A stretch of 32,129 nt of DNA from Terriglobia bacterium (lineage in GTDB: Bacteria > Acidobacteriota > Terriglobia > Bryobacterales > Bryobacteraceae). Below, piece after piece: positions 1 through 32,129 of this stretch. Every line of letters starts with the position of its first letter. The first letter of the stretch is position 1. Location: positions 1-32,129 of the forward strand of contig JANYJA010000129.1 of NCBI GenBank assembly GCA_025358575.1. Reading direction: 5' to 3'. A model generated the notes under the pieces. The model worked only from the letters and a program-made list of their open reading frames with translations, searched no databases and was not told where the DNA came from. Both the position numbers and the translations under genes were made by a program.

Positions 1-74
1 CCCCGTAGCTCAACAGGATAGAGCACCAGATTCGAATCTGGTAGATGCCCGTTCAAGTCGGGCCGGGGGTCCCA
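1..74 (+). tRNA. tRNA-Arg (TCG), 5' end cut by window; atypical anticodon loop
   Basis: A cloverleaf can be drawn by hand. The acceptor 3' strand at 64-70 pairs with 1-5, and the first two acceptor bases lie outside the window. The D arm is 8-24, the T arm 47-63 with loop TTCAAGT, the discriminator base is C71, and CCA is encoded at 72-74. The anticodon arm at 26-41 is CCAGA/TCTGG around the six-base loop TTCGAA. Its centre matches a TCG (Arg) anticodon, but one base of the usual seven-base loop is missing. The arm belongs to an 18-base perfect palindrome (25-42), so no seven-base loop with a five-pair stem is possible. It could be a real but odd tRNA, a decayed one, or carry a one-base assembly error. 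The isotype is inferred from the anticodon only. Confidence 0.75.
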
Positions 75-84
75 TTTGTTTCAG

Positions 85-1200
85 CCCTGTTCGTAGCGCT
101 AACTACTTGCAGGGCCTAGCCTCAGGCAAGCCCAAGACAGGGTTGATACCCACTGTCATTTTGAGCCATTCGCCTGAAGAAAGCAAGGTTCAAAGTGACG
201 TGCCACAACTGTCGGACGGACTGCCGAAGATTCGGTAAGCGCCAGAATCGCCAACGCTACCAGTGCGGACAATGCCGGAAGGTGTTCACGGACGCCCGCG
301 ATAACACTCTGGATGGGATGTACCTTCCCGTCGATAAGGCCGAAATGGTCCTAAGGCTTCTGCTTGAAGGAAACAGCGTTTCGAGCGTGGAGCGGATCAC
401 GGATGTTCACCACGGGACGATCCTGAAACTGCTGGTGCTCGCCGGTGAGCGGTGCGAAAAGATCATGGGAAAGCACGTCAGAAACGTGATTGTTCGCGAC
501 GTGGAAATGGACGAGGTATGGGCGTTCATCGGAAAAAAGGAAAAGCGCGTGCGGCCCGGTGACGATCAGAATTTAGGCGACTGCTACACGTTCGTTGCAA
601 TCGAGCGCAACAGCAAGTTGGTCCTAAATATCGCGATGGGCAAGCGCGATCAGGCCACCACTGACGTTTTCGTGGAAGGCGTCCGCGATGCCATCGCCCC
701 TGGTTCAACGTTCCAGATCACAACCGATGGTTTCGCGCCGTACCGCACAGCGGTACCCAACACCTTTAGCGATTGCGCCGATTTCGCGATGCTCATCAAG
801 GTCTACCGCGCATCTGCCGATGGCGAGCGCAAGTATTCTCCCGCCGAAGTCGCCAGTGTGGAGACTGTCCCAGTCATGGGTCAACCTGACCCCCAACGCA
901 TCTGCACTTCGATTGTCGAGCGAAGCAATCTGAGCCTCAGAATGGGAACTCGACGCTGCACTAGATTGACGAACGCTTTTTCTAAAAAATGGGAGAACCA
1001 TTGGGCCGCGATGTCACTTTGGTACACGTTCTACAATTTCTGCCGGGTTCACAAGTCATTGCGCGTCACCCCGGCAATGGCAGCGGGTATCGCGGATCAC
1101 ATCTGGACCGTGCGGGAATTACTGGAGGCTGCGTGATCCGATGGCTTCCCGCGCTTTCCAGACCCCCACCACGATCAACCAAGATTTAGCGGACTACCCC
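85..1200 (+). mobile_element. IS1-family insertion sequence, ends not resolved
   Basis: An intact IS1-type transposase gene fills most of this stretch, directly after the tRNA. The right end is probably near 1179-1200 (caagatttagcggactaccc). A loosely similar inverted sequence on the left is gtagcgctaac near 96-106. Another weak candidate contains GGTTGAT near 140 and, inverted, near 1175. No clean terminal inverted repeat or 8-9 base target duplication was found by eye, so the boundaries are approximate. Confidence 0.4.
195..1136 (+). CDS. IS1-family transposase, single-frame DDE type
   Basis: The 313-residue protein combines the two parts that classical IS1 splits into InsA and InsB. Residues 3-27 form an InsA-like zinc ribbon (C3-x2-C6 and C24-x2-C27), followed by a helix-turn-helix region to about residue 90. 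The catalytic domain carries D106 in the IS1-like motif EMDEVWAFIGKK, D178 in TTDGF and E242 in IVERSN, so the DDE triad is complete. The C-terminal WYTFYNFCRVHKSLR block is typical of solitary IS1-family transposases. It starts with GTG at 195. No frameshift or internal stop is present, so the gene looks functional. It would cut and rejoin the element's ends during transposition. No passenger gene is present. Confidence 0.9.
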   Translation: MTCHNCRTDCRRFGKRQNRQRYQCGQCRKVFTDARDNTLDGMYLPVDKAEMVLRLLLEGNSVSSVERITDVHHGTILKLLVLAGERCEKIMGKHVRNVIVRDVEMDEVWAFIGKKEKRVRPGDDQNLGDCYTFVAIERNSKLVLNIAMGKRDQATTDVFVEGVRDAIAPGSTFQITTDGFAPYRTAVPNTFSDCADFAMLIKVYRASADGERKYSPAEVASVETVPVMGQPDPQRICTSIVERSNLSLRMGTRRCTRLTNAFSKKWENHWAAMSLWYTFYNFCRVHKSLRVTPAMAAGIADHIWTVRELLEAA

Positions 1201-1203
1201 TCC

Positions 1204-1233
1204 TTGACTCGCAGTCCCACGCGTCCATAGAAT
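1204..1233 (+). promoter_or_regulatory. Candidate sigma-70 promoter of tatA
   Basis: TTGACT (1204-1209) and TAGAAT (1228-1233) are separated by 18 bases and end about 20 bases before the tatA start codon. The match is by eye. A GAGGAG ribosome binding site follows just before the ATG. Confidence 0.45.
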
Positions 1234-1253
1234 AGAAACTGTAGAGGAGCCCC

Positions 1254-1445
1254 ATGCAACCAGCACTGCTTTTGATTGGTGGCCTTGGCACCCCCGAAAT
1301 CCTGGTGATTCTCGCGGTAGCCGTTTTGCTGTTCGGCGGCAAGAAGATCCCGGAAGTCGCTAAAGGGCTAGGCGAAGGCATCCGCCATTTCAAGACTTCC
1401 TTGAAGGGCGAAGAAGAAAAAGTCGAAGAGAAGAAGCAGGCATAG
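1254..1445 (+). CDS. tatA: Sec-independent protein translocase subunit TatA/TatE
   Basis: This 63-residue protein has the TatA plan: a short N-terminal membrane helix (about residues 12-27, [17 protein letters not shown]), the conserved Phe-Gly hinge ([11 protein letters not shown]), an amphipathic helix to about residue 48 and a charged Glu/Lys tail. TatA oligomerises in the inner membrane and forms or stabilises the passage for folded proteins delivered by TatBC. A GAGGAG site sits a few bases upstream of the ATG. The gene stands alone, with no tatB or tatC next to it, which is common in acidobacteria and many other groups. A likely Tat client, the DUF1501 protein, is encoded further along the window. 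TatA and TatE cannot be told apart from sequence alone. Confidence 0.92.
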
Positions 1446-1511
1446 GCTTCAAGGTGCTGCCCGCACGCTGGGTGGCGATCGTCTCGGCTACTCATCGTTA
1501 CAGTTGTTTCT

Positions 1512-1537
1512 AAGGGCAGACTATCCAGTCTGCCCTT
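1512..1537. terminator. Hairpin between convergent tatA and HNH gene
   Basis: An 11-pair perfect stem (1512-1522 with 1527-1537) encloses the loop ATCC. On the plus strand it is followed by TTTCAATTTC, a weak U-rich tail, so it may end tatA transcripts. The stop codon of the minus-strand HNH gene (1521-1523) lies inside the hairpin, so one arm is coding sequence. On the minus strand no U tract follows. Confidence 0.55.
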
Positions 1538-2000
1538 TCAATTTCTCCCTGAGTTCCGCCGTTGCCTTCTTATGGCACCGCAGGCAGAGCGTCCGCAGAT
1601 TCGAAAGATCGCACTCGCCCCCGCCCATCACCACGGGAAGAATGTGGTCGGCGTCCCACAGGCTGCGCCGCGTGAGCTGGGTCAATCCCCACGCCTGAAG
1701 CAGCCGCCCGCGCCGGTCGTGTTTCGTCTTCTTGATGTGAATCCACGCGGCCACGGTATCCACGCGGCAGATGGCGCAGATGCCTTTATCACGCCGCAGG
1801 ACATGGTCTCGCAGATAGCCAGGATCGCTGCGCAGTTTCCATTCGTGAACGCAATATTCAGAACAGAACGTCGACCGCCGCGGCGGGACTTCCAAAGCGC
1901 ACCACCGGCACAAATGTCGTCCAGTGGGCCCCTGCGGCAGTTCTTTCGGATCTACCCGGCCGCCGGGCATTGTGCGACGTTTTGTGAAACCGGGAATCAT
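1521..2000 (-). CDS. HNH endonuclease with N-terminal zinc-binding cysteines
   Basis: The 159-residue protein ends in an HNH (McrA-like) nuclease fold: DADH at residues 116-119, N134 in DLSNLRTLC, and C139-x2-C142-H143. C75-x2-C78 would complete the structural zinc site. The N-terminal part has a second cysteine cluster, C31-x2-C34 and C46-x3-C50, which looks like a small zinc ribbon. Family members nick or cut DNA with one divalent metal, but the target here cannot be read. It begins 7 bases after the stop of the PLP-enzyme gene, so it is probably the last gene of that transcription unit. No methylase or restriction partner is nearby, so a role as a restriction enzyme is unsupported. Met11 is an alternative start. 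Confidence 0.8.
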   Translation of the reverse strand: MIPGFTKRRTMPGGRVDPKELPQGPTGRHLCRWCALEVPPRRSTFCSEYCVHEWKLRSDPGYLRDHVLRRDKGICAICRVDTVAAWIHIKKTKHDRRGRLLQAWGLTQLTRRSLWDADHILPVVMGGGECDLSNLRTLCLRCHKKATAELREKLKGQTG

Positions 2001-2007
2001 GCCGGCG

Positions 2008-3198
2008 TTATCCGAGTGCGTCCGTGAAAGCTTGATCCAGATCCGCGATGATGTCTTCCACCGCTTCGATCCCGACTGATAGCCGCACTAAATTCTCTTT
2101 GATGCCCATGCGCTCACGATGCTTTGGCGAAAGCTCGCGGTGCGAACTCATCACGGGATAGAGCATCATGGAATGCACGTCGCCCACCGACGTCGCGGGC
2201 ACTATCATCTTCAGCGAATTCATGAAGCGGAACACTTGGTCGCGGGCAGCCCCCTTCAGCTCGAAGCTCACCACTGCCCCATATAAACCCGGCTCAAACA
2301 TGCGTTCGACAACGCGCGCATCGGGATGCTTCGGGTCGGACAGGTAAAACACGCGCTCCACATTGGCGTTGGTCGCGAGCCAGGAAGCTACGCGGCACGC
2401 GTTCTGATTCTGACGTTCCACGCGCAGCGCAAAAGTTTTGATGCCGCGCATGACCAGGTAACTCTCGAACGGTCCTAGCGCAGGACCAATGGTCCGGGAG
2501 ATGGTGCGCAGTGTTTCCAGATTTGCGGCGTCCGACACCACGATGCCGCCGAGCACGTCCCCATGTCCCGATAGATATTTGGTGAGACTGTGAACCACCA
2601 TGTTCGCGCCACATTCGAGCGGACGCAGCAGCAATGGCGTGGCGAAAGTGCTGTCCACAATCAGCGTCGCGCCCGCGCCCTTTGCGATCTCGGCGACGCG
2701 ATCAAGTTGCGCCACGCGCAGCAGCGGATTCGAGATGCTCTCCACCAGCAAGCATCCGGGCCGGGCTTCGGTTGTGACGCGCTCCAGTGCCTCAAGATCG
2801 CAAAAATCGGCCCAGTGAATTTCAACTCCAGACGGCTCCAGCACGTTTGTGAGCAGCGCAATCGTGGCGCCGTACATAGCTTTCGCGGCCACCACGCAGC
2901 GCCGCCGGTCCGTCAGCCCCGTCAGCAACGCGATATGCAGCGCCATCATTCCGGAGCTGCACGCCAGGGACCCCGCCCCGCTCTCGAGCGCAGTCACCAA
3001 CTCTTCCAGCGCCTGGTTAGTAGGTGTGTTGTATCGCGCGTACGACTGCCCTTCCATTTCATGACCGAACACTTTGTCGAGGTCTTCAATGTTGTCGTAG
3101 ATGTAACTTGATGCCGTGTAAATCGGCGTCGTCACTGGGGTAGAACCGCCTCTGCGTTTCCGGTCACCCGCGTGAACCGCCGTGGTTTGAATCTTCAT
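2008..3198 (-). CDS. Cys/Met-metabolism PLP-dependent enzyme (trans-sulfuration type)
   Basis: At 396 residues it has the length and motifs of the cystathionine gamma-synthase / gamma-lyase / methionine gamma-lyase family. They are QSYARYNTPTNQALE (about 51-65), SSGMMA (81-86), the cofactor aspartate D182 in VDSTFATP, and the Schiff-base lysine K207 in HSLTKYLSGHGD. Such enzymes are cytosolic tetramers that join or split C-S bonds of homoserine esters, cystathionine or methionine. The exact reaction cannot be fixed from sequence. Its start overlaps the cysS stop by four bases (ATGA), so the two are translationally coupled. That places cysteine supply or sulfur transfer next to cysteine charging. 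It is not close enough to the egt genes to be taken as the ergothioneine C-S lyase. Confidence 0.88.
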   Translation of the reverse strand: MKIQTTAVHAGDRKRRGGSTPVTTPIYTASSYIYDNIEDLDKVFGHEMEGQSYARYNTPTNQALEELVTALESGAGSLACSSGMMALHIALLTGLTDRRRCVVAAKAMYGATIALLTNVLEPSGVEIHWADFCDLEALERVTTEARPGCLLVESISNPLLRVAQLDRVAEIAKGAGATLIVDSTFATPLLLRPLECGANMVVHSLTKYLSGHGDVLGGIVVSDAANLETLRTISRTIGPALGPFESYLVMRGIKTFALRVERQNQNACRVASWLATNANVERVFYLSDPKHPDARVVERMFEPGLYGAVVSFELKGAARDQVFRFMNSLKMIVPATSVGDVHSMMLYPVMSSHRELSPKHRERMGIKENLVRLSVGIEAVEDIIADLDQAFTDALG

Positions 3199-4595
3199 TT
3201 CCTTTTCCAGCGGACACCGTCTTTGGTGTCTTCCAAAATTATCCCTTGCGCGTCCAATTCCTGGCGAATCGCGTCGGCGCGCTTGAAGTCCCGCGCCTTC
3301 TTCGCGTGCGTGCGTTCCGCGATCTTCTCATCCACCTGCGCATCGGAGAGCGAGTCTTCCTTTTCGGCCGGCCGCAGCACGTCGAATACTGCATCGAACT
3401 GGCGCAAAAACTCCAGCGCGTATTGGGTATTGCCGGCCTGAAATCCACCCGCGTCCATCGCCGTGTTGGTTTCGCGAATGTACTCGAACACCGCGGCCAA
3501 GGCTTCGGCCGTATTCAAATCGTCATCCAGAGCGTCGCGGAACTCGGTGCCAGCGCGCTCGGTCCGGCCCAGCAGAGCCGCGTCCGTTCCGGGAGGAAAT
3601 TTTTCCGTCTTCAGCCGAAGTTCATAATTTCGGAGCCGATCGATCGCGGTCGCGGCGGACTTCAATCCTTCGAAGGTAAAGTTCAGACCCTTGCGATACG
3701 GAACGGCCGCCAGAAGATAGCGCACTGTTTCCGCCGGATGCCCCCGCTCCAGAATGTCGCGCAAGGTATAAAAATTCCCGAGCGACTTCGACATCTTTTG
3801 CCCGTCGACCAGCAGGAACTCGGCATGCAGCCAGAAACGCGCGAACGGTTTCCCGGTCAGGCTTTCCGACTGCGCAATCTCGTTCTCATGATGCGGAAAC
3901 GTAAGATCCACGCCCCCCGCATGAATGTCGAGGGTCTCGCCCAGATATTCGATCGCCATCACGGAACACTCGATGTGCCAGCCAGGGCGGCCCGGCCCCA
4001 CCTTCGTGTCCCAAAATGGCTCGCCCTCTTTGGGTGCTTTCCAAAGCACGAAATCCCGTGCGTCGTCTTTCTCATAGGTATCCGAATCGACTCGGGCCCC
4101 GCTTCGATTGCCGCTGAAATCGTTGTGCGACAGCTTGCCGTATTCGGGGAATTTCGCGATGCGAAAGTAAATCGACCCATCGGTCTCGTAGGTGAAACCC
4201 TTTTCCGTCAGAGTCTCGATCGCGGCTGCCATTTCGGGAATATGCTCCGTGGCGCGGACCAGCTTTTCCGCACTCTCTAGGCGCAACATCTTCGAATCGT
4301 CTAGAAAAGCCTGGGTGTAAACGGCGGTGTAATCCGCCATGGATTTTTGTTGAGCCATGGCGTTGCGAATGATTTTGTCATCCACGTCGGTGATGTTCAT
4401 GACATGGCTGAGCTCGTATCCGCTGGCCCTCAGCCACCGCCGCAGTAGATCGAAAAAAATGAAAGTACGGAAGTTCCCGATGTGGGCGAAGTCATAGACC
4501 GTAGGCCCGCAAGTGTACATCCGAACGGTGCGCCCCTCGGCTGGCGCGAAGGGCTGCAGCGACAGCGTGAGAGTGTTGAAAAAGCGTAAAGACAT
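3195..4595 (-). CDS. cysS: Cysteinyl-tRNA synthetase
   Basis: This 466-residue class I synthetase activates cysteine and charges tRNA-Cys in the cytosol. The family motifs are all visible: a zinc-binding Cys at residue 29 in TCGPTVYDFAHIGNFR with the HIGH-type signature HIGN (38-41), WHIECSVMA and the zinc/substrate stretch FPHHENEIAQSE, and KMSKSLGNF near residue 265. The C-terminal part (roughly 340-466) is the helical tRNA-binding domain. Length is standard. The ATG at 4595 starts at the family's usual N-terminal MSLRFFNTLT-type sequence. It is the first gene of a three-gene run and is divergent from the exported protein gene at 4654. Confidence 0.96.
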   Translation of the reverse strand: MSLRFFNTLTLSLQPFAPAEGRTVRMYTCGPTVYDFAHIGNFRTFIFFDLLRRWLRASGYELSHVMNITDVDDKIIRNAMAQQKSMADYTAVYTQAFLDDSKMLRLESAEKLVRATEHIPEMAAAIETLTEKGFTYETDGSIYFRIAKFPEYGKLSHNDFSGNRSGARVDSDTYEKDDARDFVLWKAPKEGEPFWDTKVGPGRPGWHIECSVMAIEYLGETLDIHAGGVDLTFPHHENEIAQSESLTGKPFARFWLHAEFLLVDGQKMSKSLGNFYTLRDILERGHPAETVRYLLAAVPYRKGLNFTFEGLKSAATAIDRLRNYELRLKTEKFPPGTDAALLGRTERAGTEFRDALDDDLNTAEALAAVFEYIRETNTAMDAGGFQAGNTQYALEFLRQFDAVFDVLRPAEKEDSLSDAQVDEKIAERTHAKKARDFKRADAIRQELDAQGIILEDTKDGVRWKRK

Positions 4596-4653
4596 ATTTG
4601 TGAGACGGACTTTTCATCGTACCAGTGATATCGTCAAAGCTCAGGTACGTCGC

Positions 4654-5322
4654 ATGCGTCCCGCACCCTTTAGACTTGCGGTCGCCATTTCGGTTGTTTT
4701 CCTTCCCGGGCCGCTTCGCTCTCAGCTCGTACCGGCGAACGTGCCTCGGCCGGTGCTCACCGGACTTGCCCGGGGCATCCTCCTTGAGTTGGATCCCGAC
4801 GAATTCGCGGTTCGCTGCCCAAATAATCTGGTTCTCCGCTACACATTCAATGAGAAAACGTGGTTCGAACGCGACAATAATCGGGTGGAGGGTAGATCGT
4901 TGAAGGCGGGCGAGGTTTTGGAAGTCGTGAGCGACCGAGGTGGGTTGCCGCTCCACTATGCCCGAACGGTTCATGTGATTCCCCGCGCGGTTCCTGTCCG
5001 CCCCCGTGCAAGCGCCGGCACGTTTCGACTCTATCGCACCCCCGCTGAATCTATTGAACCGCGGGGAGATTTAATTTTTACCGGTGTGGTGTCCGCACTG
5101 GAGCCCGGCCGCATGACTGTTCGCACGCGTTTTGATGGCTCCAAGTTAATTCTGCTGCGTGCCGACACTCGTTACCTCGAAAGCGGCTTCGAAGTCGATC
5201 AATTCGTGCTTAGACCTAATGATCGAATCTTTGTGCGCGGCGGGAAAAACGTGGATAATGATGTTGAAGCCTATCAAGTGATCTGGGGCGAGATCTTCGA
5301 GCCAACGGCTCCCCGCGACTAA
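4654..5322 (+). CDS. Secreted protein with two OB-like (DUF5666-like) modules
   Basis: Product unknown. The frame is open further upstream, but the preferred start is the ATG at 4654. From there the 222-residue protein opens with a classic Sec signal peptide (MRPAPFRLAVAISVVFLPG, cut near LRSQ), whereas the longer version would overlap cysS and bury that signal. The mature part contains two beta-rich segments of similar style. One is GLARGILLELDPDEFAVRC at the N-terminal side. The other is FTGVVSALEPGRMTVRT followed by a strand pattern ending in DRIFVRGGKNVDNDVEAYQV. This resembles DUF5666-type OB folds often seen in acidobacterial envelopes. No catalytic motif or membrane anchor was found. 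The family assignment is tentative. Confidence 0.7.
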   Translation: MRPAPFRLAVAISVVFLPGPLRSQLVPANVPRPVLTGLARGILLELDPDEFAVRCPNNLVLRYTFNEKTWFERDNNRVEGRSLKAGEVLEVVSDRGGLPLHYARTVHVIPRAVPVRPRASAGTFRLYRTPAESIEPRGDLIFTGVVSALEPGRMTVRTRFDGSKLILLRADTRYLESGFEVDQFVLRPNDRIFVRGGKNVDNDVEAYQVIWGEIFEPTAPRD

Positions 5323-5423
5323 ATCCGCGGCGGCGGGTTCCCTATCAATCACGGCGGTCGGTGGTATCGACCGCTGGTGCTCTCCACGACGAGACAACTA
5401 CTCAATCGGATAAGGAGCATCCC

Positions 5424-5786
5424 ATGGCTAAGATTATGCTGGTCGGGCTCGACCAGTCCGTATCGATTCAGATAAGCCGCGTGGTCTTGCGCGAGCGTCA
5501 CCAAATCGAAAAGCATCCGATGACCGTTGCGTTTCACGAAACCGCCGATGCCGATCTTCTGTTCCTCTGCGGCGACGACCGGCGCTACCTGCCTTTGTTG
5601 CGTGCCATTCGCGTGGCGCGCCCGCGACAACCGGTCGTCGTGGTTACGCGGCTCCCGGAAACCAACGACTGGCTCGATGCTCTCGAAGCCGGCGCTACCG
5701 ACTACTGTGCGGCCCCGTTTGAATTGACGCAGGTAAAGTGGGTTCTCGATGCCGCGTTGAAGCGCACCCGGCCGGCCGCGGCCTAA
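5424..5786 (+). CDS. Stand-alone degenerate receiver (pseudo-response-regulator) domain
   Basis: The 120-residue protein has the alpha/beta pattern of a CheY-like receiver: MAKIMLVG as strand 1, DADLLFLC as strand 3, VVVVTRLPE as strand 4 and ALEAGATDYCAAPFE near the end. Key residues are changed. Strand 1 has one acidic residue instead of a pair, the phosphate-accepting Asp position at the end of strand 3 reads Cys, and the conserved Lys of the usual KPF motif is Ala. The strand 4 Thr remains. It probably cannot be phosphorylated normally and may act by protein contact. The start is set by an AAGGAG site at 5412-5417, six bases before the ATG. There is no output domain and no adjacent kinase. 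Confidence 0.75.
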   Translation: MAKIMLVGLDQSVSIQISRVVLRERHQIEKHPMTVAFHETADADLLFLCGDDRRYLPLLRAIRVARPRQPVVVVTRLPETNDWLDALEAGATDYCAAPFELTQVKWVLDAALKRTRPAAA

Positions 5787-5803
5787 CGTCTCGAACACGC
5801 GAA

Positions 5804-8107
5804 CTACAAACTTCCGAACACCCCGACCTGCCGGCCCGCGTTCGAAATTTGGAGCGCGATCCGGCCATCTTCCTGAAGCGCACCGTTGCCCAGCCAGGTC
5901 GCCCCGTTTTCGATCGCCTTCACGTCCGTCAGCCGCAGCCGCAAGTCGGTGAAGCTGTAACAGGCCGATAGCTTTTCAAACGTGCGCTCGGGAGTGAACG
6001 CCACATCGCTTCCCGCAAGGTCGCCTTCCACGTGGAGCTTTGCCAGCAGATTTCGGCCTACGCCGCTCGATTGCACCACGGCGCTCGAATCCACCGTCCC
6101 GGATTTCCACTCCATCCCCGCGATTCGCACTGAAGCGCTGTATACCGGAGAATTTTCGGTCAAGTCGATGGCACCACGGGCCTCCACCGCGCCACCCCGA
6201 AAATGCGCCTGCAGATCCGTAAATGCAATATGCTGGGCGTCCCAGAGGACGCTGGTGCGCACCCGCTGAAGATCCGCCCCCCCCACGTGCAACTGCGGTA
6301 TCTGGATGATTCCGTCGGCGTGAAAATTTCGCAGCCAGTCGGGAATCTGCGCGTTGCCGAGCCGAAGCGCCAGCGCCAGCAGGCTCGTCTTAGGACGAAG
6401 GGTTGGAAGAAACAAGGATTCCAGCTCCGCGGCATCGATGGCACGCGACGCCATGAATCGGAAGCGGTGTGGATGCACCGCGCTGGGCTCATAGCGGTAC
6501 TCCCCGGCAAACGGCACATTTCCAACCTGTCCGCGCATTCGGGTCAATGAAATTCTCGGTCCTTCGATTTGAAGTTGAGCCGATTCAATTGTTACGGGCT
6601 TGGCAAGCGCTGGGATCGACGCGATTGCACCGGTGAGGAGAGCCTGGCCCGACCACTCGCCCGCTGTGTCCGGCGACTGATGGTACACCAGCGATCCTTT
6701 CCAAACGCCGGCGTTTACTATTGAAATCAGCGGTACACCCATCCAGCGTCCCTGGTTGCCGATCAACGAAACCGGCGAGCCCTCGCTGGCCAGCGTAACG
6801 TCAAGCGCCTTGCTCCCCACGTTGTACTCCGCGGACAATGAAGCTTCCTCATGCGTGCCCGCGGAGAAGGTGGCCGGAAGCATGCGGATATTGCCGTCGG
6901 CCGCCTCAATCGACGCAGTCTCAAAGTTAAGCGGCGGCGCTCCAGGAATGCTGAACGCGGCGTGCTGGAGCGTCGCGGTTCCCGAGACACTGCCGCCACT
7001 AGGCACGCTGATTTCTCCGTCAATGGTTCCACTCGCCTTCATGTTTTCAGGAATCTGCGCGCCCAAGTGCCGCGCGGTATCAAGCAGCATGGCCACTGGA
7101 AACTGGTGCGCCCGAAACGTCACGTTCGACTGCGGGCTGGATAGATAGGCGCTGGTTCGCCATAATGCGACAAGCATCGGGTCTTTCTCGCTGATGGCGC
7201 GCGCTTCCATGGAAATCTGCTGCCCCGGAAGGTTCCACGACCCAGTGAGCAGCACCGGCCATCCCTCGCCCAGCGGAATACTTTGATCCCAGCGGTGAAG
7301 TTCTTCGACGCGCATGCGCCCGTTCACCGCGATGCTGGCCAGCGGCCCTTGGAGACGCACGCGTCCGGAAACCACGCCGTGAAGCCCCATATCTTCGCCA
7401 TGAATCAAGGTGACGATGTCGCCTATTTCACTCTTCTCGAGTTGCAGGTCGAAGTCGACGGAGCCGGCTTTCTGTTCGGTCTGGCGCCAGTGCCCCTTGG
7501 CGCGAATCAAGCCGAAGCCGCGCGCCGGCCGGTCGGTGCGGGCGGGAGCGCCTTCAAACTTCAGCGTCCAATCGGAACCATCCGGCTTCGCGGGTGCGAT
7601 GTCCCAATCGGTATCGAGCAAGTAGAAATTAATCTTGGTCGGTCCCAGCTTAAAGTTAATGCGCCCGCCGCGCACGTGAATGCCGGGAAAGGCCGCCAGA
7701 AGATTGGGACGCAGGAAGGGCTCGAAATTCCACCGGAACGCACCCCGCCCGGTATCGACGCGAGCCAGATTCATTTGCGCATCCTCGAGCGTGAGCGAGG
7801 AAAACGCGAGATTGCCGGTAAACAATGAGAACAGTTGCGGGCGCGCGCTCAGCGTTTCGACGTAGGCGAAGGGTTCAACACCGATCCGTGGGTCCTCGCC
7901 GATGACAACTTTACCGAGTGTGAACTGTGGTCCGGTCAGGAAGCCGAAGTGAACGTCATGGATGACGACCTTTCGGCCCAGCGCGGACTCCAGAGCCTCG
8001 TGAATCCGGTCGCGATACAAACCTTCGGTCAGCTTGGGCGCCGCCACGGCGGCTATTAGCAGCAGGCCGAAACAGACTCCGCCCCACTTGAAAACCTTGG
8101 CTCTCAA
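5804..8107 (-). CDS. AsmA-family envelope protein
   Basis: This 767-residue protein has an N-terminal membrane segment (about residues 7-25, KWGGVCFGLLLIAAVAAPKL) followed by a long beta-rich periplasmic region, the layout of AsmA/YhdP-type proteins. These are thought to bridge the inner and outer membranes and to help lipid movement. The segment after the anchor (LGRKVVIHDVHFGFLTGP, then repeated FSSLTLEDAQ-type strands) is typical of the family N-terminus. The start is TTG, sharing TTGA with the stop of the mocA-like gene, so translation is coupled. Nothing links its envelope role to the two cofactor genes upstream, so the pairing is probably an accident of operon packing. It is convergent with the receiver-domain gene, with 17 bases between. 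Confidence 0.8.
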   Translation of the reverse strand: MRAKVFKWGGVCFGLLLIAAVAAPKLTEGLYRDRIHEALESALGRKVVIHDVHFGFLTGPQFTLGKVVIGEDPRIGVEPFAYVETLSARPQLFSLFTGNLAFSSLTLEDAQMNLARVDTGRGAFRWNFEPFLRPNLLAAFPGIHVRGGRINFKLGPTKINFYLLDTDWDIAPAKPDGSDWTLKFEGAPARTDRPARGFGLIRAKGHWRQTEQKAGSVDFDLQLEKSEIGDIVTLIHGEDMGLHGVVSGRVRLQGPLASIAVNGRMRVEELHRWDQSIPLGEGWPVLLTGSWNLPGQQISMEARAISEKDPMLVALWRTSAYLSSPQSNVTFRAHQFPVAMLLDTARHLGAQIPENMKASGTIDGEISVPSGGSVSGTATLQHAAFSIPGAPPLNFETASIEAADGNIRMLPATFSAGTHEEASLSAEYNVGSKALDVTLASEGSPVSLIGNQGRWMGVPLISIVNAGVWKGSLVYHQSPDTAGEWSGQALLTGAIASIPALAKPVTIESAQLQIEGPRISLTRMRGQVGNVPFAGEYRYEPSAVHPHRFRFMASRAIDAAELESLFLPTLRPKTSLLALALRLGNAQIPDWLRNFHADGIIQIPQLHVGGADLQRVRTSVLWDAQHIAFTDLQAHFRGGAVEARGAIDLTENSPVYSASVRIAGMEWKSGTVDSSAVVQSSGVGRNLLAKLHVEGDLAGSDVAFTPERTFEKLSACYSFTDLRLRLTDVKAIENGATWLGNGALQEDGRIALQISNAGRQVGVFGSL

Positions 8108-8676
8108 AGCGACCTCGTCAGCAAGCGCTCATAAGCGGCCGGGTCGTCGACGTCATCTAGAATTCCGGAATCTTCGACAGGCACGTAACTCGTATGGTCG
8201 GCGTGACGATGAATTACCACACGCGCCTGCGAATCTGGTGGAAGCTCGAGAAATTCCGGGATCAATTCCTTGCGGAAGCTGATGGGATGGCCTTTGCGGC
8301 CGTCGAACACGGGAATGCTCAGGATGCCATCCGATTCAAGAAGCGCGTCAATGGTCGAAGCCCACACTCGCGGATGATCTACCAGCGTGAATAGGACGCG
8401 CTCGACGTCGGCGGGGACGGCTCGCAGTCCGCACTGCATGGAAGTGAGCTGTCCCTGACGGTAGTGGTGGTTGATTACCACTGTGGCGGAGGGATTCAGC
8501 GCGGAGCGGATCGGCTCCGGATCGTGCCCGAGAACTACTATTACCGGGCTGCATCGGGCGCTAAAGCTCTGGATCAATCCATCGACAAAGCTCGCTCCGT
8601 CGAGCGTTAGCAGAGCCTTCGCGCGGCCCATCCGGCGTGATTCACCAGCCGCGAGAATCAGCGCCGCGACCTTCAC
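8104..8676 (-). CDS. MobA/MocA-like nucleotidyltransferase for molybdenum cofactor
   Basis: This 190-residue cytosolic protein begins with the nucleotide-binding signature of the MobA-like NTP transferase family, LAAGESRRMGRAKALL (residues 8-23), and has the metal-site motif LVDHPRV in the middle. MocA transfers CMP, and MobA GMP, from the nucleotide to molybdopterin. Being translated with an XdhC-type protein favours the MocA-like role, which prepares molybdopterin cytosine dinucleotide for xanthine-dehydrogenase-type hydroxylases. The GTG start shares GTGA with the xdhC stop. No molybdenum hydroxylase subunit is encoded in the window. A different nucleotide-sugar-type activity is possible but less likely in this setting. 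Confidence 0.82.
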   Translation of the reverse strand: MKVAALILAAGESRRMGRAKALLTLDGASFVDGLIQSFSARCSPVIVVLGHDPEPIRSALNPSATVVINHHYRQGQLTSMQCGLRAVPADVERVLFTLVDHPRVWASTIDALLESDGILSIPVFDGRKGHPISFRKELIPEFLELPPDSQARVVIHRHADHTSYVPVEDSGILDDVDDPAAYERLLTRSL

Positions 8677-9509
8677 TTGAGGAGCGCGCGGAGATGTTCA
8701 TCCGCGAAAACCGATTTTGAGAGCGAGCGCCACTGGCCCTCCGGAGCGCGCCGCGCCGCAATCATCTCGGCGGCCACGGAGATGGCGATCTCTTCGGGCG
8801 AAATCGCGCCGATCTCGAAGCCCATGGGAGCAAACACGCGGTCGAAAGCCGAGCGCGGGATGTCTTCCTTCTCAAGTTCCTTGATCACGTTGATGACTTT
8901 GCGCTTGCTGCCAATCATGGCAATGTAGCGCGCCGGCGTCGAAACCGCCCAGCGAAGCACGCGCATATCGTCGCGGTGCCCGCGCGTCACGATGACCAGG
9001 TAACTGGTGTCGTTGATCGCAAGCTGCGGAAACACCTCTTCGTATTCCTGGGCGAAGATCTCGGTGGCTTCGGGAAAGCGGTCGCGATTGGCGAAAGTTT
9101 CGCGATTGTCCACGATGCTGGCGCTGAACCCCGCCATGGTGATGACCGTGGACAGGCTCTTCGAAATGTGACCCGCGCCGAAAATGTACGCACGCGGCGG
9201 AGGCACCACAGCTTCCACAAAAACATCCAACTGCCCGCCGCAGATGAGTCCGTTGTCGTAAGCCGCGTCCTGCCCAAGGTTGAAGGTCATGTGGCGTGCC
9301 CTTTCGGTGGCGATCACTTCGCGCGCCGCGTTCCAGACTTCCGCCTCAACGCAGCCCCCACCGATGGTGCCGAGCATGGAGCCATCTTCACGCACCAGCA
9401 ATTTGGCGCTTTCGTGGCTGGGGATTGAGCCGCGAACCTGCACGATGGTGGCAATTGCCGACTTCTGCCCCAGCTTACGAAGGCGAATCAGCTCATCGTA
9501 AATATCCAT
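8673..9509 (-). CDS. xdhC: XdhC/CoxI-family molybdoenzyme maturation factor
   Basis: The 278-residue protein has both family domains. The N-terminal XdhC/CoxI domain (about 10-75) contains ATIVQVRGSIPSHESAKLLV and GTIGGGCVEAEVW. The C-terminal Rossmann-type domain starts at AYIFGAGHISKSL (about 130) and continues with VDNRETFANRDRFPEA and RDDMRVLRWAV. XdhC binds the molybdenum cofactor, protects it during sulfuration and inserts it into xanthine-dehydrogenase-type enzymes. It is the first gene of a unit with the mocA-like and asmA-like genes. A TATAAT box ends nine bases before the ATG, so its mRNA may start at or very near the start codon. The start fits the family N-terminus (MDIYDELIRLRK). 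Confidence 0.92.
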   Translation of the reverse strand: MDIYDELIRLRKLGQKSAIATIVQVRGSIPSHESAKLLVREDGSMLGTIGGGCVEAEVWNAAREVIATERARHMTFNLGQDAAYDNGLICGGQLDVFVEAVVPPPRAYIFGAGHISKSLSTVITMAGFSASIVDNRETFANRDRFPEATEIFAQEYEEVFPQLAINDTSYLVIVTRGHRDDMRVLRWAVSTPARYIAMIGSKRKVINVIKELEKEDIPRSAFDRVFAPMGFEIGAISPEEIAISVAAEMIAARRAPEGQWRSLSKSVFADEHLRALLK

Positions 9510-9517
9510 TGATTCGG

Positions 9518-9547
9518 ATTATAACGTGGCTGATCGTTCCCGAGTCT
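9518..9547 (-). promoter_or_regulatory. Candidate promoter of the xdhC operon, near-leaderless
   Basis: On the minus strand TATAAT lies at 9523-9518, with AAGACT (9547-9542) 18 bases upstream as a weak -35. Transcription starting about seven bases after the -10 would begin near 9511, next to the ATG at 9509. No Shine-Dalgarno sequence is present between them. Confidence 0.45.
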
Positions 9548-10037
9548 TCAGAACGAATAACGAAGGCTGGCCTGAACCACGCGAGCTGGGTACGCACTTT
9601 GAAATTCGCCGAATGTTGCCGGAGTGTTTACGTTCAGGCTGGGCTTGTAGAAGTTAACATGATTGAGAGCATTGAAAGCCTCTCCCCGAAACTGCAGGCG
9701 ATGTCCCTCGAAGGGCATTTTGAAATTTTTCATCACTGCCAATGTCGAAATTCATGAAGCCCGGCAAACGAATAATTGCGCGGCTCCCTGTTGTGCCGCC
9801 GGCCTCCTGGAAGTAATTACCGGCAGTTGAGGGGTTGTTGAACAGGCTCGGAAGTCCGTTGTTATCGATGGTCTTTCCATACTTGTCGGGAGTTCCGGGA
9901 AGCCGCTCGGTGATCGCGTTAAATTCGTAATTTGTGGGATAGACGCCGCCTGCGCCAATCGTCGTTGGCAGTCCCGAATGGAAACGCGCGATGGTGGAAA
10001 TCTGCCACCCTCCGATAACGGCATCCTGGAAAGCGAA
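9548..10037 (-). pseudogene. C-terminal remnant of an Oar-like TonB-dependent receptor, frameshifted
   Basis: Read on the minus strand from 10037, one frame gives a receptor C-terminal sequence, including VIGGWQISTIARFHSGLPTT and SRAIIRLPGFMNFDI. At about 9739-9741 the sense moves to another frame that begins AVMKNFKMPFEGHRLQFRGE, passes AFNALNHVNF and ends ARVVQASLRYSF. One extra G explains the shift (ATT-G-GCA). Together this is about 165 residues of the last beta-barrel strands of the carboxypeptidase-regulatory-domain/TonB receptors abundant in Solibacter-type genomes. The plug domain, most of the barrel and any start codon are missing. The remnant begins immediately after the stop codon of the methyltransferase gene, which suggests a deletion join there. 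The reading frames are otherwise well kept, so the decay looks recent. Confidence 0.82.
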
Positions 10038-10583
10038 TTATTTCTTCGGAGCGACGATGTCGTAAACGAAGATGGAATGAACGCGGCCATCCGCTTCGAG
10101 TCTTTCAGTGACCGCTGGATGCCAGCCGCGGATCTCAAAATCGTGGGACACCACGCGCGATCCCGGCTTCAAGTACCGTTCCAGCTCCGGCCTAAGCCGT
10201 TCGTTTGAGCTAGTCAGCAGATAGAGCGTCACAACGTTGGCCGGGCTAAGGTCCGTGTGCAGCGCGTTTCCGTGAACGATGGTCACGCGATTTTCCAGTC
10301 CCATGTTGTGGATGCGCGCCGAGGTCTTTTCGTAAATGTCCCGCGATAGTTCGATACCCACGGCCCGCGCCTGGAACTTCTGCGCCGCTGTGATCACAAT
10401 CCGGCCGTCGCCGCAGCCCAGATCGTAGACCATCTCACCCGGCTTTAGATGGGCCGCTTCCAGCATCCGCTCCACCACTAGCTGCGGCGTCGGAATATTG
10501 GGCGCCAGATTGTCTGGATGCTTGAATTGCTGACCAAATGCCAAGCTTGCGAAAGTGAGTACGAGAATCGTGGAAACGCGCAT
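10038..10583 (-). CDS. Exported class I SAM-dependent methyltransferase
   Basis: The 181-residue protein starts with a Sec signal peptide (MRVSTILVLTFASLAFGQ) and then has a compact Rossmann methyltransferase fold: motif I VYDLGCGDGRIVITAA (about 53-68), the acidic end of strand 2 in AVGIELSRDIYEK, and VTIVHGNALHTDL. The C-terminal half contains the SRVVSHDFEIRGW strand region. Family members of this small type methylate proteins or small molecules with S-adenosylmethionine, and the substrate is unknown. A secreted location is odd because SAM is cytosolic. The gene follows the exported protein gene with only three bases between, and its stop abuts the receptor remnant. An inner-membrane-anchored location, with the signal kept, is an alternative. 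Confidence 0.82.
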   Translation of the reverse strand: MRVSTILVLTFASLAFGQQFKHPDNLAPNIPTPQLVVERMLEAAHLKPGEMVYDLGCGDGRIVITAAQKFQARAVGIELSRDIYEKTSARIHNMGLENRVTIVHGNALHTDLSPANVVTLYLLTSSNERLRPELERYLKPGSRVVSHDFEIRGWHPAVTERLEADGRVHSIFVYDIVAPKK

Positions 10584-10586
10584 GAA

Positions 10587-11825
10587 TCACTGGGAGGAGG
10601 ATGGTGAAGATATTTTCCCCAGCTTTAATCTTACAATACGCGCCATAATCTCGGACCAGGCAACCCAAAGATCGCGCGGCCGCGAGATAGTGTATTCGTA
10701 ACCCTTCAGGTGCTTAACGGCGTTCCCGATTGCATCGCGCCACGGATTTCCCTGCGGGTTCAGATTGTAATTCATGTAGAAAACCGGGTATGGGATGGTT
10801 CCCATATCGTTCAGCGACTCGTGCGGCACGCCTTCATCGATCATTACTTTGGGACCGGCGAAGATCATCGCGTCGGGATGGTCGTTGGCCATCTCTTTGG
10901 TGATCAGTTCGGTCAAAAAGTCGGTGTCGCCGTGCTTCTGTTCCAGCCTTTTCAGGTTTACAGTGCCTAGGCTCAGCGAATTCAGCGAATCGCCCAAGGC
11001 AGGGAAATTGATCTGCTCCGACTGGTCCTGCCGGTAAATAACACGCTGCTCCTGCATGTTGAAAGCGACTACGGAGAACTTGCAGATCCGAGGCTCGCGC
11101 GAGATATTCCGCAAGATCGAAACCAGCGCGTTCATATCCAGAGGTTGAAGAGTCGCCGAAGAAAATTTCTGCGGCGCGAAATTGATCATCACCTTCACGT
11201 TCAGGGGTCCGCTAACTTGGTCGCGCGCAATCGGCGGTTCGTCTTTAAAAGGCTCTTGGTCGGAAGCGTCCACGGTCTCCGGCGCGATCGAAAGTTTCAC
11301 CAGTTTATCTTTCGGCGGAAGCGCGGCTTCGGCTTCCCAATTCGAAGCGCATACGCGCTCGGACCGGTCGCGCATCAGCCACTCCACTTTGTACGTGCCT
11401 TCTCCCAGATCGAAGCCGCCTTGCAAATACGCATCGCCGGGGGCGTTCTCCTCTATTTTCGGAACATTGATCCGCTGCGAGAAGTAGACCGGCTCCTCCG
11501 GGCGGCTTACAGGAGTCACCCGGAAAATCATCGTCAGCAGATCGCTCGAGCCGGCGAGGTCCTTGAGCGGAACCGCGACTTCATATCCAGCGTGGAAGCG
11601 AAGATCGAAACCGAGAGATGGCTTAACGGGCGTGACCGTGCACGGCAGATCCTTGCGATCCTCGTGTGCGCCAAGAATCACGGAATCCGAGCTAAAAACT
11701 CGGACGGGCAGCCCCGGATTCGATCCCTGCATTAAAACTTGAGCCGGAAATGGCCGCACGGCAGCCAAGGGAATAGCGAGGAACAGGAGCAGGCGGGTTG
11801 GGCAGACAAACTTTTCCAAGCTCAT
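10587..11825 (-). CDS. Exported protein of unknown function
   Basis: Not recognised. From the chosen ATG at 11825 the 412-residue protein has a signal peptide (MSLEKFVCPTRLLLFLAIPL, cut after about FPAQ). The first half is beta-rich and ends near VEWLMRDRSERVCASNWEAE. The second half, from about residue 210, is alpha/beta with an N-terminal FAPQKFSS segment and the strand AMIFAGPKVMI, followed by VFYMNYNLNP. It ends RDLWVAWSEIMARIVRLK plus a Ser-rich tail. The second half could be a von Willebrand factor A-like fold, but no MIDAS motif was seen. A longer frame start upstream adds 17 residues before the signal and is less likely. It is cotranscribed with the exported methyltransferase. A mini reading frame precedes it. 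Confidence 0.6.
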   Translation of the reverse strand: MSLEKFVCPTRLLLFLAIPLAAVRPFPAQVLMQGSNPGLPVRVFSSDSVILGAHEDRKDLPCTVTPVKPSLGFDLRFHAGYEVAVPLKDLAGSSDLLTMIFRVTPVSRPEEPVYFSQRINVPKIEENAPGDAYLQGGFDLGEGTYKVEWLMRDRSERVCASNWEAEAALPPKDKLVKLSIAPETVDASDQEPFKDEPPIARDQVSGPLNVKVMINFAPQKFSSATLQPLDMNALVSILRNISREPRICKFSVVAFNMQEQRVIYRQDQSEQINFPALGDSLNSLSLGTVNLKRLEQKHGDTDFLTELITKEMANDHPDAMIFAGPKVMIDEGVPHESLNDMGTIPYPVFYMNYNLNPQGNPWRDAIGNAVKHLKGYEYTISRPRDLWVAWSEIMARIVRLKLGKISSPSSSQ

Positions 11826-11827
11826 CG

Positions 11828-11852
11828 TCACACCAATAGCATCTGGGCCTCC
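11828..11852 (-). promoter_or_regulatory. GGAGG-led four-codon mini reading frame before the exported gene
   Basis: On the minus strand GGAGG (11852-11848) stands five bases before ATG CTA TTG GTG TGA (11842-11828). The stop is two bases before the ATG at 11825, which itself has no good ribosome binding site. This would suit termination-reinitiation, but the piece is short and may be chance. Confidence 0.3.
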
Positions 11853-12000
11853 ATTGTGCCATAGCGAATCGCACAAGTGGAAACTTCTTTGAATTCTGGG
11901 CTTATCGAACGGAGAAGCTTGAAATCATAGTAGCGAAACGCATCGCGCTGTGTCTCTATTACCGAAACGCGGGGGTAATTATTGTAAATATTTCGCGGCT

Positions 12001-12606
12001 TTAAGAAACCTTGCGCCGCGAGCAACGGATCGCCGTCAGCCGCGCTGAGACGGCCGCAACCTTGGTGTCCACCAGGCCCCTGCCGCGCAACGCGTCCATC
12101 ACCATGGCTTCTCGCACTTGTTGACCGGGTCCCTTGGGATAGACGATCCATAACGGCAGCCCCGCGCTCAATTCCGCGCCAACATTTTCAAACATAGCCT
12201 GCAGTTCACTAACGGTGTCTACGCGGCCCACCACTAAGTGGATGTTCCCCTTTTCGGCCGCACTTCCCGTTCTGAGCGCTTCTTCGAGATTGTCATCGTC
12301 CACGACGCCCCACACTTTCACCCGCGTTCCAGCGTCGATGCCCAGCTTCTTCGCTAGACTCGGCGGAGGCGTTGCGATGGCCTTAGCCCAGCGCTCCGCC
12401 GCGCCCGCGCCCAAGGTGAGAGCGACCGCCTCGTCCCCGACGCGAAATGTCAACTGATCGCCGTTAGGCAACACGTCCCTCAGGTCGACAACGCTTACGC
12501 GGCGCCGCATCCCGCCCCGAAGTATAAGTTCACCGCCTTCGAGCTGCACCTTGACATCGGCACCCTCCGCACCCCACCGGCACCTGCACAAAGCTTCGCG
12601 ACCCAT
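12001..12606 (-). CDS. DUF3052-like protein of unknown function
   Basis: This 201-residue protein has no signal peptide. Its second half resembles DUF3052 proteins: PSLAKKLGIDAGTRVKVWG at about 84-102, a central HLVVGRVDTVSELQAMF strand-helix, then LWIVYPKGPG and the closing block GLVDTKVAAVSARLTAIRC. The first half (about 15-80) is a beta-rich region, ELILRGGMRRRVSVVDL. No catalytic residues are obvious. It starts 32 bases after the stop of the binding-protein gene of the egt-linked transporter, on the same strand, and may be the last gene of that operon. The first 16 residues are Cys/Arg-rich and poorly family-like, so a GTG start around residue 20 is possible. Confidence 0.55.
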   Translation of the reverse strand: MGREALCRCRWGAEGADVKVQLEGGELILRGGMRRRVSVVDLRDVLPNGDQLTFRVGDEAVALTLGAGAAERWAKAIATPPPSLAKKLGIDAGTRVKVWGVVDDDNLEEALRTGSAAEKGNIHLVVGRVDTVSELQAMFENVGAELSAGLPLWIVYPKGPGQQVREAMVMDALRGRGLVDTKVAAVSARLTAIRCSRRKVS

Positions 12607-12638
12607 TGTGATCGAAACTATTTTAGCGCCGCCGCGTG

Positions 12639-13508
12639 CTATTTCTTCCCTCCTTCTAGAAATTCACGCGCAATGTCTCGGATGGGCCGGTGCTTCCCGT
12701 CAAGTTGATAGTTCAGCTTTTGCATCATTGGCGTGGTGAACCGGCCTGAAAGTTTCGCTAGCGCTTCGCGTAGACCTTTGTATTCCTGAAGTGCGGGGCT
12801 TCGCGCCACGATCGCGGCTTGATACGGCGGGAAGTAGTGGCGGTCGTCTTCCAGCGCGACTACCGGGTTCACGGATAACAGCCCGTCGGTCGCGTTTGCG
12901 GCCACCATATCTACTTGCTTCTGTTCGAGCGCTTGATAAAGAAGTCCCAAGTCCATCGTCTTGACGGAGCCTTTCACCGGCAGCCCGTAGGTCTGCATAA
13001 GGCCGGCCAGCCCGTCGGGACGCTGTACGAATTCATAACCGACGCCCAGTTTCCACCCCTCGGAGTAGCGAGCGGCTCCAGTGAGTGTCGCGATCTTCCG
13101 GTCGACCGCGTCCTGTTTACGAATCACCATTGCAAACGTGTTGTTAAAGCCGAGCGGGTCGAGCCATTCCAGGTTCCATTGGCGATATCCGGCTCGCACC
13201 GTCGACAAGACCGTCTGCGGATTCGCGGCGATCGGGCGTTTCAGAACGGACGTCAGAGCGGTGCCGGTATATTCGGGATACAAATCGATCTGCCCGTTGA
13301 GGATCGCCTGATGTGCCAGAAGCGTGCCCCCTAGGTCGAGCTTGCGCGTGACCGGCTGCCCCAATTCCTTTTCGAGGTGCTGCGCGATGATCTCGCCCAG
13401 GATCAGTTGCTCACTGAAATTCTTTGACGCGACGATCACGCGGTGCGGACGCGAACACGCAACGCAAAACAACAGAGCTAGGCCGGCGCAAATCTTCTTT
13501 CGATCCAT
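12639..13508 (-). CDS. OpuBC/OpuCC-type quaternary-amine substrate-binding lipoprotein
   Basis: From the ATG at 13508 the 289-residue protein begins with a signal ending in a Cys (MDRKKICAGLALLFCVAC), probably lipidated at C18, although the lipobox (CVAC) is not perfect. The mature protein carries the family stretch KNFSEQLILGEIIAQHLE (about 28-45), then LGGTLLAHQAILNGQIDLYP and EYTGTALT. These are shared by binding proteins for glycine betaine, choline, carnitine and, in the EgtU group, ergothioneine. The frame extends much further upstream, but that part overlaps the permease in another frame and is not protein-like. The start lies 31 bases inside the permease gene. Its ligand cannot be read from sequence. 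The adjacent egtB-egtD suggests a betaine of the ergothioneine pathway. Confidence 0.88.
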   Translation of the reverse strand: MDRKKICAGLALLFCVACSRPHRVIVASKNFSEQLILGEIIAQHLEKELGQPVTRKLDLGGTLLAHQAILNGQIDLYPEYTGTALTSVLKRPIAANPQTVLSTVRAGYRQWNLEWLDPLGFNNTFAMVIRKQDAVDRKIATLTGAARYSEGWKLGVGYEFVQRPDGLAGLMQTYGLPVKGSVKTMDLGLLYQALEQKQVDMVAANATDGLLSVNPVVALEDDRHYFPPYQAAIVARSPALQEYKGLREALAKLSGRFTTPMMQKLNYQLDGKHRPIRDIAREFLEGGKK

Positions 13509-14083
13509 CCAAGTCCTTCGTCGGCCAAAATCGCCATGAGTGCCGCGGGAACGGCTCCCGCTAATATTTGACCAGAATCCACCGACGCGATGCCGCGAAA
13601 AATGAACACGCCGAGGCCGCCCGCGCCGATTGCCGCCGCAATGGTCGCCGTCCCCACCGTGGTGACGGTCGCCACCCGAAGTCCGGCCAGAATGGTGCGC
13701 GCCGCCAGCGGAAGTTCCACTTGCCAGAGCACCTGTCGCGGCGTCATTCCCATCGCTACTGCGGATTCGCGCACTGCCGCATCCACGCCCATGATGCCTA
13801 CTAGCGTGTTGCGCAGAATCGGAAGCAGCGCATAGAGCACCAGCGCAATGATTGCGGTCCGCTTGCCGATCCCGCCGATGAACGGAATCGGAATCAGGAA
13901 GCCGAATAGCGCGAGGCTCGGAATGGTTTGCAGTATATTCGCGAAGCCAAGCACCCAGCGATGCCATGCTGCGCGGCGCGTCAGCCAGATGGCCGTTGGA
14001 ATCGCGATTCCCGCCGCAATCAGCATCGAGATCGCGACCATGATGATGTGCTCGATTGCGAGGTCCTGCAGTTCAAACCACAT
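13478..14083 (-). CDS. OpuBB/OpuCB-type ABC transporter permease
   Basis: The 201-residue inner-membrane protein, starting at the ATG at 14083, has about five or six hydrophobic helices (for example IIMVAISMLIAAGIAIPTAI and ILQTIPSLALFGFLIPIPF). It carries the EAA-type coupling motif ESAVAMGMTPRQVLWQVELP that contacts the ATPase. Length and the pattern ATVTTVGTATIAAAIGAGGLG are those of OpuBB/ProW-like permeases. Upstream in-frame sequence is rich in Cys and Arg and overlaps the ATPase gene, so it is excluded. The start overlaps the ATPase stop by 11 bases. Only one permease is encoded, so it probably works as a homodimer. Unlike EgtU, the binding domain is on a separate lipoprotein. Confidence 0.9.
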   Translation of the reverse strand: MWFELQDLAIEHIIMVAISMLIAAGIAIPTAIWLTRRAAWHRWVLGFANILQTIPSLALFGFLIPIPFIGGIGKRTAIIALVLYALLPILRNTLVGIMGVDAAVRESAVAMGMTPRQVLWQVELPLAARTILAGLRVATVTTVGTATIAAAIGAGGLGVFIFRGIASVDSGQILAGAVPAALMAILADEGLGWIERRFAPA

Positions 14084-14804
14084 GCCCGGCCCCCAGCACC
14101 TCGAGAAACGCCCGTGCTTCTTCGCCTTGCGAGTGCAGAAATTCCGGGGGTGGCCCCAGAAATTCGAGCGAACCGGCGCGCAGTAGCCCGATGCGGCTTC
14201 CCAGTAGCAAAGCCTCGCGAACGTCATGCGTCACGAAGATCGCCGTGGTCTGAAGCTTTTGGAACTGGCGTTGCAGTTCGAGCCGCGTCACCGGATCAAG
14301 CGCACCGAACGGTTCATCGAGAAGCAGCAGCGCCGGGTTCGCCGCCAGGGCCCGTGCCACGCCGATGCGCTGGCGCTGCCCGCCCGAGAGCTGTTTTGGA
14401 TATCGCGCTCCGAACTCTTTTGGGTCTAAACCAACCTGCGTGAGCAACTCCGAAACACGTGCCTGAATGCGTTGCTCGGGCCAGTTTTCCAGCTTCGGCA
14501 CGGTGCCCACGTTCGCCGCGACGGTAAAGTGCGGGAACAATCCGGATTCCTGAATCACGTAGCCGGTGTGCCGCTTCAATCGCACCGAATCCCATTCGGT
14601 AGTGGACTTGCCCTCGACTAAGACGTGTCCGCTGCTGGGAAACAGAAGACCATTCACCAGTTTCAACGCAGTGGTTTTGCCCGAACCGCTTCGGCCCAGC
14701 AGGATTAGTTTTTCGCCCGGTTCCAGTCTTAGCGAGATGTCGCGCAGAATTTCACGGCCGCCTACCGAATACGAAACGCCCGCGAATTCGACGAGTGCAC
14801 TCAA
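14073..14804 (-). CDS. OpuBA/OpuCA-type ABC transporter ATPase
   Basis: The 243-residue protein has all nucleotide-binding motifs: Walker A GRSGSGKTT, Q-loop YVIQESGLFP, signature LSGGQRQRIG, Walker B LLLLDEPFGALD and the switch His in FVTHDVREA. The sequence most resembles quaternary-amine importers. It stops soon after the core, so the CBS-domain pair used by OpuCA-type ATPases for osmotic sensing is absent. The chosen TTG start shares TTGA with the egtD stop, the same coupling style as other genes here. A start 16 codons earlier is possible but would add an Arg-rich leader. It would power the permease and lipoprotein encoded just downstream. Confidence 0.9.
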   Translation of the reverse strand: MSALVEFAGVSYSVGGREILRDISLRLEPGEKLILLGRSGSGKTTALKLVNGLLFPSSGHVLVEGKSTTEWDSVRLKRHTGYVIQESGLFPHFTVAANVGTVPKLENWPEQRIQARVSELLTQVGLDPKEFGARYPKQLSGGQRQRIGVARALAANPALLLLDEPFGALDPVTRLELQRQFQKLQTTAIFVTHDVREALLLGSRIGLLRAGSLEFLGPPPEFLHSQGEEARAFLEVLGAGHVV

Positions 14805-15772
14805 CTTGCGATCATCAGACTCTCGGCGAAAGCCCAATCGGCGTCGATCCACCGCGAATGCATGCGGAACCCTGTCTGTGACGCGAGCGAATCAATCTCT
14901 TCTACCCGAAACTTCTGGCTGGATTCCGTCCAGATGGTTTCGCCTTCCTTCATCTCAATATGCAAATCGAGAGCGCGAATGTAAATCCGTTGCCGACAAG
15001 TCGCCCGCAAATGCATCTCGATGCACGACGCATCGGCATTGAATCTGGCTTCATGCGCGAATCGAGCCAGATTGAAGTTGGCTCCCAGTTCACGATTGAT
15101 TCTGCCCAGCATGTTGAGATTGAATGCGGCCGTCACGCCCGTGGGATCGTCATAGGCGGTCAACATTTGCTGCAGCGGTTTAACCAGATCCGCGCCAAGC
15201 AGCAAGCCGTCGCCGGGCGCGAGCTGAGCGCGAATCCGCATGAGGAAGTTCGAAGCCGCATCCAAATAGAAATTTCCGATGGTACTCCCCAGGAAAAGCA
15301 GAAGAAGCTTTTCGCCGGGCTTGCGGTAACCCACGGCTTTGGCCAGGCCATCCATATATTCGCCTTGAAGTTCAGTTACCTGAACCTGGGGGATGCGACC
15401 CAGAACGAAGCCGCAATTCTGCAACGCAACCGGAGAGATATCGATCGGAAAATATTTGACAGGACCCATTCGCGCCGCCGCTTCGAGAATCCATCGCGTC
15501 TTGGCGCCGCTGCCGCTACCCAGTTCAGCGACAAAAAAAGGCCCGCGCATGGCTGTTACAATCGTCTCGCTGTGCGCCGCGAGCAGCCTTGAATCCGCCC
15601 GGGTAAGACCATACTCCGGCAGAAAAGTGATGGCGTCGAACAGCGCCGACCCGAGCGCATCGTATAAATAAGTCGACGGCAATTCCTTCTGGCCGCCCCG
15701 CGAAAGACCTGATCTTACGTCGGAGGCGAAACGGGATTCAACGGCGGGCTCAAGAGCTGCGGCGGCGGGCAT
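14801..15772 (-). CDS. egtD: L-histidine N-alpha-methyltransferase EgtD
   Basis: The 323-residue protein trimethylates histidine to hercynine with three molecules of S-adenosylmethionine, the first step of ergothioneine synthesis. Family marks are DAITFLPEYGLTRAD (46-60), where the Tyr helps bind the histidine, motif I ELGSGSGAKTRWI (83-95), FPIDISPVAL (108-117) and the diagnostic LFLGSTIGNF (159-168). The C-terminal part contains the substrate-side segment WTESSQKF. The chosen ATG at 15772 lies five bases after the egtB stop. The frame upstream of it overlaps egtB and is not family-like. Length matches known EgtD proteins. With egtB next to it and no egtA or egtC, the pathway would be the short cysteine-using kind known from other acidobacteria. 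Confidence 0.93.
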   Translation of the reverse strand: MPAAAALEPAVESRFASDVRSGLSRGGQKELPSTYLYDALGSALFDAITFLPEYGLTRADSRLLAAHSETIVTAMRGPFFVAELGSGSGAKTRWILEAAARMGPVKYFPIDISPVALQNCGFVLGRIPQVQVTELQGEYMDGLAKAVGYRKPGEKLLLLFLGSTIGNFYLDAASNFLMRIRAQLAPGDGLLLGADLVKPLQQMLTAYDDPTGVTAAFNLNMLGRINRELGANFNLARFAHEARFNADASCIEMHLRATCRQRIYIRALDLHIEMKEGETIWTESSQKFRVEEIDSLASQTGFRMHSRWIDADWAFAESLMIAS

Positions 15773-15777
15773 AAGAA

Positions 15778-16977
15778 CTAATTGTGTACCAAGTGAAAGG
15801 AAGCGTAAAGATACGGATAGTCTGGCCTGAACCAGTTTCGCAAAGAACGCCGCGTCAATCGCGCCGCGGTGCGTGGAGACGCGCCCTTGATCACATAATG
15901 CTGGTCGTCGAAAAAGTTGGCCGAATAGCCCGGATAGTAAGATCCAGGCTGGAATCCCGGAAAGGGCGCAAACGGCGTGCTGGTCCACTCCCAGCCGTTA
16001 CCGACGAGCTGCGATACCCCAAATGCGCTGTCGCCTTCCGGTGACGCATTCACGGGAATCGGATCCCATCGGCGAAAATCGAGGTTTCCAGGCGCGTCGG
16101 CGCGACCGTTCCAGGGCTGCGTTACCTCCGTTTCGCGAGGCGTCCCGAAAGCCGCGCGGTGAAACTGCGCTTCGGTTGGAAGCGCCGAGCCGCGCCATGC
16201 GGCATAGGCGGAGGCCTGTCGCTGTGTCACGTAGACCGGCCAATCGAGAGGCAACGGAAATTCTGAAAACATCCCGCGCAAGAACCATTCATCGCCGCGC
16301 TTCACCCAAAAATTGGGGGCATCCTGTCCCGTCCGGACGAACTCCAAATACTCGCCGTTGGTGATCTTGTGCTTTGAAATTGAAAAAGCCGGCACAACCA
16401 CGCTATGAAGTTGAAATTCGTTGTCCCATCCAAAGGTCCCGTTTCGATCCTGACCTAAAGTCGCCACCCCAGCGGGAATGTCGACCATCGAATTTGAGAG
16501 GGGCTGAAGGGCCTGCGACACCGGGTCGGCCGACCCGTTTTTCCGCTCATAAGGCAGGTTGTGCCACATATACGCAAGCGTTTCGGCGTGCATTTGCCGG
16601 TGTTCCACAATCATCTCCACGCGTTCCCGCGGCACGTTCCGTAGAACGGCATCCACGGTTTCGCGCGTGCGCCGGTTGTACTCAAGCGTCTCGGCTACTG
16701 ATGGCCAGTCCTTCGGCTGATCGTTTGGAAGCTGGCCAGGTTCCGGGTCGATACCGGCTTCAAAAAGCCGATCGAATTCTGGATGAAAGGTCGGGATGTC
16801 CATGCATTGCCGGGCGATCTGGTTCCAATCGAACGCCTCCAGGTGGCCTAGATAAAAGATGATCCGGTGACGCGCGGGAATGGGCCGATCATAAACAGCA
16901 CCCTGACTCAATAGGCCAAAAAGCGAGTCGGTATTCTCACGGGCCTCCTTCAATTCATTCAAAACGTGGTCTAGCAT
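15778..16977 (-). CDS. egtB: Ergothioneine-type sulfoxide synthase EgtB
   Basis: This 399-residue non-heme iron enzyme joins a thiol donor to hercynine using oxygen, giving a sulfoxide. The N-terminal DinB-like domain supplies the three-histidine iron site, here probably H45 (YLGHLEAFDW) and H126 and H130 in the motif HRQMHAE. The C-terminal half is a formylglycine-generating-enzyme-like fold with MVDIPAGVATLGQ (about 170), KHKITNGEYLEFV, LPTEAQFHRA, GNGWEWTSTPF and the closing FRPDYPYLYASFHLV. The family tail usually reads RNFFRPxYPYxFxGFR, so this is a close match. The thiol donor, cysteine or gamma-glutamylcysteine, cannot be decided by eye. Absence of egtA and egtC nearby favours cysteine, as in Chloracidobacterium EgtB. 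It is the first gene of the operon and divergent from the M28 peptidase gene. Confidence 0.93.
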   Translation of the reverse strand: MLDHVLNELKEARENTDSLFGLLSQGAVYDRPIPARHRIIFYLGHLEAFDWNQIARQCMDIPTFHPEFDRLFEAGIDPEPGQLPNDQPKDWPSVAETLEYNRRTRETVDAVLRNVPRERVEMIVEHRQMHAETLAYMWHNLPYERKNGSADPVSQALQPLSNSMVDIPAGVATLGQDRNGTFGWDNEFQLHSVVVPAFSISKHKITNGEYLEFVRTGQDAPNFWVKRGDEWFLRGMFSEFPLPLDWPVYVTQRQASAYAAWRGSALPTEAQFHRAAFGTPRETEVTQPWNGRADAPGNLDFRRWDPIPVNASPEGDSAFGVSQLVGNGWEWTSTPFAPFPGFQPGSYYPGYSANFFDDQHYVIKGASPRTAARLTRRSLRNWFRPDYPYLYASFHLVHN

Positions 16978-17138
16978 TCCTTGTTTAGCGCTCGCGCCTC
17001 CAACCGCATCTTACCTTCATCCGGCGCATTTTTAAACTGTGCCCAGGCGTCTGTCGCGTGCACCGCTTTGCTGGTCGCGCCATTGTAGGTAACGCGAGCG
17101 CGGTTTAAGTCGTGAACATTTCAGGCGATACTATTCCA

Positions 17139-18761
17139 ATGAATAAGACCGCGCTTGCGCTCTTCTGCGCCCTACCCCTCCTGGCCCAGGACGTCAATCT
17201 CACTACTATCGGCCAAATCAAGACCGAGGCTTACGATCACTCGCAAGTAATGGATCACCTCGCCTACCTTACCGACGTTTACGGCCCTCGCCTCAGCGGC
17301 TCCCCAGAATTTCGCCAAGCCGCCGATTGGGCCGTCAAACGGCTTGAAGCAATGGGCCTGACGAATGTCCACCTCGAAAAGTGGGGACCTTTCGGTCGCG
17401 GCTGGAGCGTTCAGCAGTACGCCGTCGAAATGATTGAGCCGCGGTACTCGCTGCTGTTCGCGACGCCGCTGGCGTGGAGCCAAAGCACCAACGGTCCAGT
17501 AACCGGCGACCTTATTCTCGCGCCCCTGACCCGTACCATCGATCCGAAAAAGGCCGCGTCCGACTTAGAAACTTTCGAGAAGGAATGGAAAGGCAAGCTG
17601 CGCGGAAAGATTGTGCTGCTCACCAAACCGAAGACTACCGCCTCCGCATTGAAGCCAACGTTTAGCCGGTACACCGATGCGGAACTTGCCGAATTAGCGG
17701 TTGCCCCGACTCCGGTGGCAAAAATTAGCACCAAACTGGCTGAGATTACATTTCCAGACGACCCGGAAGAGCTGGGCAAGCTCTTCGCGACGCTACCCAG
17801 TTCGACCATTGATGAGCTAATCGCGGCCCGGACTGCCATCACAAACAGGCGCAACAAGTTCTTTCATGAGGAAGGCCTCCTCGGTCTTCTGTCCGCGGAC
17901 CCCCGCGCCCATCTCAGTCTCACCTTTGCCGAACAGGCCGGGTCGCAGGAGAGTAAGTACCCGCTTGCGCCCCCAACTTTCGTGGTGACTGAGGAGCAAT
18001 ATAACCGGCTGACGCGCATCCTTGAAAAGAAACTACCGCTAAAGGTGCGCATGAACCTGAAAGCCTCGATTTCCGATAGCGATATTGACGGACTCAACAT
18101 CATCGGCGAGATTCCGGGCGGCACTAAGAAGGACGAAATCGTGATGATCGGCGCGCACTTCGATTCGTGGCATACAGGAACCGGAGCGACGGACAACGGT
18201 GCTGGCAGCGCCGTGATGATGGAAGTAATGCGCATTTTGAAAACACTCGACCTCAAGATGGACCGCACAATTCGCATCGCTCTGTGGAGCGGCGAAGAGC
18301 AGGGATTGCTCGGCTCGAAGGCATATGTCAAGGAGCATTTCGGCGATCCCAAGACCATGCAATTGACTTCTGCCGACGCCAAGCTCGACGCCTATTTCAA
18401 TCTTGACAATGGCAGCGGAAAAATTCGCGGAGTGTATCTGCAGAAGAACGACGCCATGCGCCCCATCTTCGAAAAATGGCTGGCGCCGTTTCGCGATGAA
18501 GGCGTAAGCACGATTTCAATTCACAACACCGGGGGCACCGATCACCTGTCCTTCGATGCCATCGGTCTGCCGGGCTTCCAGTTCATCCAGGACCCTCTCG
18601 ATTACGGCACGGTGACCCACCATTCCGCCATGGACACCTACGATCACGCGATTCCGTCGGATCTAATGCAGGCTTCAGCCGTGATCGCGTCGGTTGTGTA
18701 CGATGCAGCGACCCGGCCTGACATGCTGCCGCGCAAGATGCTGGCTAGGCTTTCCCCCTAG
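17139..18761 (+). CDS. Secreted M28-family zinc aminopeptidase
   Basis: The 540-residue protein starts with a short signal peptide (MNKTALALFCALPLLAQ), which favours the ATG at 17139 over an earlier GTG. Residues about 125-310 hold a PA-domain-like insert. The metallopeptidase part follows with the co-catalytic zinc ligands in order: His in GAHFDSWHTG, bridging Asp in GATDNGAGSA, the Glu pair in LWSGEEQGLLG, Asp in YFNLDNGSG, and His in VTHHSAMDTYDH. All are present, so it should be active, releasing N-terminal amino acids from peptides in the periplasm or outside. It is a single gene, divergent from the egt operon with about 160 bases between, where no clear promoter was seen. Confidence 0.92.
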   Translation: MNKTALALFCALPLLAQDVNLTTIGQIKTEAYDHSQVMDHLAYLTDVYGPRLSGSPEFRQAADWAVKRLEAMGLTNVHLEKWGPFGRGWSVQQYAVEMIEPRYSLLFATPLAWSQSTNGPVTGDLILAPLTRTIDPKKAASDLETFEKEWKGKLRGKIVLLTKPKTTASALKPTFSRYTDAELAELAVAPTPVAKISTKLAEITFPDDPEELGKLFATLPSSTIDELIAARTAITNRRNKFFHEEGLLGLLSADPRAHLSLTFAEQAGSQESKYPLAPPTFVVTEEQYNRLTRILEKKLPLKVRMNLKASISDSDIDGLNIIGEIPGGTKKDEIVMIGAHFDSWHTGTGATDNGAGSAVMMEVMRILKTLDLKMDRTIRIALWSGEEQGLLGSKAYVKEHFGDPKTMQLTSADAKLDAYFNLDNGSGKIRGVYLQKNDAMRPIFEKWLAPFRDEGVSTISIHNTGGTDHLSFDAIGLPGFQFIQDPLDYGTVTHHSAMDTYDHAIPSDLMQASAVIASVVYDAATRPDMLPRKMLARLSP

Positions 18762-18853
18762 ACCCGCTACCTTCGATTCTCCAGACGTATCTTACAGCCC
18801 GTTCCGGAAAAAGATGCTGTGCCGGTTCGCACTTACTGGAAAAGTACTGGACT

Positions 18854-18882
18854 TGATTTACTAAAAGCGCAGACCTAGACTC
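18854..18882 (+). promoter_or_regulatory. Candidate promoter of the PEP-CTERM gene
   Basis: TTGATT (18854-18859) and TAGACT (18877-18882) are 17 bases apart. The start codon is 55 bases further on, preceded by a good GGAGA site at 18926-18930. No sigma-54 -24/-12 pair was found. The match is by eye and modest. Confidence 0.3.
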
Positions 18883-18937
18883 ATCCTGAGATGCGAGTCG
18901 TATAGAAATAAGACAGCATCTACATGGAGAAACAAAA

Positions 18938-19750
18938 ATGCGGCACTTGGTTGCGAAAGCGCTATTAACTGTTGGCTTGACCAGCAGCTTAGCGGTTGCA
19001 GGAAATATCACTCTTACTGGCCACGACGACGATTTTCATCAGAGTAGTAACGCGGTTGCTCAGGCTGGCGCAATGTTCACCTTTGCGCGAAATGGCTCCG
19101 CGCTGCCGGTTTTGAGTTTCGATTCTGGAACCGAACTTACTACACTGCTAACTTCACTGGGTATCCCATTTACAAATGTGGACCCCAACAACGCGGCGGC
19201 TGTCACCGACGCATTGTTTAACAATGCTCTATATAGCAGTTTCGCCGTGGCCTCCGATTCATCATGCGGCGGATGCGACAATAGTCCCACCGGGGAGGCG
19301 AACATCGCCGCGCACGCGACAGCAATCGCGAATTTTATTAACGCTGGCGGCGGTATTGTGGGTTTCGCGGGCGCTAACAGTGCAGGGTATTACTCCTTCG
19401 TGCCGCAAACCGCGACGTCCGTTGGGGGCGCGCCGTCGTCGGGGTATACGGCTACTGGCATCGCCGGCATTCCCGCTGTGAATGGCGATGCAACTCACAA
19501 CCTATTCTTTAATCCGGGTACGAACGGCGAGTCTGCGTTTTTCCAAATCGCGGAACTCAATTCAACAGGCAATGGCACGATTCCACCGCCTGCTGCAGCG
19601 ACGTTGGTTTGCGTTGCCTGTACAACATCAGGTGGCATTATCGGAGGAGGCGGCGGTTCTGCTCCCGAACCGGCGACATATCTCTTTATGACCGGCGGCC
19701 TCGCGGGCTTCGCATTGATTCGTAAGTTTCGCGGAGTGGCCGGACGCTGA
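18938..19750 (+). CDS. PEP-CTERM sorting-domain exported protein
   Basis: This 270-residue protein begins with a signal peptide (MRHLVAKALLTVGLTSSLAVAG) and ends with a PEP-CTERM tripartite signal: the APEPATY motif, a hydrophobic helix LFMTGGLAGFALI and a basic end RKFRGVAGR. Such proteins are exported and then cut by an exosortase, usually in bacteria making extracellular polysaccharide. The body has a ThuA- or glutamine-amidotransferase-like look: VLSFDSGTELTTLL, IANFINAGGGIVGFAGANSA, GYYSFVP. It also has a Cys-x2-Cys (CGGC) and a Gly-rich hinge (GGIIGGGGG) before the sorting signal. No exosortase gene is in the window. Function is otherwise unknown. A GGAGA site seven bases before the ATG supports the start. 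Confidence 0.88.
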   Translation: MRHLVAKALLTVGLTSSLAVAGNITLTGHDDDFHQSSNAVAQAGAMFTFARNGSALPVLSFDSGTELTTLLTSLGIPFTNVDPNNAAAVTDALFNNALYSSFAVASDSSCGGCDNSPTGEANIAAHATAIANFINAGGGIVGFAGANSAGYYSFVPQTATSVGGAPSSGYTATGIAGIPAVNGDATHNLFFNPGTNGESAFFQIAELNSTGNGTIPPPAAATLVCVACTTSGGIIGGGGGSAPEPATYLFMTGGLAGFALIRKFRGVAGR

Positions 19751-19875
19751 AGAAAACTTAACTTTTACGCTGACACTGCGTTTACAGGAAGGGCCAGTCT
19801 CCGCGACCAACTCTTCTTTTTTTGTGCCCAAGCATAGCCGAAACACACACATGATAAACTAACACCAATTCGACC

Positions 19876-22299
19876 ATGTGGCGTATCGGTTTTCTTGCGT
19901 GTTTTTCCACCTTGTTGATTGGTGCGGATGATGCGCTCCCCGCGCGCGCCGTCGCCGTACTCCAGGCTAACTGCTCTGGGTGTCACGGCGAATCGGCTGC
20001 CATGTCCGGGCTGCGGCTCTCTTCCCGCGATCAAGCTTTGAAAGGCGGCACTCGTGGCCCCGCGATTACGCCCGGCGACGCCAAGCAAAGCCGTCTGTAT
20101 CTCGCAGTCACGCACGCGGCCGAACCGTCCATGCCGCCGGGCAAATCGCTCGAAACGGGCGATATCGAAACGATCAGGCAATGGATCGACTCGGGGGCGC
20201 GATGGCCCGCAGCCAAGCTCAGTTCTTGGTGGTCATTTCAGAAGCCGAAGCGCGTCGCTGTCCCGGCGCTGAACGTTGCTTGGGTGCGAACTCCGATCGA
20301 CGCTTTCATCCTCGCTAAGCTCAACGAGAAGAATCTTAACGCAGCTCCCGAGGCTGATCGCTTTACACTGATCCGCCGGGCCACCTTCGATCTTCATGGT
20401 CTTCCGCCTACCGCCGAAGAAGCTCGCTCGTTCATCGGTGATTCGTCGCCCAACGCTTACGAAAAGCTGATTGACCGCCTCCTCGCGTCGCCACGCTACG
20501 GTGAAAAGTGGGGAAGACACTGGCTCGATCTGGTGCGCTACGGCGACACCGCCGGTTTCGAGCAGGACCCATACATACTTGAAGCGTGGCGTTATCGCGA
20601 TTGGGTCATTAACGCGCTTAACTCCGACAAGCCTTACGACCGTTTCGTGAAAGAACAGATCGCCGGCGACGAGTTGTTTCCGGACGATGCCGACGCGCGC
20701 TCCGGGACGGGTATGTATTGCGTCGGGCCCAATCGCGACATGCTGTTTAAGGTGGAAGACCAGAATCGTGTGGAGGTTTTGACGGATTATGTCGACACCA
20801 CGTCCTCGGTTTTCCTGGGCCTTACCGTTGGCTGCGCGCGTTGCCACGACCACAAGTTCGACCCCATCCCGCAGCGCGATTACTATCGGATGCGAGCCAT
20901 CTTCGAGCCGGCCGTGAAGACGCGCGTATTCCTCGAATACAATGAGGCGCGCGGTTACGACCTCGCCGAAAACCGTCGCGAGATCAAACTGCGCCAAATC
21001 GCCGATGAGATCACGCGCATTCAGTCGCCCTATCGCAAGGCGCTACTCGACAAGAAACTTGCCAGTGCGCCAGCCAAACTCCGCGAAGCATTTCTCACTG
21101 ATGGACCCAAACGCACGCCGGAGCAGGTGGAGCTGGTGAGCGGAGCCGCGGGCCGCGCGTACCGAATCGGTGATGACGACATTCGCGCGGCGCTCTCGCA
21201 GGCCGATACCGAGCGTCTTCATGCCATTGAGAAGCGCCTCGTCTCGATGTTCGCGGGTTACAAGCCGCCGCCGATGTCGCCGGGCATTACGGACATCGGG
21301 CCGGAGTCGCCACATACTTACATCGCTCCTCGCGGCAATTGGCAGATGCGCGGGGATCTGGTGGGTCCAGGATTCCTAAGCGTGCTGGGTGGCGGCGATG
21401 TGCCCGTTGAACCGCCTCCTGACGCCGTTACCACTCTGCGCCGCAAAGCGCTCGCCGAATGGATCGCCACTCCCGACAACCCTCTCACGGCGCGTGTGAT
21501 GGTGAATCGCGTGTGGCAGGGCCACTTCGGGCGTGGACTGGTCGGAACTCCGAGCGATTACGGAGTGCGCGGGGAAGCGCCCTCGCATCCTGAACTTCTC
21601 GACTGGCTCGCCAATGAATTCGTGGCGCAGGGTTGGTCGCTGAAGAAATTGCACCGCACCATCATGTTGTCGAGCGTGTACCGGCAGTCAAGCGTCGGAG
21701 GCAGCAAGCAAGATCCGCAGAACTTATATCTGTCGCACTACAATCGCCGCCGATTGCAGTCGGAAGAAATTCGCGATTCCATGCTCGCGGGGGCCGGAGC
21801 GCTGAACATGAAAATGGGTGGTATTCCGGTGGTTCCGCCACTGGATGACAACGAACTCTACGGAATTATCGGCGATCCATCGGACGCTTGGGTGGTTACT
21901 TCCGATAAAACCGAACACACGCGGCGCAGCGTTTACCTAATCTCTCGGCGCGCGTTCAGATCGCCGATGCAGGAAGTTTTCGATTCGCCCGACGGGAATG
22001 CGCCGTGCCCGCGCCGCGAATCTAGTACGATCGCGCCGCAATCGCTGACACTGTTGAATGGGCGATTCACCATCGAGCAGTCGAAACTTCTGGCTGATGC
22101 GCTGCTGAAGAAACCGGCGCCGGAACGAATCGCTCATGCTTGGAGGCAGGTGCTTTCCCGTCCGCCGTCGGATTTGGAGACAGGCGCGGCGACTGACTTA
22201 CTAGCTGCGCAAGCTAAGATTACAGGCAGCGAGCCAGCCGCGCTCGCGGAACTGGTGCGCGGTCTTTTCAACCTAAACGAATTTTTGTACGTGGACTAG
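19876..22299 (+). CDS. Cytochrome c-containing DUF1549/DUF1553 protein (PSCyt1-PSCyt2-PSD1)
   Basis: The 807-residue exported protein has a signal peptide to about residue 18, then a planctomycete-type cytochrome domain with the heme site C33-x2-C36-H37 (CSGCH). Next is the DUF1549 domain (roughly 135-345), which contains a second CxxCH at C320-C323-H324 (CARCHDHKFDP). Last is the DUF1553 domain (about 490-780), including NPLTARVMVNRVWQGHFG and YRQSSVGGSK-type sequence. These proteins are abundant in Planctomycetes and Solibacter-type acidobacteria and nearly always pair with a DUF1501 gene, as here with nine bases between. Their role is unproven. Periplasmic electron transfer linked to polysaccharide breakdown is a common guess. 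No clear ribosome binding site was seen. Confidence 0.93.
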   Translation: MWRIGFLACFSTLLIGADDALPARAVAVLQANCSGCHGESAAMSGLRLSSRDQALKGGTRGPAITPGDAKQSRLYLAVTHAAEPSMPPGKSLETGDIETIRQWIDSGARWPAAKLSSWWSFQKPKRVAVPALNVAWVRTPIDAFILAKLNEKNLNAAPEADRFTLIRRATFDLHGLPPTAEEARSFIGDSSPNAYEKLIDRLLASPRYGEKWGRHWLDLVRYGDTAGFEQDPYILEAWRYRDWVINALNSDKPYDRFVKEQIAGDELFPDDADARSGTGMYCVGPNRDMLFKVEDQNRVEVLTDYVDTTSSVFLGLTVGCARCHDHKFDPIPQRDYYRMRAIFEPAVKTRVFLEYNEARGYDLAENRREIKLRQIADEITRIQSPYRKALLDKKLASAPAKLREAFLTDGPKRTPEQVELVSGAAGRAYRIGDDDIRAALSQADTERLHAIEKRLVSMFAGYKPPPMSPGITDIGPESPHTYIAPRGNWQMRGDLVGPGFLSVLGGGDVPVEPPPDAVTTLRRKALAEWIATPDNPLTARVMVNRVWQGHFGRGLVGTPSDYGVRGEAPSHPELLDWLANEFVAQGWSLKKLHRTIMLSSVYRQSSVGGSKQDPQNLYLSHYNRRRLQSEEIRDSMLAGAGALNMKMGGIPVVPPLDDNELYGIIGDPSDAWVVTSDKTEHTRRSVYLISRRAFRSPMQEVFDSPDGNAPCPRRESSTIAPQSLTLLNGRFTIEQSKLLADALLKKPAPERIAHAWRQVLSRPPSDLETGAATDLLAAQAKITGSEPAALAELVRGLFNLNEFLYVD

Positions 22300-22308
22300 G
22301 TAGCCATC

Positions 22309-23724
22309 ATGCATCGCACGCGACGCGAAATTTTGCTCAATGCCGGGCGCGGATTCGGCGCGATGGCGCTCACATCGCTTTTACAGGGCGCGAGCGCCGA
22401 GCATGTGAACCCGCTCGCTCCGAAACCGCCGCACCAAGCGGCCTACGCCAAGAGCGTGATTTATCTGTTCATGCATGGCGGCACCAGCCATGTGGATACG
22501 TTCGATCCCAAACCGGAGTTGACGCGCAGGAGCGGTCAGGCCATCTCCGCCGAACAAGTCAAAGGTCTGAAGACGAGCTTTATCCACGACCCTTCGAAAG
22601 CTGTTCTCCGCGGCAGCCCCTGGAAATTTCAGCCCTACGGTAAATCCGGCATCGAAGTTTCCGAGCTTTATCACAATGTCGGCGAGCGCATTGACGACAT
22701 CGCCGTGATTCGCTCGTGCTTTGGGGACGCATTCGATCATGCGCCTGCCATTTATTTGCGCAACTCGGGTTCGCAGTTGCCCGGGCGCCCCTGCCTAGGA
22801 TCGTGGGCGATTTACGGACTGGGATCGGAAAACGAAAATCTCCCGGCGTTTGTGGTGATGTCGGACGGGTCGACTAAGTCAGGTCCGCAAGCTTACTCAG
22901 CCGGATTTCTGCCGACGGTCTACCAGGGCACGGTGTTTCGCGGCGGAGCCAATCCCATTTTGAATCTCGCAACCCCGTCCGGTGTCTCGACGGAGCAGCA
23001 GAAGCAGACACTCAGCTTTATCGACAGGCTCGATCGCGAACATCTCGCCGCGCGCGGCGAGGATTCTACTTTGGAAGCCCGCATCGCATCTTACGAGCTT
23101 GCTTACAAGATGCAGAGCTCCGCTCCCGAGGCCGTCGACATCACCAAGGAAACCGACGCCACGAAGGCGCTTTACGGAATCGGCGAGACTCGCACTGACG
23201 ACTTTGGACGTAAGTGCCTGCTGGCGCGCCGCCTTGTCGAGCGCGGCGTTCGCTTCATCCAGATCTACGCGGGCACGAACACCGGCGACGATTGGGACAA
23301 CGCGCACACCGATCTCATCGGTTCGCACAACCTGATGTGCGGCAAAACCGACAAACCCATTGCCGCGCTGCTTACGGATCTGAAAGGGCGCGGTCTGCTC
23401 GAGTCGACGCTCGTTATTTGGGGCGGGGAATTCGGACGGACGCCTTTGTCGCAAGGCCAGAATGGACGCGACCACCATCCCTACGGGTTTTCCATGTGGA
23501 TGGCCGGGGGCGGCGTGAAGGGCGGCCAGGTGATCGGCTCGACGGATGAATTCGGGCTGCGTGCCGTGGAAAACGCGTTCGATGCGCACGACGTGAACGC
23601 CACCATTTTGCGCCTGATGGGCATGGACCATTTGAAACTTACACACCTCTATCAGGGCAGGGAACAGCGCCTTACCGACGTCCACGGTGAGCATGAGTTC
23701 ACGAAGAAATTGATCGGAAGCTGA
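22309..23724 (+). CDS. Tat-exported DUF1501 (sulfatase-like fold) protein
   Basis: The 471-residue protein starts with a twin-arginine signal, TRREILLNAGRGFGAMALTS, so it is likely exported folded by the Tat system. The DUF1501 body follows: SVIYLFMHGGTSHVDTFDPK at about residue 48, RIDDIAVIRSCFGDAFDHAP, then RLVERGVRFIQIYAGT and the metal-side stretch WGGEFGRTP followed by GRDHHPYGFSMWMAGGG. The fold is related to alkaline phosphatases and sulfatases, with possible metal ligands in those Asp/His-rich motifs. No reaction has been shown for this family that could be assigned here. It sits nine bases after its usual partner, the DUF1549/DUF1553 gene, and is followed within six bases by the CCA-adding enzyme gene, so the three may be cotranscribed. 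Confidence 0.93.
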   Translation: MHRTRREILLNAGRGFGAMALTSLLQGASAEHVNPLAPKPPHQAAYAKSVIYLFMHGGTSHVDTFDPKPELTRRSGQAISAEQVKGLKTSFIHDPSKAVLRGSPWKFQPYGKSGIEVSELYHNVGERIDDIAVIRSCFGDAFDHAPAIYLRNSGSQLPGRPCLGSWAIYGLGSENENLPAFVVMSDGSTKSGPQAYSAGFLPTVYQGTVFRGGANPILNLATPSGVSTEQQKQTLSFIDRLDREHLAARGEDSTLEARIASYELAYKMQSSAPEAVDITKETDATKALYGIGETRTDDFGRKCLLARRLVERGVRFIQIYAGTNTGDDWDNAHTDLIGSHNLMCGKTDKPIAALLTDLKGRGLLESTLVIWGGEFGRTPLSQGQNGRDHHPYGFSMWMAGGGVKGGQVIGSTDEFGLRAVENAFDAHDVNATILRLMGMDHLKLTHLYQGREQRLTDVHGEHEFTKKLIGS

Positions 23725-23729
23725 CGCGC

Positions 23730-25037
23730 ATGGGCCCCGCCGCGCTCGCCACCGCGGTAATTCATAGGCTGAAAAATCAAGGCCATCAGGCGTACCTGGT
23801 GGGCGGCTGCGTGCGCGATCTGCTGCTTGGCGAATCGCCGAAAGACTATGACATCTCGACCGACGCCACGCCGGATCGCGTGCGCGAACTCTTTCTGAAT
23901 TCAAACTTAGTCGGCGCGCGGTTCGGCGTCGTTCTAGTGCGCGATGAAAGCGGGGACCAAGTTGAAGTAGCGACATTCCGCAGCGACTTCGATTACGATG
24001 ACGGGCGCCGCCCAACTCGCGTGCATTTCGAAGTGGACCCGCGCGCCGATGTGCTGCGCCGTGATTTCACCATCAACGGCATGATGATGAATCCCGATAG
24101 CGGCCACGTTCTCGATTTCGTAGAGGGAGAGAGCGATCTCCGCGCGCGCCTCGTCCGCGCGATCGGCGACCCCGAGCACCGCTTCCGGGAAGATCAATTA
24201 CGGATGCTTCGCGCGATTCGCTTTGCCGCGCGCCTGGACTTTGCGATTGAAGAGCGAACACTAGCTGCAATCCAGAAACTCAGCGCGTCAATTCGCACGG
24301 TTTCCTCGGAACGTGTGCGCGATGAATTGGTTCGTATCCTGACCGAAGGCGGGGCGCGGCTGGGGTTTGAACTGCTGGATCAATCGGGCTTGCTGCCCGA
24401 GATATTACCTGAAATCGCCCGCATGAAAGGCGTGGAACAGCCCCCGCAATTTCATCCCGAAGGCGATGTGTGGACGCACACGCTGATCATGCTCGAGGGG
24501 ATGGGGAGGTGTTCCGCGACACTCGCACTCGGGGTACTGCTGCACGACGTTGGGAAGCCGCCAACTTTTCGGGTCGCGGATCGCATCCGCTTTGATGGAC
24601 ATGTTGACGCCGGTGTCGAAATCGCGCGGCGGATTCTTAACCGGCTGCGATTTTCGGCCGCCGAAATCACGCAAGTCGAAGCGCTGGTCGCCAATCACAT
24701 GAAGTTCGTGGATGTGCCGCGAATGAAGCAGAGCACGCTTAAGCGTTTTCTCCGTCTGCCGCGGTTTGAAGAGCATTTGGAGCTGCACCGGCTCGACTGC
24801 TTGTCGAGCCATGGGGATTTGAGATCGCACGAAATCGCGCGGACAAAGCTGGCTGAAATGCCGGCGGAAGTGCTGAAACCTCGGCCACTTCTAACGGGCC
24901 ACGACCTAATAGCGGCAGGCTACCTTCCTGGCCCCGAATTCTCCCGAATGTTGGCGCTCGTTGAGGATGCACAGCTTGAGGGCCGCATCCACACCCGCGA
25001 AGAAGCGTTGGCGTTGATCCAAGGGCTATCGCTCTAA
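23730..25037 (+). CDS. cca: CCA-adding enzyme / tRNA nucleotidyltransferase with HD domain
   Basis: This 435-residue class II polymerase-beta-like enzyme adds or repairs the 3' CCA of tRNAs in the cytosol. The head domain has LVGGCVRDLLLGESPKDYDIS (Gly-Gly at 25-26, metal-binding D39-x-D41), the basic RRDFTINGMMM motif (about 110-120) and the EDQLRMLRAIRFAARLDF neck helix. An HD-type segment, LLHDVGKPPTF, lies at about 270, followed by HVDAGVEIARRIL, so a phosphohydrolase-like domain is included. Poly(A) polymerase I is a related possibility, because these cannot be split safely by eye, but the HD domain favours a CCA enzyme. It follows the DUF1501 gene by five bases. Confidence 0.85.
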   Translation: MGPAALATAVIHRLKNQGHQAYLVGGCVRDLLLGESPKDYDISTDATPDRVRELFLNSNLVGARFGVVLVRDESGDQVEVATFRSDFDYDDGRRPTRVHFEVDPRADVLRRDFTINGMMMNPDSGHVLDFVEGESDLRARLVRAIGDPEHRFREDQLRMLRAIRFAARLDFAIEERTLAAIQKLSASIRTVSSERVRDELVRILTEGGARLGFELLDQSGLLPEILPEIARMKGVEQPPQFHPEGDVWTHTLIMLEGMGRCSATLALGVLLHDVGKPPTFRVADRIRFDGHVDAGVEIARRILNRLRFSAAEITQVEALVANHMKFVDVPRMKQSTLKRFLRLPRFEEHLELHRLDCLSSHGDLRSHEIARTKLAEMPAEVLKPRPLLTGHDLIAAGYLPGPEFSRMLALVEDAQLEGRIHTREEALALIQGLSL

Positions 25038-25076
25038 AGCAGTCGGCTATGTTGAGAGTGCCACCGGACTACCACT

Positions 25077-25874
25077 CTACACGCAGGAATTGGCCTTGTT
25101 CGACCACTCAAGCTGAACGGTGTGGGTGCCAATTTTTTTTGTCTTCCACGCGCAGATGTCTCCGATTTCGCCGTTGACGTCGTCGTACCAGCCTTGTCCG
25201 GGCACCGGGTCGGTAATGGCCTCGCATAGTTCATGCGAACTGGTCGAAGTCAGCGCATCGATAGGCAGCAGGCCGCCGGTGCAGCCGCTGCATCCTGGAT
25301 ACGGCATCACCGCGTAAAAAATCTTACCCATGATGTTGTCGTGATATCCGCAGAACGCCTGACAGGATCGCGAGCCGCCCTGCACGACCGCCGTCCCCGG
25401 CGGAACGTAAATGAAGTACAGGGTATTCGGACCGGCTGGCGGAAAAGCGTGGTTAGTCGCTATCGCGTGCTGCAGCATGACGCGAATGGCATGGTCGCTT
25501 ACCGACTTGCCGATATGGGGCGTGGTGATCGTCACCGTGCCGGTGCGTTTGCCGTGCCCGATCTTGTAGCCTGGGACGCTATATTCATTAAGCTGATCGA
25601 TAAGCGCGCTCGTCAGAATAGCGTCGAAGAAACTATTCACCTGCGTGAGAATTCCAGATGCCGGCGCCGAATTCCACGCCGGCCCCCAGAAAACCGTGAA
25701 CACTTCCACGTTGGTAAGTAGTTGTCCATTGCGATAAGTCAGTTGCGGTGGAGTCGCGGGACCCGCTTCTTTGATAGGCTTCGTCAGTGCTTCGGGAAGA
25801 TGCAGCGGAACAATGCGAATTGCGTCTGTTGAGCCCGAAAGAAATTCTCGTCCGGGGCTTGTGCTATGAGTCAT
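25077..25874 (-). CDS. EXORDIUM-like protein with HExxx(A)ITDP motif
   Basis: The 265-residue protein resembles the EXORDIUM/phosphate-induced-1 type family and its bacterial relatives. Its hallmark is SSHELCEAITDP (about 212-223) followed by GWYDDVNGEIGDIC, which looks like a metal site (His-Glu pair plus acidic residues). NVEVFTVFWGPAW near residue 57 and the Cys-rich stretches SRSCQAFCGYHDN and YPGCSGCTGG suggest disulfides and an extracellular protein. Yet there is no recognisable N-terminal signal peptide. The start is fixed by GGAGGG at 25884-25879, leaving four bases to the ATG. A GTG four codons earlier would lie in that site. It follows folE by 30 bases on the same strand. Function is unknown, and hydrolytic activity is only a guess. 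Confidence 0.7.
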   Translation of the reverse strand: MTHSTSPGREFLSGSTDAIRIVPLHLPEALTKPIKEAGPATPPQLTYRNGQLLTNVEVFTVFWGPAWNSAPASGILTQVNSFFDAILTSALIDQLNEYSVPGYKIGHGKRTGTVTITTPHIGKSVSDHAIRVMLQHAIATNHAFPPAGPNTLYFIYVPPGTAVVQGGSRSCQAFCGYHDNIMGKIFYAVMPYPGCSGCTGGLLPIDALTSTSSHELCEAITDPVPGQGWYDDVNGEIGDICAWKTKKIGTHTVQLEWSNKANSCV

Positions 25875-25878
25875 AGTA

Positions 25879-25884
25879 CCCTCC
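25879..25884 (-). promoter_or_regulatory. Strong Shine-Dalgarno (GGAGGG) deciding the start at 25874
   Basis: On the minus strand GGAGGG is followed by TACT and then the ATG. This supports the shorter start of the EXORDIUM-like gene over an in-frame GTG that overlaps the site. Confidence 0.7.
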
Positions 25885-25904
25885 ACTCGAAAGCAGAAAG
25901 CATA

Positions 25905-26504
25905 TCACGAGCGAATCAGACTGAGGAATTCATCGCGTGTGGCTTTTCGGCTGCGAAATGAACCCAGCATGGCGCTGGTGACCGTGCCCGAGTGCTGCTT
26001 CTCGACCCCGCGCATCATCATGCAGAAATGCTGCGCCTCACAAACAACACCCACTCCGATAGGATCCAGCATGTCCTTAATGCAATCCGCAAGTTCTTGT
26101 GTCAGGCGCTCTTGGATTTGCAATCGTCGCGCAAATATATCGACGAGGCGCGGAATTTTGCTCAGCCCGATGACTTTGTTGCGAGCCAGATATGCGACAT
26201 GGACCTTCCCGAAAAAAGGCAGCATATGGTGCTCGCACATGCTGAAGAACTCGATGTCCTTCACGATGACCATCTCGTCGTATTTCACCGAATAGATAGC
26301 GCCATTGACCACTTTGGCCGGATCCGTGTCGTAGCCGCTGGTCAGAAATTTCAGAGCCTTATCCACGCGATAGGGCGTGCGCTGCAAGCCTTCGCGCGTT
26401 GGATCTTCACCCAATGCGGAAAGCATTTGTTTCACCAGCGGTTCGATGGACACATCTGGCCGGCGTGGCGGCAGCATCTTCACGACGGTACTTTTTCGGC
26501 TCAT
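25905..26504 (-). CDS. folE: GTP cyclohydrolase I
   Basis: The 199-residue enzyme opens GTP to 7,8-dihydroneopterin triphosphate, the entry step for folate, tetrahydropterin and queuosine-type pathways. Zinc ligands are C90 and H93 in [11 protein letters not shown] and C161 in [28 protein letters not shown] (37-52), [20 protein letters not shown] (113-132) and the closing [19 protein letters not shown] are family blocks. Length and motifs are standard for type IA. It follows the first PTPS/QueD paralog by two bases on the same strand, so enzyme and downstream users of its product are made together. Confidence 0.96.
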
Positions 26505-26506
26505 AA

Positions 26507-26932
26507 CTAAGTCATTTTGCCTAACTCAACGCTGCTGCGTTCGGTCTCGTAGATTCGGATCGTTTCAAGCTCGGGGCCGCTTGGGAACGCGTTGCGCCAC
26601 GCCCGCCGCAAACGGTTGTCGACCACGATTCCAAGGTTCTCGGACGTCGGCACAATGCGAGCAAATTCAGCAATATCGCGATTCAGGTTGGCGTGATGCA
26701 TTGGAGAAATCACTTGGTCCTTGACCAGCCAATCCAGGGCCGAGGTATCGACCGCACGGCCCGAGATTGCGTCGATCTCCCCTCGCACGCTGACTTCCAG
26801 TTGATAGTTGTGGCCGTGTCCAAATTGGTTATTGCACTTCCCGAAGATGTCGCGATTCTCTTCGTCTGAAAGCTGTTCCGCGTGCAGCCGGTGCGAGGCC
26901 GCAAACTGATATTTGCGCGTTAGGCGGATCAT
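26507..26932 (-). CDS. PTPS/QueD-family pterin synthase paralog with Cys but no catalytic Asp
   Basis: This 141-residue protein belongs to the 6-pyruvoyl-tetrahydropterin synthase / 6-carboxytetrahydropterin synthase family. Zinc ligands are the His of AASHRLH and both His of FGHGHNY. The catalytic Cys is present in [14 protein letters not shown], six residues before the first zinc His. The Asp-His pair of the triad (rat D88-H89, in PLDHKNLD) reads His-His here (PMHHANLN), so Asp is lost. Substrate-anchoring Glu residues remain in PTSEN and IYETE. Its start shares ATGA with the stop of the neighbouring paralog. Such enzymes convert dihydroneopterin triphosphate, the FolE product, to a pyruvoyl- or carboxy-pterin. 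Whether it can act alone is doubtful; see the companion gene. Confidence 0.88.
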
Positions 26933-27336
26933 CCGAAATAGTCCACAAAAAGGTCGGGGGTCTCGTATACACGAACGCCATGCAAGCGCGGTCCACCGTT
27001 ATGAAACTGCGGGGACAGTCGTTCCCAAATGTCCACCGCAATGTTTTCGGTCGTCGGAACCACGTGGTCGAAGGGCGGCACTTCGAAATTGAGGAAGCGG
27101 TGATCGTACAGATCGATGACCTCGCTATTCAAAATGGCTTTCAGTTTCTTGAGATCCATCACCATGCCCGTAACCGGATCAGGGTCACCGGCGACAGTCA
27201 CCTCCAGCGTATAATTGTGCCCGTGGCCGTTGGGATTAGCGGCCGAACCGAACATGGCCCGATTCTCCTCGTCGCTCAGTTGAGGGTTGCGGCAAACGTG
27301 CGAGGCCGAAAATTCTACCCGCTTGATGATGAACAT
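26929..27336 (-). CDS. PTPS/QueD-family paralog with Asp-His but no catalytic Cys
   Basis: From the ATG at 27336 this 135-residue protein aligns over its length with rat PTPS. It has EFSASH and NPNGHGHNY (zinc His residues), PVTGMVMDLKKLK, LYDHRFLN (intact Asp-His pair), PTTENIAV (anchoring Glu) and RVYETPD. The catalytic Cys is replaced: FGSAANPNGHGHNY has Ala at the position of rat C42. Alone it should lack the nucleophile. Because the family's triad is formed between subunits, it could supply Asp-His to the Cys of the neighbouring paralog. An upstream GTG start would add 14 residues before the conserved N-terminus and has no ribosome binding site. It is the first gene of the folE unit and divergent from the TlpA-like gene. 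Confidence 0.86.
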   Translation of the reverse strand: MFIIKRVEFSASHVCRNPQLSDEENRAMFGSAANPNGHGHNYTLEVTVAGDPDPVTGMVMDLKKLKAILNSEVIDLYDHRFLNFEVPPFDHVVPTTENIAVDIWERLSPQFHNGGPRLHGVRVYETPDLFVDYFG

Positions 27337-27407
27337 GAACTCAAGTGTGGGATGTGCCGCACCCACTGCAAGATACACTAAAATGTTAACAGACTGGCGT
27401 TTCCAAC

Positions 27408-27929
27408 ATGAGTAAACAGAATATCGACCGATTGCTGCAAGCCTCCATCGTGCTACTGCTGGGCCTGTTTGTCTTCACAATCTACAGCGTCATGCAGGAC
27501 AAAGTGGTGAACGCGGGTGATTCCGCTCCCTCTTTTTCCGTCACCGCTTCAAACGGCCAAACCATCACACCTGAGAAATTTGGCGGCAAGCTCTTGATCG
27601 TGAATTTCTGGGCCACGTGGTGTCCGCCATGCATTGAAGAAACTCCGTCGCTCATAGAGTTGCACAACCGCTTCGCGAGTCGCGGTTTGGTGGTGCTCGG
27701 TATTAGCGTAGATAAGAACGAGAAGGCCTACCAGAATTTTCTAAAACGCTTCAGTCTTCCCTATCTGACGTTTCGCGACCCGGAACAAGTGATCAACACC
27801 GACTACGGCACCATTAAGTATCCGGAATCGTACCTCATCGATCAGCACGGTAAGGTGATCCAGAAGATTGTCGGTGCGCGCGATTGGACCGATGAGAAGA
27901 TGTTGAACGATGTCCAGTCCCTCCTCTGA
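27408..27929 (+). CDS. Membrane-anchored TlpA/ResA-like thioredoxin
   Basis: The 173-residue protein has an N-terminal membrane anchor (about 9-29, LLQASIVLLLGLFVFTIYSV) and a thioredoxin fold facing the periplasm. The active site is W71-C72-P-P-C75, and the cis-Pro loop is in IKYPESYLIDQHGKV. The central insert (GISVDKNEKAYQNFLKRFSL) is typical of TlpA/ResA proteins that reduce disulfides in extracytoplasmic proteins, often for cytochrome c maturation. No particular client can be named. The window does encode a two-heme-site exported protein that would need such help. Its last 20 bases overlap the GlcD-type gene, so the two are probably translated together. Confidence 0.9.
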   Translation: MSKQNIDRLLQASIVLLLGLFVFTIYSVMQDKVVNAGDSAPSFSVTASNGQTITPEKFGGKLLIVNFWATWCPPCIEETPSLIELHNRFASRGLVVLGISVDKNEKAYQNFLKRFSLPYLTFRDPEQVINTDYGTIKYPESYLIDQHGKVIQKIVGARDWTDEKMLNDVQSLL

Positions 27930-29388
27930 AGCGAACATCGGCGAATCGGCGGAAACGCTGCCGCCTAAAGCGAGAGAACGCTTAAAGGCGCTCCTTGGTC
28001 CTCGCGGTTACCTTGATCGGGCTGCCGATCTCACGCTGTATGAATACGACGGTTCTGTCGACAAGGTCAGGCCGGAGATGGTGATGTTCCCGCGCACGAC
28101 CGAAGAAGTCGTGGAAATTGTCAAGATTACCGGGGATTACGGGGTCCCTATTGTTGGTCGCGGCGCCGGCACGGGGTTAAGTGGCGGTTCGATTCCGCGG
28201 GCGGGCGGCGTAATCATAGGCTTCTCGCGGATGAACCGCATCCTTAAAATTGATCTCGCGAATGAGCGCGCGGTCGTGCAGCCGGGTGTGGTCAATCTGG
28301 ACATCACACTGGCGGTGCAGGCGCAGGGGTACTTTTACGCGCCCGATCCGTCCAGCCAGCGCGCTTGCACCATCGGCGGCAACGTGTCTGAAAATGCGGG
28401 GGGACCTCACACTCTGGCATATGGCGTCACGACAAACCACGTGATCGGGCTGGAAGTCGTGCTTCCCGATGGTTCTGTATTTAGGACCGGCGACGAGGAA
28501 CCCGATCTGCCGGGTTACGATCTCACTGGCCTTCTGACAGGCTCGGAGGGTACCATGGCGCTGGTGACGAAGATCGTTCTGCGGTTAATGAGACAGCCCG
28601 AAACGGTCAAGACGATCCTCGCGATTTACGACTCGGTCGATGACTGCGCCGACACGGTCGCTGAAATTACCGCGTGCGCCATCACGCCGGTAGCCGTCGA
28701 GATGCTGGATCGTGAAATGCTCGCGATGGTGGAGGAGGCGACGCATGCCGGGTATCCGCGCGATGCGGCTGCCGTGCTGCTGATAGAGCTTGAAGGTTTA
28801 CGAGAAGCTGTCGAACCACAGACCGAGCAGATTCGCGAAGTTTGCAATCGGTGTCACGCGCGTGAGTTTCGCATTGCGAAAACCGCCGAAGAGCGCGATC
28901 TTTTGTGGAAAGGCCGCAAGAACGCCTTCGGAGCGGTGGGTCGGGTGAGCCCGTTTTACTATGTGCAGGATGGCGTGGTGCCTCGGTCTCAGATTGCGGG
29001 GACGCTGCGCAAAATCGGCGACGTTGGAAAGCGTCACGGCCTAACCATCGGAAATATTTTTCATGCTGGGGATGGCAATATGCACCCGATTATATTGTTC
29101 GACGCGCGTAAGGGAGGCGACTTGGAGAAAGCTAAGTCCGCAGGCGAAGAAATCCTATCGCACTGCATCGCCGTAGGTGGATCCATAACGGGCGAGCACG
29201 GCGTCGGGATGGAAAAGAATGAGATGATGGGCCGGCTGTTTAGCGTGGAGACACTGAATGCGATTCAAAGCTTTAAGACGCTATTCGACCCGAATAACCG
29301 ATTGAATCCCGGGAAGGTTCTTCCTACTGGGAAGGGCTGTCTCGAGATAAGACAGCAGCCCCTAAGCGCGGCATCGCGCGCGTATTAG
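27910..29388 (+). CDS. glcD: GlcD-type FAD-linked 2-hydroxyacid oxidase
   Basis: The 492-residue flavoprotein has a PCMH-type FAD-binding domain (about 55-235) with VGRGAGTGLSGGSIPRAGG, PDPSSQRACTIGGNVSENAGG and GYDLTGLLTGSEGTMALV. The C-terminal substrate domain has FHAGDGNMHPI and GEHGVGMEK. Length and motifs are those of GlcD, which oxidises glycolate (or D-lactate in related enzymes) and passes electrons to GlcE/GlcF partners. Neither glcE nor glcF is adjacent here, so a free-standing D-lactate-type dehydrogenase is an alternative. The start overlaps the TlpA-like gene by 20 bases. The last 19 residues after VLPTG are poorly conserved in the family, and a seven-pair hairpin (29336-29356) lies within that tail. 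Confidence 0.88.
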   Translation: MSSPSSEANIGESAETLPPKARERLKALLGPRGYLDRAADLTLYEYDGSVDKVRPEMVMFPRTTEEVVEIVKITGDYGVPIVGRGAGTGLSGGSIPRAGGVIIGFSRMNRILKIDLANERAVVQPGVVNLDITLAVQAQGYFYAPDPSSQRACTIGGNVSENAGGPHTLAYGVTTNHVIGLEVVLPDGSVFRTGDEEPDLPGYDLTGLLTGSEGTMALVTKIVLRLMRQPETVKTILAIYDSVDDCADTVAEITACAITPVAVEMLDREMLAMVEEATHAGYPRDAAAVLLIELEGLREAVEPQTEQIREVCNRCHAREFRIAKTAEERDLLWKGRKNAFGAVGRVSPFYYVQDGVVPRSQIAGTLRKIGDVGKRHGLTIGNIFHAGDGNMHPIILFDARKGGDLEKAKSAGEEILSHCIAVGGSITGEHGVGMEKNEMMGRLFSVETLNAIQSFKTLFDPNNRLNPGKVLPTGKGCLEIRQQPLSAASRAY

Positions 29389-29399
29389 AAGCTTGTTTG

Positions 29400-29424
29400 A
29401 GGGGCGAGCACAAGGCCCGCCCCT
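29400..29424. terminator. Hairpin between convergent glcD-type and small-protein genes
   Basis: Seven pairs, AGGGGCG (29400-29406) with CGCCCCT (29418-29424), enclose an 11-base loop. It lies in the 41-base gap between two convergent genes. There is no U tract on either strand, so its role as a terminator is uncertain. Confidence 0.35.
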
Positions 29425-29429
29425 ATCCG

Positions 29430-29891
29430 CTACCGGTTCATGCTGCCGGCCATACTCCGAATTGCAATCATCGCCGCCGCTCCACCAAGCGCCTTGACTA
29501 ACGTGGGATGCTGAGCGTAGAAGCTGCTCGCCGTGTCAATAATACTCGGATCTTTCTGCTTGGCGGTCTCGGCGATCTGTTGAACTTGATCGGGCGACAT
29601 ATTCTGCGCCTGATCCGTGGAAACCGGACTCCCGCCCGCCGCCGCCAACAATTGATTCAACATGCCGGATTTCTGGTCGCCGTTCGAATGGCTGAACAGG
29701 CTCGCGATCATCGACCCGAATGCCGGTGTTTGGTCTGAGCGGAATGCCTCCGACAAACCGTTGGCCACAACGGATTGCGGCGCTGCACTCGCCACCTTTG
29801 CGTAATCTTCGTGCACCGTTTCGGACGGCGCAGTGGCCGTTCCCGCCCCGGTGTACTGCTGCACAAGACTTCCGATATCGCCCCAATTCAT
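29430..29891 (-). CDS. Small Ala/Gln/Ser-rich protein of unknown function
   Basis: Not recognised with certainty. The 153-residue protein has no signal peptide at its start (MNWGDIGSLVQQYTGAG). It is rich in Ala, Ser and Gln, with helices such as GMLNQLLAAAGG and QVQQIAETAKQ. Near the C-terminus it has a weakly hydrophobic segment, LVKALGGAAAMIAIRSMAG. The layout resembles DUF937/YidB-like soluble proteins, but no motif secures that. It begins ten bases after the stop of the BON/LysM gene on the same strand and probably forms one unit with it. Compact gene spacing and a convergent hairpin after its stop support a real gene. Confidence 0.6.
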   Translation of the reverse strand: MNWGDIGSLVQQYTGAGTATAPSETVHEDYAKVASAAPQSVVANGLSEAFRSDQTPAFGSMIASLFSHSNGDQKSGMLNQLLAAAGGSPVSTDQAQNMSPDQVQQIAETAKQKDPSIIDTASSFYAQHPTLVKALGGAAAMIAIRSMAGSMNR

Positions 29892-29901
29892 ATGCGCTCC
29901 T

Positions 29902-30339
29902 TTAGCTTGGAATCACCAGCTCGGTGCCAGCTTTCACATGGTCCGGGCTAACCATTTTATCCTTGTTGGCATTGAATATCTTCATATATTCACTTGCCTT
30001 GCCGTAAAACTGTTCACTGATCGCCGACAGCGTGTCGCCTTGCTGGACCGTGTAACTCTGGCCCTGGCCGCCTCCGGCCGACGCTCCAACACTTTGGGTT
30101 TTGGGCTGCGCGGTCTGGGAAACGCTGAGGTCTAGCGTGAGATCTTTGTAAGACGCATCGACAGCCTTAACTTTGTCCCACACCTTGTTTTTCGCATCAT
30201 CCGACGGGGCCAGCCCTTTGATGTAGAGCTTGTCGCCGGCTGGCGTCATGTTTACATTCTGAAGCTGAACTTGCTCCTGCTGCATAACGTCTAAAACGGA
30301 TTGATATTTCTGCTTTAATTGCTCAAGGTTTTGTGCCAT
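29902..30339 (-). CDS. BON-LysM protein (Kbp/YgaU-like)
   Basis: The 145-residue protein has an N-terminal coiled-coil-like segment (about 3-27, NLEQLKQKYQSVLDVMQQ), a BON-like domain with LYIKGLAPSDDAKNKVWDKV (about 38-57), and a C-terminal LysM domain (about 95-143, SYTVQQGDTLSAISEQFYG to KAGTELVIP). E. coli Kbp (YgaU), a cytoplasmic potassium-binding protein, has the same BON-then-LysM order and similar length. No signal peptide is seen, as in Kbp. A role in potassium or salt stress is therefore plausible, but peptidoglycan binding cannot be excluded. It is the first gene of a two-gene unit and divergent from the dCTP deaminase gene, with about 100 bases between. Confidence 0.8.
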   Translation of the reverse strand: MAQNLEQLKQKYQSVLDVMQQEQVQLQNVNMTPAGDKLYIKGLAPSDDAKNKVWDKVKAVDASYKDLTLDLSVSQTAQPKTQSVGASAGGGQGQSYTVQQGDTLSAISEQFYGKASEYMKIFNANKDKMVSPDHVKAGTELVIPS

Positions 30340-30441
30340 GGAAAAATATAGGCACGAACTCTGCCACCGGACTAGGGGTCACAAAAGCCTTGGGGGCGCT
30401 CCGAATGTTACAAAGGAAGATGACTCTCCTGCAAAACGCTT

Positions 30442-31581
30442 ATGTCTGCTAGCCCGCGCCACGGGACTGGCATTCTCCCCGATCAAAAGCTGCAAGAGCT
30501 TGTAGCCGCCGGCCAAATCTCCGCCGCCAACGCGATCCTGCCGCGCCAGATTCAGCCCTCCAGCATAGATCTGCGTCTGGGCGCGATGGCGTATCGCGTC
30601 CGCGCGAGTTTTCTGCCCGGCGAAAATTCCACCGTCGCGCGCAAGCTGGAAGAGCATCGCCTTCACGAGATTGATCTTCGCTTCCCCGCCGTCCTCGAAA
30701 AAGGCTGCGTCTACATCGTGCCGTTGCAGGAAGAACTGAATCTTCCGCGCGACATCTCCGGCAAGGTTAATCCGAAAAGCTCCACGGGCCGTCTTGACAT
30801 TTTCACCCGTCTCATCACCGACCACGGGCGCCAGTTCGAATTCGTCCCCGCTGGATACCGCGGTAAACTCTACGCCGAAATCGTTCCGCGCACTTTCAGT
30901 ATCCTCGTCCGTGAAGGCGCATGTTTGAGCCAGCTTCGTCTCACACGTGGCAATCCGCGCAATGATGACGCGCAACTCTCCAAACTCGCCCGCGAAGAGA
31001 GTCTGGTCTATCTCGACAATGAGTCTCCCGCCGAGGCGACCATCTCTACCGGTCTTCGCCTCACGGTCGATCTAAATGGAACGGCCGATTCCAGCATCAT
31101 CGGCTATCGCGCCAAGAAGCACTCGTCGCTGATCGACCTCGAGAAAATCGGTTACTACGATCCGCGCGATTTTTGGGACCCCATCCACCGCACGCGACAG
31201 CGCGATCTGGTCCTCGATCCCGAAGATTTCTACATTCTAGCTTCGCGCGAAAAGGTGCGCATCCCGCCGCATTACGCCGCTGAGATGGTTCCCTATGATC
31301 CTTCCGTTGGAGAATTCCGCATCCACTACGCTGGGTTTTTTGATCCCGGGTTCGGCTACGGCACTGACGACATCAAAGGAACCCGCGCCGTTCTGGAGGT
31401 GCGCTCGCACGAAGTGCCGTTCCTGCTCGAGGACGGCCAGGAAGTGGGAAGTTTAACTTTCGAGCGTCTAATGTCCGTGCCCGATCGCCTCTACGGCCAG
31501 GGCATCGGTTCCTCTTACCAGAAGCAGGGATTGGCTCTGAGCAAGCATTTTCGGCGGGATTCATTTGAACAAGCGTTTTGA
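30442..31581 (+). CDS. dcd: Two-domain dCTP deaminase
   Basis: The 379-residue protein is about twice the length of E. coli Dcd and has two copies of the dUTPase/Dcd fold. It matches the long single-chain Dcd type. The first copy (about 20-200) carries NPKSSTGRLDIFTRLI and LYAEIVPRTF, with the probable catalytic Glu. The second (about 240-370) repeats the pattern in YDPSVGEFRIHYAGFFDPGFG and AVLEVRSHEVPFLLEDGQEVG. It deaminates dCTP to dUTP to feed dTTP synthesis in the cytosol. The first copy keeps the Ser-Ser-x-Gly-Arg loop, whereas the second has Glu in place of that Arg, so only the first site may be active. The stop overlaps the sugar-kinase start by 17 bases. Confidence 0.88.
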   Translation: MSASPRHGTGILPDQKLQELVAAGQISAANAILPRQIQPSSIDLRLGAMAYRVRASFLPGENSTVARKLEEHRLHEIDLRFPAVLEKGCVYIVPLQEELNLPRDISGKVNPKSSTGRLDIFTRLITDHGRQFEFVPAGYRGKLYAEIVPRTFSILVREGACLSQLRLTRGNPRNDDAQLSKLAREESLVYLDNESPAEATISTGLRLTVDLNGTADSSIIGYRAKKHSSLIDLEKIGYYDPRDFWDPIHRTRQRDLVLDPEDFYILASREKVRIPPHYAAEMVPYDPSVGEFRIHYAGFFDPGFGYGTDDIKGTRAVLEVRSHEVPFLLEDGQEVGSLTFERLMSVPDRLYGQGIGSSYQKQGLALSKHFRRDSFEQAF

Positions 31582-32129
31582 TATCGTCGGCGTCGGCCTG
31601 AACGCCACTGACACGCTGCTGGTGGTGCCGCATTTTCCGGCATACGGCGGCAAGGTTCCGTTTCATGACGAAATTTTGAGCCCCGGCGGGCAGGTGGCCA
31701 GCGCCATGGTTGCGTGCTCGGCGTTGGGGTTACGCGCCAAATATATCGGGACGGTCGGCGACGATGAGCGCGGGCGCGTACAGCTTGAAAGCTTGCGCCG
31801 CTCGGATATCAATCTCGATCACGTGCAGCTGCGCCCGAACTGCGCCAATCAATCCGCCTACATCATCATCGATCAATCCACCGGCGAACGCACCGTTTTC
31901 TGGAGCCGTCCAGACTGTCTCGCAATCTCGCCCGAAGAGATTACCGAAGACCAGATTACATGCGCGCGCCTGCTGCACATCGACGGACACGATACTCCAG
32001 CGGTCGAGCATGCCGCCCGAATCGCGCGCGCTTATGGAATACCAGTTAGCGTTGATGTAGACACGATTTACAAGGGTTTCGATTGCGTGCTTCCCTTGGT
32101 GGATTATCTGGTTGCAAGCTCCGAATTCC
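31565..32129 (+). CDS. PfkB/ribokinase-family sugar kinase, 3' end beyond the window
   Basis: The visible part (188 residues) starts at a TTG at 31565, 17 bases inside the dCTP deaminase gene, with GGCGGGA upstream. It shows the family N-terminus: FDIVGVGLNATDTLL, GGKVPFHDEILSPGGQVASAMVACSALG (the GG-type sugar-binding loop), YIGTVGDDERGR, and RTVFWSRPDC. The last visible strands are LLHIDGHDTP and PVSVDVDTIYKGF. Such enzymes phosphorylate sugars or nucleosides with ATP. The catalytic GAGD motif and the ATP-binding end lie beyond the edge, so substrate and integrity cannot be judged. The overlap suggests translation coupled to the deaminase. Confidence 0.82.
   Translation, partial: MNKRFDIVGVGLNATDTLLVVPHFPAYGGKVPFHDEILSPGGQVASAMVACSALGLRAKYIGTVGDDERGRVQLESLRRSDINLDHVQLRPNCANQSAYIIIDQSTGERTVFWSRPDCLAISPEEITEDQITCARLLHIDGHDTPAVEHAARIARAYGIPVSVDVDTIYKGFDCVLPLVDYLVASSEF

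Follow-up and report, generated by a model that had tools for sequence, protein, structure and literature searches.

The A, B and folE genes of the window

The window, by which we mean the whole stretch of 32,129 nucleotides analysed here, contains a compact minus-strand unit in which two PTPS-family genes are followed by folE, in the order A, B and folE:

26929..27336, minus strand: gene A, PTPS-family paralog of 135 amino acids, with Ala32 at the catalytic Cys position
26507..26932, minus strand: gene B, PTPS-family paralog of 141 amino acids, with Cys33 and with His79-His80 at the Asp-His position
26929..26932, minus strand: ATGA overlap, shared by the A stop codon and the B start codon
25905..26504, minus strand: folE, GTP cyclohydrolase I, with a match to PF01227

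The gap between the stop of B and the start of folE is 2 bases. Translation of A could alternatively begin at an in-frame GTG at 27378. folE is the sole PF01227 match in the genome assembly of the window, and its product supplies the PTPS substrate (dihydroneopterin triphosphate). Directly downstream of folE and on the same strand lies an ORF of 269 amino acids (25077-25886, minus), whose listed start is 18 bases past the end of folE; a Pfam search with this ORF gave no match. Two adjoining minus-strand ORFs at 14801-16977 resemble a pair that we take to be EgtD and EgtB (ergothioneine synthesis). A third, QueD-like PTPS gene is present elsewhere in the genome (locus L001).

In PTPS, the zinc, the Cys and the pterin-anchoring Glu of an active site come from one subunit, and the Asp-His comes from a neighbour. 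In the rat structure of Nar (1994), Cys42 and Glu133 reportedly belong to one subunit and His89 to the facing trimer. We take the usual pterin-anchor Glu (rat Glu133) to be the Glu of the YET motif. A contains the motifs FGSAANPNGHGHNY, LYDHRFLN and PTTEN, and B contains PMHHANLN and PTSEN, with its Cys kept N-terminal to both. The numbering of B runs 9 behind that of the rat protein up to about residue 107. In B we find Cys33 (rat Cys42), the zinc ligands His14, His39 and His41, Glu98 and Glu129, with His79-His80 at the position of rat Asp88-His89. A has Ala32 at the Cys site, and its Asp78-His79, zinc His residues and both Glu residues are present. The Glu of PTSEN and PTTEN occupies the rat Glu107 position, and the YET Glu is also present in both proteins.

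The preliminary description of this DNA had proposed two PTPS paralogs with complementary catalytic defects, and its coordinates, frames and motifs are all as claimed; the shared ATGA and the folE gene two bases further on are likewise borne out at 26929-26932 and 25905-26504. It was right that both proteins keep the zinc His residues and the PTSEN/PTTEN Glu, but it took this Glu for the anchor, whereas the residue corresponds to rat Glu107 and the usual anchor presumably sits in YET. The Cys-keeping protein that it called the first paralog is real, but it is B, which comes second in the direction of transcription.

A and B are members of the PTPS family, with PF01242 scores of 123.2 and 92.3 bits, respectively (cut-off 22.4), and the three zinc His residues of the family are present in both. 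Their scores fall below the curated cut-offs of TIGR00039 for the PTPS/QueD subfamily (A 84.6, B 64.1 and cut-off 125.5 bits) and of TIGR03367 for the QueD equivalog (A 67.7, B 47.8 and cut-off 89.25 bits). The catalytic Cys that canonical PTPS-II has in its chain is present in B and replaced with Ala in A, and the Asp-His of the same chain is present in A and replaced with His-His in B, so that the pair holds them jointly. Neither protein has the Glu nucleophile of PTPS-III at the Cys position (Ala in A and Cys in B). The two halves of an intersubunit site are reciprocally lost and retained, as would be expected of a composite-site heteromer.

The closest solved relatives of A and B are the PTPS structures from rat (1b66/1gtq), human (3i2b), and C. 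elegans (2g64), and the match to the rat PTPS sequence has E values of 1.8e-33 for A and 1.5e-29 for B. The two proteins were modelled as monomers with a three-row alignment. The model of A superposes on 1gtq with a Z score of 16.6 and an rmsd of 2.6 (127 aligned), and that of B on 3i2b with a Z score of 13.2 and an rmsd of 7.0 (127 aligned). The mean pLDDT is 84.0 for A and 76.6 for B, in which the Cys loop (residues 32-37) has low confidence.

Co-occurrence and reciprocal conservation in the order

Among 200 genomes from the order of the window, 189 have a match to B, and all 189 loci were read. Two matches are present in 188 of these genomes and one in G048. Both triads are readable in 186 of the 189 loci; the excluded loci are L215 (scaffold gap), L219 in G048 (internal deletion in B) and L284 (contig end). 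The co-occurrence anticipated in the preliminary description is therefore upheld, as one of the two genes is simply absent from 0/189 loci, with the same three (L215, L284 and L219) being unscorable. In the 186 pairs, the Cys site of A is occupied by Ala (98), Glu (39), Asp (16), Asn (14), Ser (11), Gly (7), and Thr (1), and Cys is never found there (0/186), while Asp-His is present in every A (186/186). Conversely, B has the Cys and the zinc His residues in all 186 pairs and Asp-His in 102, and the site shows 29 dipeptide types. The pattern first noted in a single pair is thus beyond chance: A shows it in 186/186 readable pairs, and B lacks Asp-His in 84/186. This amounts to the reciprocal constraint suggested beforehand, with Cys never in A and always in B, and Asp-His always in A and often lost from B.

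The first 110 pairs all have A ahead of B and on one strand with it, and of 179 pairs, 177 have a folE ORF in the sequence retrieved around them (exceptions, L117 and L234). A -4 overlap between A and B is possible in 99/182 loci, a count in which overlaps are favoured by the script, which takes whichever in-frame start lies closest to the end of A. Eleven genomes of the order are unmatched by B; four of these have no PTPS match of any kind (G004, G035, G125, and G141), and the remaining seven have one or two PTPS matches each. Two of the seven were read, G083 and G148, and their single PTPS matches (L017 and L013) score only weakly against the A/B profile, as a QueD does.

Asp-His is missing from B in 77 of 179 pairs, and these 77 proteins all retain the Cys (77/77) and the zinc His residues (77/77); simple decay of B was rejected on this ground. 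A simple shift of the motif does not account for the loss, since only one of the 77 (L077) has Asp-His within ten residues. A shifted Cys in A was likewise rejected, as 2/179 A proteins (L045 and L081) carry a Cys four or fewer positions away. In the order, the zinc His residues of A are intact in 178/179 and both Glu residues in 175/179.

Trees of the 179 pairs were constructed with the catalytic columns left out. At the Cys site, A has 37 changes and B has none, whereas at the Asp site A has none and B has 36, and at the His site A has none and B has 32. Between intact and lost Asp-His, B has switched at least 28 times and A never. The tree lengths are 36.8 for A and 53.9 for B, and B is therefore 1.5 times faster overall yet slower at the Cys face. 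If changes fell according to tree length and were independent of each other, the chance of these distributions would be approximately 5e-7 (28/28 in B) and 3e-15 (37/37 in A). The asymmetry extends to neighbouring positions: 62, 63, and 64 change 0, 0, and 2 times in A versus 55, 53, and 92 times in B, and positions 15 and 32 show the opposite, with 1 and 4 changes in B versus 47 and 77 in A. Position 81 is fixed in A and free in B, and position 112 varies freely in A but hardly at all in B. Judged from these sequences, the asymmetric positions of A and B look like two complementary faces of one site.

Single copies, fusions, and unlinked pairs in the phylum

The phylum survey included 297 genomes, 67 of which have a match at 1e-18. 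In the genomes with a single match, Cys and Asp-His are both present in 17/17, and a search of these 17 genomes with an A-type profile found no close second copy, giving only distant matches of 1.8e-13 or weaker. Thirty f4 genomes have two matches, and 29 were read (G393 was left out). A has a complete triad in 29/29; B has the Cys in 29/29 and Asp-His in 22/29, having lost it in 7/29. In terms of sequence, the f4 pairs are an intermediate state. In f19, A and B are both complete in the three genomes read of four.

In f16, A and B are fused: among nine genomes of its order, six full-length fusion ORFs were found, two more ORFs are truncated where their contigs stop, and the remaining genome shows no fusion. 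The A half has Arg or His for Cys, keeps Asp-His and has lost the YET Glu, and the B half keeps the Cys and has Gln-Gly or Ser-Gly for Asp-His (6/6 full-length ORFs for each half). The linker is about two residues. Another complementary fusion is present in G204 (f9), with Lys-Asp-His and Cys-Asp-Cys, and G355 (f55) has a tandem pair with Leu-Asp-His and Cys-Arg-Gly. A further candidate came from L004, the one locus that a search of genome contigs with B gave, in a Phycisphaerales MAG. Its ORF of 299 amino acids (L004:5509-6408) consists of a degenerate PTPS-like N half without HGH and a complete PTPS C half, and it was rejected as a complementary A-B fusion because an inert half is joined to a complete one.

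In the order of G375, an A-type protein is encoded on a separate contig in 16/19 genomes. All 16 lack the Cys, keep Asp-His, have Tyr for the second zinc His (GYGH), and have lost the YET Glu (16/16). The A-type proteins of this order (loci L204, L344-L356, L393, and L394) appear to be single-purpose donors of two residues. The B-type protein has lost Asp-His in 16 of 17 readable cases and keeps it in G509.

A phylum tree was constructed from 137 columns, in which many forks are open. A of the window's order is sister to f4 A (support 92), and the B proteins of both are sister (80), so the duplication predates the split of the window's order and f4. The A proteins of f19 and f16 and the A-type proteins of the G375 group are located on the A side (83, open), and f19 B branches next to them at a fork that is open. 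No firm place emerges for f16 B, whose branch is long, and the B-type proteins of the G375 group fall among the single-copy sequences, apart from B. Because A of f4 and f19 keeps the Cys, the Cys losses in A of the window's order, in f16 and in the G375/f55 group look separate.

A candidate two-component PTPS-type enzyme

The mixed enzyme envisaged in the preliminary description gains support from the co-occurrence of A and B, from their reciprocal constraint and from the natural complementary fusions. The title of Burgisser 1995 calls the PTPS triad 'intersubunit', and the available text of another paper places each PTPS active site between three adjacent monomers (PMC7546909). Since the triad is intersubunit, the best reading of the live site would pair Cys(B) with Asp-His(A), and A and B are very probably the two subunits of one heteromeric PTPS-type enzyme of this kind. 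On complex formation, B would provide the zinc pocket with Cys33, and A would provide Asp78-His79 across the interface. The reverse pocket, in which the zinc site of A faces the drifted Asp-His position of B, would be unable to form a triad. If Asp-His comes from the opposite trimer, the simplest stoichiometry would be a stack of one A3 and one B3 trimer, in which three sites would be live and three dead. The pair goes back to an old duplication. A then lost its Cys, in what seems to have been a single event basal to the window's order, after which B lost Asp-His repeatedly, a loss that A would cover.

The A-B enzyme would be fed with dihydroneopterin triphosphate by FolE. It probably carries out the PTPS-II reaction, given the rat residues in the predicted live pocket, the separate QueD-like gene and the adjacent folE. 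Phenylalanine hydroxylase was considered as the sole pterin consumer and rejected: PF00351 (aromatic amino acid hydroxylase) has a match in 5/21 genomes, the window's included, so this enzyme is not a general consumer.

The divided triad may have a wider history. We give an even chance to the idea that in this phylum the PTPS-type enzyme has become two-component at least three times, as the tandem pairs, the f16 fusion and the unlinked G375 pairs, with live and dead pockets sharing one barrel complex, on a tree that is weakly resolved. In the fusions, a linker this short (about two residues) may impose a ring in which A and B alternate, as in two-domain T-fold enzymes, and not stacked A3 and B3.

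Several observations count against a heteromer. The 102 of 186 B proteins with Asp-His could act as homomers, and in G509 an A-type partner is present though the B-type protein keeps Asp-His. The zinc ligands and Glu residues of A are mostly kept in the window's order, where a dead pocket would not need them; parts of the A pocket are lost in the G375 group and f16, which indicates that it is not always needed. In G048, A is intact beside the B with an internal deletion; B of L114 stops short of the YET Glu; and in G263, a second PTPS gene without Cys or Asp-His is located near a complete one. A Cys paralog whose partner is simply absent occurs in none of the 189 loci of the window's order. 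In another order, three genomes, G506 (96% complete), G505 (83%), and G511 (75%), encode a B-type protein that lacks Asp-His, and an A-type partner was not detected in them.

The B-type protein of G506, which lacks the His, would suit a B that acts as a homohexamer no longer needing Asp-His, with A as an independent homomer that has another job, and so would the Cys and zinc His residues conserved in 186/186 B proteins. However, this arrangement leaves unexplained why A strictly keeps Asp-His (186/186) with no Cys to act on. It also does not predict A-B fusions, and Asp-His is never lost in the 17 single-copy relatives. We consider it very unlikely. If anything less likely still is that A acts as a prozyme, a non-catalytic activator that binds B but contributes no catalytic residues. 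There is a precedent in the trypanosomatid deoxyhypusine synthase, according to the available text of PMC3663545, and the A-type proteins of the G375 order, which lack a zinc ligand and the YET Glu, should be inert alone because of these losses. With other parts of the catalytic machinery decaying, an activator of this kind would not be expected to keep exactly Asp-His in every A (186/186, 16/16 of the type without the second zinc His and all f16 A halves read).

The Cys is missing from PTPS-III as well, and a Glu is its proposed new nucleophile, as the available text of PMC2229834 has it. A as a PTPS-III-like enzyme with changed chemistry (e.g., a folate bypass) beside a normal PTPS in B is barely credible: it would fit the Glu at the Cys site of A in 39/186 and the lack of a FolB (PF02152) match in 13 of 21 genomes searched (the window's included, several of the 13 being incomplete) against the presence of HPPK in 19/21, but the site holds seven residues, mostly Ala (98/186), the six f3 genomes searched (L102, L120, L142, L143, L230, and L242) all have both FolB and the Glu, the opposite of what a bypass predicts, and B in the window is not normal.

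The heteromeric PTPS-type enzyme proposed here resembles PTPS-II in sequence, fold, zinc His residues, both Glu residues and the adjoining folE. Known PTPS-II enzymes are described in the available sources as hexamers of identical subunits, each chain having its own Cys, Asp, and His, whereas the triad of A and B is split over two genes. Plasmodium PTPS-III (PMC2229834) and QueD/PTPS-I share the family and the zinc site with A and B; unlike the PTPS-III Glu, the corresponding residue of A is Ala here and variable in relatives. In the available text on trypanosomatid deoxyhypusine synthase (DHSc/DHSp, PMC3663545), an impaired and a dead paralog form an active hetero-oligomer with sites at subunit interfaces, which is similar to the arrangement suggested for A and B. 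DHSc/DHSp differs in fold and reaction, and its activity and binding were measured, whereas those of A and B are deduced from sequence; in contrast to DHSc/DHSp, the losses in A and B are complementary at named residues and recurrent. Heteromers of paralogs are already known, as far as the available parts of four papers tell (PMC6711710, PMC11066126, PMC7480870, and PMC1895999). A COG0720 review handles paralogs as separate enzymes, and the word heteromer is absent from its available text (PMC5041015). Among the matches listed in a literature search, which comprised titles and abstract openings of open-licence papers, none concerned a heteromeric PTPS.

If the proposal is true, these genes would form an unusually clear natural series from a homo-oligomer to an obligate heteromer by complementary decay: complete single copies, pairs with both members complete (f19), pairs with A complete and B decaying (f4), pairs with A lacking the Cys and B decaying (the window's order), fused pairs and unlinked pairs. 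The state changes at one catalytic site, at least 28 in number, would make a ratchet-like, neutrally gained complexity testable by one enzyme assay. An annotation that calls A or B by itself a functional PTPS or QueD may be mistaken. As for the number of PTPS genes in a genome, the f3 genomes with matches have just two, a third QueD-like match being absent, and most f1 genomes have three.
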